Origin: Natrialba sp. SSL1
GTDB taxonomy: Archaea; Halobacteriota; Halobacteria; Halobacteriales; Natrialbaceae
DNA length: 64,000 bases
Direction: 5' to 3'
Assembly: GCF_001861355.1 (NCBI RefSeq)
Contig: NZ_MASN01000035.1
Coordinates: 310,001-374,000 of the forward strand
Shown here: piece by piece, positions 1 through 64,000 of the stretch
Numbering within the stretch: position 1 is the first letter of the stretch
How the letters are laid out: the number at the start of each line of letters is the position of its first letter
Made by a program: the position numbers and the translations under genes
The notes under the pieces: generated by a model
The model's database searches: none
Told to the model about the DNA's origin: nothing
What the model saw: the letters and a program-made list of their open reading frames with translations, nothing else

Positions 1-2044
1 TCTGGGTCTGGATGGAGACCAGGTCGAGTGCGGTGAACATCGTCTTCGAGACGTTGATCGGGTCCGTCGTGAATCGTTTCAGGACCTCGTCGACGGAGTC
101 CGCGTGGAACGTCGTGTAGGTGGTGTGACCCGTCGACATGACCTGGAACAGCGTTCGACCCTCCTCACCACGGATCTCACCCATCACGATGTAGTCTGGG
201 CGCTGTCGGAGCGCGGCTTCGAGCAGGTCGAACTCGTCGACGTCACCCTGCTCGTCGTCGGCGAACGACGGCCGGGTGACGCTCGCGATCCAGTTTCGCT
301 GTGGCAGTTCGACCTCGCGGGTGTCCTCGATGGAGACGATCTTCGCGCTGCTCGGGATGAACAGCGAAACCGCGTTCAGCGAGGTCGTCTTCCCGGACGC
401 GGTACCACCGGCGAAGATCAGGCTCTTGTGGTTCTCGATGGCGAGCCAGAGGAACGCCATCTCGTCCAAGCTGAAGGTGTTCCAGTTGATGAGGTCGATC
501 GGCGTGAACGGGACGTCCTTGAACTGACGGATGGTGTAGTTCGTCCCGTGATCGGAGACCTCCTGGCCGAGCGTGAGCTGGGCACGCGAGCCGTCGGGTA
601 GCGTCGCGTCCACCTGCGGCAGTCGTTTACTGATCCCCTTCCCGGATCGCTGGGCCAGTTTGACGACGAAATCGTCGAGTTCGTCCTCCCCGTGGTAGAT
701 GTTCGAGATGATCTGTTCGTACTCGGAGTGATAGACGAAGACCGGCGAGTTGTAGCCGTCGACGGAAATGTCCTCGACGTTGATGTCGTGTTTGATCCCG
801 TCGATCCGCTCGTAGCCGATAAAGTTGCGCTTGAGGAAGTAGAGGAGCTTCTCGACCTGATACTCGTTCAGCGTGTCGGGATCCTCCGCGAGGATGATCG
901 GCTCCGGGCGTACCTCGATTCCCTCGAGTTGGGCCGGTCCGTCGTCCTCGTCGGCTTCGTCCTCGTCGTCCAGCAGCGTCTGAATCGTTTCGATGATTCC
1001 CGCTTTGTTGCTCCCCGAGGTTTTCTCGAAGAGGTCATACCGCTTTAACAGCTGGCGCGTCTCGTCCTCGATAACGATCCGTCGGCCGTCCTCGTCCGCT
1101 TTCTCCTTGACGCCGTCGTCCGAGTACTTGATCGCCTTCCTGAGTTTGCCCGAGAGAAAGTCCTGCAACTCGAGTTCGATCTCGTTCAGGTGCGGTTCGA
1201 CCATGTAGTACTTCTTCTCGTTTTCCTTCTCGGAGTGGAAGATGACGACGAAGGCGTAGGGTTTGTTCACCCAGTAGCGCTCGATTTCGCGGAAATGGGT
1301 CTTCTTCTCCATCGGGACCGTCTTCTCGAGGTCGTAGCGGTTGCTGACGGTCGTGTTCCCGTCTGCGGTGGAGAAGAACTCGTCCTCGTCGATGTCGTCC
1401 TGAATGTTGACCGTCCGCTCCTCGACGACGTCGTCGAGTTCCATCGCGATGTCGTCGGCGATCGAGAGGCGGTCCTCGAGTGTGTCCGGATCGAAGCCGA
1501 GGGCCTCCTCCTCATCGTGGCGAACGATCTCGCCGTCGCTATCGCGCGGACGAGTGCCGTCGTCTTCGTAGTAATACTCCCACTTGTAGTGCTCCCAGGT
1601 CCAGACGTCCTTGACGACCGGCGTCGTCTCCGGGTCGACGTACTCGAGGAACGGCTCCTCGAGTGCGTCGTAGTTCGACCCGGCCATCGGAATGACTCGG
1701 TCCCGGAGGTCGTCCGGCGTGTAGCCGAGATACGGTTCGGGGTCGAACGAGACGTCCACGAAGTCCGTATCCGTCGGCACCGCCGGTTCAGGTTCCTCGT
1801 CGGTGTCGAGTCCGAGCTGGTCCGTGGTCTCGTCGTCGCGTTCGAGGCCCGAATACACCGTTTCGACCTCGTCCCTGTACCCATACTCCTCCATAAAATC
1901 CGCCCACGTATACTCGCCGACACGGACGCCGGATCCCGAACCGGCGTCCGACTCGTGGGAGCCTGCATCCCCCGACCCAGATGCCGACGCCTCACCCGTC
2001 GACGCGCCATCAGCATCCGGTTGGTCGGCTTCGTCAATAGCCAT
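1..2044 (-). CDS. Type II/IV secretion system (pilus/archaellum) ATPase, 3' end cut by window edge
   Basis: The minus strand is open from the ATG at 2044 to the window edge, about 681 codons, so the C-terminus is missing. The protein starts with a Ser/Gly/Asp-rich acidic tail (about 35 residues) and then a long charged N-terminal domain. A RecA-like ATPase core follows: the Walker A motif GGTASGKTT lies at about 384-410, and an Asp-box/His-box region (VMGEIRGEEG, STGHTTYTTFHADS) lies at about 110-250. These features belong to the GspE/PilB/FlaI/VirB11 superfamily, hexameric cytoplasmic ATPases that drive pilin or archaellin assembly together with a PilC-type membrane protein. The N-terminal architecture fits haloarchaeal PilB3-like ATPases better than the shorter FlaI, but this is inferred. 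A membrane partner such as pilC would be expected downstream (left of the window). Confidence 0.9.
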   Translation of the reverse strand, partial: MAIDEADQPDADGASTGEASASGSGDAGSHESDAGSGSGVRVGEYTWADFMEEYGYRDEVETVYSGLERDDETTDQLGLDTDEEPEPAVPTDTDFVDVSFDPEPYLGYTPDDLRDRVIPMAGSNYDALEEPFLEYVDPETTPVVKDVWTWEHYKWEYYYEDDGTRPRDSDGEIVRHDEEEALGFDPDTLEDRLSIADDIAMELDDVVEERTVNIQDDIDEDEFFSTADGNTTVSNRYDLEKTVPMEKKTHFREIERYWVNKPYAFVVIFHSEKENEKKYYMVEPHLNEIELELQDFLSGKLRKAIKYSDDGVKEKADEDGRRIVIEDETRQLLKRYDLFEKTSGSNKAGIIETIQTLLDDEDEADEDDGPAQLEGIEVRPEPIILAEDPDTLNEYQVEKLLYFLKRNFIGYERIDGIKHDINVEDISVDGYNSPVFVYHSEYEQIISNIYHGEDELDDFVVKLAQRSGKGISKRLPQVDATLPDGSRAQLTLGQEVSDHGTNYTIRQFKDVPFTPIDLINWNTFSLDEMAFLWLAIENHKSLIFAGGTASGKTTSLNAVSLFIPSSAKIVSIEDTREVELPQRNWIASVTRPSFADDEQGDVDEFDLLEAALRQRPDYIVMGEIRGEEGRTLFQVMSTGHTTYTTFHADSVDEVLKRFTTDPINVSKTMFTALDLVSIQTQ

Positions 2045-2284
2045 TACACCGTCCCTCTCAGTCACCCTTCAAAAAATTCATCCGCTCATTACCATATCTG
2101 ATAACTCGGAAAGTCAGTTCATCGACACGTGCTGCCGTCTGGTGGTCTGGTGGCACGTACCGTGACTACTGATAGCGGTTCATATTCGAAAGCAGACAGA
2201 TCAGACAGTCCGACGGGTCCTGGGTTCCACCCACTGCCGAGCGTACGTTAATGTGGCTGCCACACGGTGCGTTTACTCGCTACG

Positions 2285-3073
2285 ATGAGCACGACTCCGA
2301 CGACGCCACCGACTGCGTTCACACTCGAGGACACGGTTGCACTGGTCACCGGCGGCGGTCGCGGCATCGGCCGCGCGATCACCTGCGAACTCGCAGCCGC
2401 CGGCGCTACCGTCGTTCCCGTCGCCCGCTCGACCGACGAACTCGAGTCGGTCGTCGCCGAGATCGAAGCCGACGGCGGTGAGGCGCTTGCGGTCCCGGCG
2501 GACGTTACGGACCCGGATGCCGTCGCGGACGCGATCGACCGCACCGTCGAAGAGTTCGGTAGCCTCGACGCCGTCGTCAACAACGCCGGCTTCAACCCGG
2601 ACGATGCGCTCGGTCGGCCGGAAGACGTCGCGACCGAGCACTTCGACCGAACGCTCGCGGTCAATCTCAGCGGTGCCTACGAGGTGACGACCGCAGCAGC
2701 GCAACACCTCCACGACAACGGCGGCGGCGCTGTCGTCAACGTCGCCAGCGTCGGCGGACTGGTCGGCCTCCCGCGCCAACACCCCTACGTCGCCTCCAAA
2801 CACGGCCTCGTCGGCCTCACCAAGAGCGTCGCGCTCGACTGGGCACCCGACGTCCGGGTGAATGCTGTTGCACCGGGGTACGTCTCGACCGAGCTAACCG
2901 AGGAACTCGAGTCCAACGACCGACTCCGTCAGTCGATTCTCGATCGGACGCCACTCGAGCGCTTTGCAGAGCCAGCCGAGATCGCCGGGCCGGTGGTGTT
3001 TCTGGCGAGCGACGCGGCGAGCTACGTGACTGGGTCGTGTCTGGCGGTCGACGGCGGGTGGACGGCTCGGTGA
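2285..3073 (+). CDS. Short-chain dehydrogenase/reductase (FabG-like)
   Basis: This 262-residue protein has the classical SDR fold. It shows the N-terminal NAD(P)-binding motif GGGRGIG (about residues 22-28), the NNAG motif, the catalytic Ser in VNVASVGG, the YVASK catalytic Tyr/Lys pair and a C-terminal segment ending in VTGSCLAVDGGW. This layout is typical of 3-oxoacyl-ACP reductase-like SDRs that reduce a 3-keto group or oxidise a secondary alcohol; the substrate cannot be read from sequence. The ATG at 2285 is preferred over the upstream in-frame GTG at 2267, because it puts the Rossmann beta-strand at the usual distance from the start. It stands alone, divergent from the pilus ATPase, and is followed by the tRNA region. 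Confidence 0.9.
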   Translation: MSTTPTTPPTAFTLEDTVALVTGGGRGIGRAITCELAAAGATVVPVARSTDELESVVAEIEADGGEALAVPADVTDPDAVADAIDRTVEEFGSLDAVVNNAGFNPDDALGRPEDVATEHFDRTLAVNLSGAYEVTTAAAQHLHDNGGGAVVNVASVGGLVGLPRQHPYVASKHGLVGLTKSVALDWAPDVRVNAVAPGYVSTELTEELESNDRLRQSILDRTPLERFAEPAEIAGPVVFLASDAASYVTGSCLAVDGGWTAR

Positions 3074-3241
3074 CGGTCTCGTGCGCGAAGTAGACGGCCA
3101 GAAGTAGTACGACAACTCACGACCGGGGCAGACAGCAACCAAAAACGAATCGGAAATTGGGGTGTACTCGAGTCCCGGTTTGCCGGGCGGCACTGCTGTC
3201 GTTGCTGTTGAAGTGATGCGTACGAGACGTAATACGTGGGT

Positions 3242-3331
3242 GAGAGAAGACGCAGCGGGATTTGAACAACGCGAAGACGTGCTCGCTCCGCTGTGTGCGT
3301 CTTCTCTCGTTCGAATCCCGTGCCCGTTCGC
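3242..3331. repeat. Nested inverted repeats carrying tRNA T-arm-like ends
   Basis: A perfect 13-bp inverted repeat (GAGAGAAGACGCA at 3242-3254, TGCGTCTTCTCTC at 3296-3308) encloses a 41-bp core. Overlapping it, CGGGATTTGAAC (3256-3267) and GTTCGAATCCCG (3309-3320) form a second inverted pair that looks like the T-arm of a tRNA. The segment 3309-3331 is also a near-perfect inverted copy of 3350-3375, the 3' end of the adjacent tRNA-Arg. This looks like debris of tRNA-targeted recombination or a small palindromic element. No integrase gene is visible in the window. Confidence 0.7.
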
Positions 3332-3354
3332 TCGTCGCGTCCGCTCCGTGCGAA

Positions 3355-3427
3355 CGGGCGTGGCGGGATTCGAACCCACGATCAGAAGGTTAGGAACCTT
3401 CTGCCCTCTCCGCTAGGCCACACGCCC
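3355..3427 (-). tRNA. tRNA-Arg (anticodon CCT)
   Basis: The minus strand folds as a complete cloverleaf of 73 nt including the discriminator base G. The acceptor stem pairs GGGCGTG (from 3421-3427) with CACGCCC (from 3356-3362). The D arm includes TGGCCTAGC, and the anticodon stem GAAGG/CCTTC encloses the loop TTCCTAA with anticodon CCT. The T arm contains GTTCGAATC. CCA is not encoded. No intron is visible. Confidence 0.93.
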
Positions 3428-3439
3428 CGGGAAAAACCG

Positions 3440-3745
3440 TTAGTTCGTGCTCGTTTCCGTTTCGGTCTCGGTCTCGTCCTCTTCGGACGTCACCGGTTCG
3501 GTGTCGACGAACTCGTCGTCTTCCTCGTCGAGGTCGCCCTCGAAGTCCCCGTCGCGCATCTCCTCGAGTTCTGTTTCGACCTTTTCACGCCCCTTCTGGA
3601 ACTCGCCCATGGCCTCGCCGGTCGACCGTGCCAGCTTCGGGATCTTGTTCGCCCCGAACAGCAGAATGGCGATGAAAAGGATGATCAATAGTTCCGGACC
3701 CCCGGGTGCACCAGGGATGAACAGCGGTGCGATTTCGACTACCAT
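3440..3745 (-). CDS. tatA: Sec-independent protein translocase TatA/B
   Basis: This 101-residue protein has a short N-terminal transmembrane helix (about residues 15-30, PELLIILFIAILLFG), the FG hinge (LLFGANKIPKLA) and an amphipathic helix (ARSTGEAMGEFQKGREKVE). It ends in a very acidic Glu/Asp/Thr-rich tail. This is the TatA layout: the subunit that forms the translocation pore for folded, twin-arginine-tagged proteins, the main export route in haloarchaea. Tat-type signals appear in this window on the solute-binding protein at 55050 and the lipoprotein at 32879. The ATG at 3745 is preferred over an upstream in-frame TTG at 3772, since it places a TATA-like element about 30 bases upstream. 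A minus-strand T-run (3432-3436) follows the stop. Confidence 0.93.
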   Translation of the reverse strand: MVVEIAPLFIPGAPGGPELLIILFIAILLFGANKIPKLARSTGEAMGEFQKGREKVETELEEMRDGDFEGDLDEEDDEFVDTEPVTSEEDETETETETSTN

Positions 3746-3770
3746 CTCTATGCGTGGCTTACCCGCTGGC

Positions 3771-3780
3771 AATTATAACC
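3771..3780 (-). promoter_or_regulatory. TATA-like box of tatA
   Basis: The minus strand reads GGTTATAATT, 26-35 bases upstream of the tatA ATG, with no Shine-Dalgarno site. This fits a leaderless transcript. Confidence 0.55.
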
Positions 3781-4086
3781 TTTTTGGACCGCTCAGTTAC
3801 CGAAGTGCGGACGACAGTTCACGTACCGGATGCATTCGTCCACGGGAGTGATTGTGATATTTCGCCGACAGCAGCCCGTTCCGTGCTGTATGCTTCCAGT
3901 ACGAGTTCTCATTCGAGACGGATCTGGGGTCGGCCGAGCGTAACAGGTTGCGAATCGTGTCTATCGTCGCTCGGTGACGGTGGAGGCCGCGGTGGGTCGT
4001 CGAGTCTGTATCGGGGCGACGATACCTCGGCAGCAACCCACCCATGGCTGGAATACACTTACCATACGACACGAGAGAATCTATCC
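3781..4086. other. Intergenic region between divergent tatA and acyl-CoA dehydrogenase
   Basis: About 300 bases lie upstream of both genes. Reading frames run through it, but none has a family signature or haloarchaeal coding bias, and the apparent in-frame extension upstream of the dehydrogenase does not resemble that family. No RNA gene or repeat was recognised. Confidence 0.5.
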
Positions 4087-5262
4087 ATGGACTTCGATCT
4101 CACAGACGAACAGCAACTCATCCGCTCGGAGATTCGCGACCTCTGTGCCGAGTTCGGCGACGACTACTGGCGCGAGCGCGACCTGAACCACGAGTACCCC
4201 GAGTCGTTCTTCGAGACCTTTGCGGAACACGGCTGGTGTGGGCTAACGATTCCCGAAGCGTACGGCGGCCAGGGATATGGGGTTCAGGAAGCCGCGCTGG
4301 TCCAGCAGGAAATCGCACGCTCGGGCGCTGCGATGGCCGGCACGTCGATCACCGCCCACCACACGTTTAGCTCCGAACCGCTCGTCGCGTTCGGCGACGA
4401 GGCGCACAAGGAGCGCTACCTCCCGACAATCGCGGCCGGCGACGTGCAGGTCTGTACCGGCGTCACCGAACCGAACGCGGGAACGGACACCTCGCGGATC
4501 GAGACGACCGCCGAACGCGACGATGAGGCAGGCGTCTACAGCGTCTCCGGGCAGAAAATCTGGACCTCGAAGGCACAGGAGGCCGACGTGATCATGCTAC
4601 TCGCCCGAACGAAGCCGCGAGAAGAAGCCGACCGCTTCGGCGGTCTCACGCTCTTCTTCACCGAGTTCGACCGCGATACGGCGAGCATTGAGGTCACTGA
4701 AATCCCGAAAGCCGGCCGCGGTGCCTCCGACTCGAACGAAGTCTGGTTCGACGAGTTCGAGATCCCCATCGAGGACCGCATCGGCGAGGAGGGCAAGGGT
4801 TTTCGCTACCTGCTGCGGTTCGCGAATACAGAACGAATCGCCCTCGCCGCGAACGCCGTCGGCATCGGCCAGGTCGCACTCGAGAAGGCCGCGGCCTACG
4901 CGGACGATCGCGTCGTCTTCGGGAACGAAATCGGGAGCTATCAGGGCATCCAGCACCCGCTCGCGGACTCGTGGTCGAAACTGGAACAGGACGAGTTGAT
5001 GGTCCGCAAGGCGGCCTGGCTCTACGACAACGACCGCGACTGCGGCGCGGAGGCGAACGCGGTGAAACTCCGGGCGAGCGAGGACGCACTCGAGGCCTGC
5101 GAGCGCGCGGTTCGCGTCCACGGCGGGATGGGCTACGCGAGCGAATACGACGTAGAGCGCTACTGGCGCGAGACGATGATCAACGTCATCGCGCCGATTT
5201 CGAACGAGATGGTGAAGAACTACATCGCGGAGCACGTGCTTGGGTTGCCGAAGTCCTACTGA
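4087..5262 (+). CDS. Acyl-CoA dehydrogenase family protein
   Basis: This 391-residue FAD enzyme oxidises an acyl-CoA to the trans-2-enoyl-CoA, passing electrons to ETF. It begins MDFDLTDEQQLIRSEIRD, the usual N-terminal helix of the family. The FAD/substrate motif VCTGVTEPNAGTDTSR (about residues 118-135) and the C-terminal VHGGMGYASEYDVERYWRE are visible. The segment that carries the catalytic Glu as YEGTSE in short-chain enzymes is replaced by NVIAPISNEM. The base may therefore lie elsewhere, as in some long-chain or isovaleryl enzymes, or the activity may differ. The ATG at 4087 gives the family's usual N-terminus; the longer open frame upstream has no similarity. It is not next to other beta-oxidation genes. 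Confidence 0.92.
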   Translation: MDFDLTDEQQLIRSEIRDLCAEFGDDYWRERDLNHEYPESFFETFAEHGWCGLTIPEAYGGQGYGVQEAALVQQEIARSGAAMAGTSITAHHTFSSEPLVAFGDEAHKERYLPTIAAGDVQVCTGVTEPNAGTDTSRIETTAERDDEAGVYSVSGQKIWTSKAQEADVIMLLARTKPREEADRFGGLTLFFTEFDRDTASIEVTEIPKAGRGASDSNEVWFDEFEIPIEDRIGEEGKGFRYLLRFANTERIALAANAVGIGQVALEKAAAYADDRVVFGNEIGSYQGIQHPLADSWSKLEQDELMVRKAAWLYDNDRDCGAEANAVKLRASEDALEACERAVRVHGGMGYASEYDVERYWRETMINVIAPISNEMVKNYIAEHVLGLPKSY

Positions 5263-5343
5263 CTCCTCCTGTGTCGGAACCTGCGACATTACCCGACGAC
5301 GACTGATCCGCGAACGAAACTGTCTTTCCCGCTTGGACGTAAG

Positions 5344-5832
5344 ATGCAGGCGATGCCAGCAACTGGCGATTCCGCACCCGACTTCACGGCACCGCTCGCA
5401 AACGGCGACGTCGACGAGTTCAGCCTCTCGGACGCGCTCTCCGAGGATGCACCGGTCGTCCTCGCGTTCTTCCCTGCCGCGTTCACCGGCGTCTGCACCG
5501 ACGAGATGTGCACGTTTCAGGACCGCCTCGCCGCGTTCGAGGACGTCGACGCGACGGTCTACGGCGTCAGCCGCGACTCGCCGTTCACGCTCAACGAGTT
5601 CCGCGACCAGAACGACCTCGACTTCGGCCTGATCAGCGACTTCAACAAGGAGATCATCGAGGCCTACGACGTCGAGATGGACTTCGAGGACCTCGGTGTC
5701 TACGGCGTCGCCAAGCGCTCCGTGTTCGTCGTCGATTCCGACGGCGAAATTACGTACTCGTGGGTCAGCGACGACCCTGGCGTCGAGCCAGAGTACGCAG
5801 AGGTCGAGGACGCGGTCGAAGCGGCAGCGTAA
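5344..5832 (+). CDS. Peroxiredoxin (AhpC/TSA family)
   Basis: This 162-residue thioredoxin-fold peroxidase reduces hydrogen peroxide and organic hydroperoxides. The peroxidatic cysteine is Cys51 in FPAAFTGVCTDEMC, the Thr-x-x-Cys signature, with Cys56 close by as a possible resolving residue. The C-terminal region (VAKRSVFVVDSDGEITYSWV) matches the AhpE/Bcp-like group. An internal ATG at 5353 is an alternative start, giving MPATGDSAPDF, close to common family N-termini. Reductant is likely a thioredoxin or gamma-glutamylcysteine system; neither is in the window. A T6 run at 5883-5888 may terminate its transcript or act as the next gene's promoter. Confidence 0.93.
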   Translation: MQAMPATGDSAPDFTAPLANGDVDEFSLSDALSEDAPVVLAFFPAAFTGVCTDEMCTFQDRLAAFEDVDATVYGVSRDSPFTLNEFRDQNDLDFGLISDFNKEIIEAYDVEMDFEDLGVYGVAKRSVFVVDSDGEITYSWVSDDPGVEPEYAEVEDAVEAAA

Positions 5833-5882
5833 GGAGTTCGAACCGACGGTCCGTTTCACCACGCCGGCTCCCGGCGCAGCGC

Positions 5883-5890
5883 TTTTTTAG
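5883..5890 (+). promoter_or_regulatory. T-rich element: terminator of peroxiredoxin and/or TATA box of the HD gene
   Basis: TTTTTTAG lies 50 bases after the peroxiredoxin stop and 22-29 bases before the ATG of the HD-domain gene. The position suits either a U-rich archaeal terminator or a TATA-like promoter. Confidence 0.4.
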
Positions 5891-5911
5891 CCCGCACCCG
5901 ACGTGAACGGT

Positions 5912-6787
5912 ATGACTGATGCTCCGAGTCAGGACAGTGACGAGAGCCACGAGAACGGTGCCGGCACCGGCAGCGATACCGACACCGGAAACGACAACGG
6001 CAGTCGAATCTACAACCCCGACGGCGACCACAACTTTCCAGACGAAAAACTGAACGCCGTACTCGAGTACATCGACGCTGACGAGGAGATTCAGACCTAT
6101 CTCGAGGCCCAGAACGTCAACGCTGTCGACCGGATGCGCTACAACGATCACGGCGAGAAGCACATCGAGATCGTTCGCAACCGGGCGCTCTGTCTGTACG
6201 ATCTGTTGAAGGCGGGGAACGTCGATTTCAACGGTGCGCGCCAGCAGGGACTCGCCGAGGAGGACGAGTCGGTGATCATCGCGCTCGCGGCGACGCTGCA
6301 CGACGTGGGCCACGTGGTCCACCGCGACGAGCACGTCTACTATTCGATTCCCCTCGCTGCGGACATTCTCGACCGCGTGTTGCCGGACTTCTACGATCTC
6401 GCTGATCAGGTCCGCGTCAAAGGTGAAGTGCTCCACGCAATTCTCTGTCACCACACGGCCGAGACGCCGCTGACGACCGAGGCCGGCGTCATCCGCGTCT
6501 CCGACGCACTGGATATGGAAAGCGGGCGCTCGCGCATTCCCTACGAGCACGGCGGTCGCGGGATCAACACGCTCTCGAGTCAGGCGATCAAACGCGTCTC
6601 GCTCTACGAGGGAGAGAGCAGTCCCGTAATGGTCGAAATTGCGATGACCAACGCCGCGGGTGTCTACCAGGTGGACAACCTGCTAAAGGCGAAGCTTCGC
6701 GATTCGGGACTCGAGGATCACGTTCGGATCGTCGCGGTCAATACGAACGAGAATCACGAGCAGTTGGTCGAACGGATCGAGCTGTAG
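5912..6787 (+). CDS. HD-domain metal-dependent phosphohydrolase
   Basis: This 291-residue protein has a Ser/Asp/Gly-rich N-terminal tail of about 35 residues and then an HD domain. Metal ligands are visible: GEKHIEIV (first His), the HD pair in ALAATLHDVGHVVHR (about residues 126-140) and a distal Asp in VIRVSDALDMESGRSR. The family hydrolyses phosphate esters such as nucleotides or nucleic-acid ends; the substrate is unknown. The archaeal sub-group with a C-terminal alpha/beta domain after the HD core is conserved but uncharacterised as far as can be told here. The ATG at 5912 is preferred to the GTG at 5903, because a T-rich box lies 22-29 bases upstream. Confidence 0.85.
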   Translation: MTDAPSQDSDESHENGAGTGSDTDTGNDNGSRIYNPDGDHNFPDEKLNAVLEYIDADEEIQTYLEAQNVNAVDRMRYNDHGEKHIEIVRNRALCLYDLLKAGNVDFNGARQQGLAEEDESVIIALAATLHDVGHVVHRDEHVYYSIPLAADILDRVLPDFYDLADQVRVKGEVLHAILCHHTAETPLTTEAGVIRVSDALDMESGRSRIPYEHGGRGINTLSSQAIKRVSLYEGESSPVMVEIAMTNAAGVYQVDNLLKAKLRDSGLEDHVRIVAVNTNENHEQLVERIEL

Positions 6788-6800
6788 GCGCTGTCGCTGC

Positions 6801-7025
6801 TCAGGAGAGTCGATACCGTCCGTCGACACGCTCGACGTAGCCCTGTTTTCGAAGCGTCCGAACGATCGAAAGCACCGTTCCCTTGTTGATTCCGAGCGCA
6901 CCGCAGAGATCGTCCGCCGTCGAGTCCGGCCAGACGTGCAGATAGAGGTAGACGACCTTTGCCTGCGCCGAGTCGAACTCGTCGGGAACCGTGACATCCG
7001 TCTGTGACTGTCCGTCGAGTTGCAT
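6801..7025 (-). CDS. Small winged helix-turn-helix DNA-binding protein
   Basis: This 74-residue protein is essentially one winged-helix domain: AQAKVVYLYLHVWPDSTADDLCGALGINKGTVLSIVRTLRKQGYVERVDGRYRLS gives helix-turn-helix and wing in the usual order (quoted in part: TADDLCGALGINKGTVLSIV). It resembles the DNA-binding part of TrmB- or MarR-like regulators without an effector domain. It sits tail-to-tail with the HD-domain gene (14-bp gap) and is divergent from the XapX gene, so control of the XapX gene or of itself is plausible but inferred. Confidence 0.8.
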   Translation of the reverse strand: MQLDGQSQTDVTVPDEFDSAQAKVVYLYLHVWPDSTADDLCGALGINKGTVLSIVRTLRKQGYVERVDGRYRLS

Positions 7026-7180
7026 ACGACAGACTGCTATCTTCGACGATATTAAAACTGAGTATCGTCAACTGTCGAAATACGAAGGCCGGAACGCGGT
7101 GCGTTCGAACCAGATGGTACTCGAGTGGCGGTGTCGATTCGAGTCAGCGTTCTTTTGGCGCTGCCCGCATTCACACCGAT

Positions 7181-7375
7181 ATGGACCTGCAGCTCATCGT
7201 CTTGGGACTGCTGACCGGCGCACTCACCGGCGCGTTCTTCGCGCTCGTCGACGTACCAATTCCGGCACCGCCTGAACTCCCCGGTCTCATGGGAATCGTG
7301 GGGCTCTTTCTGGGCTACAAACTCGTACAGGCGGCCGGATTGAGCCTCGATGTTCTGGATTCGCTCGGGTTCTGA
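7181..7375 (+). CDS. XapX domain small membrane protein
   Basis: This 64-residue hydrophobic protein has two predicted membrane helices (LIVLGLLTGALTGAFFALV and LMGIVGLFLGYKLVQAAG) joined by the proline-rich loop PIPAPPELPG, which is the hallmark of the XapX family. The family is named after a small protein in the xanthosine phosphorylase region of E. coli; its role is unknown. The ATG at 7181 matches the family's short length, and longer upstream extensions are not supported. Confidence 0.85.
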   Translation: MDLQLIVLGLLTGALTGAFFALVDVPIPAPPELPGLMGIVGLFLGYKLVQAAGLSLDVLDSLGF

Positions 7376-7461
7376 CGATAGTCACGTCGACTGTCGAATA
7401 CCCTGTTCGTCAAAACGAGCGGCCGGTTCGATCGTACCGGATAACTGTTGCCGTCCTCGAT

Positions 7462-8766
7462 TCAGGGAGCAACGTCGAGTTCAGCCGCAAATTCGCGTGC
7501 TCGTGCCCGAATATCGTCGGCATCGGCGACGAGCACTTCGCCCTCGCGCATGAGCACCTCGCCGTCGACCATCGTGAACTGCACGTCGTCGCCGTGGGCC
7601 GCGAACGTGAGATGCGAGAGGACATCGTGTAACGGCGTTGCGCGGGTGATATCGGTCTCGAGGCCGATAATATCCGCCTTCCATCCCTCGCGGAGTTTGC
7701 CGACGCGCTCGAAACCGGCCGCCTGCGCCCCGTTGACCGTTGCCATCTCGAACACCGTATCGGCCGGCAGCGCCTCCGAATCGAGGTGGTCGACCTTCTG
7801 GAGCAGGCTCGCCTGGCGCATCTCCGTAAACGGATCGAGCGTGTTGTTACACGGCGGCCCGTCGTTCCCCAGCGCGACGTTGATCCCCCGGTCCAGGTAG
7901 TCGAGCACCGGCGCGACCCCGCTCGCGAGCTTCATATTCGACGACGGGCAGTAGGTCACGTTGGTACCTGTCTCGGCAAGCACCTCGCGCTCGTCCTCGT
8001 CCGTCCAGACACAGTGGGCAAGCACCACGTCCTCGCCCGTGAGGCCGACCTCGTCCAGCCAGTGGATGTTCCGTTGGCCAGTTTCTTCCTCGACGGCCGC
8101 AATCTCGCCGCGATTCTCGCTCGCGTGCGTGTGGATCGTCACTCCCTCGTAGGCATCTGCGAGCTCGCGCGAGCCGCGCAGACACTCCTCGGTGCAGCTC
8201 ACGGCGAATCGAGGTGTGACCGCGTAGCGAATCCGGCCGTCTGCCGCGCCGTGGTACTCCTGGATGAGCCGCTCGCTCTCGGCCAGGGCCTCGTCCGTCT
8301 CCTCGAGTAGCCCCGGCGGCGACTCCTTGTCCATCAGCACCTTCCCGAGGCGACCGCGAATACCGAGTTCCTGTGCGGCTTCGAACGCCTCGTCGGCGTG
8401 TGCCACCGAGAGGTGATCGATACAGGTCGTCGTCCCGCTCTCGATCAGTTCGAGATAGCCCAACTCCGCCGCGACGCGCATGCCGTCAGCAGAGAGCGAG
8501 GCCTCCATGGGAAGGACGTAGTCGGAGAGCCACTCGAGTAGCTCCGTGTCGTCGGCGATGCCGCGCCCGAGGCTCTGGACGGAGTGGACGTGGCCGCCGA
8601 CGGTGCCGGGGGCGAGCACGTCACAGGAGTGGTGCTCGTGGTCCGGGTACTCCTCGAGACAGGTCGAACGATCACCGACGGCGGCGATTTCGTCGTCGAC
8701 AACGACGACGGCACCGTCGGCGATGACGGTGTCCGCATCGGCGACGACGGTTCCCGACAGCAACAT
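7462..8766 (-). CDS. Amidohydrolase (5'-deoxyadenosine/MTA/SAH deaminase-like)
   Basis: This 434-residue protein is a metal-dependent amidohydrolase of the TrzA/DadD/Ssn group. Metal and catalytic residues appear in order: GGHVHS (HxH), ITIHTHASEN-type segment (VTIHTHASENRG), LAHCVW and LGNDGPPCNN (Asp). The N- and C-terminal beta-sandwich segments (LLSGTVVADAD, VDGEVLMREGEV) are intact. Family members deaminate adenosine-type nucleosides such as methylthioadenosine, S-adenosylhomocysteine or 5'-deoxyadenosine, or related ring amines; which substrate applies is not determined. The gene lies just downstream of sdhA on the same strand with a gap of about 100 bp, so it is probably a separate unit. 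Confidence 0.87.
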   Translation of the reverse strand: MLLSGTVVADADTVIADGAVVVVDDEIAAVGDRSTCLEEYPDHEHHSCDVLAPGTVGGHVHSVQSLGRGIADDTELLEWLSDYVLPMEASLSADGMRVAAELGYLELIESGTTTCIDHLSVAHADEAFEAAQELGIRGRLGKVLMDKESPPGLLEETDEALAESERLIQEYHGAADGRIRYAVTPRFAVSCTEECLRGSRELADAYEGVTIHTHASENRGEIAAVEEETGQRNIHWLDEVGLTGEDVVLAHCVWTDEDEREVLAETGTNVTYCPSSNMKLASGVAPVLDYLDRGINVALGNDGPPCNNTLDPFTEMRQASLLQKVDHLDSEALPADTVFEMATVNGAQAAGFERVGKLREGWKADIIGLETDITRATPLHDVLSHLTFAAHGDDVQFTMVDGEVLMREGEVLVADADDIRARAREFAAELDVAP

Positions 8767-8871
8767 ACCGCCACAGGGTAGCGGGGGTGGTGCCTTAGCT
8801 CTGGTGATCTGTGGAACGTCCGAGTTGTATTTTGGGAAAACAGAGACGAGACGCGAAACGTCGAGTGGGAG

Positions 8872-10704
8872 TCAGTAACTACGAACCTTCGGCTCGTAGG
8901 TTTTCTCCTCGCCTTCGAGGATCACCGGGCGGTAGAAGATCGACGGCTCGCCGTCGTCCCACGAGACGAGCGTGTGCTTGAGCCAGTTCTCGTCGTCACG
9001 CACCTGATTCTCCTGACGCCAGTGGGCACCGCGGAACTCGTTGCGCACGAGTGCGCCGAGTGCGATGGTCTCGGCGACATCGATCAGGTTGCGCGTCTCG
9101 ATCGTCTGCTGGAGGTCCGTGTTGAACGTCTTCGATGGGTCGTCGACGTAGACATCCTGGTACTCCTCGCGGCACTCGCGGATGAGCTTCAGCGCCTTCG
9201 TGATGCCTTCCTCGTTGCGGAAGACGTTGACGTAGTCGGTCATCGCCTTCTGGAGCTTCGAGCGGATCTCGGCGTGCTGGACGCCGCTGTCCTTGTCCAT
9301 CAGCCGCTCGACGCGAGCGCGTTCGCGTTCGACGGCCTGCTCGAGTGCGCCCGTCTCTGCGGCAACGCCGCCGTCCGCGGCAACGCTATCGGCCGAGTCG
9401 AGACCGGACGCACCGGGTGCGACCGGAAGCTCGGTATCGTCGTCCTCGACATCGTCACCGTAGCCGGTTCGAATCTCGGGCTCGCCGAGGTCGTCGCCAG
9501 CGGCGTGAGCGCCGGCGCGCTTGCCGAAGACGATGAGTTCGGGCAGTGCGTTCCCGCCGAGGCGGTTGCCACCGTGGACGGAGACGCAGGCACACTCGCC
9601 GGCCGCGTAGAGGCCGTCGATACAGGTCTGGCCGTTCTCGTCGACCTCGATGCCGCCCATCGCGTAGTGCTGGCCGGGCTTGACCGGCATTGGCTCGACG
9701 AGGCCGTCGACGCCCTCGAAGTCCTCCGCCAGGTGGAGAATGTTCTCCAGGCGGTCGAGAATGCGGTCCTCGCCGAGGTGGCGCATGTCGAGGTGGACGT
9801 ACTCGTCCTCAACACCGCGGCCTTCGGCGACCTCGTCGAGTTCGGCGCGGGCGACGACGTCGCGCGAGGCGAGTTCGCCGGAGTTGTTCGCGTAGCCGTA
9901 CTCGAACATGAAGCGCTCGCCCTCGTTGTTGTAGAGGATGCCACCTTCGCCACGGACACCCTCGGAGATCAGGACCCCCGTGGAGGGGAGCGAGGTCGGG
10001 TGGAACTGGATGAACTCCATGTCCTCGAGTGGTGCACCCGCGCGGTAGGCCATCGCGTGACCGTCGCCGGTACAGGAGACGGCGTTGGTGGTGTGGTCGA
10101 ACGCCTGTCCGGGGCCGCCGGTCGCGAGGATGACGCCCTGGTTGGCCTTGAAGCCTTCCACGTTACCGGACTGGACGTCGTAGGCGACGATACCCTCACA
10201 CTGGCGGTCGTTTGGATCTGCCTCGTCGGTCGTCGCGAGGTTCATCACGTACCACTCGTCGTAGACCTGGATGCCGCGCTTGACGACCTGCTCGTACATC
10301 GTGTGCAGCAGGTGGTGACCGGTCTCCGCGCCGGCGTAGGTGGTTCGCGGGTAGGAGAGACCACCGAACGGGCGCTGGGAGACGCGACCGTCCTCCTCGC
10401 GGGAGAACGGCATTCCCCAGTGCTCGAGGCGCATCGTGTCTTCGGGGGCGTCCTGGGCGAGGGTCTCGACTGCCGGCGCGTCGGCCAGGTAGTCGGAGCC
10501 CTTCATCGTGTCGTAGGCGTGCAGTTCCCAGTCGTCGCCCTCCTGCAGGGCGGCGTTGATGCCGCCCTCCGCCGCACCGGTGTGGCTGCGGACGGGGTGG
10601 AGTTTCGAGACGATCGCCGTGTCGGCGCCCGCCTCGTGCGCTGCGATCGCGGCGCGGAGGCCGGCGCCGCCGGCGCCGACCACGAGAACGTCGTGTTCGT
10701 ACAT
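8872..10704 (-). CDS. sdhA: Succinate dehydrogenase flavoprotein subunit
   Basis: This 610-residue catalytic subunit of complex II oxidises succinate to fumarate on the cytoplasmic face. The dinucleotide-binding motif VLVVGAGGAGLRAAIAA is at the N-terminus, and SHTGAAEGGINAAL contains the His expected to bind FAD covalently. Substrate-site segments FIQFHPTSL, RGEGGILYNNEGERF and HYAMGGIEVDENG are intact. The region between the capping and C-terminal domains has a Ser/Ala/Gly-rich insertion (about residues 425-460). It is the last gene of sdhC-D-B-A; its ATG begins one base after the sdhB stop codon. Confidence 0.97.
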   Translation of the reverse strand: MYEHDVLVVGAGGAGLRAAIAAHEAGADTAIVSKLHPVRSHTGAAEGGINAALQEGDDWELHAYDTMKGSDYLADAPAVETLAQDAPEDTMRLEHWGMPFSREEDGRVSQRPFGGLSYPRTTYAGAETGHHLLHTMYEQVVKRGIQVYDEWYVMNLATTDEADPNDRQCEGIVAYDVQSGNVEGFKANQGVILATGGPGQAFDHTTNAVSCTGDGHAMAYRAGAPLEDMEFIQFHPTSLPSTGVLISEGVRGEGGILYNNEGERFMFEYGYANNSGELASRDVVARAELDEVAEGRGVEDEYVHLDMRHLGEDRILDRLENILHLAEDFEGVDGLVEPMPVKPGQHYAMGGIEVDENGQTCIDGLYAAGECACVSVHGGNRLGGNALPELIVFGKRAGAHAAGDDLGEPEIRTGYGDDVEDDDTELPVAPGASGLDSADSVAADGGVAAETGALEQAVERERARVERLMDKDSGVQHAEIRSKLQKAMTDYVNVFRNEEGITKALKLIRECREEYQDVYVDDPSKTFNTDLQQTIETRNLIDVAETIALGALVRNEFRGAHWRQENQVRDDENWLKHTLVSWDDGEPSIFYRPVILEGEEKTYEPKVRSY

Positions 10705-10705
10705 A

Positions 10706-11584
10706 TTACCAGAACTTCAGGTTCTTCTTGACCGCTTCCCGCTTGAGCTCCTGAATGTGCTCGGTGAGCGGGATGTCCTTCGGACACACCTCGGTGCAGG
10801 AGAACTGGGTCTGGCAGCGCCAGACACCGTGTTCTTGCTCCAGGATGCGGAGTCGGTGCTCTTTGATCTCCTCGCTCTCGCGGTCGTCCATCGCGAACTT
10901 GTATGCCTTGTTGATCGCGGCCGGGCCGAGATACTCGTTGTCGCCCGCAGCGATGTTACACGAGGACATACAGGCACCACACCAGATACACCGCGAGGAC
11001 ATCTTGATCTTCTCACGATTTTCTGGCGTCTGGCGCTGCTCCTCCAGGTCGCTCGCGTCCGGCGTCTCCTCGTCCTGGAAGTACGGCTCGACGGCGTGCA
11101 TCTGGTCGTAGAAGTGGTCCATGTCGACGACCAGGTCCTTGACGACCTCCTGATGTGGCAGCGGCTCGATGCGAACCGGCTGCTCGAGTTCCGAAAGCTG
11201 CGTCTTGCAGCCGAGCATCTGCGAGCCGTTGACGAAGAAGGCGTCGGAGCCACAGACCGCCTGCCGACAGGAGTGGCGGAACGTAAGCGAGGAGTCGAAC
11301 TCGTCGCGGGCGTACATGACCGCGTCGAGGACCGTCATCCCCTTCTCGAAGGGAACGTGAAAGTCGTCGAAGCGCGGTTCCTGTTTGTCCGCGACTTCAG
11401 GGTCGTAGCGGAAGACCTTGATGTGGACCGTCTCGCCGGCCGCTTCGGCCTCGTCCTCTGCGTGTTCGTCGACCATTCCCTCCTGTTTTTCCTTGAGTCG
11501 CCGCTGCTGTGGCGACTCGGTCCCCTTCATCTCGGGGTCCTGGGGCGATTCCTGACTCTCCGGCTCCTGTTGTTGTGTACTCAT
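10706..11584 (-). CDS. sdhB: Succinate dehydrogenase iron-sulfur subunit
   Basis: This 292-residue subunit carries electrons from FAD to the membrane anchor. An acidic, Gln/Glu-rich N-terminal extension of about 50 residues precedes the ferredoxin domain. The [2Fe-2S] ligands are in SCRQAVCGSDAF, where Asp takes the place of the usual third Cys, with a further Cys in MLGCKT. The [4Fe-4S]/[3Fe-4S] ligands are in CIWCGACMSSCN and FSCTEVCPKDIP. It is co-transcribed with sdhD (one base apart) and sdhA. Confidence 0.97.
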   Translation of the reverse strand: MSTQQQEPESQESPQDPEMKGTESPQQRRLKEKQEGMVDEHAEDEAEAAGETVHIKVFRYDPEVADKQEPRFDDFHVPFEKGMTVLDAVMYARDEFDSSLTFRHSCRQAVCGSDAFFVNGSQMLGCKTQLSELEQPVRIEPLPHQEVVKDLVVDMDHFYDQMHAVEPYFQDEETPDASDLEEQRQTPENREKIKMSSRCIWCGACMSSCNIAAGDNEYLGPAAINKAYKFAMDDRESEEIKEHRLRILEQEHGVWRCQTQFSCTEVCPKDIPLTEHIQELKREAVKKNLKFW

Positions 11585-11585
11585 A

Positions 11586-11951
11586 TTAGATCATCCCCCG
11601 CATGACTAGGGCGACCCAGACACCCTGGACGATGAGTAGTCCGGCTGCGATCACTAGGACTGCGAGCACTACCTTCTTTGGGGTTCCGCTGAGGCCCTGG
11701 TTGACGAGGGCGTTGTAGACCCCGTTGACGCCGTGGAACGCGCCGGCGATGAGGAACAACACCATCGTCAGGAAGTAGCCAACGTCCTCCATGCGGGCCT
11801 GTGTCCCTGCGAACGTGATTTCGGATGCGTGGTTGACGAAGTGCAAGAGGAAGAAGTGGAAAGCAAGCACTACGATCAGGAACGCTGCCGTCACACGCTG
11901 GAGGAACCAGGCGGTCCCGCCGGGCGTGAACGAAGAGTAGCGTTCTGCCAT
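11586..11951 (-). CDS. sdhD: Succinate dehydrogenase membrane anchor subunit D
   Basis: This 121-residue protein has three membrane helices (FLIVVLAFHFFLLHFV, YFLTMVLFLIAGAFHGVNGVY and VVLAVLVIAAGLLIVQG) and the conserved AFHGVNGVY motif of SdhC/SdhD anchors, whose His can ligate haem. The start codon overlaps the sdhC stop (TAATG), pointing to translational coupling. Confidence 0.93.
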   Translation of the reverse strand: MAERYSSFTPGGTAWFLQRVTAAFLIVVLAFHFFLLHFVNHASEITFAGTQARMEDVGYFLTMVLFLIAGAFHGVNGVYNALVNQGLSGTPKKVVLAVLVIAAGLLIVQGVWVALVMRGMI

Positions 11952-12382
11952 TAGAGTCCCACCCCAGCCATGAAGGTCGGGACGCTCGCGACGGTGATAA
12001 CGCCCGTCAGGACGAGCGAGGCGTAGAAACTCTTATCCTGTGCAGTGAGGCCAACCCCGAGATCGACCATCAGCAGCCGAACGCCGTTCAGAATGTGGAA
12101 GACGGCGACTGCCAGTAGTCCGACTTCGAGCACCCGAACGATGAAGAGACTCTCGAGTCCCTGCAGCGTCCCGGTGTATGCATCGACTTGCTCTCCGGCG
12201 AGCATCATCGTTTGACCGTCCGCCGCTGCGATGGCGCTACTCAGCACGGCGATGTGGGTGAACAGATAGCCGATCAACATCCACCCGGTGAACTTGTGGA
12301 AGATCCACGCCCACATGCCGGCCGAGAACTCCTTCCAGCGGCCGAAGTCCTCGATGAGGCCGCGATTGTAAGACTGACTCAT
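11951..12382 (-). CDS. sdhC: Succinate dehydrogenase cytochrome b556 subunit
   Basis: This 143-residue anchor subunit has three membrane helices. The motif [21 protein letters not shown] and the later [17 protein letters not shown] are diagnostic of SdhC, which binds haem b and quinone. The ATG at 12382 is chosen over the open-frame GTG/ATG at 12439, because [16 protein letters not shown] is the usual haloarchaeal N-terminus and a TATA-like box lies about 31-37 bases upstream. Confidence 0.94.
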
Positions 12383-12412
12383 ACGCTCAACTAGACGGTT
12401 AGACCGTGGGGG

Positions 12413-12419
12413 TATAGAA
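12413..12419 (-). promoter_or_regulatory. TATA-like box of the sdhCDBA operon
   Basis: The minus strand reads TTCTATA about 31-37 bases before the sdhC ATG, within a short AT-rich patch (12413-12430). This is the only promoter-like site seen for the four sdh genes. Confidence 0.5.
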
Positions 12420-12520
12420 GTTACTTTTATCGCTCTCATTGCCCCGTTCGGTCACAGCCTCGCGATCTGTCGGCACGGACTCATCCGACTTGCGTCCCAG
12501 AGCGACTCGAGTACACCCAC

Positions 12521-13678
12521 TCACCGCAACTCCGAGCGCGAGCGCTCCGTCCCGCGTTCGCGTTCCAGGGCCACGCGCGTTTCGTGTTTTAGCCCGACCA
12601 GATGGCAGAGCGGATTCCCGGGATAGACGACGGGGTTCTCGAGTACCCCGACGATCAGCCCGGTGAACGGAGCCGCCACTTCGACGATGTCGTCCTCTTC
12701 TTTGAACGGGTTCGTGATCGTACAGATGATTTCGCCGTCCTCGACGAGCGCGCCGCGGCCGTGTTTCATGTCGACGATGCCGCCTGCGTCGGCCCGAAGC
12801 CAGGTTTTCTCGTCGTCGCTGTCGATGACGACGCGCCAGCCGGGCCAGTGGACGGCGGAGTCGCGGTGGCAGCCGAACTCGGCGAGGACGCTCGCGACGC
12901 CGGTCAGCGCGCGGTCGATTAGCCGCCGCTGGAACCGGTGGGCTTCCCCCATCTCGACGGTGATCGTCGGAACGCCGGCCTCCGTCGCTTCTCGCCGGAG
13001 AGTACCGGAGGGGCCCTCACCACCGATGATGACGTTCGAACTGAACGCGTGTGCGACGCGGCGCACCGTTTCGTCGTTCATGTTCGCCCGGACGTGGAGC
13101 ATGTTCGTCCGACCGCGCGTCGACGTATGAAAGTCCACGCCAACGTCGCAGGGTTCGATGAAGTTCGTGAAGATGCGGTGTGCCATCCGGCGTGCACTCG
13201 TCGAGCCCTGCCGTCCGGGGAACGACCGGTTCAGGTCCCGGTCGTAGATCGGTAGATACCGCTCCTGTGCGAGGAATCCGGGGACGTTCATCACCGGCAG
13301 GCAAACGAGGGTCCCGTGGAGCTTCGAGTGATCCCAGTCGTGTGCGACCTCGCGGACGACCTCGATACCGTTGAGTTCGTCGCCGTGGGCCGCCGCCGAG
13401 AGAAAGACCGTGGGACCCGGCCGCTCGCCGTTGATTATCGTCACCGGGATTCTGACCGGGTCACCCAGATACGTCTCGCTGATGCCGTAGCGGATGTTCG
13501 CGGACTCGCCGGGTGCGATGCTGCCGCCGTCGTAGGTGAACGGCTCTGCGCCCGCCGTACCCTCGGTAGTCGTCGCGTCTGCACTGGCGTCACTCGCCTC
13601 GCTCGCGGCCGATGAACCGGCCGACGCTGTCGCCGTCTCTTCCTGTGACGACTCGTCGGTCGGGATCTCTCCGCTCAT
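12521..13678 (-). CDS. Succinylglutamate desuccinylase/aspartoacylase family zinc hydrolase
   Basis: This 385-residue protein belongs to the AstE/ASPA branch of the M14-like zinc carboxypeptidase fold. Zinc ligands are in AAAHGDELNGIEV (His and Glu) and VDFHTSTRGRTN (His), and the catalytic Glu is in TITVEMGEAHRF. The C-terminal region (about residues 290-375) is a small beta-rich domain similar to lipoyl/biotin-type folds seen in these hydrolases. The first 50 residues are a low-complexity Ser/Ala/Thr/Glu tail. Substrate is probably an N-acyl amino acid or similar amide; it is not identified here. The ATG at 13678 is preferred to an upstream extension that lacks similarity. It is divergent from the GNAT gene. 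Confidence 0.88.
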   Translation of the reverse strand: MSGEIPTDESSQEETATASAGSSAASEASDASADATTTEGTAGAEPFTYDGGSIAPGESANIRYGISETYLGDPVRIPVTIINGERPGPTVFLSAAAHGDELNGIEVVREVAHDWDHSKLHGTLVCLPVMNVPGFLAQERYLPIYDRDLNRSFPGRQGSTSARRMAHRIFTNFIEPCDVGVDFHTSTRGRTNMLHVRANMNDETVRRVAHAFSSNVIIGGEGPSGTLRREATEAGVPTITVEMGEAHRFQRRLIDRALTGVASVLAEFGCHRDSAVHWPGWRVVIDSDDEKTWLRADAGGIVDMKHGRGALVEDGEIICTITNPFKEEDDIVEVAAPFTGLIVGVLENPVVYPGNPLCHLVGLKHETRVALERERGTERSRSELR

Positions 13679-13847
13679 AGGACTTCCTCGACAGGCAGCA
13701 CCGTGAATCTTCGTTTCGGTTTCGATCGACTTCGTCAATCAGTTGTCGACCCGCAGCCACGATACCCGACGAACGGGAGTCGTACTGCCAGATCACGACA
13801 CCACGACAGCAGACGAGGCAGCGGCAAGCGTCGTCCCGTGGGCATAC

Positions 13848-13857
13848 GTTTTATACG
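13848..13857 (+). promoter_or_regulatory. TATA-like box of the GNAT gene
   Basis: GTTTTATACG lies 21-30 bases before the ATG at 13878. This supports that start over the longer open frame beginning at 13743. Confidence 0.6.
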
Positions 13858-13877
13858 AGGTCATGTTACACCAGCGC

Positions 13878-14627
13878 ATGGAACTCCGTGAAGCGACCAC
13901 CGACGACGTCGAGACGATCCGCGATATCGCAGCGAACTCACTCAACTCGACGTATACTGACTTTCTCGATGCTGACGTGATCGACGACGCGATCGAGCAG
14001 TGGTACGGCGAGGGGTTCGACGAGGAACTTCGGTCCGATCACTCGCTCGTCCTTGTCGTCGAGGAGGACGACGAGGTCGTCGCCTTCTCCCAGAGCGACC
14101 TCGTCGGCCAGCAACACGGTACCGGCCGCATCCTCTGGCTCCACGTCGCTCCGGACGCGCGCGGCAGCGGTCTCGGTGTGCGGCTGCTCGTCAGAACCCG
14201 CGAGCGCCTCCTCGATGAGGGTGCAGACCAGATTCAGTGCTTCGTGCTCGCGGACAATGAGCGCGGCAACGAGTTCTACGCAGAGCAGGGATTCGAGCAG
14301 GCAGGCCAGCGCGAGGTTGAAATCGGCGAGGAAACATACACCGAGAACGTCTACGTCGAACAGGAGATCGGCGACGAGGAGTGGGCGACGCTTGACGAAC
14401 TCGAGGTCGACGGCGAGACGATCTACGTCAACTACGGCGAGGCGACCCGTGGCTCGCAGTCGCCGTTCTACGTGGCCTACGAGAGCCAGGAGCGAGACTC
14501 ACAGTACGGCTGGTTCTGTGGCAACTGCGACTCACTCGAGAACGCGATGGATGCGATGGGTCGGATCGAGTGTAACGTCTGTGGGAATCGGCGGAAGGCG
14601 ACGCGGTGGGATGCGTCGTACCTCTAA
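13878..14627 (+). CDS. GNAT acetyltransferase fused to a C-terminal zinc ribbon (DUF5816-like)
   Basis: This 249-residue protein has an N-terminal GNAT domain (residues 1-155) with the acetyl-CoA-binding segment ARGSGLGVRLLVRTRERLL and the following NERGNEFYAEQGFE motif. The C-terminal part (about 175-249) holds paired cysteines in WFCGNCDSLENAMDAMGRIECNVCGN, a four-Cys zinc ribbon typical of the haloarchaeal DUF5816 family. The first domain should transfer an acetyl group to an amine on a protein or small molecule; the zinc ribbon may recognise that target. The substrate is unknown. The start is fixed by the TATA-like box. Confidence 0.87.
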   Translation: MELREATTDDVETIRDIAANSLNSTYTDFLDADVIDDAIEQWYGEGFDEELRSDHSLVLVVEEDDEVVAFSQSDLVGQQHGTGRILWLHVAPDARGSGLGVRLLVRTRERLLDEGADQIQCFVLADNERGNEFYAEQGFEQAGQREVEIGEETYTENVYVEQEIGDEEWATLDELEVDGETIYVNYGEATRGSQSPFYVAYESQERDSQYGWFCGNCDSLENAMDAMGRIECNVCGNRRKATRWDASYL

Positions 14628-14995
14628 CGCGTAGTAGGTTGGTAGAAGGAGCAAAATCTGAATAGCGAGTTGGGAATCGGTGTCGCCAGGCCAGTATTTC
14701 TGCAGCGGGTTGGAGTAGGACGGAGAAAGCTGACTGTGACTGTGGGTGTAGACTGAGACGCTGGACGCGCTAGACAGTCGTTTCGCTGCGGGGAGACGTG
14801 CGGTACGCCGACCATACAGCTGTTGACTGTGCATTACAATTGGGGACGCTCACTTTCGAGCGAGTAGCACGGCGTAGGCGGCTCGCTCTGGCGTTCGGCC
14901 GACGACGCTGCCAGTCGAAGATACCCGACAGCACGACTCACAGCACACCCCGTCAGCCCCTGCGCTATCCCCCTCCACCCCATTCCACCTCACAC
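14628..14995. other. Intergenic, 368 bp, no gene seen
   Basis: The only notable sequence is a short run of GTGACTGTG-like repeats near 14735-14755. No coding signature, RNA gene or clear promoter was recognised. Confidence 0.4.
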
Positions 14996-16468
14996 ATGAG
15001 TACGACACAGGACCACATCGTCCGCGGGTTCAAGGCAACGCTCGTCTCTCGGGCCATCTACATGGTCTCGAGTGCGCTGTTGATGTTCGTTCTCGCTCGC
15101 TTCCTTCTCGACCCCGACGGCTACGGGACGCTCTACTGGGTCATCGGCATTCTCGCCGTCGTCCAACTGCTCGCCGACGTCGGTCTCGGCAAGTCGACTG
15201 CGCGATACATCTCCGAATACAACGAGAAAGATCCCGGCCAGATCCCGTATCTCCTGCGGACGACCATCGCCTACAAGCTGATCGTCATTAGCGTCGTCGG
15301 CTCCACGCTCTTTCTCTTCCACGAAGAAATTGCAGCACTGCTTGGCGACACCTCGGCAGCCCCATTCCTCGCAGTCGGCGTCATCTACATCGTCGTCAAC
15401 TCCTTCAACGGCTTCTCGCAGATCGCCTTCCAGGGATTCAACAAACTCGGCTACAGCGCCGCTATTCAGGCGATTTCCGGCGTTGCCCGTCTCGTCTTCG
15501 TCATCGCACTCGTCCTCGCCGGCTTCGGCGCACTCGGCGCGCTCTTTGGCTACATCGTCGGCTACACCATCGCCGCCGCGGTCGGCATCACCATCCTCTA
15601 CGAGCGGTTCTACCGCCAGTACGAACCCGCCGACGAGTACGAGTCCGGGCTTTCGCGCCGGCTACTCGAGTACAGCGTGCCGCTGACGGCGACCCGGAGT
15701 GCGAACGTGATCGACAAGCAGATTGACACCGTGCTGGTGGGTGTCTTCCTGACGCCGGCGGCGGTCGCGTTCTACACGCTGGGCAAGCAGATCACGGATT
15801 TCGTGCTCGCGCCGGCGGAGGCGCTCGGCTTTACGATCTCGCCGAACTTCGGCGAGCAGAAGGCGGCGGACCAACTCGAGCAGGCGCGCGAAATTTACGA
15901 GACATCGCTCGTGCAGACGATGTTGCTGTACATTCCTGCCGCAGTCGGGCTGATACTCGTCGCAGAGCCGTTCATTACGATGATCTTCGGGGGCGATTAC
16001 GCTGGTTCCGTCCCGGTTCTGCAGATCCTCGCGGGCTTCATCGTGTTGCAGGCGATTACGAACCTGACCAGCGACAGTCTGGATTACCTCGGCCGCGCGC
16101 GATCCCGAGCGATCGCGAAGGGCGGGACCTCGATCGCGAACTTCGGCCTGAACATCCTCCTCATCCCGCTGATCGGCGTCATCGGGGCAGCGATTGCAAC
16201 AGTCATCACGCACACGGTGTACGTCGCGGTGAACCTCTATATCGTCCACTCCGAACTCTCGCTTCGACTCGAGTCGCTCGGTCGTTCGATCGCGATGATC
16301 TGTGGGATTACGGGCGTGATGGCGGTCGCGGTCTTGCTGGTCACGCCGCTGGTCTCGAACCTGTTCATGCTCTTTGCCGCGGTCGGTCTCGGCGGGTTCA
16401 CGTGGGCGGTGCTGGCTGTCGTGAGCGGACTCGTGGACCCGAACGAAGTGCGAGCGGTGATTACGTGA
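14996..16468 (+). CDS. Polysaccharide/oligosaccharide flippase (MATE/MVF superfamily)
   Basis: This 490-residue membrane protein has about 12-14 predicted helices. The N-terminus (IVRGFKATLVSRAIYMVSSALLMFVLARFLLDPDGYGTLYW) is the typical opening of the RfbX/Wzx flippase family, quoted here only to its key parts: a first helix followed by LARFLLDPDGYG. These proteins flip lipid-linked sugars across the membrane for surface glycans or protein N-glycosylation. No glycosyltransferase gene is adjacent, so its substrate cannot be inferred from context. The ATG at 14996 fits the family's N-terminus; the upstream in-frame sequence is Arg/Pro-rich and unlike it. Confidence 0.88.
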   Translation: MSTTQDHIVRGFKATLVSRAIYMVSSALLMFVLARFLLDPDGYGTLYWVIGILAVVQLLADVGLGKSTARYISEYNEKDPGQIPYLLRTTIAYKLIVISVVGSTLFLFHEEIAALLGDTSAAPFLAVGVIYIVVNSFNGFSQIAFQGFNKLGYSAAIQAISGVARLVFVIALVLAGFGALGALFGYIVGYTIAAAVGITILYERFYRQYEPADEYESGLSRRLLEYSVPLTATRSANVIDKQIDTVLVGVFLTPAAVAFYTLGKQITDFVLAPAEALGFTISPNFGEQKAADQLEQAREIYETSLVQTMLLYIPAAVGLILVAEPFITMIFGGDYAGSVPVLQILAGFIVLQAITNLTSDSLDYLGRARSRAIAKGGTSIANFGLNILLIPLIGVIGAAIATVITHTVYVAVNLYIVHSELSLRLESLGRSIAMICGITGVMAVAVLLVTPLVSNLFMLFAAVGLGGFTWAVLAVVSGLVDPNEVRAVIT

Positions 16469-16742
16469 TCGGAGACGAGTTGCTGGAACGATTTATCGGT
16501 CCGACCGCAGGACGGCTCGCGGTTGGGTCGGAGATGACTGACAGGAGTCCCTCTGAAGGAAGCACCGAGGCAGAAAGGATACGTTAGATTGAGTGACTCT
16601 CTTGTCCGTTGTCTGTCGATACGCTGATGGGCACTGTCAGACAGTAATCATCGTTCCTCGCCGGAAATCCTGTCAGTCGAGACTGTGACCTGTCGTCTCA
16701 CGGCGAACCAATACTTTTCCCTCCGGTCGGTGTGGGGGTCCT

Positions 16743-18086
16743 ATGGCCGTTGCCGATCCCGTCACTGTCGGGGTACTGAGCCTTCATACAAGTAAGGAGA
16801 CGAAAGCGATACTCAACGCAGTCGAGGACCTCGGCCACGAGACAGAGTGGTTACGACAGGAAAATACGTCGATCAGCGTCGCCGATGGGCAGGTGGTACT
16901 TGAGCCGGACGTCGACGTGATCGCCAATCGGATGTTGCTCTCGAACACCGAACAGCCAGCCGAGGAGCTTGGACTCGCGAACACGTTCGCTCGCGTCGTC
17001 CCGATGCTCAACGAGCCGGCGACGGTGCTGACGGCGATGCACAAGCTCTCGACGGCGACGACGCTCGCGATGGCCGACGTGCGGACGCCGGACGTTGTCC
17101 TCGCACTCAGCAGCGACGAGCTGAACGCGGTTCGCAACCAGTACGGCGAGGAGGCGGTCTACAAGACGGCGATTGGCACCCACGGCGGCGGAACGTGGAA
17201 GGTCGGCCCGGAGGATCCGATCAACGCCAAGGTTGGCAATCGCTACGCCTTCCTGCAGGAACTCATCGACCGCGACGACGAGCGCCACCGCGACGTGCGA
17301 ATTTACGTCGTCGACGGCGATATCATCGGCGCGATGTACCGCTACGCGCCGGACAACGACTGGCGGACGAACGTCGCTCTCGGTGGCAGCGTCGAGGATG
17401 CGACCGACGATCTGCCGCCGGATGCCCGGGAACTGGCGACACGAGCAGCCGACGCCATCGGGCTGGACTACGCCGGCGTCGACCTCGTCGAGAGCGATGA
17501 GGGCTGGTTCGTCCTCGAGGTGAATCCGACAGCCGGCTTCAAGGGGCTCTACGAGGCGACCGAGATCAGCCCGGCACCGCACATTGCCAAGCTCGCAATC
17601 GAGCGGGCGGGCGGAAGCGTCGACGAGGGCCGCGTGCAGGAGCTTTCGACGCGACTCGACGATTCGACACCGACGGCCCAACCGGTCGCTCGAACCGTGA
17701 CGGAAACAGAGCCAACCGTCGTCGGCTACACTGAGGAAGTCGTCCTCTCCGGAACGAGCGGATCGACGTCTGTGCTGGCCAAATCGGACACTGGTGCGAC
17801 CAGAACGAGTATCGATACCGGGCTCGCAGCGGAGATCGGCGCCGGCCCAATTAAATCGATCACGCGCGTCAAATCCGGCAGCCGGAAGACGGCGCGTAGC
17901 CGTCCGGTCGTCGACGTCGTCGTCGGTGTTGGCGGCAATCAACACACCGTGACCGCGAGTATCGAGGATCGGGACCACATGGATTACCCCGTCCTGCTCG
18001 GTCGGGACATCCTCTCGAACTACCGGGTCGACGTTGGTCGGCGCGCGGATCGAGATGCCGAAGACCGCCCCGAGGAAGAGGAGTAA
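16743..18086 (+). CDS. RimK-type ATP-grasp ligase fused to a retropepsin-like domain
   Basis: This 447-residue protein has two parts. Residues 1-295 form a RimK/LysX ATP-grasp domain: a preATP segment (VTVGVLSLHTSKETKAILN), KTAIGTHGGGTWKV as the ATP-binding loop, YVVDGDIIGAMYRY, and metal-binding FVLEVNPTAGFKGLYEAT. Residues about 320-447 form a small beta-rich domain with AKSDTGATRTSID and YPVLLGRDIL. This is the pattern of the RimK-associated aspartic (retropepsin-like) protease-like family, often annotated as ATP-dependent zinc protease. RimK enzymes add amino acids, usually Glu, to a protein or small-molecule acceptor. The fused domain could bind or process the product; this is inferred. 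Confidence 0.88.
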   Translation: MAVADPVTVGVLSLHTSKETKAILNAVEDLGHETEWLRQENTSISVADGQVVLEPDVDVIANRMLLSNTEQPAEELGLANTFARVVPMLNEPATVLTAMHKLSTATTLAMADVRTPDVVLALSSDELNAVRNQYGEEAVYKTAIGTHGGGTWKVGPEDPINAKVGNRYAFLQELIDRDDERHRDVRIYVVDGDIIGAMYRYAPDNDWRTNVALGGSVEDATDDLPPDARELATRAADAIGLDYAGVDLVESDEGWFVLEVNPTAGFKGLYEATEISPAPHIAKLAIERAGGSVDEGRVQELSTRLDDSTPTAQPVARTVTETEPTVVGYTEEVVLSGTSGSTSVLAKSDTGATRTSIDTGLAAEIGAGPIKSITRVKSGSRKTARSRPVVDVVVGVGGNQHTVTASIEDRDHMDYPVLLGRDILSNYRVDVGRRADRDAEDRPEEEE

Positions 18087-18171
18087 GGATACGCGGCGCT
18101 GGCCAACCAGCACGGGGTCCTCGCACTGCCAAAACACGCCCCTCAGTAACGAGGTTCAGTTCCGCACCGTC

Positions 18172-18193
18172 GTACTTCACCGGCGGGAAGTAC
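18172..18193. repeat. Inverted repeat GTACTTC-8-GAAGTAC
   Basis: Seven-base arms at 18172-18178 and 18187-18193 lie 86 bases after the RimK-fusion stop and 110 bases before katG. It could be a regulator site or an RNA hairpin at the end of the upstream transcript. Confidence 0.35.
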
Positions 18194-18269
18194 TGACGAG
18201 ACACACCTCAATATTTCTCAAGTCAACAAAATTGTTTGGGATGGAGAAAAGACTTCATCACCGGAGTAG

Positions 18270-20489
<2,220 letters not shown>

Positions 20490-20623
20490 TTACAGTCTGC
20501 GCGGCAGCCACTCACCGCAGACTGTCCATCGCCGTAGACTGTCCGTCACCGCCGTTTCAGGCGGTCCTCAACGGCCACGAACAGGAACTACGAGATTGCG
20601 GGGTGCTGGGCCCGTCCCCCTCG

Positions 20624-22339
20624 CTACTCGCTTCTGACGACGATTTCGTCGTCGGTAACTGCTTTTATTTGCGAGGGTTCGACAGGATACTCGTCGCTGC
20701 TGTGTGAGCCCCAGTCGAGACGCGCTCTGAGTCGATCGGTGAGCCCCGGCTCCGGATCGACGTACGCCGTCCCCTCCTCGACGGCCGAGATAATCCCGAT
20801 CTGGTTGCCCGTCTCGTCGACGACGTTCTTCCCCTGGTCGTCCGTCGTCACGGTCGCTGCTGCCTCCTCGCCGACGGTCGGCCGCTCGCTGTCATCAGCC
20901 GCAGCCTCACCGCCGGCAACACCCGACACGGGTTCGGTGTCTCCTTCGGTTGCGGCCATTTCGTCGTCTGCCATCATTTCGTCGTCTGCCGCCATCTCGT
21001 CGCCTGCGGTCATCTCCTCATCGCCCGCCATCGCCTCGTCACTCGAGTCGGTCGTTCCCGTCTCTGCCATCTCGCCCGTTTCACCCATGCCCACTTCACT
21101 CGTCTCGCCTGCCTCGCCCATGTCATTCATCCCGCCCTGCTTCGCTTCGACACCCCCACCCTCCATCCCGCTCGTCTCCGTCCTCGTCTCTTGCCCTGCT
21201 CGCATCGTCTCGTACTCCTCGCTATCGATGATCTCACCCTCCAGCAACTCGCTGCTGACCAACTCCGACTCGATGATCTCGCTGTCCTCGAGTGTAAACC
21301 GCATCAGCGTCCGCTCGTCGACCTGCTCTTCGACTGTGCGGCGCTCGATCAGATCACTCCGAACCGTGTCGCCCTCACCGCGTTGGCTCTCGATCACCTC
21401 CTGCTCGATCACCTCCTCGGCTTCGACATCCGTTCGGACGATGTCGCTCTCGAGTATCGACTGCTGGACGGACTCGAGTGCCACGTCCGTCTCGATTTCA
21501 TCCCGTGAGATTGCCTCGCTGTGGTCGATGTCGACGTCGACGACGCGGCTCTCGACGGTGTAGCGTTCGATCTCTTCGATGGTCTCGAACCGTGTTTCGT
21601 CGGTCGTGACCTCGATGTAATCGGCGTCGACGAATTCGATGTCGACCACGTCTCGGTCAACCAGTTCCGAGTCGACGACGTGGCGTTGGACGAGTTCGGT
21701 GTCGACGACCTGGCTCTCGAGTGTGTCGCGTTCGGTGATTTCGCGTTCGATGACCTGTGTTTCGACGAGTTCGGTGGTGACGCGTTCACCCTGGCGGAGT
21801 TGGTCTTCAAGGTCGCTGGAACCGATCTCGGCGCGGTCGAAGGCCTCGGTGCGCTCGATAAGTTCGAAGGTTCCGAGGTCGCGGCTGCGCCCGGCATCGC
21901 CGCCGCCTGCTCCCGCTCGGTCGGCGTCCATGTTTGCCACGTCAGCGTCGGCCTCCATGCTTGCCGTGTCAGCGTCTGCCTCCATGTCGGCCATGTCGGC
22001 ATCAGCCTCGCGTTCCATCTCCATCTCATCCCCCATTCCAGCTTCAGCCCGCTCGTACTCCTCGTAGACAAACACCAGATCCTCGTTTCTGAACGTCTCC
22101 GTAAACTCGTCCCAGGATTGCTCCTCATGCTCTTCACCGAGTTCGTCCTGTCGAACGAACGAGTGACCGTGGCCCTCGCCGCCGTGTGTCGACACCGGAA
22201 CAGCATCGCGTGACTCCGCCCACTCGCGGATGTGGTCCGGATCCGTCGTCATCCGACGGTGTGCATCGCGGCCGCCCGCTCGACGCTCGTCCACGTCCAT
22301 CGTCTCGGTCGGGTCGTTGCTGGGTTCCTCCTCGGACAT
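20624..22339 (-). CDS. Large acidic protein with a 10-residue repeat solenoid, between a haloarchaeal N-domain and a PRC-barrel-like C-domain
   Basis: This 571-residue protein is modular. Residues about 30-100 (DPDHIREWAESRDAVPVSTHG ... WDEFTETFRNEDLVFVYEE) resemble small haloarchaeal stand-alone proteins. Next comes an Ala/Asp/Met repeat (units like MEADADTAS, about 110-145). Residues about 165-370 show a period near 10 residues with alternating Val/Ile and Glu/Asp/Arg (VDTELVQRHV, VDSELVDRDV, VDIEFVDADY), suggesting a beta-solenoid or coil. A Gly/Met/Glu-rich low-complexity stretch (about 385-470) follows. The final 80 residues (TTDDQGKNVVDETGNQIGIIS ... VEPSQIKAVTDDEIVV) look like a PRC-barrel domain. 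No signal peptide is visible, so it is likely cytoplasmic. Function is unknown. Confidence 0.8.
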   Translation of the reverse strand: MSEEEPSNDPTETMDVDERRAGGRDAHRRMTTDPDHIREWAESRDAVPVSTHGGEGHGHSFVRQDELGEEHEEQSWDEFTETFRNEDLVFVYEEYERAEAGMGDEMEMEREADADMADMEADADTASMEADADVANMDADRAGAGGGDAGRSRDLGTFELIERTEAFDRAEIGSSDLEDQLRQGERVTTELVETQVIEREITERDTLESQVVDTELVQRHVVDSELVDRDVVDIEFVDADYIEVTTDETRFETIEEIERYTVESRVVDVDIDHSEAISRDEIETDVALESVQQSILESDIVRTDVEAEEVIEQEVIESQRGEGDTVRSDLIERRTVEEQVDERTLMRFTLEDSEIIESELVSSELLEGEIIDSEEYETMRAGQETRTETSGMEGGGVEAKQGGMNDMGEAGETSEVGMGETGEMAETGTTDSSDEAMAGDEEMTAGDEMAADDEMMADDEMAATEGDTEPVSGVAGGEAAADDSERPTVGEEAAATVTTDDQGKNVVDETGNQIGIISAVEEGTAYVDPEPGLTDRLRARLDWGSHSSDEYPVEPSQIKAVTDDEIVVRSE

Positions 22340-22654
22340 AGGCCCATCTGCACCCGAGCCGTACTTTAGTCGGCGGGGCCGTCTCTGCGAATCAGTCGTT
22401 GATTTCCACCCCTAACGGAACAGGCGGGGGACTCGAGTCCACCGACTGAAACGTAATCACGGATTGGGCTGCTGTCTGCGTTACACCATCGAGTGACGAG
22501 CGGATGACAGTCAGAACGCGACGAAGTCAACGCATCACAACTCACCACTGCCGAACGTGGCCACTGGCTTTCCGGAGAGCACAGACAGTCACGGATTACC
22601 AATCGGCCAGCGATTCGGTTCGCAGGCTCTCCCCAACGATCATTCCAGGATCAC
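22340..22654. other. Intergenic, 315 bp, no gene seen
   Basis: This stretch between the solenoid-protein start and the glycosylase stop carries one copy of the palindrome ACTCGAGT (22431-22438). A 78-codon frame on the minus strand has no recognisable features and unusual composition for this genome. Confidence 0.4.
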
Positions 22655-23284
22655 TCAGTCGTTACGTGCGTCCACGTTGGCGAGGTCGATACTCGAGTCC
22701 GCCTCGTACTCGGCCCAGATGTAGCGGGTTGCGACGCTGCGGTAGGGCCGCCAGTCCTCGGCGATGTCGCGCATTTCGGCTCGCGTCAGTTCGTCGCCGT
22801 TGCTGTATAGCTGTTCGATCCCGCGCCGAACGGCGAGGTCACCGAGTGGCAGAATATCGGGTCGCTCCAGGACGAACAGGAGGTACATTCGGGCGGTCCA
22901 CTCGCCGATGCCCTTGATTTCGGTCAGTCGGTCGACGACCTCGTCGTTGTCGACGTCGGCCAGCCCTGCTCGCGTGAAGTCCTGTTCCTGAAAGGCGTGA
23001 GCAGCGTTGCGAATATAGTTGACTTTGCTTCTGGAGAGACCGGCGTCACGGAGCGCCTGGTCGTTCGCCGCGAGGACGGTCTCGGGTGTAACCTCATCCT
23101 CGAGGGCGTCGAAGACGCGTTCGCGGACGGCCGCCGCGCTCGCGGTCGAGAGCTGTTGATTGATGATCGAGATACAGAGACGCTCGTACTCGGTCCAGTC
23201 GGGTTCGACGTAGGGATCGTGTGTGTCGACCAATCGGTCCATGACCGGGTCCTCTCGGAGTACGGGTTCGGCCTCGTCTATCAT
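22655..23284 (-). CDS. DNA-3-methyladenine glycosylase (AlkA-like, HhH-GPD)
   Basis: This 209-residue base-excision repair enzyme shows the HhH-GPD fold. SIINQQLSTASAAAVRERV is the helix region before the hairpin; LTEIKGIGEWTARMYLLFVL is the helix-hairpin-helix; and PLGDLAVRRGI contains the catalytic Asp. It lacks the N-terminal beta-domain of E. coli AlkA and the Fe-S cluster Cys of EndoIII/MutY. It should remove alkylated purines from DNA. It is a single gene. Confidence 0.9.
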   Translation of the reverse strand: MIDEAEPVLREDPVMDRLVDTHDPYVEPDWTEYERLCISIINQQLSTASAAAVRERVFDALEDEVTPETVLAANDQALRDAGLSRSKVNYIRNAAHAFQEQDFTRAGLADVDNDEVVDRLTEIKGIGEWTARMYLLFVLERPDILPLGDLAVRRGIEQLYSNGDELTRAEMRDIAEDWRPYRSVATRYIWAEYEADSSIDLANVDARND

Positions 23285-23416
23285 ACGAAAGTACCGTAAT
23301 ACGGGTCTGAGAGGGGAAAGGAGTCTCGGTTCGGGCCGGGTAGCTCTGGTTTGGCCCGAGCCAGCGCTGATCGGAACACCACCACGTCATGGCCACGCCG
23401 ACATTTTTCGCCTCCA

Positions 23417-23971
23417 ATGTCGTACTCACCACTCGTGCAACCCGTCGTTCACCTCGCAGTGGGGTACATCTGCTACGCGCTGTACACGCGCTGGCGTACC
23501 GGACGTATCCCAACCGAGACGGCGGCGCTCGTCGTCATTGCAGGCGCGGCGCTCCCCGACCTGCTCGATAAGCCGATCTGGCTCGCCGGCCTCGTCGACG
23601 TCGGACGAACGATCGGGCACTCACTACTGTTTGCGATTCCGGTCGTCGCCGCCGTCTGGCTCGTCTCTCGAGTACGGGGCCAGCAAACGCTCGGGATTGC
23701 CTTCGCCATCGGCTATTTCTCACACATCGCGACGGATATTCCGTGGCACGTGCTCTCGGGTGATTTCCACGAGCTCGGGTTTCTGCTCTGGCCGCTCACG
23801 CCGATGCCCGAGTACACGGGGACGAAACCGCTCGGAACCGTGCCGGCACTCGAGATAACAGTCACGACGCTGTGGCTCGAGGCGGTGATCCTCGTTGCCG
23901 GGATCGCGCTCTGGCGGGCCGACGGCTATCCGGGAACGGAACCGATCGTTGGGGCCGTCCGCGGCGAGTGA
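23417..23971 (+). CDS. Membrane-bound metal-dependent hydrolase-like protein (YdjM/DUF457-type)
   Basis: This 184-residue protein has about five membrane helices and the hallmark HLAVGYICYAL opening, then GAALPDLLDKP, GHSLLFAIPVV and YFSHIATDIPWHVL, with conserved His and Asp residues that could bind a metal. The pattern matches the DUF457/YdjM family of membrane-embedded putative hydrolases whose substrate is unknown, possibly lipid-related. The ATG at 23417 is preferred; upstream codons are not hydrophobic and do not match the family start. Confidence 0.8.
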   Translation: MSYSPLVQPVVHLAVGYICYALYTRWRTGRIPTETAALVVIAGAALPDLLDKPIWLAGLVDVGRTIGHSLLFAIPVVAAVWLVSRVRGQQTLGIAFAIGYFSHIATDIPWHVLSGDFHELGFLLWPLTPMPEYTGTKPLGTVPALEITVTTLWLEAVILVAGIALWRADGYPGTEPIVGAVRGE

Positions 23972-24034
23972 GCAACACAAGAGAAAGATCCTTTCTCCCC
24001 GGCCGTGTCCATCGAGACGAGGGACCGAACGCGC

Positions 24035-24298
24035 ATGGACAAAGACGACTACCTGGAGTACTACCTGAGCCGCGAGTTCTTCCGGGACCGGCTGCTCGTA
24101 CTCTGTCTCGTCGTCGGGGGAGTCACCGTCATCCAGTGGGTCGGCATCGAACTCGCGGTGCTGGACTCGTCCGTCGAGCATCCCCGAGCCGTCGTCGTTC
24201 AGGTCCTCGCTGTACTCATCATCGGGATGTGGCTCGTTCTCGCTGTGTTCGGCACGATTGGACTCGTTCGATGGGTCAGGAACAGGTCGCGGGAGTGA
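24035..24298 (+). CDS. Small membrane protein of unknown function
   Basis: This 87-residue protein has two membrane helices (LLVLCLVVGGVTVIQWVGI and VVVQVLAVLIIGMWLVLAVFG) and charged ends (MDKDDYLEYYLSREFFRDR, RWVRNRSRE). A GTG at 24005 would add ten charged residues; the ATG is preferred. It is 60 bp downstream of the YdjM-like gene and may be co-transcribed. No family was recognised. The palindrome ACTCGAGT starts three bases after its stop codon. Confidence 0.65.
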   Translation: MDKDDYLEYYLSREFFRDRLLVLCLVVGGVTVIQWVGIELAVLDSSVEHPRAVVVQVLAVLIIGMWLVLAVFGTIGLVRWVRNRSRE

Positions 24299-24400
24299 CG
24301 TACTCGAGTGACCCGGACCAACGGTATGGCCAAACCAACGGTATACCCGAACCAACGTCACTCGGCTACCGTGTTTCCTTCGATCGCAGGGCCAGTAGGA

Positions 24401-27133
24401 TCAGCGGGAGCCAGTGGGACTTACGGAACCTGCGGAATCAGCGGATCTAGCCGGCGATTCTAACTCCGGGTCAGCCGGCGTCTCCGGCTCCACGTTCGCC
24501 AAGCGCATCGCGTTCCCCGTCACGCCGAGGCTCATCCCCATGTCGCCGATGACGACCGCGTGGATCACCGTGACGATGCCGACCGGTGCCCCGGCCGCGA
24601 GCACCGCCTTCACGGCCAGACTCGACCAGATATTCTGCCGGATGACGCCGTTTGCCTTCCCCGAGAGTTCGTAGAGGTAGGGCAGGCGCGTGAGGTCGTC
24701 GCCCATCAGCGCCACGTCGGCCGTCTCGAGTGCAGTGTCCGTGCCGGCCGCGCCCATGGCGATGCCGACGGTCGCGGTCGCCATTGCAGGCGCGTCGTTG
24801 ATGCCGTCGCCGACCATGGCGACGTGGCCGGTACCGTCGCCGCCGGTCACGCCGTCCTCGCTTCCGTCGGCCTCTCGCTCGAGTCGCTCGATCCACTCGA
24901 GTTTCTCCTCGGGGAGCAACTCCGCGTGGAACTCGTCGATACCGACCTCGTCTGCGATTGCGCGGGCGGTGCCCTCGTTGTCGCCGGTCAGCATCACGAC
25001 GCGCACGCCCTGATCTTGCAGCTGTGAGACGGCCCAGGCGGCCTCCGGGCGGACCTGATCCGCGACGGCGATAACGCCGATCGGGCCGTCTTCGGTGCCG
25101 ACGACGACGATCGTCTTGCCTTCCGCCTCCAGTTTAGGAACGACATCTTCGAGCACGTCGAGACAGTTCTCGCGCTCGCACTGGCGCTGTTGCTGTCCCT
25201 GCGGACTCGTCGCGCCGGCAACGTTGATACCGCCGTCGGTCGTCGCGTGAACGTGTTCCAGATCCGCCAGGCCGTCGAAGAGGTCCGGCTTCCCGACGTA
25301 GTGGGTCTCGCCGTCGAGATCCGCGCGGACGCCCTTGCCGGTCAGCGCCTCGAACGCCGAAACGTCGCGATCGTCGACTGCGATGCCCTGCTCCTCGGCG
25401 TAGCCGACGATCGACTGGCCAATTGGGTGTTCGCTGCGTCGCTCGACTGCGCCAGCACGGCGGAGCACGTCTTCCTCGGTCGCGCCCTCAAGCGGGATCA
25501 CGTCCGTCACCGAAAGGTCGCCCTGGGTCAGCGTCCCGGTCTTGTCGACCGCCAGGACGTTGCTCTCGCCAGTCGCCTCGAGGTGACGGCCGCCCTTGAT
25601 CAGCACGCCGTTGCGAGCCGCGCTCGTGATTCCTGAGACGACGCTGACCGGCGTCGAGATGACGAACGCGCAGGGACAGGCAATGACCAGCAGCGTGAGT
25701 CCGCGCAGGAACCAGGTGTTCCAGGACGCACCGGCAACGAGCGGCGGGGCAACTGCGACGGTAAGCGCGAGCACGACGACGATCGGCGTGTAGACGTTCG
25801 CAAAGCGGTCGACGAACTGCTCGCGTTTGGTCTGCTCGCGCTCTGCATCCTCGACGATCCGGACGATGCGGGCGATAGTCGATTCATCGGCCTCGCTCTC
25901 GACGTCGATCTCGAGGTAGCCGGACTCGGGAATCGTTCCGGCGAAGACCTCATCGCCCGCCGTCTTGTCGACTGGGACGCTCTCGCCGGTGATGGGAGAC
26001 TGGTCGATCGCGCTCTCGCCCTCGCGGACGACGCCGTCGGCCGGGATCTTCTCACCGGGTCGAACGACGACCACGTCGCCGACCTCGAGTTCGTCCGCAG
26101 GCATCGTCTCCTCGGTGCCGTCCTCACGGCGGACCGTCGCCGTCTCCGGCGAGAGGTCCATCAGTTCTCGCAAGGAGTCACGCGCACGGTCCATCGAGAA
26201 GCGCTCCAACAGCTCTGCAACCGAGAAGAGCACCGCGAGCATCGCCCCCTCGAACGGGTGGTGCGCCGCGACGCTGGCGAGGATACCGGCGCTCATCAGG
26301 AAATCGATGTCCAGACTCCGATTGCGCGCCGAGTAGTAGCCGTTCCGGATAATCGGCGTCCCCGCGACCACGACGGCCGCGATGAACAGCAGGTGCGAGA
26401 GTTCGTAGGTCCGACCCGCGACGGTCCCGAGCGCCGGATCGAGTGCCGGGAGGACGAACTCGAGTACCATCCCGACCGTGACGAGGACGCCACCGATCGC
26501 GGTGCCGACGGCGCGGCGGCTCTTCCAGACGGCCTGTTTGTCGCCCATCCGTTTGCTACCGTCGTCGATGGGCGTGGCGTCGTAGCCGGCTGATTGGATG
26601 GCGGCGACGACGGTTGCGGTATCAGTGTCGCTGTCGGTCGAGACGGTGACACGGCCCGACGTGGGCTGCGTCTCGATTTCGCTCACGCCGTCGGCGGACT
26701 CGAGTGCGTTCTCGACCTTGGATGCACACGAGGCGCAGTCCATTTCGGGGACCGAGAACGAGTGCTCGCCTGCCGATGCGGTACCGGCGTTGTCGTTGTC
26801 GTCACGCTCGTCGACGACCTCGTACCCCGCCGCACGAACGCGATCTCGAATCTCCGACTCGCTCGTCGCTGCCTCGTCGTAGGACACCAGCAGCCGGCCG
26901 CTCGTCACCTGCGCGTTGAGGTCGTCGATACCATCGAGTCGCTCGACGCTGTTCGTCACCTTGCCCGCACAGGAGGGACAGTCCATCTCGGGGACCCGTA
27001 ACTCGAGTGTGCGTGTGGTACTCGAGTACTCGTCCGAGCAGCAGTCATCCGCACACTGATCCGCATCCGTCGCATCCGTCGAGCCCGCCGAATCCGCCGA
27101 ATCGGGCGGCACACCGGGGGTGGAATCTCTCAT
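24401..27133 (-). CDS. Heavy-metal P1B-type ATPase, Zn/Cd/Pb (ZntA-like) type
   Basis: This 910-residue exporter pumps divalent soft metals out of the cell. Two N-terminal HMA domains carry MDCPSC (about residue 55) and MDCASC (about 130). Eight membrane helices include the ion-binding CPC motif in VIACPCAFVISTP. Phosphorylation motif DKTGTLT, actuator TGESVPV and the HP motif in SEHPIG are intact. Helix 7-8 residues (SSLAVKAVL ... VIGDMGMSL) contain the Lys and Asp of the Zn/Cd/Pb group rather than the Asn/Tyr/Met pattern of Cu pumps. Between the P- and N-domain halves is a Cys-containing insert (CERENCLDVLEDV). Ser/Thr/Pro-rich tails flank both ends. The start is ATG at 27133. Confidence 0.93.
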   Translation of the reverse strand: MRDSTPGVPPDSADSAGSTDATDADQCADDCCSDEYSSTTRTLELRVPEMDCPSCAGKVTNSVERLDGIDDLNAQVTSGRLLVSYDEAATSESEIRDRVRAAGYEVVDERDDNDNAGTASAGEHSFSVPEMDCASCASKVENALESADGVSEIETQPTSGRVTVSTDSDTDTATVVAAIQSAGYDATPIDDGSKRMGDKQAVWKSRRAVGTAIGGVLVTVGMVLEFVLPALDPALGTVAGRTYELSHLLFIAAVVVAGTPIIRNGYYSARNRSLDIDFLMSAGILASVAAHHPFEGAMLAVLFSVAELLERFSMDRARDSLRELMDLSPETATVRREDGTEETMPADELEVGDVVVVRPGEKIPADGVVREGESAIDQSPITGESVPVDKTAGDEVFAGTIPESGYLEIDVESEADESTIARIVRIVEDAEREQTKREQFVDRFANVYTPIVVVLALTVAVAPPLVAGASWNTWFLRGLTLLVIACPCAFVISTPVSVVSGITSAARNGVLIKGGRHLEATGESNVLAVDKTGTLTQGDLSVTDVIPLEGATEEDVLRRAGAVERRSEHPIGQSIVGYAEEQGIAVDDRDVSAFEALTGKGVRADLDGETHYVGKPDLFDGLADLEHVHATTDGGINVAGATSPQGQQQRQCERENCLDVLEDVVPKLEAEGKTIVVVGTEDGPIGVIAVADQVRPEAAWAVSQLQDQGVRVVMLTGDNEGTARAIADEVGIDEFHAELLPEEKLEWIERLEREADGSEDGVTGGDGTGHVAMVGDGINDAPAMATATVGIAMGAAGTDTALETADVALMGDDLTRLPYLYELSGKANGVIRQNIWSSLAVKAVLAAGAPVGIVTVIHAVVIGDMGMSLGVTGNAMRLANVEPETPADPELESPARSADSAGSVSPTGSR

Positions 27134-27170
27134 TACCAGTGTCTACTGGCTGGGATAGCATACAGGTTAT

Positions 27171-27184
27171 TTGGCGTGCGCCAA
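27171..27184. promoter_or_regulatory. Candidate operator TTGGCG-TG-CGCCAA upstream of the P1B ATPase
   Basis: A perfect 6-bp inverted repeat with a 2-bp spacer lies 38-51 bases upstream of the ATPase start, just outside the expected TATA position. The half-site CGCCAACT recurs as a direct repeat near 27201. It is likely bound by a metal-sensing repressor; this is inferred from position. Confidence 0.45.
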
Positions 27185-27269
27185 CTCGGGAGTCGGGAAA
27201 CGCCAACTACGCATTTGTCACAGCGGAGTAAGCTGTGAGACACAGCCGCTGACGGAAAGCAAACGGTTG

Positions 27270-28457
27270 CTATCGGCGATACCGACGGTCGTCCGCCTGC
27301 AAGCGCTCGATCCGTGACTCGGTCGACGGGTGAGTCGGCGGTCGCCACGTGAGCACCCGCCGAACGCCGGACCGAATCGGGGACACGATCGTTCGCCGAA
27401 GCCACGCCTTGATTCGTCCCACCTGTCGGTCGATGTATCCCGGTGATTCGCTCTCATCCGAGTCGTCTGCGTCAACTGTCTCCAGCTGGAACTGGCTGAC
27501 GAACCAGCGATCGAACCAGTGTTCCTCCGCGTCATCATCGTCATCACCGTCGGCTGAACGCTCGAACGACAGCGGCTGGGGAACGATCCCAAGCGTCGCG
27601 CTCGCGTGCAGTCTCGCGTCCTGCGTTGGAATGGTACACTCCTCGTCGAGCACCGCAAGTGCGCTCGCGACCGCGGCTGGATCGCCGGTGAGCTGACTCG
27701 CGCCACGGTCGGCAGCGTACTCGCGCGCCTTCGAAAACAGCCCGAGCGCGATCGCGTTCATCGCGAGCACCACGCGCGCAACGGCGCTCACGAGCAAGAA
27801 TACCACCGCGAGCACGAGAATTGGAATCGCAAAAAGGATAGCGCCGATTCCCGTGAAAATAGCGATTACTACCACTCCCTCGAGTACACCGCGGAGTTTC
27901 TGTTCGCGCTCGAGCAGTCGGTCACCGATCGCGACCGCTGCGGCGACGGCCGTGACGACCGGGAGGTCACGGTTTGCAATGTGGGCAATCTCGTGTGCGA
28001 GCGCGGCGTCGAGTTCGTCGTCGTCGAGTTGGTCGAGCAGCCCTGTAGTGACCACGATCGTCGGCGAGCGCTGGGTGCCGACGGTCAGGCAGGCGGGTTC
28101 GTCCCGGTCGGCGACAGCGACCGACGGGAGCGGGACGTCCGCCTGTGCGGCCAGTCGTCGAACGCGTCCGCCGACGGTTCGGGGACCATCGCCCTCTATT
28201 TCGGTCATGTCGAGCCCCGAGACGACGGTTCGCGTGCCGTAGCGGGCCTGCATCGCGACGAGAGCCACGGCACTCACAAGGACGAGTGCGACCGCCACAG
28301 GCAGTCCACCATCGAACGACACCGACCAGCCACCCGCCCCGAGGATGGCGACGGCACTCCAGGCCAGCGCCGCGAGGAGAACGCCATTGACAGCGATCAC
28401 CAGCGCAAGTGCACCAGCGATGCGCATCTGTAGTCGTCGGTTCGGTGTCAGCGGCAC
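27270..28457 (-). CDS. HtpX-like M48 family membrane metalloprotease
   Basis: This 395-residue protease has two N-terminal membrane helices (IAGALALVIAVNGVLLAALAW, GLPVAVALVLVSAVALVAM), the zinc motif HEIAH in ALAHEIAHIANRD, two further helices, and the third ligand Glu in SKAREYAADRGASQ. A C-terminal cytoplasmic region ends in a charged tail. The family degrades misfolded membrane proteins. The GTG at 28457 is chosen because MPLTPNRRLQMR resembles family N-termini; the in-frame ATG at 28427 is an alternative. It is divergent from nothing nearby and reads away from the Bat-type regulator. Confidence 0.9.
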   Translation of the reverse strand: MPLTPNRRLQMRIAGALALVIAVNGVLLAALAWSAVAILGAGGWSVSFDGGLPVAVALVLVSAVALVAMQARYGTRTVVSGLDMTEIEGDGPRTVGGRVRRLAAQADVPLPSVAVADRDEPACLTVGTQRSPTIVVTTGLLDQLDDDELDAALAHEIAHIANRDLPVVTAVAAAVAIGDRLLEREQKLRGVLEGVVVIAIFTGIGAILFAIPILVLAVVFLLVSAVARVVLAMNAIALGLFSKAREYAADRGASQLTGDPAAVASALAVLDEECTIPTQDARLHASATLGIVPQPLSFERSADGDDDDDAEEHWFDRWFVSQFQLETVDADDSDESESPGYIDRQVGRIKAWLRRTIVSPIRSGVRRVLTWRPPTHPSTESRIERLQADDRRYRR

Positions 28458-28634
28458 GTTTGAGAATTGGTTGGCAACAGTAACAGTGTTGTGGACTGGT
28501 CAGTAGCGCGAGAGATCGCCTTCTCTCACACGTTCTTTCTCGCAGCTGTACTCGAGTCCCACAGCTACACCGGACTCTAGCCAGGTGTTGCCAGAACGGG
28601 CTGGCGAGTAGCTGAAAACGCCAGGGACCGCAGA

Positions 28635-29423
28635 TTAGAGGCCAGCAGCTAACTGCTCGATCGAGTCTGCCTCGCTGACGAACGTCGTTGCAAGCGTCGC
28701 CTCAGCTCGACGGAGTCGATAGGAGAGCGTCGAGCGCGGAACGTCGAGTTGCTCGGCGAGTTCCGAGAGGTCGATCCGGCGGGGTGTCTCGTAGTAGCCG
28801 CGGTCGACCGCCGCCTGCAGGGCCTCTCGCTGTTCCGTCGGGAGGGAGTCAGCGAGAGCGCCGTTGGCGACACCGCCGGTTTCGGCACCGGCAGCCGCGC
28901 CGTTCCCGCCGTGTTCCGGATCGAGCTCCGTCAGTCGGAGCATCTCCATGCCGGTACACTCGCCGACCTCTTCGCCGAGTGCGTCGAAGAACGCGTGGAT
29001 CGGTGCATCGCTCGCGAGGACGATCCGCCAGCGGTAGCGCCGACCCTCGCGGTAGGTCTCGAACAGCATCCCGTCACCAAGGTGTTCGCGGGCGACGTGG
29101 GGGACCGACGTGCAGACATCGGTTCGGTCCCAGTAGGTGTAGACGACGAGGGTATCACTCGAGCGGTCGAGGACCTGGACCTCACAGTCCGCGCCGCAGT
29201 CGTCCTTCACGAGACAGTCGGCGAAGTAGTCCGCCGTCTCGTAGGCGGCCTCCAGTTCGGCGAGGGCGGTCTCGGAGCCGGTCGCGAGGTCGACGCGCCA
29301 GAGGCTGTCGGCGCTGACGTGACACGACAGGGAACGGACCGACGCGTCGGGGTGGTCCGCGAGAACGTCGGCGACCGGGTTGGTACCCGGTTCGTACTCC
29401 AGGGCGAAGACGAACTCTCTCAT
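28635..29423 (-). CDS. Bat-type HTH transcriptional regulator (HTH_10)
   Basis: This 262-residue protein ends in the HTH_10 domain typical of haloarchaeal Bat regulators: LPTEQREALQAAVDRGYYE then RRIDLSELAEQLDVPRSTLSYRLRRAE. The N-terminal 150 residues form a sensory domain with several Cys/His (LVKDDCGADCEV), which may bind a ligand or metal. An open frame continues 275 codons upstream, but that part is the antisense of the Ser/Asp-rich gene at 29483-30100. The ATG at 29423 gives the usual start, MREFVFALEYEPGTNP. The target genes are unknown. Confidence 0.88.
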   Translation of the reverse strand: MREFVFALEYEPGTNPVADVLADHPDASVRSLSCHVSADSLWRVDLATGSETALAELEAAYETADYFADCLVKDDCGADCEVQVLDRSSDTLVVYTYWDRTDVCTSVPHVAREHLGDGMLFETYREGRRYRWRIVLASDAPIHAFFDALGEEVGECTGMEMLRLTELDPEHGGNGAAAGAETGGVANGALADSLPTEQREALQAAVDRGYYETPRRIDLSELAEQLDVPRSTLSYRLRRAEATLATTFVSEADSIEQLAAGL

Positions 29424-29482
29424 CGGCTGTGTGTAGGGGCTCGCGCGACAAATGGTTTCCCGCTCGGTCGCGTACGGTTCGC

Positions 29483-30100
29483 ATGGGGCAGACAGCAGGC
29501 TCGCGCACGGCGACGGCGCTCGGTAATTTCTGGGCGTTCTACCGCCAGTACACGAAAACAGCTGCGCACGCGGCCGCTGCAGCGGGACTCGCGATCTTCG
29601 GCCTCCTCGTCTTTCTCGACCCGTGGTTTGCCGCGCTCGCGGTCGCCAGCTACGTCGTCCCGCCGGTCGCATTGTATCTGCTGGTACCGGATCAGATTCG
29701 CGAACGTGCAACCGCAGCTGAGAGCGACCACGGCGAGAAGAGGAGAACCGATTCCAGAGCACGTACCGAACTCGACACCACCCCTGTGACAGAGACTGAG
29801 ACTGTGACTGAGGCGGAGCCAGCCGACCCGGAAACTGCGCTGCTGCACCCGCCAGGCGGGCGAGATTCGGACGCCGACTCGAGTACCAATGGCGATACCG
29901 ATACGGATAGCGACAGCGACGCAGATTCTGATAGCGACTCGAACGGTGGCAACGGTGATACTGATTCAGATAGCGATTCGGATGCCGACGACGGTGACAC
30001 CGACTCAGACACCAACTCAGACAGCGACCCAGACCGCGCGAACGGTGACACCGATTCAGACAGCGACAATGGCGACACCGACTCGGATCACGACGGATAG
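29483..30100 (+). CDS. Membrane protein with a Ser/Asp-repeat tail
   Basis: This 205-residue protein has about 80 N-terminal residues with two membrane helices ([47 protein letters not shown]; long runs shortened in function) and a Glu/Thr-rich spacer. A C-terminal tail of about 90 residues is almost entirely Asp, Ser, Thr, Asn and Gly in dipeptide repeats ([15 protein letters not shown]). The tail is probably disordered and strongly hydrated. Function is unknown. The DNA of the tail is a degenerate 6-bp repeat (29880-30095) likely to vary in length between strains. Confidence 0.75.
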
Positions 30101-30201
30101 CCGGAGACCCCGATACCCCTGACCACCAGCCATTCGAGCGAACCGCTCTCAACCAGAACCGAGAACGAACCCCTTTTGCCACGATTGACCCAACCCACCC
30201 C

Positions 30202-30747
30202 ATGGACCGACTCCTCGAGTCGCTCGACGACGCGCCGATCATCGACAAGGACGGCTACGAGTACCTCGTCCACCCAATCAGCAACGGCGTCCCGATGCTC
30301 GACCCCGCACTGCTGCGCGAGGTCGTCGTCGAAGTCATGCAAACCGCCGATCTGAACGTCGACAAAATCGTCGCCCCCGAAGCGATGGGGATCCACCTCG
30401 CAACCGCCGTCTCGCTCCAGACGGACATCCCGCTCGTCGTCATCCGCAAGCGCGAGTACGGCCTCGAGGGCGAGGTCTCGCTCCACCAGGAGACCGGCTA
30501 CTCCGAATCGGAGATGTACATTAACGACGTCGAACCCGGCGACCGCGTCGTCATCATCGACGACATGCTCTCGACCGGCGGCACCCTGGCCTCGATCTGT
30601 ACCGCTCTGGACGACATCGGCGCTGATATCTCAGACATCGTCGTCGTCATGCGAAAAGTCGGCCCCTCCGCCCTCGACGACACCGAGTTCGACGCGACGA
30701 GCCTCATCGACATTACGGTCGAAGACGGCGAGGTCGTCGTTCACTGA
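30202..30747 (+). CDS. hpt: Hypoxanthine/guanine phosphoribosyltransferase (archaeal type)
   Basis: This 181-residue purine salvage enzyme transfers ribose-5-phosphate from PRPP to hypoxanthine or guanine. The PRPP-binding loop [14 protein letters not shown] (about residues 112-125) is intact, as are [14 protein letters not shown] and [14 protein letters not shown]. It matches the archaeal Hpt group, which is closer to adenine phosphoribosyltransferases than to bacterial Hpt, so adenine cannot be fully excluded. It lies upstream of a nucleobase permease on the same strand, forming a purine uptake and salvage pair, although the 203-bp gap with its own promoter-like sites suggests separate transcripts. 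Confidence 0.92.
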
Positions 30748-30818
30748 TCGCGATTTTGTAACCGAATCGGACTCGAGTACGAAGCGCGCTCACTCCCCTG
30801 CCACGAACTGATGAGCGT

Positions 30819-30848
30819 GTGCTGTGCACATGCTGCGTTCCACGGAAC
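30819..30848. promoter_or_regulatory. Two palindromes upstream of the nucleobase permease
   Basis: GTGC-TGT-GCAC (30819-30829) and GTTCC-AC-GGAAC (30837-30848) lie side by side between hpt and the permease, about 100-130 bases upstream of the permease ATG. The second is a perfect 12-bp inverted repeat. They may bind a regulator or end the hpt transcript; no archaeal binding protein for them is recognised. Confidence 0.4.
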
Positions 30849-30950
30849 CTAATTCTATACACAACAGTGCATATTCTGGTGCAAGCCAGGCGCAGTTCTG
30901 AGCGCATATACGAAATTTTTTACGCCTCGATCATCAGACCCCAGTCATAG

Positions 30951-32375
30951 ATGACGAACGATCCAGGGGACGGCATCGAACTCGAGTACGGCCTCGACGA
31001 GAAGCCACCGATGGCGAAGTCGATCCTGCTCGGGTTGCAACACGTGGCGGTGATGATCGTGCCGGCGACGGCGGTGGCGTACATCGTCGCCGGCAACGTC
31101 GGACTCGATGGGGCCGACACGGCCTACATCGTCCAGATGGTGTTGCTCTTTTCCGGACTGGCAACGATAATCCAGGCGTACACGATCGGTCCGATCGGCG
31201 CGAAACTGCCGATCGTCATGGGCTCGAGTTTCACGTTCGTCGGCGCGGCGACGACGATCGGCATCGAGTTCGGGATGGCTACTGTCTTCGGGGCGATTCT
31301 CGTCACCGGATTCGTCGTCGAGGGCCTCATTGGCTGGCAGTTCAAGCGCATCAAACCCTTCTTCCCGCCGCTCGTGACCGGACTCGTCGTCGTGATTATC
31401 GGACTGTATCTAATTCCGACGGGGATGGACTACGCTGCCGGCGGCTCCGCAGCACAGGAGGCCGGCGAGTTCGGCGCTGTGCACCACATCGGTCTGGCAG
31501 CGCTCGTACTGGCCATCGCAGTCGGCCTCAACATGCTGACGCGTGGGGTTACTCGACTGCTGAGTATCCTCGCGTCGATCGCCATTGGCTACGCCGCCGC
31601 GCTCGCACTGGATCTCGTCTACGGCTTCGGACTCGTCGACTTCTCGTCGGTGGGGAGCGCGGATGCAATCGCGTTCCCGTCGCCGACCCACTTCGGGTTC
31701 GAGTTCGAACCGATCGCTATCCTCGTCTTCGCGTTCCTCTTCCTGGTCTCCGCGATGGAGACCGTGGGTGACATGTCCGGCGTCACCGCCGCAGAGGGGC
31801 GCAACCCTGATGACCGCGAGTTCCGCGGCGCGCTGTTCAACGACGGCTCGCTGAGTTCGCTCGGCTCGATCTTCGGCACGTTCCCGGTGACCTCCTTTTC
31901 CCAGAACGTCGGTATCGTCACCTTCACAGGTGTGATGAGCCGCCACGTCGTCGGTATCAGCGGCGTGATTCTCGCGATACTCGGCCTCAGCCCGGTAACC
32001 GGTGCCCTGGTTACGACCATCCCGAGCGCCGTCTTCGGCGGCGCGGTCCTCCTGATGGTCGGCATGGTCGCCGCCAGCGGCTTCCGGCTGATCGTCCTGC
32101 ACACCGAACTCAACCGCCGCAACATGGTCATCGTCGCCGTCTCGCTCGGCCTCGGACTCGGGATCGCGACGACCCCCGAAGCTATCAGCGGGCTTCCGAA
32201 CGCGGCCCAGACGTTCTTCGGCGAACCGGTGATCCTGACCGCGCTCTCGGCACTGATTCTCAACACTATCGTCCCCGGTGAGCAGAGTCCGCTGTTCGAC
32301 GCGGCGGCACTCGAGGATGAGGATGAAGACAGCGATAGTTCGAACCCTACTGCGCCGAACCCAGGGGACGACTAA
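30951..32375 (+). CDS. Xanthine/uracil permease (NCS2 family)
   Basis: This 474-residue transporter has about 14 membrane segments. Family motifs include PPMAKSILLGLQHVAVMIV near the N-terminus, the QNVG motif in TSFSQNVGIVTF, and LVSAMETVGDMSGVTA with the substrate-site Glu. It likely imports xanthine, guanine or uracil by ion symport (H+ or Na+). Position after hpt points to purines. A T-rich TATA-like element (30914-30922) lies about 30 bases upstream of the ATG. The C-terminus is an acidic Asp/Glu/Ser tail. Confidence 0.93.
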   Translation: MTNDPGDGIELEYGLDEKPPMAKSILLGLQHVAVMIVPATAVAYIVAGNVGLDGADTAYIVQMVLLFSGLATIIQAYTIGPIGAKLPIVMGSSFTFVGAATTIGIEFGMATVFGAILVTGFVVEGLIGWQFKRIKPFFPPLVTGLVVVIIGLYLIPTGMDYAAGGSAAQEAGEFGAVHHIGLAALVLAIAVGLNMLTRGVTRLLSILASIAIGYAAALALDLVYGFGLVDFSSVGSADAIAFPSPTHFGFEFEPIAILVFAFLFLVSAMETVGDMSGVTAAEGRNPDDREFRGALFNDGSLSSLGSIFGTFPVTSFSQNVGIVTFTGVMSRHVVGISGVILAILGLSPVTGALVTTIPSAVFGGAVLLMVGMVAASGFRLIVLHTELNRRNMVIVAVSLGLGLGIATTPEAISGLPNAAQTFFGEPVILTALSALILNTIVPGEQSPLFDAAALEDEDEDSDSSNPTAPNPGDD

Positions 32376-32396
32376 TTCGGCCCCGATTGCGTTCCG

Positions 32397-32879
32397 TTAC
32401 ACCCTGGAATAAGTTTCTTCGGTCTCCTGCGTTCCATCCGGACCGGACTCGATCGCTTCGATACGCTCCGGAACGCCGTCATCGAACTCGAGTGTAACTC
32501 GATACGATCCCACCGCAATATCGGCGGTACACTCCTGCTCAGTGCTGGGCGCATTGCGCGTTCCCACGACGCGAACGGTACACATCGCCTCGTCGGCGTC
32601 GTACTGCGCACTCGAGAGGCTGATGTCCCCGCAGGTGGTCGACGCGTACGAAACAGTCCCGACGAGTTGTGCCGTCGACTCAGCTTCGTCAAAGGAAGTG
32701 GTGGGTGGCTCGTCCGTGTCTGGAACCTCTTCAGACTCGTCTTCGTCGATGCGATTCAGGGCGGAAGCCGTGAGTTCGGTCGGTGTCGGGTGCGATGCGA
32801 ATCGAGACGTGGGGACTCGACTAAGGCAGCCACCGCCAACGACTGGAACGGTGCTGGCAAGGAGGGCTCTGCGGCGCAT
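32397..32879 (-). CDS. Small secreted lipoprotein of unknown function
   Basis: This 160-residue protein starts with an Arg-rich signal and lipobox (MRRRALLASTVPVVGGGCLS), so Cys18 should be lipid-modified after Tat- or Sec-type export. An acidic, Pro/Thr-rich linker (about residues 40-65) follows, then a beta-rich domain of about 90 residues with three Cys (TTCGDISLSS, EAMCTVRVVG, EQECTADIAVG). No family was recognised. It is convergent with the permease (22-bp gap). Confidence 0.75.
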   Translation of the reverse strand: MRRRALLASTVPVVGGGCLSRVPTSRFASHPTPTELTASALNRIDEDESEEVPDTDEPPTTSFDEAESTAQLVGTVSYASTTCGDISLSSAQYDADEAMCTVRVVGTRNAPSTEQECTADIAVGSYRVTLEFDDGVPERIEAIESGPDGTQETEETYSRV

Positions 32880-33135
32880 ACTAACGCTACAGAGTCATTT
32901 TATATGTGTCTTGTGTGGGTTGAAAGTAGATGGCTACTCGCAGTCCTAACGCAACCGGAACCGTTGTACAAGGGAGAGAGGTCGATTTCCCGACTGCGTC
33001 CCAATGACGGTAACTCGATTCCGTTCACTGGAGACGACTACACGAACGCGACGGCTGTGTAACGACTACTGGACGGCACAAACTGCGAGTGGCCACGCTG
33101 TCGCTCCCGCTCTTGTTCCTGTGTGGGTCGTCTCC

Positions 33136-33141
33136 AAAAAA
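33136..33141 (-). terminator. T-run terminator of the acyl-CoA dehydrogenase
   Basis: Six T residues on the minus strand lie 47 bases after the stop codon of the acyl-CoA dehydrogenase gene. This matches the short U-tracts that end archaeal transcripts. Confidence 0.45.
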
Positions 33142-33188
33142 GCAGCGTGGTGAAATCCGCTGACGCAGCGGTCCTGTCGGGCGGTCGC

Positions 33189-34340
33189 TTAGAAGCCCTT
33201 GCCGAGCATCTCGCGCGCGATAACGTTCTTCTGAATCTCCGAGGTACCCTCGTAGATCTGGGTAATCTTCGCGTCGCGGTAGAGTCGCTCGACCGGGAAG
33301 TCGTTGACGTAGCCAGCGCCGCCGTGAATCTGGACGGCCTCGTCAGCAACGTCGACGGCGATACGGGAGGCGTACTCCTTCGCCATCGAGGCCAGCTTCG
33401 TGATGTCGTTGCCTTGATCGACGTTCCAGGCTGCCTTGTACGTCAGGTTGCGGGCTGCCTCGGTGTCCGTCGCCATCTCGGCGAGCTTGTGCTGGATGGC
33501 CTGGAACTCCGAAATCGACTGCCCGAACTGCTCGCGGTCCTGTGCGTACTCGAGTGCAGCGCGCGTGGCACCCTTCGCGATGCCGACGCCCTGTGCGGCG
33601 ACGGCGGTACGGGTTTCGTCGAAGAACTGCATCTGCTGCATGAACGCGGCGTCCTTGGTACCGACGAGGTTTTCCTCGGGGACGCGGACGTCGTCGAAGA
33701 CGAGTTCGGCGGTGTCGGAGGCACGGATGCCCAGTTTGCCGGTGATCTTCTCGGCGGAGAAGCCGTCGCGGTCGGACTCGACGACGATCTGGCTGAAGCC
33801 GTTGTAGCGGCCCTGTGCGTCGGGGTTGGTCTTACAGAGGACGACGAAGAAGTCGCCGACGGTGCCGTTGGTGATCCACATCTTGTTGCCGTTGATCACC
33901 CACTCGTCGCCGTCCTTCTCGGCGCGCGTCGAGACGGAGGAGACGTCGGAGCCGGTGTCGGGCTCGGAGATTGCTGCACCGGAGATCTTCTCGCCCATCG
34001 CGACGGGTTCAAGGAAGCGCTCCTTCTGGTCTTCGGTGCCGAAGTTCATGATCGCCTCACAGCCGAAGGAGGTCGAGACGATCGACAGCGCGATACCCGG
34101 GTCGTAGGAGAACAGTTCCTCGGTGATGATCGCGGTGTCGAGGATGGAGTAGCCGGCACCACCGTAGTCGATCGGGATGTACGAGCCGGTCAACCCCATC
34201 TCGGCGGCCTTGTCGATGACGTCGTGTGGGTACTTCTCCTCGGTGTCGTACTCCTCGGCGACGGGAACGATTTCGTTCTCGGCGAACCGCTGTACCTCCT
34301 CGCGGATCTGTTGTTGCTCTTCGGAGAGACCGAATTCCAT
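33189..34340 (-). CDS. Acyl-CoA dehydrogenase
   Basis: This 383-residue FAD enzyme catalyses the first step of beta-oxidation. It begins [18 protein letters not shown]. It has the [16 protein letters not shown]/substrate motif and ends with [33 protein letters not shown], in which the Glu of YEGTSE is the catalytic base of the short/medium-chain type. All residues expected for activity are present. It is divergent from the hydroxyacyl-CoA dehydrogenase/enoyl hydratase fusion with a 115-bp shared promoter region, so the two are probably regulated together. Confidence 0.96.
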
Positions 34341-34455
34341 GGACGATCGTTACTATCCGAGCGATAAAGAGCTTTGTAACCGGCTGTAAACTCAAAGAGA
34401 GTTTCCTTCCGCGAAGAGGGAAACGTTCAAACGGGTTCCCATTGCACACTGATCC

Positions 34456-36429
34456 ATGGAACTGGAAGATATCAACACCGTCGCAGTTCTCGGTGCAGGG
34501 AACATGGGACACGGCATCGCGGAGGTCGCCGCGATGGCTGGCTACGACGTCGCACTGCGCGACATCAAGGAAGAATTCGTCCAGAACGGCTACGAACAGA
34601 TCGAGTGGTCGCTCAACAAGCTCGCCGAAAAGGACCAGCTCAGCCAGGACGAAGCCGATGCCGCGCTCGAGCGCGTCACGCCAATCGTTGATGTCGAGGA
34701 AGCCGTCGGCAACGCCGACGTCGTCATCGAGGCCGTCCCGGAGAAGATGGAGATCAAGAAGGATGTCTACGGTGAGGTCGAGGAGCACGCCCCCGACCAC
34801 ACCATCTTCGCGACGAACACCTCGAGCCTCTCGATCACGGACCTCGCCGACGTGACCGAGCGCCCCGAGCAGTTCTGTGGCATGCACTTCTTCAACCCGC
34901 CGGTCCGCATGCAGCTCGTCGAAGTTATTTCGGGTGCGGAGAGCGCCGACGACACGCTCGACGTCATCGAGGAACTCGCCGACGACTTCGGCAAAACGCC
35001 AGTGCGCGTCCACAAGGACTCGCCCGGCTTCATCGTCAACCGCATCCTCGTCCCGCTGATGAACGAAGCCTCCTGGCTCGTCAGCGAGGACGAGGCAACC
35101 ATCTCGGAGGTCGACTCGACCACGAAGTACGACATGGGCCTCCCGATGGGCAGCTTCGAACTCGGCGACCAGGTCGGCAACGACGTGAGCTTCCACGTAC
35201 TCGAGTACATGCACGACGTGCTCGGTGAGGCCTACGAGCCAGCGCCGCTGCTCGAGGAGAAGGTGGAGAACGAAGAGCTCGGCAAGAAGACGGGCAAGGG
35301 CTTCTACGACTACGAGGACGGCCCCGGCGCCGAGATTCCGACCGACGAGCAGTCGGAGTTCGTCAAGGAACGCCTGCTCGCGACGATGGCCAACGAGGCT
35401 GCGAAGCTGATCGGCAACGACGTCGCACCGCCGGCCTCGATCGACGAGGCAGTGCAGCTCGGTGCTGGCTTCCCGGACGGTCCGGTCAAACTGGTCGACG
35501 AGTACGGCCTCGACACTCTCCTCGAGACGCTCGAGGAGGCCTACGACGAGACCGGTCACGAGCGATACGCGCCGGCTGACTTCCTCGCAGAGCGCGCCGA
35601 CGAGGGCGGCTTCTACGAGAGTGAGGAGGACGAGGACGGCGTCGACTTCGACGCCATCCGCGTCGAGTACCCCGGCGAGATGGTCGGCCACATCGTCCTC
35701 GACCGACCACACCGCATGAACACGATCAGCGACGACCTGCTCGCCGAACTCTCCGAGGCCATCGACCTGCTCGAAGAGGACGACGAGGTCCGCGCGATTC
35801 TCATCACCGGCGAGGGCGAGAAGGCCTTCTCGGCCGGTGCCGACGTCCAGAGCATGGCCGCCGGCGGCGCGGACTCCCTCGGCGCGATCGAACTCTCGAA
35901 GAACGGTCAGTCCACCTTCGGCGAACTCGAGTCCTGTGACCTGCCGGTCGTCGCCGGTATCGACGGCTTCTGTCTCGGCGGCGGGATGGAACTCGCAACC
36001 TGTGCCGACCTGCGCGTTGCAAGCGAGCGCTCGGAGTTCGGCCAGCCCGAACTCAACCTCGGCCTGATCCCCGGCTGGGGCGGCACGCAGCGCCTCTCCC
36101 AGATCGTCGGCGAGGGCCGCGCAAAGGAGATCATCTTCACCGCAGAGCGCTACGAGGCCGACGTGATGGAAGACTACGGCTTCGTCAACGACGTCGTCAA
36201 GAACGACGACCTCGAGGACGCCGCATTCGATCTCGCCGCGAAACTCGCCGGCGGCCCACCGATCGCCCAGAAGTTCACCAAGCGCGCGATGCTCGCGGGC
36301 CGCGACGACACCGAGGCGGGACTCGAGTACGAGGCCTCCGCGTTCGGTCACCTGATGGCGACGGACGACCTGATGGAGGGTATTACGGCGTTCATGGGTG
36401 ACGGCGAGCCAGAGTTCGAAGGGAAGTAA
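34456..36429 (+). CDS. 3-Hydroxyacyl-CoA dehydrogenase/enoyl-CoA hydratase fusion
   Basis: This 657-residue protein performs steps two and three of beta-oxidation. The N-terminal dehydrogenase (residues 1-390) has VAVLGAGNMGHGIAEVAA for NAD, CGMHFFNPPVRMQLVEVI with the catalytic His, and SPGFIVNRILVPLMNEA, followed by two helical dimerisation domains. The C-terminal crotonase domain (about 395-657) has KAFSAGADVQSMA and GFCLGGGMELATCADLR for the oxyanion hole, plus the catalytic Glu pair near ERSEFGQPELNLGL. The domain order (dehydrogenase first) is opposite to bacterial FadB. No thiolase is adjacent. The start is the ATG at 34456. Confidence 0.95.
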   Translation: MELEDINTVAVLGAGNMGHGIAEVAAMAGYDVALRDIKEEFVQNGYEQIEWSLNKLAEKDQLSQDEADAALERVTPIVDVEEAVGNADVVIEAVPEKMEIKKDVYGEVEEHAPDHTIFATNTSSLSITDLADVTERPEQFCGMHFFNPPVRMQLVEVISGAESADDTLDVIEELADDFGKTPVRVHKDSPGFIVNRILVPLMNEASWLVSEDEATISEVDSTTKYDMGLPMGSFELGDQVGNDVSFHVLEYMHDVLGEAYEPAPLLEEKVENEELGKKTGKGFYDYEDGPGAEIPTDEQSEFVKERLLATMANEAAKLIGNDVAPPASIDEAVQLGAGFPDGPVKLVDEYGLDTLLETLEEAYDETGHERYAPADFLAERADEGGFYESEEDEDGVDFDAIRVEYPGEMVGHIVLDRPHRMNTISDDLLAELSEAIDLLEEDDEVRAILITGEGEKAFSAGADVQSMAAGGADSLGAIELSKNGQSTFGELESCDLPVVAGIDGFCLGGGMELATCADLRVASERSEFGQPELNLGLIPGWGGTQRLSQIVGEGRAKEIIFTAERYEADVMEDYGFVNDVVKNDDLEDAAFDLAAKLAGGPPIAQKFTKRAMLAGRDDTEAGLEYEASAFGHLMATDDLMEGITAFMGDGEPEFEGK

Positions 36430-36569
36430 GAGCGACCCGGAGCTGAACTGGACCGAAACTGGACCGGAACACAGCACCAGATCCAGATCGTGGTCAGCGG
36501 ACAGGGCCAGCGACCGACGCGGTATTTTTGACGACTGTACTGCCCGGGCCGTTGCTGTCTGCAACAGTA

Positions 36570-39095
36570 CTACTGCTCGGCGTTCGCAGTTACGAACTCG
36601 AATCGTGCGCCACCAGCCTCGCTCTCACACGCACGCACCTGCCAGTCGTGGCCCGTCGCCACCTCTCGAACGATCCAGAGGCCAATTCCCAGACTGTCCG
36701 TTTCGGACGAAATCGACGGGTCGAATAGGTCATCGTCTGCCGCCAGATCATCCGGTAATCCGGTCCCGTTGTCCGCGACGAAAAAGCCACACGCCTCGCC
36801 CACCTGCTGGCCGTCTCCGCTGTCGCCGTCCGTGATCGGAGTCCGTTGCTGGTCGCCAGGCTCGGACTCGGACTCGGGTTCGGACTTGGACTCGAGTACC
36901 CCCACCCGAACGGCCAGTTCATCGACCTCCTCGTCGGCAGAGCCGTGTTCGATCGCGTTCCGAAACAGGTTCTCGAAGACGCGCAGGAGCCGCGAGCGGT
37001 CCGCCATGAACGTTGTTGTCCCGGTCAGTGTGAGTGTGGCCTCTCCGGTGGAAACGTGCTCCCAGGCCTCGCTGGCCACGGTGTCGAGGTCGACGCGTTC
37101 GGTGTCGCTCGCCCACGTGCCGTCGCGGGCGATGGCGAGGACGTCGTGGATGATCGCCTCCATGCGATCGAGGCTGCGCTGGGCCGTTGGGAGGTGCTCG
37201 AGTGAGCCGGTTTCGTCGATGAGGTCGAGATAGCCCTGGGCGATACCGAGCGGGTTGCGCAGGTCGTGACTGACGATGCGGGCGAAGGCGTCGAGGCGCT
37301 CGTTCTGTTTGCGCAGGCGGCGCTCGTTTCGTTTGCGCTCGGTGATGTCGCGGAGAACGCCGACGGTACCGCCGAACTGGCTTCCGGTGTCGGTGTTGGT
37401 GTCGATGTCGGTGCCGGTGTTAGTGTTGGTCTCAGCGTCAGTGTTGGTGTCGATGTCGGTGTCGATGTCAGTGCTCCTGTTGCTGCCACTGCCGTTTCCG
37501 CCACTATCGGTGCGATCGAGGACAGCAATCTGTGCCTCGCAGGTGACGTACGAGCCGTCTTTCGTCTCCAGTGGCACTTCGATCGTCGCCGAGCGGCCAT
37601 CGGCCTCGATGAGTGATTGGACCGTCTCCGTGGCGTGTTCGATCGTCTGGTCGTCGAAGAGCAAGGAGATGTGCTCGCCGAGGAGCCACTCGCGGCTGTA
37701 GCCCGTCATCTCGACGAACGCGTCGTTCACGGTCATCACGTGGCCCGAGCCGTCGAGAACGAAGATGCCGTCACCCGCGGTCTTCACGAGGCGTTCGTAC
37801 CGGTGCAGCGTTCGCTCCTGTTGCTCGAGTTGCCCGCGAATCGCGATCGTTTCGAGGACGTGCGAGGCCACGTCGGCGACGGCGCGAACTGTCCGGCGGG
37901 TGCCGGCTGTGAACGGCGTCGGTGCGTAGACGACGAGGACGCCGTACCGATCTGACTCCGTCGCCAGCGGCGCGACGGCGATCGACCGGGCACCGTGCTC
38001 GCGCGCCCGGTCGTGAAACGGTGCAGGGGTGAACGCGCCGCCCGTGATTGTCAGGTCAGGCTGGGAGGCGAGATCCTGCGTCTGGAGGCGCTGGGAGTAC
38101 AGTGCTCGCTCGAGCAGGGGATTCACACCGCTCCCGATGCGGAACGTGCGGTGGATGGGCCACTCGGTCGCCTCCGGATCTGTCGCCCAGGGGACGACCG
38201 AATGTTCGCCACGGTCGTACTCGCCAACCCAGGCGAAAACGAACGCGTCGCGCTCCGTGAACACGGTTCGGAGCACTCGCTCGACGGTCTGTGGTGCGGT
38301 CGTGTCGGCCAGCTCACGCCGAACGGTCGCGACGAGTTCGGGGTGGGACACGTCGACTGCGTCGCCATCGTCGTCGGTTCCGGTGACGGCTCTACCGCCA
38401 GTCCGTTCGAGTTCGGGGAACCCAACCCCGCCGTTCGGCGCTTCGGCATCGACGCTCGACAGAACAGTTGCGGCGATGTCGCCAGCTTCTCTCAGTGTGT
38501 TCGTTTCCCGAGTGGTGTGTTGGGTCGAACGGTCCCGTGTTCCGCCCGCAGTTTTCGGCGTGTCCGGAATCGAGAGCTCGGCGAGTACCGGCTGGGACGA
38601 TTCGGGATCAGTGTCCCCAGAGACGAGAGCGTTGGAGTCGGCGGACGTCTCGTCGGAACGCTCACCGCTGGCTGCAGTCTCCTCACCAGTGCTTTCGTTC
38701 CCGACATCACTTTCAGTCCCACTCTCTCCCCAGTAGGCGAACACCGAGGGTGGTTCGGACACGGCGCTCTCGATTTCGGCTACAAACGCCGACACCGAGT
38801 CGATGGTGTCGATGTCGATGATGATCGCGTCGGTGCGTTCGCGGTGCGCGTGGTGGGCATGGCGTTCGTGGTGCTCGTGGCCGGCCTGCTCGCCATCCCG
38901 CCCAGTATCCGGCTGTGCGTCGTTCCCACCCTTCTTCCGAGGGAGGGCCCGATCTCGGCCGGACTCGAGTTGGTCGAGAACCAGTTCGGGGTTCGGGACG
39001 ACGCTGACGCTTGCAGGGGCGTCGGTGAACGCGAGTGTGAGCGCTGCTCGCGTCGATGGATCGCGGCTGACGCAAAGAATGTGTGCGCGACTCAT
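36570..39095 (-). CDS. Sensor histidine kinase with pseudo-receiver, GAF and PAS domains
   Basis: This 841-residue cytoplasmic kinase has several parts. Residues 1-115 are a receiver-like fold split by a His-rich insert (about 50-90), followed by a long acidic linker. A GAF domain is at about 255-420 and a PAS domain at about 430-525 (HRYERLVKTAGDGIFVLDG). A Thr/Asp/Asn repeat at about 540-572 interrupts the PAS/PAC region. HisKA is at about 600-670 with phosphorylatable His610 in FARIVSHDLRNPLG, and HATPase at about 700-840 (N box NLFRNAIEHGS, G boxes DNGTGLPDD and GIGLWIV). No membrane helix is seen. The ATG at 39095 is chosen since MSRAHILCVSRDPS starts the receiver-like strand. No response regulator is adjacent. 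Confidence 0.92.
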   Translation of the reverse strand: MSRAHILCVSRDPSTRAALTLAFTDAPASVSVVPNPELVLDQLESGRDRALPRKKGGNDAQPDTGRDGEQAGHEHHERHAHHAHRERTDAIIIDIDTIDSVSAFVAEIESAVSEPPSVFAYWGESGTESDVGNESTGEETAASGERSDETSADSNALVSGDTDPESSQPVLAELSIPDTPKTAGGTRDRSTQHTTRETNTLREAGDIAATVLSSVDAEAPNGGVGFPELERTGGRAVTGTDDDGDAVDVSHPELVATVRRELADTTAPQTVERVLRTVFTERDAFVFAWVGEYDRGEHSVVPWATDPEATEWPIHRTFRIGSGVNPLLERALYSQRLQTQDLASQPDLTITGGAFTPAPFHDRAREHGARSIAVAPLATESDRYGVLVVYAPTPFTAGTRRTVRAVADVASHVLETIAIRGQLEQQERTLHRYERLVKTAGDGIFVLDGSGHVMTVNDAFVEMTGYSREWLLGEHISLLFDDQTIEHATETVQSLIEADGRSATIEVPLETKDGSYVTCEAQIAVLDRTDSGGNGSGSNRSTDIDTDIDTNTDAETNTNTGTDIDTNTDTGSQFGGTVGVLRDITERKRNERRLRKQNERLDAFARIVSHDLRNPLGIAQGYLDLIDETGSLEHLPTAQRSLDRMEAIIHDVLAIARDGTWASDTERVDLDTVASEAWEHVSTGEATLTLTGTTTFMADRSRLLRVFENLFRNAIEHGSADEEVDELAVRVGVLESKSEPESESEPGDQQRTPITDGDSGDGQQVGEACGFFVADNGTGLPDDLAADDDLFDPSISSETDSLGIGLWIVREVATGHDWQVRACESEAGGARFEFVTANAEQ

Positions 39096-39200
39096 CGTGG
39101 GCCACTCATGGCTGGTAGCGGGATGTAGATGGCTGCAATAGACTGTTTGAGTCCAGTAGACCAAGCGGGCCACGCAGACCTACCAGCCCCAGTCGACCCT

Positions 39201-39245
39201 ACAGGCTCAACAGGCTCAACAGGGCCAGCAGACCCAACAGGGAGA
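39201..39245. repeat. Tandem 9-bp repeat, about 5 units (ACAGGCTCA-like)
   Basis: The units are ACAGGCTCA twice, then ACAGGGCCA, GCAGACCCA and ACAGGGAGA. The copies diverge from left to right. Confidence 0.75.
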
Positions 39246-39343
39246 GCAACTCGCTGTCTCAACTCGCGCATCATATCACGTGCGAACACGGCTTTCAGTA
39301 TCTGGATAGTTCTGCCATCGGTTGGTGACCGTCGGCGGTGAGT

Positions 39344-39388
39344 GTGATTAGTGCGATTAGTGAAGTTAGTGCAGTTAGTGTGGTTCTG
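39344..39388. repeat. Tandem 9-bp repeat, about 5 units (GNGATTAGT-like)
   Basis: The units are GTGATTAGT, GCGATTAGT, GAAGTTAGT, GCAGTTAGT and GTGGTTCTG, 15 bases before the cupin stop codon on the opposite strand. Confidence 0.75.
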
Positions 39389-39402
39389 GTGCTGGCGCTG
39401 CT

Positions 39403-39819
39403 CTAGCCGGCGAATCCGGAGAGCAGCCAGTCGCCGTTCCCGCTCCCATTACCGTCGCCGTCGCTGTCGCCGTTGCCGTCACCGTCGTCGTCCCGCAGAC
39501 TCGGCGCGCTTACGAGAACGAACGCGCTCTCGGTGTCACCGTTGCGGATCTGCCGCGTGGATTCGGGCGGGATCCACAGCGCGTCGCCGGCCTCCATCGC
39601 GACCGGATCGTCGTCGACGACGACCGTCGCCTCACCCTCGATGAGGACGTAGACCTCCTCGTGGTCGTTGTCCGTATGATCGTGGGGCTTGCTCTTCCAG
39701 TCCGGATCGCAGCGGGCGACCGTCACCCCAACCTGCTCCGTCTCGAGTGGGTCGCTCAGGACGTGCATCGCACTCGAGACCTGATCGACCTCCTCGTAGT
39801 TCACCTTCCGGTAGGACAT
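39403..39819 (-). CDS. Cupin domain protein
   Basis: This 138-residue protein has a single cupin domain. Motif 1 is KPHDHTDNDHEEVYVLIEG, with two His and a Glu placed to bind a metal, and motif 2 is MEAGDALWIPPESTRQIRN, in which the second-motif His is absent. The C-terminal 25 residues are a Gly/Asp/Asn repeat (DDDGDGNGDSDGDGNGS) encoded by hexanucleotide repeats, then a hydrophobic end. It could be an isomerase, dioxygenase or sensor domain; no specific function is evident. It lies 90 bp downstream of nikR on the same strand and may be co-transcribed with it. Confidence 0.82.
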   Translation of the reverse strand: MSYRKVNYEEVDQVSSAMHVLSDPLETEQVGVTVARCDPDWKSKPHDHTDNDHEEVYVLIEGEATVVVDDDPVAMEAGDALWIPPESTRQIRNGDTESAFVLVSAPSLRDDDGDGNGDSDGDGNGSGNGDWLLSGFAG

Positions 39820-39908
39820 GGCTGACTCTTGGCGCGGATCACAGTAAAGGTACGCGTTCAGTGCAACGTCGGACTCGAGTTCACCGTCGTCCGTGGCCGA
39901 TTCAGGTC

Positions 39909-40337
39909 TCAGTGATCCTGACTGAGCGGGTCGAAACTGTCGACCGGTGTCACCGAGTAGTCGACCGTCAGTGCGTCCTTGGTTGCGCGGATCTTCCCGA
40001 CGAAGGTGGAGATTTCCTCGAGTTCACCCTCGAGAACGAACAGTTCCATACAGTAGTGGTCGCCGACGTGGCTGTGGAAGTTCGACGCGACGAGGCCCTC
40101 GTGCTCGTGGCGCAGGTGCATCATGCGCTCTTCGACGGCGGTCGTCTCGTAGTCGAAGAGGACCGTGACGATCGCCATGAGTTCGCGATCCTCGAGACGG
40201 GTGTCTTCGAACTCGCCGAGGAGGTTACGGGAGGCTTCCCGGACGACTTCGCTGCGGCCGGTGTAGCCGTGTTCGTCTGCAAACTGATCGAGTCGATCGA
40301 GAAGTTCGTCCGGCATCGAGACGCTGACGACTGCCAT
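39909..40337 (-). CDS. nikR: Nickel-responsive transcriptional regulator NikR
   Basis: This 142-residue regulator has an N-terminal ribbon-helix-helix DNA-binding domain ([18 protein letters not shown] ... [11 protein letters not shown]) and a C-terminal ACT-like nickel-binding domain. Matching E. coli NikR numbering, all four high-affinity nickel ligands are present in order: the His in RHEHEG and then HSH and C in [10 protein letters not shown] (spacings 11, 2 and 6 as in His76, His87, His89, Cys95). It should repress nickel uptake genes when nickel is abundant; none are in the window. The ATG at 40337 is supported by a TATA-like box. It is divergent from the creatininase-family gene. Confidence 0.94.
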
Positions 40338-40360
40338 ATAATAACTCAGCGGCAGAAATC

Positions 40361-40367
40361 TATTAAG
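40361..40367 (-). promoter_or_regulatory. TATA-like box of nikR
   Basis: CTTAATA on the minus strand lies 24-30 bases before the nikR ATG. An internal palindrome CTGCA-T-TGCAG (40421-40431) sits in the shared divergent region and could serve as a binding site. Confidence 0.5.
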
Positions 40368-40473
40368 GTTTATCATCGCGCGGAGCGCCGTCGCTCGACC
40401 TGAACGAGTTCTTGCTGAAACTGCATTGCAGCAGGCACTGTTTTGCGGATTCGGTGCGATACCCCACTATCGA

Positions 40474-41274
40474 ATGTATCTCCCAGCCCAGACCTGGCCC
40501 GACCTCGCCGACTACGTCGAGTCGGAGTCGCTCGCAGTCGTCCCGCTCGGTTCGACCGAGCAACACGGCCCACACCTGCCCGAAGGAACGGACCACATGA
40601 TCGCCGAGGCGCTGGCGCGCGCTGCAACGGAGCGGACCGGCTATCTCTGCACCCCACCGATTTCGATCGGCGTCAGTTCCCACCACCGGCAGTTTCACGG
40701 CACGATGTGGGTCGACGCGCCTGTCTTTCGCGACTACGTCGAGAGTCTCTCACGAAACCTCACCTACCACGGTATCGACCGCATCGTCTACGTCAACGCC
40801 CACGGCGGCAACGTCGCACACCTTCGGGAGGTTGGGCGGCGACTCCACGAGGACGAGACCGCCTACGCCATCGAATGGATGTGGGACGAATCCATCCCCG
40901 GCCTGATCGAGGACGTCTTCGAGACCCCCGGCCCCCACGGCGGCCCCAAGGAAACGGCGATGATCATGCACATCGCGAACGAACTCGTCCGCGGAGATCA
41001 ACTCGAGGCGGCCCGCGACGGCGGCGTCGATTTCGACGGCGACGCCGCACGTGTCCACGGCGCAACGACGTTCTACGACGCCATCGAAAACAGCCCCAAC
41101 GGCGTCTTCGGCGACCAGACCGACGCCACACCCGAAATCGGGGAGCAGCTATTCGACGCCGCGACCGAGCAACTGGTGGCGCTACTCGAGTGGCTCGACG
41201 ACCAGCCGTTCGCGGATCTCATGCCCGAGTCACACGTCGATCCGCAGCCTGGGAGCGGTCGAGAGGGAGTGTAA
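40474..41274 (+). CDS. Creatininase family metal-dependent amidohydrolase
   Basis: This 266-residue protein shows the creatininase signature: metal ligands in GSTEQHGPHLPEGTDH (Glu, His, Asp) and VNAHGGNVAH. Family members hydrolyse creatinine or other cyclic amides. In archaea, the relative ArfB deformylates an intermediate of riboflavin/F420 synthesis, and MftE-type members process peptides, so the substrate is uncertain. The ATG at 40474 is chosen because MYLPAQTWPDLADYVES matches family starts. Its promoter region is shared with the divergent nikR gene, which makes nickel-dependent control possible. Confidence 0.87.
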   Translation: MYLPAQTWPDLADYVESESLAVVPLGSTEQHGPHLPEGTDHMIAEALARAATERTGYLCTPPISIGVSSHHRQFHGTMWVDAPVFRDYVESLSRNLTYHGIDRIVYVNAHGGNVAHLREVGRRLHEDETAYAIEWMWDESIPGLIEDVFETPGPHGGPKETAMIMHIANELVRGDQLEAARDGGVDFDGDAARVHGATTFYDAIENSPNGVFGDQTDATPEIGEQLFDAATEQLVALLEWLDDQPFADLMPESHVDPQPGSGREGV

Positions 41275-41360
41275 CGGCGACGGGCGACAGCGAGGGATTG
41301 CTGGCGGTGTGGGATATGATACCCGCGCGGTCCGTCACGAACACGTACCCGAGCCAACAG

Positions 41361-41370
41361 CTATATATTC
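41361..41370 (+). promoter_or_regulatory. TATA-like box of the four-helix membrane protein gene
   Basis: CTATATATTC lies 27-36 bases before the GTG at 41397. Confidence 0.5.
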
Positions 41371-41396
41371 GGCCGGATATACGTCCCAGCAACGCG

Positions 41397-41855
41397 GTGC
41401 ACGACGTGATTCCGACAACACTCCGTTCGGATCGACACCTGCTCGCCGTATCGTTTGCCTGCTTTGGCGTCGCGGGCGCTGCCGGGGCGACCGCCGACGA
41501 ACTTGGTCTCACACTCGGAGCGACGGTGCTCGCCATCGTCGGCGTCTACACCGGTGCACGCTATGCGAACCGGGTTTCGCGCCGATCGCTCGCCACGAAC
41601 GCACTCGTACTCTGGAGTTCCTTCCTCGCCGTCTCCGCGACGCACCTCGTCGGCCTAGGGTCCGTCAGCGCAGTAACGCCCGGGCCGGACGGCGCGGTCG
41701 CGCTCGGACTCACGGTGCTCACCTGGGCAACCCTGCTAACCGCCTGTGCGGCAACGACGTTCCTCGGCTTCCGAGAGTACGGGGCAACGGTCAGTGCCGA
41801 CACGCCAGAAGAACAGGTGCTCGAGGGCGACACCTCGGATTACTCGACGCGGTAG
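41397..41855 (+). CDS. Small four-helix membrane protein of unknown function
   Basis: This 152-residue protein is hydrophobic with about four membrane helices (LLAVSFACFGVAGAAG, LTLGATVLAIVGVYTGARY, ALVLWSSFLAVSATHLVGL and ALGLTVLTWATLLTACAATTFLG) and an acidic C-terminus. The GTG at 41397 is preferred by the position of the TATA-like box; the GTG at 41406 is an alternative. Its 3' end overlaps the 3' end of the opposite-strand O-methyltransferase gene by 16 bp. No family was recognised. Confidence 0.65.
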   Translation: MHDVIPTTLRSDRHLLAVSFACFGVAGAAGATADELGLTLGATVLAIVGVYTGARYANRVSRRSLATNALVLWSSFLAVSATHLVGLGSVSAVTPGPDGAVALGLTVLTWATLLTACAATTFLGFREYGATVSADTPEEQVLEGDTSDYSTR

Positions 41856-42544
41856 CTCATTGCGATTCCTTCTCCGAGCGGGATAACGACCGTCTCGAAC
41901 GCCGGATCTGCCGAGACGCGGTCGAGATAGTCGGCGATACCACGTGTGTGTTCGTTGCTCTCCGCTTCGATGACGCGCCGTGCCGCGTCGTCGCCAGCCT
42001 GTGTGGCCTCGACCATATCGAGTAGGTTCTCGAATTCGATAACGCTCGCCGAGATGGCGTTGTCGGCGACGATGACGCCACCGACCGGTACCTTCGATCG
42101 AATCGCCTCGAAGGCGTCCTCGTACTGGTGTTTCTGGATGTCGATCAACACCACGTCGAACGGGCCGTCGTACCGTTCGGCCGTCTCGACTGCGTCGCCG
42201 AGTTCGTACCGCGCGAGGCTGTCATAACCGCCCGCAGCCATGTACTCGCGGGCCTGTTCGAGTTCGTCCTCGTCGACCTCGGTGAGGACGATCTCGCCGC
42301 TGCCATCGGCCGGGAGCGCGTCGGCGAACCAGTAGGCGGAATACCCGTAGCCCGAGCCGAACTCGAAAATGCGCTCGGCGTCGCTCAGACGGGAAACGAA
42401 CCGAAGGAACGCGCCGACCTCCGGCCCGACGTGTGGAAACCCCTGTTCCTCGGCGAAGCGGTCCATCTCCGCCAGCGTCTCGTCCGGTTCGGGACCGACC
42501 GCACGAACGAAGCGACTGATCTCGTCTGCGAGAACGTCGACCAT
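41840..42544 (-). CDS. O-methyltransferase (class I SAM-dependent, family 3)
   Basis: This 234-residue protein carries the SAM-binding glycine motif EFGSGYGYSAYWFADAL (about residues 59-75), the acidic loop IVLTEVDEDELEQA, and FDVVLIDIQKHQYEDA, with the Asp/Lys arrangement of COMT-like O-methyltransferases (family 3). The active site would bind a metal and methylate a hydroxyl group of a small molecule. Substrate unknown. The start at ATG 42544 is preferred; an open frame extends to 42592, next to the M20 stop. Same strand as, and just downstream of, the M20 hydrolase, so co-transcription is likely. Confidence 0.88.
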   Translation of the reverse strand: MVDVLADEISRFVRAVGPEPDETLAEMDRFAEEQGFPHVGPEVGAFLRFVSRLSDAERIFEFGSGYGYSAYWFADALPADGSGEIVLTEVDEDELEQAREYMAAGGYDSLARYELGDAVETAERYDGPFDVVLIDIQKHQYEDAFEAIRSKVPVGGVIVADNAISASVIEFENLLDMVEATQAGDDAARRVIEAESNEHTRGIADYLDRVSADPAFETVVIPLGEGIAMSYRVE

Positions 42545-42592
42545 AGCTGACCCCTCCCGCCGAGCCCATATCAAGGTCGGGGCGCGGTGCAC

Positions 42593-43987
42593 TCAGTCCG
42601 ACGCTTCGCCGGCGAGCCGTCCGATCGCATCGGCGAGCACCCGCGTCGCCGTCGCGCAGTCGTCCCAGTCCGTCCACTCGAGTGGCGTGTGCGAGAGCCC
42701 GTTCCGAGACGGCGCAAAGAGCATCCCGGCATCGGTCACCCGAGAGACGCACATCGCGTCGTGGGCCGCGCCCGAGTGCAGGGTGCGCGACTCAACTGTC
42801 GTGGCATCTGCGCCGGACTCGAGTGCATCCCGACAGCGCTCGCTCATCGGCGCGGGTGCAACGTCGAGTTCGAGTTCGAAGGTGGTCTCGACCGGCCGTT
42901 CGGCTTCGATTCGGGCCAGCACCCGTTCCGCTCGCTCGAGCAGGCCGGCCATCGTCTCGCCGTCGACGTCGCGGATGTCGACCCCGAGTTCGACGCGGCC
43001 GGGGACGACGTTCGTCGCGTTCGGGGTGACGTTGCATTTACCGACGGTCGCGACTGCTGTGCCTCCTATGGGTTCGTCTATACCGTCAGCGTCAGCGTCG
43101 CCATCGCTGGCACCCTCACTCACACCCGCGAGCGCCGCCTCCGTCCCGGCCTCCTCGAGTGCCAGCGCGAACTCGCTGGCAGCTGTGAACGCGTCCGCCC
43201 GCTCGGCCATTCCCGTCGTCCCCGCGTGGTTCGTCTCGCCGGTGAACGTTGCAGTGACGTGGGCGATGCCAGTGATCGTCGAGACGACGCCGACGGGAAC
43301 GCCTGCGTCCTCGAGTCGGGTGTCTTGCTCGACGTGCAGTTCGAGGAACGAGTCCCAGTCAGCGGGGTCGAGTACACCCTCGCCGCGGTAGCCGATGTTC
43401 TCGAGTGCGTCGCCCAACTCCACGCCGTCGTCGTCCGTTGCCGACAGCGCCTCCTCGACTGCGAGCTGGCCGGTCGCAACCGACGAGCCAAGCAGCCCGC
43501 CACCGAAGCGGGTTCCTTCTTCCTCAGTAAAGCAGACGACGGTGATCGGCCGCTCCGGCTCGGCCTCGGCGTCCTGCAGCGCGCGGACGGACTCGAGTGC
43601 GGCGTAGACACCGAGCGGGCCGTCGAAGATACCGCCCTCGGGAACGGAGTCGAGGTGGCTCCCGGCCGCGACGGGGGCGGCGTCGGGGTCTGCGCTCTCC
43701 GGCGTCCATGTGCCGGTGATGTTGCCGACGGCGTCTATCTCGACTGCGAGTCCGGCGTCCTCGAGTCGGGAGACGAGATGATCTCTGGCCCGCCGGTTTG
43801 CCTCGGTTCCGGTGAGGACGGTTCGGCCGTGTGTCTGTCGCTGTGGCTGTGTCTGTTCCTGTGCCTGTTCTTGTCCCTGCCCCCCGTCGCCATCCTCGTT
43901 CGGTGTGTCCGAATCGTCGTACTCGAGTGCACCGAACGCCGCGTTCGCCTCGATGTCGGCTCGCAACCGTTCCTGACTCACGTTCAT
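42593..43987 (-). CDS. M20 family amidase (N-carbamoyl-L-amino acid hydrolase/allantoate amidohydrolase-like)
   Basis: This 464-residue zinc enzyme hydrolyses N-carbamoyl amino acids or related ureides. Metal ligands appear in VAAGSHLDSVPEGG (His), IFDGPLGV (Asp) and VVCFTEEEGTRFGG (Glu pair), and the dimerisation/lid domain has ETNHAGTTGMAERADA. The C-terminal LHSGAAHDAM supplies the last His. Residues about 32-53 are a Gln/Glu/Gly-rich low-complexity insert, and another Asp/Gly run lies near residue 300. Use in purine or pyrimidine breakdown is plausible, given the salvage genes elsewhere in the window, but not shown. Confidence 0.9.
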   Translation of the reverse strand: MNVSQERLRADIEANAAFGALEYDDSDTPNEDGDGGQGQEQAQEQTQPQRQTHGRTVLTGTEANRRARDHLVSRLEDAGLAVEIDAVGNITGTWTPESADPDAAPVAAGSHLDSVPEGGIFDGPLGVYAALESVRALQDAEAEPERPITVVCFTEEEGTRFGGGLLGSSVATGQLAVEEALSATDDDGVELGDALENIGYRGEGVLDPADWDSFLELHVEQDTRLEDAGVPVGVVSTITGIAHVTATFTGETNHAGTTGMAERADAFTAASEFALALEEAGTEAALAGVSEGASDGDADADGIDEPIGGTAVATVGKCNVTPNATNVVPGRVELGVDIRDVDGETMAGLLERAERVLARIEAERPVETTFELELDVAPAPMSERCRDALESGADATTVESRTLHSGAAHDAMCVSRVTDAGMLFAPSRNGLSHTPLEWTDWDDCATATRVLADAIGRLAGEASD

Positions 43988-44111
43988 AGCACGTCGTTTC
44001 GAGTCCAGGGTGATACAAGTTCAGCCGCCGGCGCGGTTTGCACCTACTCGGGCGACTCGACTGACTGGAGCGCCATCTTTTTGCTCGTCTCTGCGGTCAG
44101 TCTTCCCCGAG

Positions 44112-44570
44112 ATGTCACTCGACTCCGATCCAGACGCCGATTCGACTGCAGACGAATCGCTCGCTTCGGCCGTCGAGAACCTGGTGCACGAGCCGACGCA
44201 GATCCACGACGGCGGTGTCGATCTGACGGTGAGCGCAATCTACGAAGTCGCCGGCCCCGGGCAGCTCGATTTCGGCGGCGACGAACTCGAAGACGCAGAT
44301 CTCGAGCCGGTACCGACGGAACTGCGAGCGCCGGACGACGAGTTCGGCTGGTGGGACCTCGACGGCGGTCAGTACGTCGTCCAGCACAACGAGTTTCTGG
44401 GGGACCTCGACGAACCGCTCCAACTGCAGCCGCGAAACGAGTTGCTGGCCCGCGGTGGCTCCCATCCGACGGTGCAGGTTCGCTCGCACCTGCCGCTGGT
44501 ACCGCTGTCGGTCGCCGATGGTGGGATACAAATAAAGGAGAACGCGCGCGTTTCGACGCTGGTTCGGTAA
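44112..44570 (+). CDS. dCTP deaminase/dUTPase family-like protein
   Basis: This 152-residue protein resembles archaeal Dcd/dUTPase proteins. LVHEPTQIHDGGVDLTVSAIYEV is the N-terminal strand region, and LQPRNELLARGGSHPTVQVRSHLPLVPLSV is the core strand with an Arg/Ser pair (shortened: RNELLARGGSHP). The canonical Dcd motifs are weakly conserved, so it may be a divergent or inactive member that acts on deoxynucleotides or regulates the pool. The start is ATG 44112, 12 bases into the frame after a short spacer. It is a single gene divergent from the M20 hydrolase. Confidence 0.65.
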   Translation: MSLDSDPDADSTADESLASAVENLVHEPTQIHDGGVDLTVSAIYEVAGPGQLDFGGDELEDADLEPVPTELRAPDDEFGWWDLDGGQYVVQHNEFLGDLDEPLQLQPRNELLARGGSHPTVQVRSHLPLVPLSVADGGIQIKENARVSTLVR

Positions 44571-44600
44571 CGATCGTGCAGCGAACGAGGGGGGCGTCGG

Positions 44601-45416
44601 TTAGCGCCCCTCGTACTCCGGCTCTCGATCCTCGAAGAAGGCGCTCACACCCTCTGCGTGGTCGTCGGTCTGGAAGACGATTCCCTGTGCCGTCGCCTCG
44701 TCGGTCAGCGCCTGCTCAAGTGACTTGTCCAGTCCCTCGCCGATGAGCCGTTTCATGTGGCGCATCGCGACCGGTGGCCCGGAGACGATCTTCTCGACGA
44801 ACTCCTCGGCGCGCTCGTCGAACTCGTCGCTCGGATAGACGTGGTTGACCAGCCCGAGGTCGGCGGCGTGATCCGCGCCGATGATGTCTCCGGTCAGGAC
44901 GAGTTCCTGGGCGACGTTTTCGCCGACGATTCGCGGGAGCAGGTACGAGGTGCCGGCGTCGATACTCAGCCCGACCTGCCGGAAGACGAAGCCGAAGGCG
45001 GCGTCTGCGGTCGCGAGTTGCATGTCACACGCGATGGCCAGGTTCGCCCCGGCACCGACAGCCGGGCCGTCGACTAGCGCGATCGTCGGCAGCGGGAACG
45101 AGACGAGTCGCGCCATGAGCTGATTCGTCCGGCGCTCGAGTGCCCGCACGCGCTCGTCGAGTGGCATGTCTCCCTCCAGTCCTTCGATCATCGCCTCGAT
45201 GTCGCCGCCGGCGGAGAACGAACCGCCCGAGCCCTCGATGACGACACAGCGGGCGTCCGCGTAGGACTCGTCGTCTTCGATCGCGTCGAGCGCCTCGGTG
45301 ATTCCTGCGTTGATTTCGCGGGAGAGCGCGTTGCGGCGGTCGGGCTGATCGAGCGTGATCGTCGCGACGTGGCCGTCGTCGCTGGAGTCGAGATGGACGG
45401 CGTCGCCGAGAGTCAT
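44601..45416 (-). CDS. Enoyl-CoA hydratase/isomerase
   Basis: This 271-residue crotonase-fold enzyme hydrates enoyl-CoA (or isomerises it) in acyl-CoA breakdown. GGSFSAGGDIEAMIEGLEG and VDGPAVGAGANLAIACDMQLA give the oxyanion hole (Ala/Gly). The position where hydratases carry the second catalytic Glu reads FRQVGLSIDAGTSYLLPR, with Asp instead of Glu, a feature of some isomerases and other crotonases. So the reaction may not be simple hydration. Its start overlaps the acyl-CoA ligase stop by four bases (ATGA), so the two are translationally coupled. Confidence 0.92.
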   Translation of the reverse strand: MTLGDAVHLDSSDDGHVATITLDQPDRRNALSREINAGITEALDAIEDDESYADARCVVIEGSGGSFSAGGDIEAMIEGLEGDMPLDERVRALERRTNQLMARLVSFPLPTIALVDGPAVGAGANLAIACDMQLATADAAFGFVFRQVGLSIDAGTSYLLPRIVGENVAQELVLTGDIIGADHAADLGLVNHVYPSDEFDERAEEFVEKIVSGPPVAMRHMKRLIGEGLDKSLEQALTDEATAQGIVFQTDDHAEGVSAFFEDREPEYEGR

Positions 45417-47038
45417 TCCTCGGCCTCCGTCTTCGCGTCGGCATCGTCGTCGGCGTCTCCATCAGCCGCTTCAGCGTCCTCCTCGCGTTCACGGAGCTTG
45501 AACTTCTGGACCTTCCCGGTCGTCGTTCGTGGTAGTTCCTCGACGAACTCGACCTCGCGTGGGTGTTTGTACTCCGCGAGATTGGTCAGGCAGTACTGCT
45601 TGAGTTCTTCGGGGGTCGCCTCAGCGTTGGGCGTTGGCACGACGAATGCCTTCACCGTCTCGCCGCGCCGGTCGTCCGGAATGCCCGCGATGGCGGCGTC
45701 GGCCACGTCCTCGTGCTCGAAGAGCAACTCCTCGACCTCGCGCGGGTAGACGTTGTAGCCGCCGGTGACGATCATGTGCTTTTCGCGGTCGACGACGTAG
45801 AAGAAGCCGTCCTCGTCCTGGTAGCCGACGTCGCCGGTGTGGAACCAGGTTCGCCCGTCCGCTTCGGTAAACGCCTCCTCGTTGGCCTCGGGCAGGCCGT
45901 AGTAGCCCTTCATCACGTTCGGCCCGGCGACGACGATCTCGCCCGTAATCTCCGTTAGGTCAACCTCGTCTTCGTCGACTGGGCCTTCCTTGACAGGGTC
46001 CACCTCCTCGAAATCGCGGTCGACGACCATGGAGTCGACGCCGGGAACCGTCTTCCCGATGCTGCCGACGCGTCGGCCCTCGATCGGACTGTTGAAGTGC
46101 GTGATCGGAGCCGTCTCCGTGAGCCCGTACCCCTCGTAGACGTCAGGCTCGTAGAGTTCCTCGAAGCGGCGCAGCACTTCGGTCGGGATGCCGGAACCGC
46201 CGACCCCACAGAGACGAACCGAAGAGAAGTCGAACTCCTCTGCGTTGGGCTGGTTGATCACGTCGTTGTACATCGCCGGCACGCCGTGGAAGATCGTGAT
46301 TCCTTCGTCTGCGACGAGCGAGACGGCCTCCTGCGCGTCCCACTCGGGCATCGGATAGTAACCCGCGCCGTTGAACAGCGCCCCGTTCATCGTGACGGTC
46401 ATCCCGTAGATGTGAAACAGCGGGAGAACGCCCAGTTGCTTGTCGTCCGGACGGATTCCGTCCGGGATCAGCTCTGCCGACGCCTTCGCGTTCGAGGCGA
46501 GGTTGCCGTGGGTGAGCTGGACGCCTTTCGGCTGGCCCGTCGTCCCAGACGTATAGGGCTGGACCGCCACGTCGTCGTCCTCCCGGGCAACGATATCCGG
46601 CGCGCCGCGCTCAAGGAACGACGTGAACTCAGTTGCGCCCTCGGCGTCACCACCCACGCTGACGATGTGCTCGACGCTCGTTTCGTCCCGTACCTCCGTG
46701 ACGAACGGCACGAGATCGGCCAGCGTGACGACCACCTTCGCCTCGCTGTCGCCCAGCAGGTGGCTGATCTCGCGGGCCTTGTACTGCGGATTCATCGGCA
46801 CGACGACGCCGCCGGCGCGCAGCGTCCCGTGGAAGCCGATCAGGAACGGCGGCACGTTCGGCAGGTAGAGCGCAACCCGATCACCCTCGCCCACGCCGCG
46901 GGACTCGAGTGCGGTCGCGAACGCCCCGGTCTGTGCCCAGAACTCCTCGTAGCTGGTGTCGTCCCCCTGAAAGCCGATGGCGGTGTTCGATCCGTGCTCC
47001 TCGACGGCCGCCGCGACGTTCGTGACGAGATTTGTCAT
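45413..47038 (-). CDS. AMP-dependent acyl-CoA ligase (fatty acid or aromatic acid type)
   Basis: This 541-residue ANL-family enzyme activates a carboxylic acid to its acyl-CoA using ATP. Motifs are the P-loop YTSGTTGQPKG, GYGLTETAPITHFNS, TGDVGYQDEDGFFYVVDR and the C-terminal hinge with GGYNVYPREVEELL; the catalytic Lys is in RTTTGKVQK. The C-terminus adds an acidic Glu/Asp/Ala tail. The adjacent, overlapping hydratase suggests activation plus beta-oxidation of the same acid, whose chain length is unknown. The start is ATG 47038. Confidence 0.94.
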   Translation of the reverse strand: MTNLVTNVAAAVEEHGSNTAIGFQGDDTSYEEFWAQTGAFATALESRGVGEGDRVALYLPNVPPFLIGFHGTLRAGGVVVPMNPQYKAREISHLLGDSEAKVVVTLADLVPFVTEVRDETSVEHIVSVGGDAEGATEFTSFLERGAPDIVAREDDDVAVQPYTSGTTGQPKGVQLTHGNLASNAKASAELIPDGIRPDDKQLGVLPLFHIYGMTVTMNGALFNGAGYYPMPEWDAQEAVSLVADEGITIFHGVPAMYNDVINQPNAEEFDFSSVRLCGVGGSGIPTEVLRRFEELYEPDVYEGYGLTETAPITHFNSPIEGRRVGSIGKTVPGVDSMVVDRDFEEVDPVKEGPVDEDEVDLTEITGEIVVAGPNVMKGYYGLPEANEEAFTEADGRTWFHTGDVGYQDEDGFFYVVDREKHMIVTGGYNVYPREVEELLFEHEDVADAAIAGIPDDRRGETVKAFVVPTPNAEATPEELKQYCLTNLAEYKHPREVEFVEELPRTTTGKVQKFKLREREEDAEAADGDADDDADAKTEAEE

Positions 47039-47064
47039 GTACCGAGCGATACGTTGTCGCGTGG

Positions 47065-47091
47065 CATAAAAAATATTTACATTGTTTAAAC
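47065..47091 (-). promoter_or_regulatory. Promoter region of the acyl-CoA ligase operon
   Basis: A T-rich TATA-like element (47065-47076, minus strand) lies about 28-36 bases before the ligase ATG. The perfect 8-bp palindrome GTTTAAAC (47084-47091) sits immediately upstream, where a regulator or BRE-overlapping repressor could bind. Confidence 0.5.
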
Positions 47092-47180
47092 TGTATGCAC
47101 GGCTCCCTTCCGACGTAATCGACAGCAGTGCTAGAGCCAGCCCTCACCCGATCGGTGATTGTCAACGTCCCACAGCCACG

Positions 47181-47190
47181 CTTATTTCAA
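47181..47190 (+). promoter_or_regulatory. TATA-like box of the methyltransferase gene
   Basis: CTTATTTCAA lies 23-32 bases before the ATG at 47213, supporting that start. Confidence 0.5.
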
Positions 47191-47212
47191 TCGGCAAAAA
47201 TGTCGAGTCGTA

Positions 47213-48112
47213 ATGGCGGATTTGAGGGACACGATCGAGGAAACGCAGGCGTTCTACGACGAGTACGGGACTGACGAGTGGGATCGACTCGCGACAGGAA
47301 TCGATGGAGCACTCGAGTTCAGCGAGACTGTCGACACGCTCGCGTCGACCCTGCCGTCGTCCGGGCGGGTGCTCGACGCCGGCGGTGGTGCGGGAAGATA
47401 CAGCCGGTGGCTCGCAGCGCGAGGGCACGACGTGACGCTGCTTGACCTCAGTCGCGGCCAGCTATCGGTCGCGGTTGATCGGTTCGGCGACGCTGACATC
47501 GATGGCGACGGCGATAGCGGTGTCGATGCTGATACTGCTGCTAGCGTTGACACTGTGTCCACCGTCTCACCCGTTCAGGGATCGATCACCGACCTCGGGT
47601 TGCCAGCAAACACGTTCGACGCGGTGTGCTGTCTCGGCGGACCGCTGTCGCACCTGCTGGACGAGGGTGACCGAGTACAGGCCGTTCGGGAACTGCGCCG
47701 CGTGGCGAAGCCAAACGCACAGGTCGTCGTCTCCGTCATGGGACTCCTCGGTGCCGTCCAGCTCTATCTCCTGTCGGGACACAACGTCGCAGCGTTGCCG
47801 AATCTTCTCAAGCACGGCGACTACGATTCGGCGCTCCTCAAGCGCCACGGCTACGAGAACGAGTTCACCGCGACGCACTTCTTTCGTCGGGACGAACTCG
47901 AGTCCCTGCTCGCAACAGCGGGGATCCAGGTCGAGACCGTCCGCGGGCTGGAAGGACTTGCCTCGCCATTTCACGCGGATCACATCCAGCAAGTTGGCGG
48001 TGAGCTAACCGACGACGAGCGCCAGGCACTCACGGACGTCGTGGCGCGAACCAACGACGATCCGATCGTCGCGGATCTCTCGATTCACATGCTCGCCGTC
48101 GGTCGAGCCTGA
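47213..48112 (+). CDS. Class I SAM-dependent methyltransferase
   Basis: This 299-residue protein has the SAM-binding motif VLDAGGGAGRYSRWLAARG (about residues 49-67), acidic loop VTLLDLSRGQL, and post-motif FDAVCCLGGPLSHLLD. An acidic Asp/Gly/Val insert (about 90-115, in DADIDGDGDSG) interrupts the Rossmann fold between strands. The C-terminal part contains FFRRDELESLLATAGIQVETVRGL, typical of Methyltransf_11-like enzymes. The methyl acceptor is unknown. It is divergent from the ligase operon. Confidence 0.87.
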   Translation: MADLRDTIEETQAFYDEYGTDEWDRLATGIDGALEFSETVDTLASTLPSSGRVLDAGGGAGRYSRWLAARGHDVTLLDLSRGQLSVAVDRFGDADIDGDGDSGVDADTAASVDTVSTVSPVQGSITDLGLPANTFDAVCCLGGPLSHLLDEGDRVQAVRELRRVAKPNAQVVVSVMGLLGAVQLYLLSGHNVAALPNLLKHGDYDSALLKRHGYENEFTATHFFRRDELESLLATAGIQVETVRGLEGLASPFHADHIQQVGGELTDDERQALTDVVARTNDDPIVADLSIHMLAVGRA

Positions 48113-48171
48113 GAGTGACAATACCGACGCCAGCGTCACACCCAAGACTGACGCCAGCAGCGGAACGATTG

Positions 48172-48178
48172 TTTTTAC
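48172..48178 (+). promoter_or_regulatory. T-rich TATA-like element of the universal stress protein gene
   Basis: TTTTTAC lies 33-39 bases upstream of the ATG at 48211. Confidence 0.4.
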
Positions 48179-48210
48179 GTCAGTACGCCCAACGACACCT
48201 ATCCAGAGCA

Positions 48211-48834
48211 ATGTATCAGGACGTCCTCATCCCAACTGACGGGAGCGACGGAACTCGCCGCTCGATCGCACACGGACTCACCATCGCCGAACAGTTCGAC
48301 GCACGGGTCCACGCACTCTCGGTCGTCCCCGAAGGACCGCTCGGCACGCTCGAGAGCGAGGAAGCAACGCCGACGGCGCACCACGCGGTCGACCACGTCG
48401 CTGCCGAAGCCGCACACGCCGGCATCGAGGCGACAACCGCAGTCGAGAACGGCGTTCCACACGAGGTCATACTCGAGTACGCCGACGAGCACGATGTCGA
48501 CATGATCGTCATGGGCACCCAGGGCCGAACGGGACTCGACCGGGTACTCGTCGGCAGCGTCACGGAGCGAGTCGTCCGCATGGCGGAGATGCCGATTGTG
48601 ACGGTTCGCGCGACCGATGAAATGCAGCTAACGGATGTCGAGGACGCCGAAGCACGCGCACGCGAACAGGCTACTGAGGAGGGCTACGTCGTCGACGAAC
48701 TCGCCGCCGAGCCCCGTCGAACCAGTGCGGCCTGGTACTTCCAGTTCGAAACGCCGGAGACGGACGACCCCGTTCGACTCAGCGTCGACGCCGTTTCGGG
48801 TGACGTCCGGACCGTTACGGAGCCAGCGCCGTAG
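48211..48834 (+). CDS. Universal stress protein (UspA) with an extra C-terminal domain
   Basis: This 207-residue protein has an N-terminal Usp domain (about residues 1-140) with the strand MYQDVLIPTDGSDG and the ATP-binding motif GTQGRTGLDRVLVGSVTERV (G-2x-G-9x-G(S/T)). The last 70 residues (EAEARAREQATEEGYVVDE and YFQFETPETDDPVRLSVDAVSGDV) form an additional alpha/beta-type domain not normally present in UspA. Usp proteins bind ATP and are involved in stress survival; the exact role is unknown. Start ATG 48211. Confidence 0.9.
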   Translation: MYQDVLIPTDGSDGTRRSIAHGLTIAEQFDARVHALSVVPEGPLGTLESEEATPTAHHAVDHVAAEAAHAGIEATTAVENGVPHEVILEYADEHDVDMIVMGTQGRTGLDRVLVGSVTERVVRMAEMPIVTVRATDEMQLTDVEDAEARAREQATEEGYVVDELAAEPRRTSAAWYFQFETPETDDPVRLSVDAVSGDVRTVTEPAP

Positions 48835-48978
48835 CTGCGTGTTCGAGGGGCTGGGACTGCCACTGCCACCATATCCAGCGAATATCGCACAGACTAACTC
48901 TCCTCCCGAAACGGATTCGAACAGCGGCCGAACACGTTCGGATACAGTTGCTTTGTTCCTGACGGCCTGTACTCGAGT

Positions 48979-49446
48979 ATGACTGCCGACGCGCCCACTG
49001 ACGACAGTGCCAGTGCCAGTCCCAGTTCACCGCCAGTCGATGATGGCCCAGAGTCGGATACAAGGGCTGGCACGGAGACGACCACCGTCACCGTCCGCTG
49101 CACCGGCCACGTCAGAACCGCTCTTGGAACACACGAACTCGAGTACACCTTCCAGGGAACGCGACTCCGCGAGTTCCTCGAGTCGTTCTTCGACGAGTTC
49201 GAAGCACACGACCTCGAGCCGATGCTGATCGCCGAAACAGAAGCCGACGCCACCGCACGCGGTTGGGCACCGGTCCCCGACGAGTTGCCGGGCACCTGGC
49301 GAAAGAATCCCGAAGGCGAGCAGACGCGGCCCTACGCGCGGGTCTGTATCAACGGTCGGTTCAACGAACACGACGCGGGGTTCGATACGGAACTCGAAAA
49401 CGGCGACCGAGTCGCGCTGGTCTATCCGTTCATGTTCTGCTGCTGA
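48979..49446 (+). CDS. MoaD/ThiS-like beta-grasp protein ending in Cys-Cys
   Basis: This 155-residue protein has a Ser/Pro/Asp-rich tail (about residues 1-35) and then a ubiquitin-like beta-grasp domain (TVTVRCTGHVRTALGTHELEYTF; FLESFFDEFEAH; RVCINGRFNEHDAGFDTELENGDRVALVYPF). MoaD, ThiS and SAMP proteins end in Gly-Gly, which is adenylated and carries sulfur or is conjugated. Here the last residues are FMFCC. The protein may therefore carry sulfur on Cys, act as a scaffold, or bind a metal. It is monocistronic and just upstream, on the opposite strand, of pccA. The palindrome ACTCGAGT directly abuts the ATG. Confidence 0.75.
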   Translation: MTADAPTDDSASASPSSPPVDDGPESDTRAGTETTTVTVRCTGHVRTALGTHELEYTFQGTRLREFLESFFDEFEAHDLEPMLIAETEADATARGWAPVPDELPGTWRKNPEGEQTRPYARVCINGRFNEHDAGFDTELENGDRVALVYPFMFCC

Positions 49447-49464
49447 GCGCGCTGGCGCTCGGCG

Positions 49465-51300
49465 TTATTCCAGAACGACCAGCGTATCGCCCATGTCAAC
49501 GCTCTGTTCTTCCTCGACGGCAATCTCGGTGACGGTGCCGCCGCGGGAGGCCACGATATCGTTCTCCATCTTCATCGCCTCGAGGACGACTAGCACGTCT
49601 CCCGCTGCGACCTCGTCGCCCTCCTCGACGGCAACATCCAGAATCGTCCCCTGCATTTCAGCGTCGACGGTCTCGCCGTCGCCGGCGATCTCGTCGTCAC
49701 CGCCGCTGTCGCCGCCAGCCGGCTGTGGCGGGCCGGACGCGCCGCTTGCTTCGATGTCACCGACCGGAACCGCCGGCGCGCCGTGCTCCTCGAGTTCGAC
49801 CTCGAAGCGCTTGCCGTTGACCTCGACGGTGAACTCGCGTTCGACGGATTCCTCGTCGTCGCTGGCACCGCTGCCGGTGTCGCCGCCCCACTGCTCCTGG
49901 GCCTCCTCGATCCGACTCTCGTCGAGTTCGTCGTCGAGGTACTTCGTCGTGTGCGTGCTCGCGACGAACTCCTCGTCGGTCAGCATCAGCCGGTGGAACG
50001 GGATAATCGTCGGAATCCCCTCGATCTCATACTCACTCAGGGCACGCAGCGAGCGGTCGATACACTCATCGCGGTCCTCGCCCCAGACGATCAGCTTTGC
50101 AATCATCGAGTCGTAATCGGTGACGAGCTCGTCACCCTGCCGGAGCGCGTCGTCCATTCGGACGCCGACGCCGCCCGGTGGATCGTACGTCTCGAGTGTG
50201 CCGCCGGTCGCGGGGGCGAAGTCCTCGGCCGCGTTCTCGGCGTTGATTCGGAACTCCATCGCGTGGCCGTCGATGTCGACCGCCTCCTGTGCGAAGTCGA
50301 CTTCCTCGCCCGCCGCGATCTGAATCTGGCGTTTGACGATGTCGATGCCCGTGATTTCCTCGGTGACCGTGTGCTCGACCTGGATTCGCGTGTTGACCTC
50401 GAGGAAGTAGAAGTTCGCATCGGGACCGAGGGGCTCGTCGGGGCCGCGTCCGGATTCTTCCTCGACGAGGAACTCGACGGTGCCGGCGTTGGTGTAGTCC
50501 GCAGCGGCGACCCCGCGGCGGGCGGCCTCGCCGATCTCCTCGCGCAGCTCGTCGGAGAGGGCTGCGGATGGGCCTTCCTCGATGACCTTCTGGTGGCGGC
50601 GCTGGAGCGAACAGTCGCGCTCACCGAGGTGGCGGACGTTGCCGTGTTCGTCCGCGAGAATCTGGATCTCGATGTGGCGGGGCTGTTCGAGGTAGCGCTC
50701 CAGATAGACAGAGTCGTTGTCGAAGTAGGCCTCGCCCTCGCGCTTTGCGCTCTCGAGTTGGTCTTCGATCTCGCTTTCGTCCCCGACAACCTTCATCCCG
50801 CGGCCACCGCCGCCACCTTCGGCCTTGATGGCGATCGGGTAGCCGTGTTCTTCTCCGAAGGCCGCGACCTCCTCGGGGTCGGTGACGGGGTCCGTGGTTC
50901 CGGGAACGATCGGTACCGCCGCCTCGTCCATGATCTGGCGGGCCTTCGTCTTCTCGCCGAGCGATTCCATGGCGTCGCTGGACGGGCCGATCCAGGTGAT
51001 CCCCTCGGCTGCCTCGACCTTGCTCGCGAACTCCGCGTTCTCCGCGAGGAAACCGTAGCCGGGGTGGATCGCGTCGGCGTCTGCTTTCTGTGCAGCCTCG
51101 ATGACGGCCTCGTGATCGAGATACGAATCCGCCGCGCGAGCGGGACCGACGTTGTACGCCTCGTCGGCGTACCGGACGTGTCCCGAGTCCTTGTCAGCCT
51201 CAGAGTAGATCGCAACAGTCCCGACGTTCAACTCCTCGCACGCCCGCATCACGCGAACGGCGATCTCGCCGCGGTTCGCCACGAGAACCTTCCTGAACAT
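49465..51300 (-). CDS. pccA: Acetyl-/propionyl-CoA carboxylase, biotin carboxylase plus biotin carrier subunit
   Basis: This 611-residue subunit carboxylates biotin with ATP and bicarbonate and carries it. The biotin carboxylase domain (1-450) has [30 protein letters not shown], and [20 protein letters not shown]. After a linker, the C-terminal BCCP domain carries the biotin site EAMKMEN (target Lys) near residue 580. In Haloferax mediterranei the same arrangement, with PccX and PccB, forms propionyl-CoA carboxylase; the same is inferred here. Transcribed last of pccB-pccX-pccA, after a 117-bp gap that holds a (TG) run. Confidence 0.94.
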
Positions 51301-51417
51301 TCCTGTGGGAACGGTTGCGGGGGCACTACCTTACTTTTTCGCAACGAGGCGAGAATCAGTTCGCCGTCGCCGAAATGCGCGTGAAGATGTGTGTGTGTGT
51401 GTCGCGGGCAGCCGTAC

Positions 51418-51789
51418 TCAGAACCGATCCGTCCGACCCGCTGCCGTCCACGCATCCGTCGGTGCCGACTTCGGAACGCGAACGTCGTCGCCCTGCTGGG
51501 CCCGTACACGGCCCGCGAACGACCAGCGCTTGCCATCCCACGTCTCCTCGGTCTGGGCCGCCGCTGCAGCGGCTGCTCGCGCCTGATCGTGGAGGTGTGC
51601 CCCGATTGCAGCGACGATGGCCGCCGCCTCCTCGTCGTCCGCATCGGCAGGTAACTCGAGTTCGACGCCGGACGGAAGGGAGCCGTCGTTCGCTGACGGT
51701 GACGGGGTACCGGTTTCGGACGAGCCGTCCTCCGCCGGGGCCTGTGCGACGGCGTCGCCCGTTTCGGCGTCGGAGTGCTGTGCGGTCAT
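51418..51789 (-). CDS. pccX: Propionyl-CoA carboxylase small accessory subunit (PccX/epsilon-like)
   Basis: This 123-residue protein has a low-complexity Ala/Ser/Pro N-terminus (about 40 residues). A conserved C-terminal region follows, with an Ala-rich helix and [26 protein letters not shown], the mark of acyl-CoA carboxylase epsilon-type subunits. In Haloferax mediterranei PccX is needed for propionyl-CoA carboxylase activity. The ATG lies one base after the pccB stop codon, so the two are almost certainly co-translated. Confidence 0.87.
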
Positions 51790-51790
51790 G

Positions 51791-53341
51791 CTAGAGCGGA
51801 ATGTTGCCGTGTTTCTTGTCCGGGTTCTGTTCGCGCTTGGTTTCGAGCATCTCGAGGTCGGCGATCAGTCGCGGACGGGTTTCGGTTGGGACGATCACGT
51901 CGTCGAGGAAGCCCTTGTCCGTCGCGGTGTAGGGGTTCGCGAACTCCTCGCGGTACTCGTCGATGAGTTCCTCGCGGAGTTCGTCGGGGTTCTCAGCCTC
52001 GGCGAGTTCCTCGCGGTAGAGGATGTTGACTGCACCCTTCGGCCCCATGACGGCGATTTCGGCAGTCGGCCAGGCGTAGTTGACGTCCGCGCCGAGGTTC
52101 TTCGAGGCCATGACACAGTAGGCACCGCCGTATGCCTTCCGAGTGATCACCGTTAGGAGGGGAACGGTGGCTTCCGCGTACGCGTAGAGGAGTTTCGCGC
52201 CGTGGCGGATGATCCCGCGGTGTTCCTGTTCCGTTCCGGGCATGTAGCCGGGCACGTCGACGAAGGTGACGATCGGGATGTTGAACGAATCACAGAAGCG
52301 GACGAACCGCGATCCCTTCATCGAGGCGTCGACGGTGAGCGTGCCGGCGTTAACTCGTGGCTGATTCGCAACGAGGCCGACGGAGCGGCCGTCGAGACGG
52401 CCGAAGCCGACGACGATATTCTGCGCGAAGTTTTCGGCAACTTCGAAGAACGAGCCCTCGTCGACGACCGAGTCGATCACGTTCGTCATGTCGTAGGGCT
52501 TCTGCGGGTTGTCCGGCACGATCGAGGTCAGCGCGTCGTCACGTCGGTCCGGATCGTCCCACGGGTCGACCCGCGGCGGATCCTCGACGTTGTTCTGTGG
52601 GAGGTAGGACAGAAGCCGCTTGATATCGTCCAGTGCCTGTTCTTCCGACTCGCAGGCGAACTGGGCGACGCCGGTCTTGTCGGCGTGGGTCATCGCCCCA
52701 CCGAGCTCCTCGTGGGTGACGTCCTCGCCGGTGACGGTCTTGGTGACCCCGGGTCCGGTGATGTACATATGGCTCGTGTCCTTCACCATGAAGATGAAGT
52801 CCGTAATTGCGGGCGAGTACACTGCACCGCCGGCACACGGCCCCATTGTCGCGGAAACCTGGGGAATGACACCGCTCGCTTCCTGATTCCGGCGGAAGAT
52901 TTCGGTGTAGCCGGCGAGGCTCTTGACACCCTCCTGAATGCGAGCGCCGGCGGAGTCGTTGAGCCCGATGACGGGTGCACCGACCTCCATCGCCATGTCC
53001 ATAACCTTACAGACCTTCTCGGCGAAAACCTCGCCGAGCGAGCCGCCGAAGACGGTGAAGTCGTGTGCGAAGACGAAGACGGTTCGGCCGTTTACCTCGC
53101 CGTAGCCGGTGACGACGCCGTCGCCCCGGATCTTCTTTTCGTCCATGCCGAACTGGCGAGTCTGGTGGGTCCGAAGCTGATCGAATTCGGTGAACGTCCC
53201 CTCGTCGAGGAAGTAGTCGATCCGCTCGCGAGCGGTCATCTTCCCTTTATCGTGTTGCTTCTCGATCCGTGCTTCGCCACCGCCGAGGCGTGCCTCCTCG
53301 CGCAACTCCTCGAGTTCGTCGATCCGCTCGTCCATCGTCAT
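51791..53341 (-). CDS. pccB: Propionyl-CoA carboxylase carboxyltransferase subunit
   Basis: This 516-residue subunit transfers the carboxyl group from biotin to propionyl-CoA, making methylmalonyl-CoA. Both crotonase-like halves are present: GFDD-type start ([34 protein letters not shown]), the oxyanion segment ([17 protein letters not shown]) and a second ([18 protein letters not shown]). The ATG at 53341 (MTMDERIDE) is chosen; a longer frame to 53416 has no family match. First gene of the pcc operon, divergent from the NSS transporter. Confidence 0.95.
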
Positions 53342-53460
53342 GCAGGAAACACCCCGCTCAGATTCATACGCCGTTGTGCGAGGACCAATAGGAAAAGGAT
53401 TCCGTAACTCCATCACGATTAATAGACAATTCAGTGATGAATAAGGACAGCCACGGAAAG

Positions 53461-53470
53461 TTATATATAA
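53461..53470 (+). promoter_or_regulatory. Strong TATA box of the NSS transporter
   Basis: TTATATATAA lies 23-32 bases before the ATG at 53493, the best TATA match in the window. Confidence 0.65.
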
Positions 53471-53492
53471 GTCCTATTTAAACAGCGTAGTC

Positions 53493-54878
53493 ATGGCACA
53501 ACGTGAGACATGGGCAACGAGAACAGGGTTTATTCTCGCTGCCGTCGGTAGCGCAGTTGGCCTTGGTAACATCTGGCGATTCCCGTTCGTCACAGGCGAA
53601 GGCGGCGGTGCAGCGTTCTTACTGGTGTACCTGCTGTTCGTTGCACTGGTCGGATTCCCCGCAATCCTGGCCGAGTTCGTCGTCGGCCGTCACACTGATC
53701 GGAATCCGGTCGGCGCACTCAGGGCATACGGTGGCGACGCCTGGAAGTACGTCGGTGGCATCTTCATCGCAACCGGTTTCATCATCCTCTCGTACTACAG
53801 CGTCATCGGTGGCTGGTTCATCCGGTACGCAATCGAGGGCCTCCGCGGTGACTACGCCAGCCACATCGCAGCCTACGAGGGCGATCCGGAGATCATGTTC
53901 GGCGCGCTGTCGACCGGACTCGACGCCTTCATCCTGCACACCGTCTTCATGGCGATTACGGTCGGCATCGTCGCCCTCGGTATCCGCCGGGGTATCGAAC
54001 TCGCCGTGAAGGTGATGGTCCCCGCGATCATCCTCCTGCTAGTCGGTCTCGCCATCTGGGCGTTCACCCTCCCCGAAGCAACCGGTGGCTACGAGTACTA
54101 CCTCTCGCCCGACTTCAGCGTCATCGCCGCAAACTGGACCGAACTCCTGCCGGCCGCCGCCGGACAGGCGTTCTTCACACTCTCGCTCGGGATGGGTGTG
54201 ATGATCACCTACGCATCCTACCTGGGCGAGGACCGAAACCTCGCAAAGGACGGCACTGCAATCATTGGCTTCGACACCGGGATCGCGTTCCTCACCGGTC
54301 TCGTCGTCTTCCCCATCATGTGGGCGGGTGACCTGACCGAACCAGGCTCTGGTGGCCCCGGCGAAATCTTCGTCGCGATGACCCAGGCGTTCGCCGATAT
54401 CGATGGCGGCCAGTTCCTCGGCCTCATCTTCTTCGCGACGGTCGCAATCGCAGCCATCTCGAGTGCAATCTCGCTGCTCGAGGTCGTCACCTCCTACGCG
54501 ATTGACGAGATTGGCGTCGATCGGTGGAAGGCAGCAGTCGGAATGGGTGGCCTCATCTACCTCCTTGGTGTGCCGGTCACCTTCGACCTGATCTTCCTCG
54601 ACCTCCTCGACTACTTCGCCGACGCAATCCTGCTCGTCTTCGGCGCGCTCGTGCTGACGATTCTCGTCGGCTGGATCGCCCCGCAGGTTGCGGTCGACGA
54701 ACTCGAGAAGGGGATTGGCGACCTCGGGACGCTCGGAGTCGTCTGGATCTGGGCACTTCGGATCCCGATCGTCATCGTACTGGTCGTCTCGCTGTACCTG
54801 GGTATCGTCGAGTACGTCGACTTCCTCACTGGAATGGAAGAGGGACAGCTCGGTTGGTGGATCGAAGAAAACCTGTAG
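53493..54878 (+). CDS. Sodium-dependent transporter (NSS/SNF family)
   Basis: This 461-residue transporter has about 11 membrane segments. It opens with the family signature TRTGFILAAVGSAVGLGNIWRFPF, which includes the unwound helix-1 region that binds sodium and the substrate. Later helices (for example SVIAANWTELLPAAAGQAFF, GMGVMITYASY) follow the LeuT pattern. It should import an amino acid or similar solute with Na+, which fits a halophile. The substrate is not determinable. Directly followed by a T6 run (54905-54910). Confidence 0.94.
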   Translation: MAQRETWATRTGFILAAVGSAVGLGNIWRFPFVTGEGGGAAFLLVYLLFVALVGFPAILAEFVVGRHTDRNPVGALRAYGGDAWKYVGGIFIATGFIILSYYSVIGGWFIRYAIEGLRGDYASHIAAYEGDPEIMFGALSTGLDAFILHTVFMAITVGIVALGIRRGIELAVKVMVPAIILLLVGLAIWAFTLPEATGGYEYYLSPDFSVIAANWTELLPAAAGQAFFTLSLGMGVMITYASYLGEDRNLAKDGTAIIGFDTGIAFLTGLVVFPIMWAGDLTEPGSGGPGEIFVAMTQAFADIDGGQFLGLIFFATVAIAAISSAISLLEVVTSYAIDEIGVDRWKAAVGMGGLIYLLGVPVTFDLIFLDLLDYFADAILLVFGALVLTILVGWIAPQVAVDELEKGIGDLGTLGVVWIWALRIPIVIVLVVSLYLGIVEYVDFLTGMEEGQLGWWIEENL

Positions 54879-54904
54879 CAGCGCAATAACAGTTCGCTGA
54901 CGAC

Positions 54905-54910
54905 TTTTTT
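54905..54910 (+). terminator. T-run terminator of the NSS transporter
   Basis: Six T residues lie 27 bases after the stop codon of the transporter and before the next promoter. Confidence 0.5.
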
Positions 54911-55020
54911 GTTGACCGGTTGGATGACACTGCTCCAGGTGGCGGAGAGCACCGGCCGAGTCACGACCGCGTGAAACCACCCGCCGGCAGCGGAGACTCA
55001 TCGTGTCGACCACCTAAACT

Positions 55021-55030
55021 CTTTTATATG
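55021..55030 (+). promoter_or_regulatory. TATA-like box of the permuted solute-binding protein
   Basis: CTTTTATATG lies 20-29 bases before the ATG at 55050, with no Shine-Dalgarno site, supporting expression from a leaderless start. Confidence 0.55.
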
Positions 55031-55049
55031 ATGGCTGTGATCATGTACC

Positions 55050-56327
55050 ATGGTTCGGGAACTCAACCGAAGACGGGTGCTCAGTGGTATTGGTGCAGCA
55101 GGTATTGCAGGATTTGCCGGCTGTATCGGCGATGAAGAGGAAGTTACAGAGGGCGGGCCGGATGTGCTAAACATCATCGGCTACCCCGAGAGTGGTATTC
55201 AGATCTTCCGTGACTACTACTCGAACTTCGACGATGGGACCGACATTATCGTTCCGGACGGCCTCCAGGACGGCGATTTGCCGGGAGAGGTCGGCAACGA
55301 CATGGACAACGTCCTCGGGACCGCACCGGCGTCGGAGGGGCCGAACGAGGCCGCCTTCGAGGAGATGTACGAGGACGAGTACGACTCCTCACCAGGGGTG
55401 TTCAACTCCCACACGTTCGACGCAGTCGCCGTCTGTATCCTCGCGAACATCGCCGCTGGCGACAACGACGGTGAGGCGATCCGCGACCAGATGCGCCGCG
55501 TCGCAAACCCCGGCGGCGACGAGTACGGACCCGGTGACCTACAGGAAGCCGCCGAGGCCGCTGCCGATGGCGAGGAAATCTCCTATCAGGGTGCCTCGAG
55601 CGGTGTCAACTTCGACGAGGTCGGCGACCCCGCGGACGCAGGGTATGACGTCTGGGAGTTCGAGGACGGCGGCACCGAGACGATCGATACGATTGCCTTC
55701 GAGGGCGACGACCCGGACGGCGAGATGGCAGACGACTCACCAGGTGGGACGGACCGCGAAGTGATGGTCGCGATGTTGCTGCCGGAGACGGGTGACCTCG
55801 GTGAACTCGGCAGTCCGATGATTCAGGCCGGCGAACTCGCAGCCGACCAGTTCGAGGGTACAGGCTTCGAAATCGACCTCGCAATCGAGGACACCGAAAC
55901 CGACGAGGACGCGACGATCTCAAACGGTGGCGCACTCATCGACGCCGGTTACCCGGCCATCATCGGCGCCGCATCGTCCGGGAACTCCGTCCCGCTCGTC
56001 GGCGAAACCAGCAGCGCGAACGTCGTCCAGTGCTCACCCGCGAGTACGGCACTCTCGCTGTCGAACGTCGAAGACGACGGCTACTTCTTCCGGACCGCAC
56101 CGAGTGACCTCCTGCAGGGACAGGTCATGGCCGAAGTGGCCGCCGACCGACTCGATGGCGAAACCGCTGCGACGCTGTACGTCAACAACGACTACGGCCA
56201 GCAGCTCTCGGAACAGTTCATCGACTCGTTCGTCGACGATCAGGGCGGTGAGGAACTCAACACGGTCTCGTTCGAAGCCGAACAGGGATCGTACACCGGC
56301 GAACTCGAGTCCGCGCTCGCCGAGTAG
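55050..56327 (+). CDS. LivK-type solute-binding lipoprotein with circularly permuted halves
   Basis: This 425-residue protein has a Tat-like signal with lipobox (RRRVLSGIGAAGIAGFAGC; Cys25). Residues 35-220 then correspond to the C-terminal half of a branched-chain amino acid-binding protein (PDVLNIIGYPESGIQIFRD ... TFDAVAVCILANIAAG ... IDTIAFEGDD). A short acidic linker (about 221-236) is followed by residues 237-425, which correspond to the N-terminal half (VMVAMLLPETGDLGELGSP ... IIGAASSGNSVPL ... ATLYVNNDYGQQLSEQF ... YTGELESALAE), ending where the C-half would normally begin. Both halves keep family motifs, so the order is the odd feature. Its promoter and signal look functional. It faces the livHMGF operon. 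Confidence 0.82.
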   Translation: MVRELNRRRVLSGIGAAGIAGFAGCIGDEEEVTEGGPDVLNIIGYPESGIQIFRDYYSNFDDGTDIIVPDGLQDGDLPGEVGNDMDNVLGTAPASEGPNEAAFEEMYEDEYDSSPGVFNSHTFDAVAVCILANIAAGDNDGEAIRDQMRRVANPGGDEYGPGDLQEAAEAAADGEEISYQGASSGVNFDEVGDPADAGYDVWEFEDGGTETIDTIAFEGDDPDGEMADDSPGGTDREVMVAMLLPETGDLGELGSPMIQAGELAADQFEGTGFEIDLAIEDTETDEDATISNGGALIDAGYPAIIGAASSGNSVPLVGETSSANVVQCSPASTALSLSNVEDDGYFFRTAPSDLLQGQVMAEVAADRLDGETAATLYVNNDYGQQLSEQFIDSFVDDQGGEELNTVSFEAEQGSYTGELESALAE

Positions 56328-56451
56328 TCGATCGGTTGGGTAGCGTCGACACAGCGATTCATCACGCCGACCATTTTTGCAGCAGGGAACAGGGGAGGAG
56401 CAGGCGCGACGGACCGGTCGTCTGCGCCATACCGTACGTCACCTCAGTCAC

Positions 56452-56559
56452 GTACATCACACCACAGCAGAGTCTCGTGCAAGCCACGCTACAACAACTG
56501 CTCACGCAAGTCACGCCACAGCAAACACTCACAAAAGCCACGCCACAGCAAAAAATCGA
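56452..56559. repeat. Degenerate 27-bp tandem repeat, four units
   Basis: Four consecutive 27-bp units (56452-56478, 56479-56505, 56506-56532, 56533-56559) share the core CACNCCACAGCAAA-like sequence. They lie between the stops of the permuted binding protein and livF. There are no unique spacers, so this is not a CRISPR array. Confidence 0.75.
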
Positions 56560-56580
56560 TATCGTGCCGAGGTCGACGGC

Positions 56581-57285
56581 TCAGCCACCGAGGAACTGCT
56601 GGCGAACCTCCTCGTCGTGTAACAGTGCATCACCGTCGTCGACGTATCGGTTCTGTCCCTGCACGAGTACGTAGCCCCGATCACAGCGGCGAAGTGCTTC
56701 CTTCGCGTTCTGCTCGACGACGAGCACCGCCGTTCCGGCGTCGTTGATCGCGTCGACGTGATCGAACATCTCGTCAACCAAATCGGGAGCCAACCCGGCA
56801 CTCGGTTCGTCGAGCAATAACAGATCCGGATCGAGCATGAGTGCGCGGCCCATCGCAACCATCTGCTGTTGCCCGCCGCTCATCGACCCCGCCTTCTGGT
56901 CACGGCGCTCGCGCAGAATCGGGAACTGATCGAAGACATCCTGCAGCGCCTCCTCGGGCACCTCATCGAGAATGTACGCCCCCATCTCGAGGTTCTCCTG
57001 TACCGTCAGCGACGGAAAGACGTTCTCCGTCTGGGGCACGTAGCCGATTCCCTTGTGAATGATCTCGTCCGGTGAGCGACCCGTGATGTCCTCGCCGCTG
57101 AACTCGACGGCACCGCCCATGTACGTCGTCAACCCGAAGACCGACTTCATCGCCGTCGACTTGCCGGCCCCGTTCGGGCCGACGATGACGACATACTCGT
57201 CTTGCTCGACTTCGAGATCCACGTCGCTCAGGATCTGCAGATCACCGTATCCCGCGTCAAGTCCATCGACGGAGAGCATCGCCAT
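56581..57285 (-). CDS. livF: Branched-chain amino acid-type ABC transporter ATP-binding protein LivF
   Basis: This 234-residue ATPase has Walker A GPNGAGKSTAMKSV, signature SGGQQQMVAMGRAL, Walker B LLLLDEPSAG and the LivF-type C-terminus. It pairs with LivG to power import through LivH/LivM. The start overlaps the livG stop by one base (TGATG). Last gene of livHMGF. Confidence 0.94.
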   Translation of the reverse strand: MAMLSVDGLDAGYGDLQILSDVDLEVEQDEYVVIVGPNGAGKSTAMKSVFGLTTYMGGAVEFSGEDITGRSPDEIIHKGIGYVPQTENVFPSLTVQENLEMGAYILDEVPEEALQDVFDQFPILRERRDQKAGSMSGGQQQMVAMGRALMLDPDLLLLDEPSAGLAPDLVDEMFDHVDAINDAGTAVLVVEQNAKEALRRCDRGYVLVQGQNRYVDDGDALLHDEEVRQQFLGG

Positions 57286-58178
57286 CAGACCTCACCTCCG
57301 AGGTAGGCCTCGATCACCTGCTCGTTCGACGTCACCTGTCCGGGCACGCCCTCCGCCAGCACCGATCCCTGGTGCATAACGATCACGTGCTCGCAGTGTT
57401 CCATGATCAGATCCATATCGTGTTCGACGATCAAGAACGTGTAGCCGTCCGCTCGCAACTCGTGGATGTGCTCGAGTAGCTTCTGTTCGAGCGTCGGATT
57501 AACCCCCGCAAACGGCTCGTCGAGAAGCAACATCTCCGGTTCGGTCATCAGCGCTCGCGCCAGCTCGAGGAGCTTTCGCTGGCCACCCGAGAGGTTGCCC
57601 GCCTTCTCCTCCGCAATGTGCTCGATCTCGAAGAATTCGAGCGTGTCCCAGACGCGCTCTAGGAGCTCGCGTTCCTGTGCTTCGACCTCGCGTCTGGCGA
57701 GAGGCATGACGGAGCGCCAGAGGGCCTCGCCCTGCTGGTGTTTCGCCGGGAGCATGAGATTCTCGAGGACGGTCATGTTCGCCATCTCGCGAGCGATCTG
57801 GAAGGTACGGACGAGACCGTAGTCGGCGCACTCGTAGGGGGCGATGCCGGTGATATCCTGCCCCTGAAACGCGACGGTGCCTTCGTCCGGCTGGTGGATG
57901 CCGGTGATGCAGTGGAACGTGGTCGACTTGCCGGCGCCGTTGGGGCCGATGAGGCCGGTAATCGAGCCGGATTCGACTTCGAAGGACGCGCCATCGACTG
58001 CGGTAATGCCGCCGAAGCGTTTGACGAGACCGTCGACGGCGAGTTCGATTTCGCCGGTGCGGTCGACTGCGGACGGTGCGACGGCGTCTGCGTCGGTGGG
58101 GGCGTCGGGTGACGTGTCTGCCGTGTCAGTTGCGGTGTCCGTTTCGGTCGACTGGACGTCGGTCGAGCTATCACTCAT
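57285..58178 (-). CDS. livG: Branched-chain amino acid-type ABC transporter ATP-binding protein LivG
   Basis: This 297-residue ATPase carries a Thr/Ser/Asp-rich N-terminal extension (about 45 residues), then Walker A GPNGAGKSTTFHC, signature LSGGQRKLLELARAL, Walker B LLLDEPFAGVNP and the LivG-specific C-terminal LAEGVPGQVTSNEQVIEAYLG. It overlaps livM by four bases (ATGA). Confidence 0.95.
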   Translation of the reverse strand: MSDSSTDVQSTETDTATDTADTSPDAPTDADAVAPSAVDRTGEIELAVDGLVKRFGGITAVDGASFEVESGSITGLIGPNGAGKSTTFHCITGIHQPDEGTVAFQGQDITGIAPYECADYGLVRTFQIAREMANMTVLENLMLPAKHQQGEALWRSVMPLARREVEAQERELLERVWDTLEFFEIEHIAEEKAGNLSGGQRKLLELARALMTEPEMLLLDEPFAGVNPTLEQKLLEHIHELRADGYTFLIVEHDMDLIMEHCEHVIVMHQGSVLAEGVPGQVTSNEQVIEAYLGGEV

Positions 58179-59683
58179 TGTGTCTCACCGTCGGTAGCTG
58201 AGTCATCGGGTTGATCGGTGCTGTCACTGCTAACACGAGAGTCACTATTCTCACTGGTGCCGGCCTGCGTCCCGGTTCCGTCAGCGTCGACACCACCGTC
58301 AGTCTGCTGGTCGGAGCCATCGTGCTGGTCGCGGGGTTGGCTGTGGGCGAATCCGCCACTGGAGCCGCTGCCACCGCTGCCATCGCCACCACTCCCGCCG
58401 CCAGCCGCGCTCGGGCGTGCCCCAAGCGGGATAGCGGCCGCTGTTTCCTCACGATGGCCAAGTAACCCGTCCGGCCGACGTTGCATCAGGAGAATCAACG
58501 CAACCCCCATGATGACGAACTGTAGCGTCAGGAACTCGGCGAAGGTGTACCGGACCAGCGGAACCGGATTCGCAGAGAGTAGCGGGCCGACAGCACCCGC
58601 AAACGTGTTCGGTGCGTCGCCGATTGCCACGAGGTGGTCGATCACTCGGCGGAGGTACTGTGGTCCCTCGAAGAGGACGGCCACGAACAGGCCCGAACCG
58701 AGGATGCTTCCGGTGTTTGATCCGGCACCGCCGATGATCAGCGCAATCCAGATGTAGAAGGTGACGTGCGGGCGGAACGCCTCGGGTGTCACTCCAGTTC
58801 GGCGGAATCGCCAGAGAATGCCGGCAAGTCCCATCAGCGCACAGCCGAGCACGAACACCTTGATTTTGAACATGTTCGTGTCCTTTCCGAGCGACTGGGC
58901 TGCCTCCTCGTCCTCGCGGATCGCTTTCAGCACGCGGCCGAACGGCGACCGGCTCGTCCGCTGGATGAGCCAGTAGATGCCGGCGAGTACGAGCACGAGC
59001 ACGATGGAGTACGCGAGTGCGCGTGCCTGCGTCGGCCCGAAGCCAAACAGGCTGTTCGTCAGGTCGACGAACGAGGAGAAGATCTCCAGTTGGAAGATGA
59101 CGTTCATCGGATCGTCGTAGTTCCGGATGAGTCCGCGTCCGCCACCAGTCCCGAGTTCTGCGCCGAGGATCGTAAACTGCTGGAGCGCGTCTGACGTGAT
59201 TCCCAGACGGACGATCTCCGCGAACGCGATCGTCGTGATTGCGAAGTAGTCAGCGCGCAACCGCAACGCGGGCAGTGCGACGACGAGCCCGGCCAACCCG
59301 GCCGCGACAACGCCGCCGATGATTGCAATCGGCATCGGCAACCCGAGGCCGGCGTACTGGGCTGCTCCGCCCGGATCGGCCGGCTTTGCCAGTATCATGG
59401 TGACGTACAGCCCGATTGCCATGAAGCCGGCAACGCCGATGTTGAACAGGCCGGTGTACCCCCAGTGGAGGTTCAACGCGAGCGTCACCATTCCGTAGAC
59501 CGCGATCAGGTACGTCATCCGCCGAAGTGTGTTGACGATCCCGTCGAGCGAGTAGCCGAGGATCAGTCCAATCAGGGCGTAGACGATGTAGATCGCGCCG
59601 ATGACGGCGATGATCTTGACCGCGTCGTGTTCCCACAGCGATTCCAGTTGCGTGCGTCTCTCTGCGTTTGCTGTCGAACTCAT
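58175..59683 (-). CDS. livM: Branched-chain amino acid-type ABC transporter permease LivM
   Basis: This 502-residue permease has about ten membrane helices and the LivM motif GYTGLFNIGVAGFMAIGLYVTMIL plus the cytoplasmic EAA-like loop SPFGRVLKAIREDEEAAQSLGKDT (key part only). The last 100 residues are a Gly/Ser/Asp/Thr low-complexity tail, unusually long for LivM. Overlaps livH by four bases. Confidence 0.93.
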   Translation of the reverse strand: MSSTANAERRTQLESLWEHDAVKIIAVIGAIYIVYALIGLILGYSLDGIVNTLRRMTYLIAVYGMVTLALNLHWGYTGLFNIGVAGFMAIGLYVTMILAKPADPGGAAQYAGLGLPMPIAIIGGVVAAGLAGLVVALPALRLRADYFAITTIAFAEIVRLGITSDALQQFTILGAELGTGGGRGLIRNYDDPMNVIFQLEIFSSFVDLTNSLFGFGPTQARALAYSIVLVLVLAGIYWLIQRTSRSPFGRVLKAIREDEEAAQSLGKDTNMFKIKVFVLGCALMGLAGILWRFRRTGVTPEAFRPHVTFYIWIALIIGGAGSNTGSILGSGLFVAVLFEGPQYLRRVIDHLVAIGDAPNTFAGAVGPLLSANPVPLVRYTFAEFLTLQFVIMGVALILLMQRRPDGLLGHREETAAAIPLGARPSAAGGGSGGDGSGGSGSSGGFAHSQPRDQHDGSDQQTDGGVDADGTGTQAGTSENSDSRVSSDSTDQPDDSATDGETQ

Positions 59684-60792
59684 GCTGTCGTCTTCCCTCC
59701 AAAGAGCCCGGATGGCCTGATCAGCAGGACCAGGATCATCATCAGGAACGCCGTGATGGTCGTAAAGTCACCGCCGGGGAGCCAGATCATCGACATGTGC
59801 ATGCTGATACCGATGACGAGGCCGCCGACGATCGCACCGTAGATCGAGCCGATCCCGCCGAGGATCACCGCAGCGAAGATCAACAACAGGAGCAGCCAGC
59901 CGAACTGCCAGTCGATCGTCCCCGTCCACAGCACCATCAGATAGCCCGCACTGCCGGCGAGTCCGCCGCCGATCATCCAGGTCCAGCGGATCACGCGCTC
60001 GGTCGGAATCCCCGTCACGAGCGCCAGATCCTTGTTGTCGGACATCGCTCGCATCGCCTTCCCGAGTTTCGTCCGCTGGAGCATCAGGTGCACACCGAGC
60101 ATCAACACCACGGCCGCCGCGATCAGCGTCCCGTCGTGGGCGTCGAGCGACACGTAGCCGTCGACGAGCAACAGGTCAGCCGAGGGCACGCTCGCCGTCG
60201 TCCCGCGGGACTGACTCGAGTAGACGAACGTGATGAGATATCGGAGCGCGAACGCGACACCGATACTGGTGATCAACAGCGGGATGCCGCCGGCCCCGCG
60301 CATCGGCTTGTACGCGAGGCGGTCGATCAACACTGCGAACAGCGCGGTGCCGACCCCGGCGAGCAAGAGCCCGGCGAAGATCGCGACCGGTGTCGAGGTG
60401 ATCGAGATCCCCAGTTGTGGGCCGCCAAGGCCTCGCTGCGGGCCGACAAGCGCCAAGTGACCGAGGCTCGCCGCACCCCAGCCTGCGATGAGGTAGGTAC
60501 CGCCCCAGCCGATGAACGCGCCCGCGGTGATGGTGTCACCGTGGGCGAAGTTCGCGAAGTTGAGGATGCTGTAGGTCATCGAAAGTCCGATACCTGCAAG
60601 CCCCATAATCAGTCCGTAGAGGACTCCTTCCGTCACGTATCTGCCGATGCGTGAGATGCTATACGAGCCGTCAAGGACGCCGAGGATGAGATCTCCCACC
60701 AGGAGTACGACACCGATGCCAACGGCGATCAGCAAAAGCTGCTCCGTTGACAGACTCCTTCCCCGTGTAACGACGTCATCTACAGTCGACAT
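59680..60792 (-). CDS. livH: Branched-chain amino acid-type ABC transporter permease LivH
   Basis: This 370-residue permease has about eight to nine membrane helices and the LivH signature MGLAGIGLSMTYSILNFAN. The minus-strand GGAGGG at 60798-60803 lies five bases before the ATG, one of the few clear Shine-Dalgarno sites in the window, and a TATATATCA element (60831-60839) lies about 40-48 bases upstream. The operon therefore probably has a short leader. First gene of livHMGF. Confidence 0.94.
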   Translation of the reverse strand: MSTVDDVVTRGRSLSTEQLLLIAVGIGVVLLVGDLILGVLDGSYSISRIGRYVTEGVLYGLIMGLAGIGLSMTYSILNFANFAHGDTITAGAFIGWGGTYLIAGWGAASLGHLALVGPQRGLGGPQLGISITSTPVAIFAGLLLAGVGTALFAVLIDRLAYKPMRGAGGIPLLITSIGVAFALRYLITFVYSSQSRGTTASVPSADLLLVDGYVSLDAHDGTLIAAAVVLMLGVHLMLQRTKLGKAMRAMSDNKDLALVTGIPTERVIRWTWMIGGGLAGSAGYLMVLWTGTIDWQFGWLLLLLIFAAVILGGIGSIYGAIVGGLVIGISMHMSMIWLPGGDFTTITAFLMMILVLLIRPSGLFGGKTTA

Positions 60793-60797
60793 TCATA

Positions 60798-60839
60798 CCC
60801 TCCGTTATGGCAGTGTTTCCCATGATACCATGATATATG
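60798..60839 (-). promoter_or_regulatory. livH promoter, Shine-Dalgarno site and tandem CATGATA repeats
   Basis: The element includes GGAGGG (60798-60803), two direct repeats CATGATA on the plus strand (60821-60827 and 60829-60835) and TATATATCA (60831-60839). The repeats sit over the likely transcription start and could be a binding site for a regulator. Confidence 0.5.
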
Positions 60840-61161
60840 TTATGGTGCACCATCCGACGCGTGCTATCAGTCGATGCTGTTAGGGTATTTAAATTTTGTA
60901 TGTTCGGCTCGGCACAGAGATGGACAGAAATGCTCGCTGCGGGACGAAACACGAGCGCCGGACAGCGTATCCTTCCGGTACAATGCCGCCAACCGGATGC
61001 AGAGTTGCGGAGACACAGCGACGACGGACGAGACTACTCAGCTCCAAGGCCGTCCCCAATCGATAGGCGCGATCTTGTTCCTGTTCCTGTTCCAGGTCCT
61101 GATACTGGTCCTATCGTCGGTCCAAAACGCCGACCGGACCCGACCCCGATCCCAACCCCGC
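60840..61161. other. Intergenic, about 320 bp, no gene seen
   Basis: It lies between the livH promoter and the small hypothetical protein stop. The only structure is a short GTTCCT hexamer repeat (61075-61095). Open frames here are antisense or low-complexity products. Confidence 0.4.
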
Positions 61162-61464
61162 CTACGCGGCTTCCTCCGTTTCGTCAGCGAGTCGGACCGT
61201 TGCAACCTCGTCTCGATCACCAAGGACTCGAAAAACGAGCGTCGCGCCATCGTGGACGAACTGCAGGTCAATCGTCGTGACGTCCGCCGTGAATGCGGTC
61301 TCTGCCTCGGAGATATCCTGCGACGACGGTTCGAAATCGTACTCGGCGGCGGCAACACGCGTGGACGCAACGATCGCTTCGTCCTCGTCGTAGACCGTCG
61401 CGTCGAGTCCACGCTCCTCGCCGTCCATCTCGGTGACCGCAAGCCTGTATGTCTGGAGTGGCAT
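61162..61464 (-). CDS. Small acidic protein of unknown function
   Basis: This 100-residue protein begins MPLQTYRLAVTEMDGEERGLDATVY and continues with beta-strand-like stretches (VTTIDLQFVHDGATLVFRVLGDRDEVATVRL). The ATG at 61464 is chosen over an upstream in-frame ATG at 61509, because the added Arg/Pro-rich residues look unlike this proteome. It lies 78 bp downstream of the phosphoesterase on the same strand. No family was recognised. Confidence 0.6.
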   Translation of the reverse strand: MPLQTYRLAVTEMDGEERGLDATVYDEDEAIVASTRVAAAEYDFEPSSQDISEAETAFTADVTTIDLQFVHDGATLVFRVLGDRDEVATVRLADETEEAA

Positions 61465-61542
61465 AGTCAGCCTTCGCCAAATCGGCTGATGGGACTGGGG
61501 CCTGCGCACGCATGCGCTGTCGCTGCCGTCCCGTCACAGTCG

Positions 61543-62490
61543 TCACACAGCGTCGTACGGCCCGAGTCGTGTCCCATCGAGCAGATACGCCTCACCGTCG
61601 ACGACACCATCAGGCAGGAACGGCGACAGAAACGACTGGCCCGCACTGTTCACCCAGGTCCCCCCGACTAGCTCGTTGAACGCCGGCACCACGATCAGTT
61701 GCGGCGCTTCAGCATCGTCATCCGTCACCCACACTGGCAACGCGTCACGATCGAGTCCCGGATGCTCTCGAAACACCGCCGGATCTGCCCGCCCACGCAA
61801 CCAGACTCGCTCGACGCGACTCCCGCCAACCTCGTCCTCAACGCGCACGCACGGATGTTCATGTCCGAGACAGAGCACATCGGACTCGAGTACCTCCCGT
61901 GCTGGCCAGGTGTGGCCGTGGCAGACGCCGACCGAGCCGTCACCGAGTGCGATTCCGTCGCCGGGGACAATAGTGAGTGAGGTCGGCGACGGTGTCGGTT
62001 CCGGTACCGGTGCCGGTGCTGCCGACGCATCCGCATCTCCACCCAGCCACGTCTCGATCGCCCCATCGTGATTCCCCTTGACCACCGTCACGTCCAGTGA
62101 CTGCAGTGGCTCGGATTCGAAGAGGTACTCGAGCTCACCGCGTTCTGCACCGCCGGGGTCGCCGATGGAGTGCATGAGGTCGCCGAGAACGACGAGGTGG
62201 TCGGGGCTGGTGCGTTCGATGAGGGAGAAGAGGCGCTCGCGACGCTCGGCGGCGTTGCTTGGGACGTCGACGCCGCGTTCGTAGCGGAGACCGGCCTCGT
62301 AGCCGGCGTGGTAGTCCGCGATGAAGAGGGCGCGTTCGGGTGTCTGCGGCGGCTCTGACTGGTCCCCGTATCCGCGGTCGAGCGTCGCAATCGCGGCGGG
62401 TTCGCCGGGCACTGGTTCGACGTGTGGGCCGGTGGAGGTGCCGGAACCAGAATCGGAACCGGGACCGGGACCGGAGCGGGGAGCAGGCAT
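61543..62490 (-). CDS. Calcineurin-like metallophosphoesterase (RPA-operon type)
   Basis: This 315-residue protein has the metallophosphoesterase motifs in order: ALFIADYHAGYE (DxH), VVLGDLMHS (GD), VVKGNHDG (GNHD/E), GVCHGHTW and CLGHEHPC (GHxH). It has a Gly/Ser/Pro N-terminal tail and a Pro/Ala/Thr insert (near residue 175). Haloferax volcanii has a phosphoesterase gene in its rpa1-rpap1 operon; this gene follows the rpap-like gene by 9 bp, so it is probably the counterpart. It likely acts on nucleic-acid ends or nucleotides; this is inferred. Confidence 0.9.
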   Translation of the reverse strand: MPAPRSGPGPGSDSGSGTSTGPHVEPVPGEPAAIATLDRGYGDQSEPPQTPERALFIADYHAGYEAGLRYERGVDVPSNAAERRERLFSLIERTSPDHLVVLGDLMHSIGDPGGAERGELEYLFESEPLQSLDVTVVKGNHDGAIETWLGGDADASAAPAPVPEPTPSPTSLTIVPGDGIALGDGSVGVCHGHTWPAREVLESDVLCLGHEHPCVRVEDEVGGSRVERVWLRGRADPAVFREHPGLDRDALPVWVTDDDAEAPQLIVVPAFNELVGGTWVNSAGQSFLSPFLPDGVVDGEAYLLDGTRLGPYDAV

Positions 62491-62499
62491 CGGAGTCGG

Positions 62500-64000
62500 T
62501 TAGATCGCTTTCAGTGTCTCGTCGTCCGGTTCGTAGCACTGGCCGCCCATGAGTGCGTCCTGAATGGCGTCTTCGACGTCTTCCGCAGACGCCCCGGTGT
62601 CGGCGGCGACGGTGTCGACGAGTTCAGTGCGGTCAGCGCCGGAACCGTCGTCGAGCTCCTGCATGGTGTCGACGACGTACTCCTGCAGGTCGACGTCTTC
62701 GGCAGGGTCGTCCGCCTGTTCGTCGGCCGCGTCGTCGCTGTCCGATTCAGTCTGGTCGGCGTCGGACTCGGCGTCCGCTGTTTCGTCAGGCTCGACAGTC
62801 TCGTCTGTCTCGTCATTCGCATCGGGATCTGCTGCGTCTTCGCCAGTATCCGCGGCCTCCTCGTCTGCGCCTGCGTCATCGCCAACCGTCGACGCTGGCG
62901 GCTCGCCGAGTTCGTCGTCTGCATCGGTCGATGCCTCGCCAGTTGGCGACTCATCCGACGCTGGTTCCGACTCGTCGCTCGCGTCGTCCGCATCTGACTC
63001 CGACGGCACGTCGATATCTGCCTCGCCAGGGTCGTCGACCTCGGCACCCGTCGTGAACTCGGTGCCGAACTCGTCTTCGATCTGCTCGCGTTCCTCCTCG
63101 TCCATCTCGTACATGCCGGAGTCGCCGCCATCGAAGTCGCCGAGGGCGTCGTCCGAGTCAGCCGCAGCTTCGGTCTCCACCTCGGGCTCTGGCTCGGACT
63201 CAGACCCGGATTCAGGTTCCGATTCAGATTCGGAACCGTCGTCGAGCTCGGATTCCGTCTCGGCTACTGGTTCGGATTCGGTCTCGGCCTCGACCGCAGT
63301 TCCAGACTCGTCCTCGGCGTCGGCAGGACTCGTACTCGAGTCACCCTCGGACTCGTCGAACTCGACGGCAGCGGTCTCCGGCTCGCTCGTCGTCGCGGTG
63401 CCTGCAGCGGCTGCGGTTTCGTCGCCCGCGTCGGCCGTTGCTGCGATCGGTTCTGGTTCGGCGTCCTGCTCGCCAGCCTCGTCCGGTGCTCCCGTCTCGG
63501 CTGCAGCCGTGGGTGCGTGAGCCTCGAGGTCGAGGTCCTGATCGCCGACAGCCGCGAACGAGGCGAGCGCGTCGAACGTCGTGTCGTCACTGCCCATCTC
63601 GCCGGGCCGGGCTGCAAAGCCGCTGACCTCGTCGCGCTCGTCTGCGACGACCTCGACCGCTTCAGTAGCACAGTCGCGAAGCGCCGCGAGGTAGCCCGGC
63701 GTCGTGCCGTAGTGGTCCTGTGCGAGCGGGATGCCGGCTGCGAGCCCGGACTCGACGCCGGCCTCCTGAAGTGCGTCCGTCAGCGCGTCGCCGTGGGCAT
63801 CGACCGTCGCAGCCTCGGCGTAGGTACCGATCCGGTCGAGCGTCTGCTCAGCTGTACTGACGACCCATCGGTCGCGGGTCGCGGCGTCGACTTCGGCGAT
63901 GCTCTCCGGTCGGATAGAGGTGTAGACACGGTCGCCGTCCTCGGGTTCGAACGTTCGGGCCTTGCCCGAGACCGCGATGAACGCGGGTGGGGCGAGCTGT
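62500..64000 (-). CDS. RPA-associated protein (Rpap-like), 5' end cut by window edge
   Basis: The minus strand is open from the window edge to 62500, giving about 500 codons without the N-terminus. The visible part starts in an OB-fold-like domain (PAFIAVSGKARTFEPEDGD, VYTSIRPESIAEVDAATRDRWVV), which matches the haloarchaeal RPA-associated protein family (COG3390). A long acidic low-complexity linker (about 350 residues, rich in Glu, Ser, Asp and Ala) follows. The C-terminal 65 residues (EYVVDTMQELDDGSGADRTELVDTV ... QCYEPDDETLKAI, quoted in part) look like a winged-helix RPA C-terminal domain. Rpap partners with the single-strand binding protein RPA in repair and replication; rpa should lie just outside the window, to the right. 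Confidence 0.87.
   Translation of the reverse strand, partial: QLAPPAFIAVSGKARTFEPEDGDRVYTSIRPESIAEVDAATRDRWVVSTAEQTLDRIGTYAEAATVDAHGDALTDALQEAGVESGLAAGIPLAQDHYGTTPGYLAALRDCATEAVEVVADERDEVSGFAARPGEMGSDDTTFDALASFAAVGDQDLDLEAHAPTAAAETGAPDEAGEQDAEPEPIAATADAGDETAAAAGTATTSEPETAAVEFDESEGDSSTSPADAEDESGTAVEAETESEPVAETESELDDGSESESEPESGSESEPEPEVETEAAADSDDALGDFDGGDSGMYEMDEEEREQIEDEFGTEFTTGAEVDDPGEADIDVPSESDADDASDESEPASDESPTGEASTDADDELGEPPASTVGDDAGADEEAADTGEDAADPDANDETDETVEPDETADAESDADQTESDSDDAADEQADDPAEDVDLQEYVVDTMQELDDGSGADRTELVDTVAADTGASAEDVEDAIQDALMGGQCYEPDDETLKAI

Follow-up and report, generated by a model that had tools for sequence, protein, structure and literature searches.

A MoaD-like beta-grasp protein family of Halobacteria with a conserved cysteine tail and links to denitrification genes

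The ubiquitin/MoaD fold is defined functionally by its glycine C-terminus. The 64,000-nucleotide stretch of Natrialba sp. SSL1 DNA analyzed here (contig NZ_MASN01000035.1, positions 310,001 to 374,000, referred to below as the window) carries a gene for a small protein that looks like a member of this group and ends in two cysteines, which raises the question of what a MoaD-like protein might do with such an end. A double-cysteine end was noted as early as 2010 in a passage by Makarova and Koonin (PMC2948915) on arCOG00539, a Halobacteria-specific beta-grasp ubiquitin-like family; the name occurs once in the main text of that paper, without context or function, and the paper terms the terminal glycine crucial. 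The window family is most likely arCOG00539, a match that rests on the description and not on an accession. A literature search found no other paper using the name and no denitrification role for a MoaD or ubiquitin-like protein in haloarchaea, and the terms MoaD and ubiquitin are absent from the main texts of an RNA-seq paper on H. mediterranei (PMC11218638) and a paper on haloarchaeal denitrification (PMC7754194). New here is a link to denitrification for a cysteine-tailed oddity whose CC end has been known since 2010.

The protein and its fold

48979..49446, forward strand: gene for the Cys-tailed MoaD-like beta-grasp protein, 155 aa plus stop, ATG start; identified by its open reading frame, 141 distinct haloarchaeal homologs and its predicted fold

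The translated reading frame ends in PFMFCC followed directly by the stop, so the MFCC end that a sequence-only reading of the window had noted in place of Gly-Gly is exact. The protein scores 19.5 bits against Pfam ThiS (PF02597; curated cut-off 22.5 bits) and is likewise below threshold for NCBIfam moaD_arch/SAMP1; three other ThiS-family matches in the same genome lie above the cut-off. At E <= 0.01 the ThiS profile matches 66 of 68 aligned homologs (best 6.4e-8). An AlphaFold2 model built from 68 sequences predicts a beta-grasp domain with an ordered core (mean pLDDT 80.4, pTM 0.67) and a tail, residues 153-155, with pLDDT below 50. The PDB structures nearest to the model are SAMP1, HVO_2177, MoaD and CysO, with VIA-align Z scores of 10.9-12.8 for CysO 3dwg, the MoaD-related 1v8c, SAMP1 2l52 and 3po0, and HVO_2177 2m19. 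Model and structural matches thus back the ThiS/MoaD-type beta-grasp domain proposed earlier from the letters alone. The window protein shares fold and strand order with these known proteins, but its family lacks Gly-Gly in all 141 homologs and has an inserted W-x-K-N-P-E-G-E-Q segment.

Another ThiS-family protein of the genome (L164, G000:C41:40037-40297) reads ...FPPVAGGGRPQL before its stop, with GG not terminal; it may need trimming, or its 3' end may have been misread.

Distribution and conservation of the cysteine tail

The family was found in 185 of 292 sampled Halobacteria genomes. Occurrence outside Halobacteria was checked and rejected: 196 genomes sampled across the phylum yielded 21 matches at E <= 1e-8, every one from the order to which the window belongs. 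Of the homologs compared below, a first 43 came from named genomes; with further loci added, the set comprises 163 loci, reduced to 141 distinct sequences. Two segments stand out in the alignment:

49306..49323, forward strand: codons for residues 110-115, the conserved loop NPEGEQ, degenerate in a few copies that lack the penultimate Cys
49426..49443, forward strand: codons of the tail PFMFCC, in which residue 154 is the near-invariant Cys and residue 155 varies (C, L, V or F)

The penultimate residue is Cys in 139 of the 141 homologs. At the final position 103 homologs have C, 16 have L, 13 have V and 7 have F, with R and G once each, so that 38 end without a Cys. Of the Cys-Cys end described by the sequence-only reading, the first cysteine is thus conserved in the family and the second is not. 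For the same reason a strict CC motif and a tail disulfide, which had been put forward as one possible use of the end, are ruled out as general features and as a general mechanism. A frameshift that had destroyed a Gly-Gly end, raised as a check on the original observation, is ruled out as well, because the PF-x-[FY]-C-x end is kept in frame by all 43 relatives from named genomes. L165, a SAMP1-type protein and one of the three ThiS-family matches above the cut-off in the window's genome, ends in FPPVSGG, and the family tail aligns with it in register, which places the invariant Cys where the first Gly would stand. The conserved unit is therefore P-F-x-[FY]-C-x, corresponding to the P-P-x-x-G-G of the carriers. 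This differs from arCOG00539 as described, namely as CC-ended, in that the penultimate Cys is the conserved unit and a denitrification link is added.

Adenylation and thiocarboxylation, or SAMP-type conjugation, use a C-terminal Gly-Gly, which is found in none of the 141 homologs. From what is established about ThiS, MoaD and ubiquitin activation, a protein with C, L, V or F as its last residue is very unlikely to be adenylated by an E1 enzyme, and the earlier expectation that the standard chemistry is lost appears to hold for the whole family. The Ser/Pro/Asp N-terminal tail, which had also been thought unusual, varies in length and shows no conservation, and is for that reason probably meaningless.

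The W-x-K-N-P-E-G-E-Q segment is conserved almost as strongly as the tail Cys. Two distinct tandem paralogs in one genus lack the Cys, with tails PFLFAP and PFLFAPRS, and have the NPEGE loop replaced. The two homologs of the 141 without a penultimate Cys are L096 (genome G038), which ends in YLFMFRC and has KDPVSEQ in place of the loop, and L152, which ends in PTALAVG, an unrelated tail, and keeps the loop. The joint loss of Cys and loop in the tandem paralogs and in L096 suggests that loop and tail may work together. As to the copies themselves, one tandem paralog is found at L054 (frame 1953-2388) and L060 and L024 share one paralog; these Cys-less, NPEGE-less genes suggest themselves as structural or regulatory copies. 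L096 is a degenerate copy, and its genome has no NirK, qNor or NosZ matches.

A denitrification operator upstream of the gene

48929..48940, no strand assigned: CGAACACGTTCG, which fits the consensus of the haloarchaeal denitrification operator and lies 39 bp ahead of the start codon

As a section of Miralles-Robledillo 2023 (PMC10062603) reports, the four H. mediterranei denitrification promoters share the semi-palindrome CGAAYATDKTYG, mutagenesis shows that it matters for the nos and nor promoters, and the motif occurs at 83 promoter regions of that species. The motif therefore marks a broad regulon. Two exact matches to the operator were observed in the window against 0.27 expected from shuffles; the second, at 16978-16989, lies inside a RimK-like gene and is probably a chance occurrence. 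The loose form of the pattern occurs 68 times in the 4.58 Mb of the window's genome, and a lone site therefore proves little. The evidence lies in its recurrence at the family gene.

Of the 141 family genes, 98 have the operator CGAACNNGTTCG immediately upstream, against 70 among the 1102 other ORFs (>=150 aa) of these loci. Sites with an AC, GT or AT centre number 112 in 1.9 Mb of context, 85 of them within 240-bp windows upstream of family genes. The operator is present upstream at least once in 32 of 44 genera checked, and in the loci examined it precedes none of the genes for AccC (0/25), UspA (0/17), PurF (0/16) and canonical MoaD (0/14). No exact match was found upstream of the remaining 43 of 141 family genes. 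Taken with the neighbouring genes described below, the operator suggests that the gene may belong to the denitrification regulon and that its product would be made during nitrogen-oxide respiration.

This promoter element also bears on the view that the family is a degenerate or ordinary sulfur carrier whose tail has no function of its own. Scores below the Pfam and NCBIfam thresholds would fit such a view, but the tail Cys and the NPEGE loop are strongly conserved in the 141 homologs and the promoter element is conserved too, which speaks against drift, and we regard this view as highly improbable.

Gene neighbourhood

Gene calls in the relatives were made with a home-made codon-usage caller, and the neighbour counts given here (within 3.5 kb, 141 loci) are minima, some loci having only about 1.5 kb of flank. 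The labels AOR, canonical MoaD and DUF2249 come from reading the sequences, and other family names from profile matches. The most frequent neighbour is a COX1-like membrane protein, at no fewer than 31 of 141 loci, followed by a pseudo-SAM protein (TIGR04347) and a putative CGCGG RiPP (TIGR03995) at 27 or more each, a radical SAM protein (TIGR04053) at 25 or more, DUF420 at 18 or more, the Htur_1727 RiPP at 17 or more, an HTH_10 regulator at 13 or more and DUF2249 at six or more. Related genomes also share housekeeping neighbours (PurF in at least 16, AccC in at least 14 and UspA in at least 13 of 141 loci). The COX1-like protein, for example that encoded at L010:8417-9757 on the reverse strand in a relative, scores just under the Pfam COX1 cut-off; its gene is mostly divergent, and 26 of 32 copies are preceded by the operator.

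NirK was found at 11 or more and qNor at six or more of the 141 loci. Adjacency was also computed from whole-genome coordinates for 43 places of the family gene and 49 of qNor or NirK picked by eye, so that the counts are lower bounds. At least 21 genomes have qNor no more than 330 bp from the family gene, divergent in 18 and co-directional in 3, and at least 10 have NirK downstream on the same strand at a distance of up to 400 bp. The qNor query gave a weak oxidase match in NCBIfam; its identification, initially from size and position, was confirmed by the NorB domain PF22085 and NO reductase structures. In the window itself the family gene is flanked by UspA and biotin carboxylase genes and by no denitrification gene, the co-location being seen in relatives; NirK and NosZ matches are present elsewhere in the window's genome.

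A position next to the NO-producing NirK and the NO-consuming qNor would suit a thiol that reacts with NO or with oxidants, the tail Cys being nitrosated or oxidised and the protein acting as a sensor, a buffer or a binding regulator instead of a carrier. The HTH_10 regulators near the gene and the loss of activation chemistry are consistent with this, but the protein has no sensor output domain, and the NPEGE loop with the aromatic tail looks like a surface on which another protein would dock. On balance we consider a role of this kind unlikely, placing it just behind the copper-binding role discussed below.

A third possibility follows from the MoaD ancestry of the family and from the molybdenum- or tungsten-related genes at some loci. 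As an accessory of the pterin-cofactor route, the protein might dock to MoaE or supply sulfur to a Mo/W enzyme, and a canonical GG-type MoaD, a presumed TBP-fold protein and an aldehyde ferredoxin oxidoreductase do occur nearby at a minimum of 14, 14 and 6 of 141 loci. None of the 14 nearby canonical MoaD genes has the operator, however, and most of the other neighbours are heme- or copper-enzyme and radical-SAM genes, which makes such a role rather improbable. Neither MoaE nor ThiF/UbaA, the partners named in the sequence-only reading, stood out in an inspection of the recurrent neighbour clusters.

At L156, L151 and other loci the family gene stands beside a cluster of a canonical MoaD, a small protein and a 125-aa protein, each at 14 loci or more, often with an AOR (six or more). 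We interpret the small protein as a member of the TBP-fold family with a GG end in Makarova 2010.

Co-occurrence with denitrification genes

Presence of the family gene was compared with that of its partners in the 292 genomes, counting genomes with both, the family gene only, the partner only and neither; the p values ignore phylogeny. The counts were 118/67/40/67 for NirK (odds ratio 2.95, p 1.8e-5), 128/57/34/73 for qNor (odds ratio 4.8, p 6e-10) and 148/37/51/56 for CGCGG (p 2.5e-8). For NosZ, whose presence was set at E <= 1e-60 with nearly all matches near full length and none in the 292 genomes reaching the curated cut-off, they were 77/108/9/98 (odds ratio 7.8, p 3.5e-10). Stratified by genus (Mantel-Haenszel), the odds ratios were 11.8 for NosZ (z 3.9), 6.7 for NirK (z 3.5), 5.1 for qNor (z 3.7) and 4.0 for CGCGG (z 1.7); the strata cover 252 of 292 genomes for CGCGG and those plus four more for the other three. 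NosZ is the best single predictor, the family gene being present in 77 of 86 genomes with NosZ and in 108 of 206 others, and it stays predictive once NirK and qNor are used as strata (odds ratio 5.4, z 4.7). Counter to the association, the family gene occurs in 28 of the 82 genomes that lack all of NirK, qNor and NosZ, and 23 of its 185 carriers have none of NirK, qNor and CGCGG. A bacterial NarG profile, run with the pterin-cofactor route in mind, matched only 54 of 292 genomes at E <= 1e-60, over part of the model length, and carries no weight here.

The association with NirK, a copper enzyme, and most strongly with NosZ might point to a chaperone for Cu(I) or another soft metal, in which the tail thiol, joined by the second Cys in homologs that have one, would bind copper and pass it to NirK, NosZ or halocyanins. 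A thiol at the end of the chain could plausibly serve as a ligand for Cu(I). A lone invariant Cys followed in 36 of 141 homologs by a non-ligand L, V or F would nevertheless make for poor tight binding by a monomer, and adjacency to qNor, which is an iron enzyme, is as common as adjacency to NirK. Copper delivery is accordingly a doubtful alternative, though it comes second in our order of readings, ahead of the NO- or redox-reactive thiol and the pterin-cofactor role.

A possible role in persulfide transfer

The reading that we place first, tentatively and at somewhat less than even chances, is that the family protein is a thiol-tailed, adenylation-free carrier of the MoaD/SAMP fold that belongs to the denitrification regulon and holds a persulfide on its penultimate Cys in the manner of DsrC/TusE. 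A MoaD/SAMP-fold protein would thus have abandoned C-terminal adenylation and act through one thiol on a short flexible tail; this Cys would most likely carry sulfane sulfur as a Cys-persulfide, for use in the maturation or repair of a respiratory metal centre. The persulfide chemistry is proposed by analogy. DsrC/TusE and the window family share a lone conserved penultimate Cys on a flexible tail, but the DsrC/TusE fold differs from the beta-grasp, and searches of the window protein up to E 1 gave no Pfam or NCBIfam match to DsrC/TusE, so the comparison concerns the way of working only. In DsrC, according to a section of PMC3397948, persulfuration takes place solely at the penultimate Cys.

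Besides this precedent, we count in favour of persulfide carriage the near-invariant Cys (139/141) with its variable last residue, the disordered tail in register with the SAMP1 Gly-Gly, the joint loss of Cys and loop, the enrichment of the operator, the adjacency to qNor and NirK, and the co-occurrence data. Against it stand the family genes in 28 of 82 genomes with no NirK, qNor or NosZ, the 43 of 141 without an exact operator, the 23 of 185 carriers without NirK, qNor and CGCGG, the non-denitrification flanks in the window and the loop kept without Cys in L152, together with the fact that no sulfurtransferase or desulfurase was seen when the recurrent neighbours were inspected by eye.

One specific client suggests itself from the NosZ association. 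The CuZ centre of N2O reductase requires inorganic sulfide, NosDFY is thought to supply or export the sulfur, and the account of this supply in part of PMC6530538 leaves the cytoplasmic donor unnamed. The family protein could be this missing donor, its tail persulfide feeding NosDFY, which we rate as a long shot. Since 108 of 185 carriers have no NosZ match, the protein is unlikely to serve NosZ exclusively, and the proposal would require a shared role.

The family is spread across a whole archaeal class; it has kept the fold, has exchanged the first glycine for a near-invariant cysteine, and appears to have been recruited to nitrogen-oxide respiration. Should it prove to be a persulfide carrier, it would join two separate sulfur-relay principles, the scaffold of a ubiquitin-like protein and the Cys arm of the DsrC type, and open the assembly of metal centres to genetic study in haloarchaeal denitrifiers, for which, to our knowledge, few accessory proteins are known.

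The CGCGG putative RiPP

The CGCGG putative rSAM-modified RiPP of the relatives (TIGR03995; for example L010:10458-10763) adjoins qNor or NirK in several genomes, and the operator lies upstream of its gene in 21 of 27 loci. Across the 292 genomes, CGCGG and NirK occur together in 150, CGCGG only in 49, NirK only in 8 and neither in 85 (odds ratio 32), and the CGCGG protein itself looks like a component of denitrification.

Follow-up and report, generated by a model that had tools for sequence, protein, structure and literature searches.

The gene at positions 55050 to 56327 (+ strand) of the window, the 64,000-nucleotide stretch of Natrialba sp. SSL1 DNA analyzed here, encodes a circularly permuted LivK-type solute-binding lipoprotein (SBP) of 425 amino acids in which the second half of the family sequence precedes the first, an order referred to below as CP1. 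The SBP is very probably functional and serves the Liv ABC importer encoded next to it as an amino-acid-binding lipoprotein, with a re-cut chain and a tether that leaves from a different turn.

The open reading frame has exactly these bounds, with 425 codons and no internal stops. It starts with a twin-arginine signal (NRRRVLSGIGAAGIAGFAGC) and a lipobox with its Cys at residue 25 (55050 to 55124, +), a signal architecture common to nearly all aligned orthologues and the one expected for export and tethering of LivK/HAAT proteins. Behind the lipidated Cys lies a short acidic tether (55125 to 55154, +), and the AlphaFold pLDDT is <50 over residues 1 to 33. The family second half (residues 36 to 220; 55155 to 55709, +) contains part of the C-lobe and the final N-lobe and C-terminal elements. 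It is joined by a 16-residue linker rich in acidic residues and Gly (GDDPDGEMADDSPGGT; residues ~221 to 236; 55710 to 55757, +), which lies between the old C-terminus and the old N-terminus, to the family first half (residues 237 to 425; 55758 to 56324, +), which starts at beta1 of the N-lobe and closes with the helix YTGELESALAE of the C-lobe. The initial annotation had described Cys25 and the acidic linker and had judged the signal and both halves to look intact, and all of these are present, the linker with an SPGG core that is conserved in the main CP1 group. It had also noted a promoter-like box. A putative TATA-like box of the haloarchaeal type (TTTTATAT; 55022 to 55029, +) is found 21 nt 5′ of the start codon and also upstream of a decayed SBP copy in the Natrialba congener G005, but no sigma-70-type promoter match was found for the window gene. 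The short spacing between box and start codon suggests a leaderless haloarchaeal transcript.

Profile and structure coordinates establish the order of the halves. Pfam PF13458 matches the SBP in two stretches (85.2 bits; cut-off, 31.7), and its positions 2 to 187 of 343 fall on residues 238 to 423. Likewise, residues 16 to 200 of the LivK chain 3td9 align to residues 237 to 422 of the SBP, and chain residues 204 to 328 align to residues 36 to 157. These coordinates are reversed on the window SBP, which means that the halves are swapped, as had been read from the sequence alone and as separate profile alignment of the halves had been proposed to reveal. The syntenic normal-order protein of G024 gives the same picture, with its residues 22 to 225 corresponding to residues 224 to 425 of the SBP (53% identity) and its residues 227 to 408 corresponding to residues 37 to 218 (56%); because it is matched by both window halves, the whole of the G024 protein is covered in swapped order. 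Each half is matched with an E-value of 1e-50 to 1e-67, which excludes a chance match. Thus, by PF13458, PDB, and doubled-query coordinates (see below), the SBP departs from the canonical N-to-C profile order expected of LivK/HAAT SBPs. PF13458 and PF01094 are its only Pfam matches, and NCBIfam scores it at only 33.5 bits, far below the cut-off of 477, which illustrates how linear profile searches under-annotate circularly permuted proteins.

Gene order in relatives was read by searching with the mature window protein written twice, such that the query coordinates show where each chain starts (~386 to 782 or 1 to 400 for CP1, ~195 to 577 for the normal order, and 237 to 628 for a third order, CP2). 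The doubled query matched 138 of 392 Halobacteriales genomes at an E-value of ≤1e-115. Among the matches listed, 30 of these genomes have the normal order, 107 have CP1, and one (G324) has CP2; the CP1 count is a minimum because Halorubrum-type and some other CP1 genes miss this threshold. Of 100 relatives, about 30 have a full-length match in the window order, the least similar at 49% identity. Carriers of CP1 include Natrialba, Natronorubrum, Haloterrigena, Halorussus, Haladaptatus, Halostella, Halorubrum, Haloferax, Halogeometricum, and Haloquadratum. The permutation had been taken for a rare event, but the search in other haloarchaea shows the CP1 order to be old and widespread among them. 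No full-length permuted copy was found in the PLSDB plasmids.

The CP2 proteins of G048 and G402 come from one genus (g19) in the same family as the window genome, and the gene of G402 lies on a single 5.06-Mb contig. Their chain begins with N-lobe beta2, passes through the natural N/C junction (SSYSSVVNEALSGDPDTLVVIGYPEDG) and the C-half, and reaches its last part, N-lobe beta1-alpha1, by way of a CP1-type linker (GEMADEGPGGFDR). The protein of G324, which belongs to a different family, is arranged likewise, and its ends differ slightly. The cut in all three lies in the N-lobe alpha1-beta2 turn, which corresponds to approximately residues 268 to 272 of the window SBP (55851 to 55865, +) and is uncut there, and the genes occupy the same livF-convergent locus as CP1 (L034:919-2235, L139:10190-11503, and L137:9392-10753). 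Comparison of the two CP2 species gives a dN of 0.055 and a dS of 0.325 (dN/dS, ~0.17); the pair is under purifying selection. In the rotated-sequence tree, CP2 is nested in the main CP1 group, and it keeps the linker of that group.

AlphaFold predicts that both permutants adopt a complete bilobed alpha/beta fold. The model of the window SBP is of moderate confidence (pLDDT, 79; pTM, 0.81), and that of CP2 (pLDDT, 86.6; pTM, 0.84) has its relocated beta1-alpha1 (residues 402 to 434) in blocks averaging ~90 to 98. In both models, the first folded element is a strand and the last a helix, which places each cut in a helix-to-strand turn. For CP1, model, profile, and alignment all support the initial placement of the cut in the C-lobe, with the old termini joined through the linker. 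Against LivK chains (Foldseek and VIA-align), the CP1 model matches only over residues 236 to 425 (Z, 11.6 to 11.8; LivK residues 1 to ~207), the swapped half being out of reach of aligners that proceed along the chain, whereas the CP2 model matches 3td9 sequentially over residues 44 to 384 (Z, 27.5). With such aligners, these two extents of match are as expected from the gene orders. The top structural match of CP1, 5er3 (Z, 13.1), was not taken as a sign of kinship, as a half-shifted two-lobed fold may align with its lobes exchanged.

For the history of the locus, trees were built after rotation of all proteins back to the normal order (125 rows in the SBP tree). The three orders require six changes on the SBP tree, and CP1 falls into four groups: main; b (f4; L032, L187, and L188); c (g87; L180 and L181); and d (Halorubrum type; L033 and L189 to L193). 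A single clade of CP1 plus CP2 received AU P values of 0.046 and 0.031 with the SBP, 1e-6 with LivFGMH, and 6e-5 with the combined data; for CP2 as a single clade, the values were 0.023 or 0.072 with the SBP, depending on the model, and 1.8e-52 with the combined data. Since the tested clades were chosen after the trees had been seen and the liv genes carry most of the weight in the combined test, it is likely that CP2 arose twice and possible that CP1 arose more than once, both receiving weak support from the SBP sequences alone. The locus may, at somewhat less than even odds, be a natural circular-permutation hotspot, in which the normal order would have given rise to CP1 two to four times and CP1 to CP2 twice, each time independently and always at one of two helix-to-strand turns.

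A single origin of CP1 early in the haloarchaea is a serious contender, if somewhat short of probable, with the scattering of its groups being due to tree error, horizontal transfer, or piecewise recombination. With the SBP alone, clades of main plus b, main plus c, and main plus d are not rejected (P = 0.49, 0.39, and 0.10, respectively), one cut is common to all CP1 groups (helix end SSYTSxxxxALxx and strand start PDVLxxxGYPxSG), and the CP1-c linker (SDSIPGSDSDRTVKVG) resembles those of the main group. However, the AU values for a joint CP1 and CP2 clade speak against it, the b and d linkers are unlike those of the main group, and the SBP tree and the LivFGMH tree alike pair the Halorubrum CP1 gene with a normal-order sister.

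Downstream of the SBP gene and convergent with it lie, all on the − strand, genes for the ATP-binding proteins LivF (56581 to 57285; Pfam ABC_tran, with support from synteny) and LivG (57285 to 58178; ABC_tran and BCA_ABC_TP_C) and for the permeases LivM (58175 to 59683) and LivH (59680 to 60792), both with BPD_transp_2. The SBP gene adjoins livF tail to tail and is not itself part of the liv operon. In a survey of 13 to 20 kb of sequence surrounding each SBP gene, the SBP gene was convergent with a complete livFGMH at 124 loci (95 CP1, 26 normal, and 3 CP2), often with a PccB-like carboxyltransferase gene on the opposite flank. Across 17 CP1 proteins, residues D70-G71 in one half and S309-S310, S329-P330, S332-T333, and Y382-G383 in the other do not vary, and these residues presumably lie at the LivJ/LivK-type ligand motifs. 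Together with the adjoining Liv ATPases and permeases, these residues lead us to infer a functional alpha-amino-acid-binding lipoprotein that partners with the convergent LivHMGF importer, and the ligand is most likely a branched-chain amino acid. Altered ligand specificity had been raised as a consequence of the permutation, but the invariance of the residues equivalent to the binding motifs in both halves gives no indication of such a change. All three orders occur beside the same kind of permease, which suggests that docking tolerates the re-cut.

It is improbable that the SBP acts instead as a ligand sensor or scavenger that the neighboring LivHMGF does not use. Its gene is on the strand opposite to the operon, and a small number of CP1 genes are located apart from a complete operon; for those of G276, the second copy of G098, and Haloquadratum, a complete adjoining liv operon was not found. 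However, the convergent synteny holds across many families for all three orders, the SBP and LivFGMH trees have similar patterns, and SBP and importer were lost jointly in G005, where a single deletion removed the 3′ part of the SBP gene and the whole livHMGF operon. What is left of this CP1 gene (L151:9144-9824; L035:1200-2000) shows ATA where the start codon should be and is frameshifted, making the locus a natural double loss with liv. The CP1 genes of G276 (L149:8602-11316) and G098 (L185) are perhaps those of orphan binding proteins.

Further genes flank the SBP gene in the window, one for a member of the sodium:neurotransmitter-symporter family (53493 to 54878) and one for the PccB-like carboxyltransferase (51791 to 53416). 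The latter recurs as a neighbor of the SBP gene in several families, which points tentatively to a connection with branched-chain or propionyl-CoA metabolism. The corresponding PccB-SBP-liv slot of genus g19 is occupied by the normal form in G024 (L140) and by CP2 in G048 and G402 (L138/L139). The liv operons of G024 and of G048/G402 fall in different clades, so this difference in order looks like whole-operon replacement rather than re-cutting in place.

It is very unlikely that the swapped order came first, as the native form of a separate family, and that the normal order derives from it. CP1 is more common than the normal order in the sampled haloarchaeal liv loci, and a midpoint-rooted combined tree parts the main CP1 group from the rest. 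However, normal-order lineages are basal in a tree rooted with paralogues, and the window genome's own more distant paralogues have the normal order. Beyond the Halobacteriales, no permuted form was found among the phylum relatives of the window SBP; all matches there are in the normal order, which is therefore taken as ancestral. An assembly artefact or a decaying gene can be dismissed, for although the window genome is fragmented (61 contigs) and the copy in the congener G005 has decayed, CP1 orthologues occur in many independent assemblies, some of them single-contig chromosomes, which excludes misassembly, and the window and N. asiatica SBPs differ by a dN of 0.078 and a dS of 0.729, the low dN/dS (~0.11) ruling out pseudogene status and showing the CP1 gene to be under purifying selection.

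We propose that the Tat-exported, lipid-modified, and membrane-tethered SBP captures an alpha-amino acid for delivery to LivHMGF, the importer encoded convergently with it. Early in the haloarchaea, the normal order would have given rise to CP1, probably through a tandem duplication that was fused in frame and then lost its outer parts, such that the 16-residue linker came to join the old C-terminus to the old N-terminus while new ends opened in the C-lobe helix-to-strand turn. CP2 would then have formed, in at least one lineage, through a new cut of CP1 at the alpha1-beta2 turn. The exit of the tether would thereby move from the start of the N-lobe in the normal form to the C-lobe turn in CP1 or to the alpha1-beta2 turn in CP2, a move that may have been of some benefit, while the two-lobed clam-shell fold and its ligand cleft would be retained. 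Duplication followed by loss of the outer halves was also the origin first suggested; it is plausible and fits the anatomy of the protein, but a fused N-C-N-C intermediate was not found among unusually long frames. The candidate from Haladaptatus G143 consists of two separate open reading frames with stops between them, and those from G032, G044, G065, G092, G174, G363, and G391 are long low-complexity tethers or noncoding frame extensions before a normal-order protein. Haladaptatus also has two diverged tandem CP1 copies beside livHMGF (L134:6849-9632, L135:7301-10108, and L136:7376-10164), which show only that tandem duplication occurs at the SBP locus.

Compared with LivJ/LivK-type proteins (HAAT, type I/cluster B, PF13458; Thermotoga TM1135 [3td9] and E. 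coli LivJ/LivK), the window SBP has both halves, the predicted bilobed fold, the binding motifs, and the partnership with LivHMGF in common, but its halves are rotated, its old termini are fused by the linker, and new termini lie in the C-lobe helix-to-strand turn or, in CP2, in the N-lobe alpha1-beta2 turn. The normal-order haloarchaeal SBPs of the same locus (G024, G366, G321, and others), also convergent beside livF, have ~48 to 58% identity to the window SBP in each half but, unlike it, have the canonical N-to-C order and no linker. In several genera (L295 to L300, L102, and L176), the N-lobe of normal-order SBPs is separated from the lipobox Cys by very long Gly/Asp/Glu/Thr-rich tethers of up to ~100 amino acids.

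In the literature searched, a single natural permutation of an ABC binding protein came to light, that of the Treponema pallidum glucose-binding lipoprotein Tp0684 (TpMglB-2), which its authors termed "Type Ic/cluster Bc" and in which the first three N-lobe strands are relocated to the C-terminus and there is a fourth hinge crossing; tethering was raised as a reason for the permutation (PMC4990184). Like Tp0684, the window SBP is a permuted type I ABC binding lipoprotein in which the permutation alters the part nearest the tether. However, it belongs to the LivK family, with strong sequence homology in both parts, and not to the MglB sugar family, and it does not show the three-strand N-lobe transfer with a fourth hinge crossing, the cuts being in the C-lobe in CP1 and after beta1-alpha1 in CP2. 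Furthermore, normal, CP1, and CP2 forms all occur at one locus in haloarchaea. No permuted LivK or permuted haloarchaeal binding protein was described in the literature searched, outside of which lay most subscription journals. Thus, permutation in the LivK family, the second rotation, and the presence of three orders at one locus appear to be new, while permutation of an ABC binding protein as such is known.

Of a natural circular permutation, usually just two distant endpoints are seen. In the present family, homologues that are normal, once permuted, and twice permuted share a syntenic locus in culturable organisms, including Haloferax, a genus with genetic tools, which makes it possible to test the route of permutation, the turns that tolerate new ends, and the importance of the position of the lipid tether for ABC import. 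If the locus is indeed a hotspot, it would provide a series for deriving rules on where cuts are permitted and for learning what the position of the tether does. In this one gene family, the cutting and rejoining of proteins in evolution are on display, with function apparently kept.
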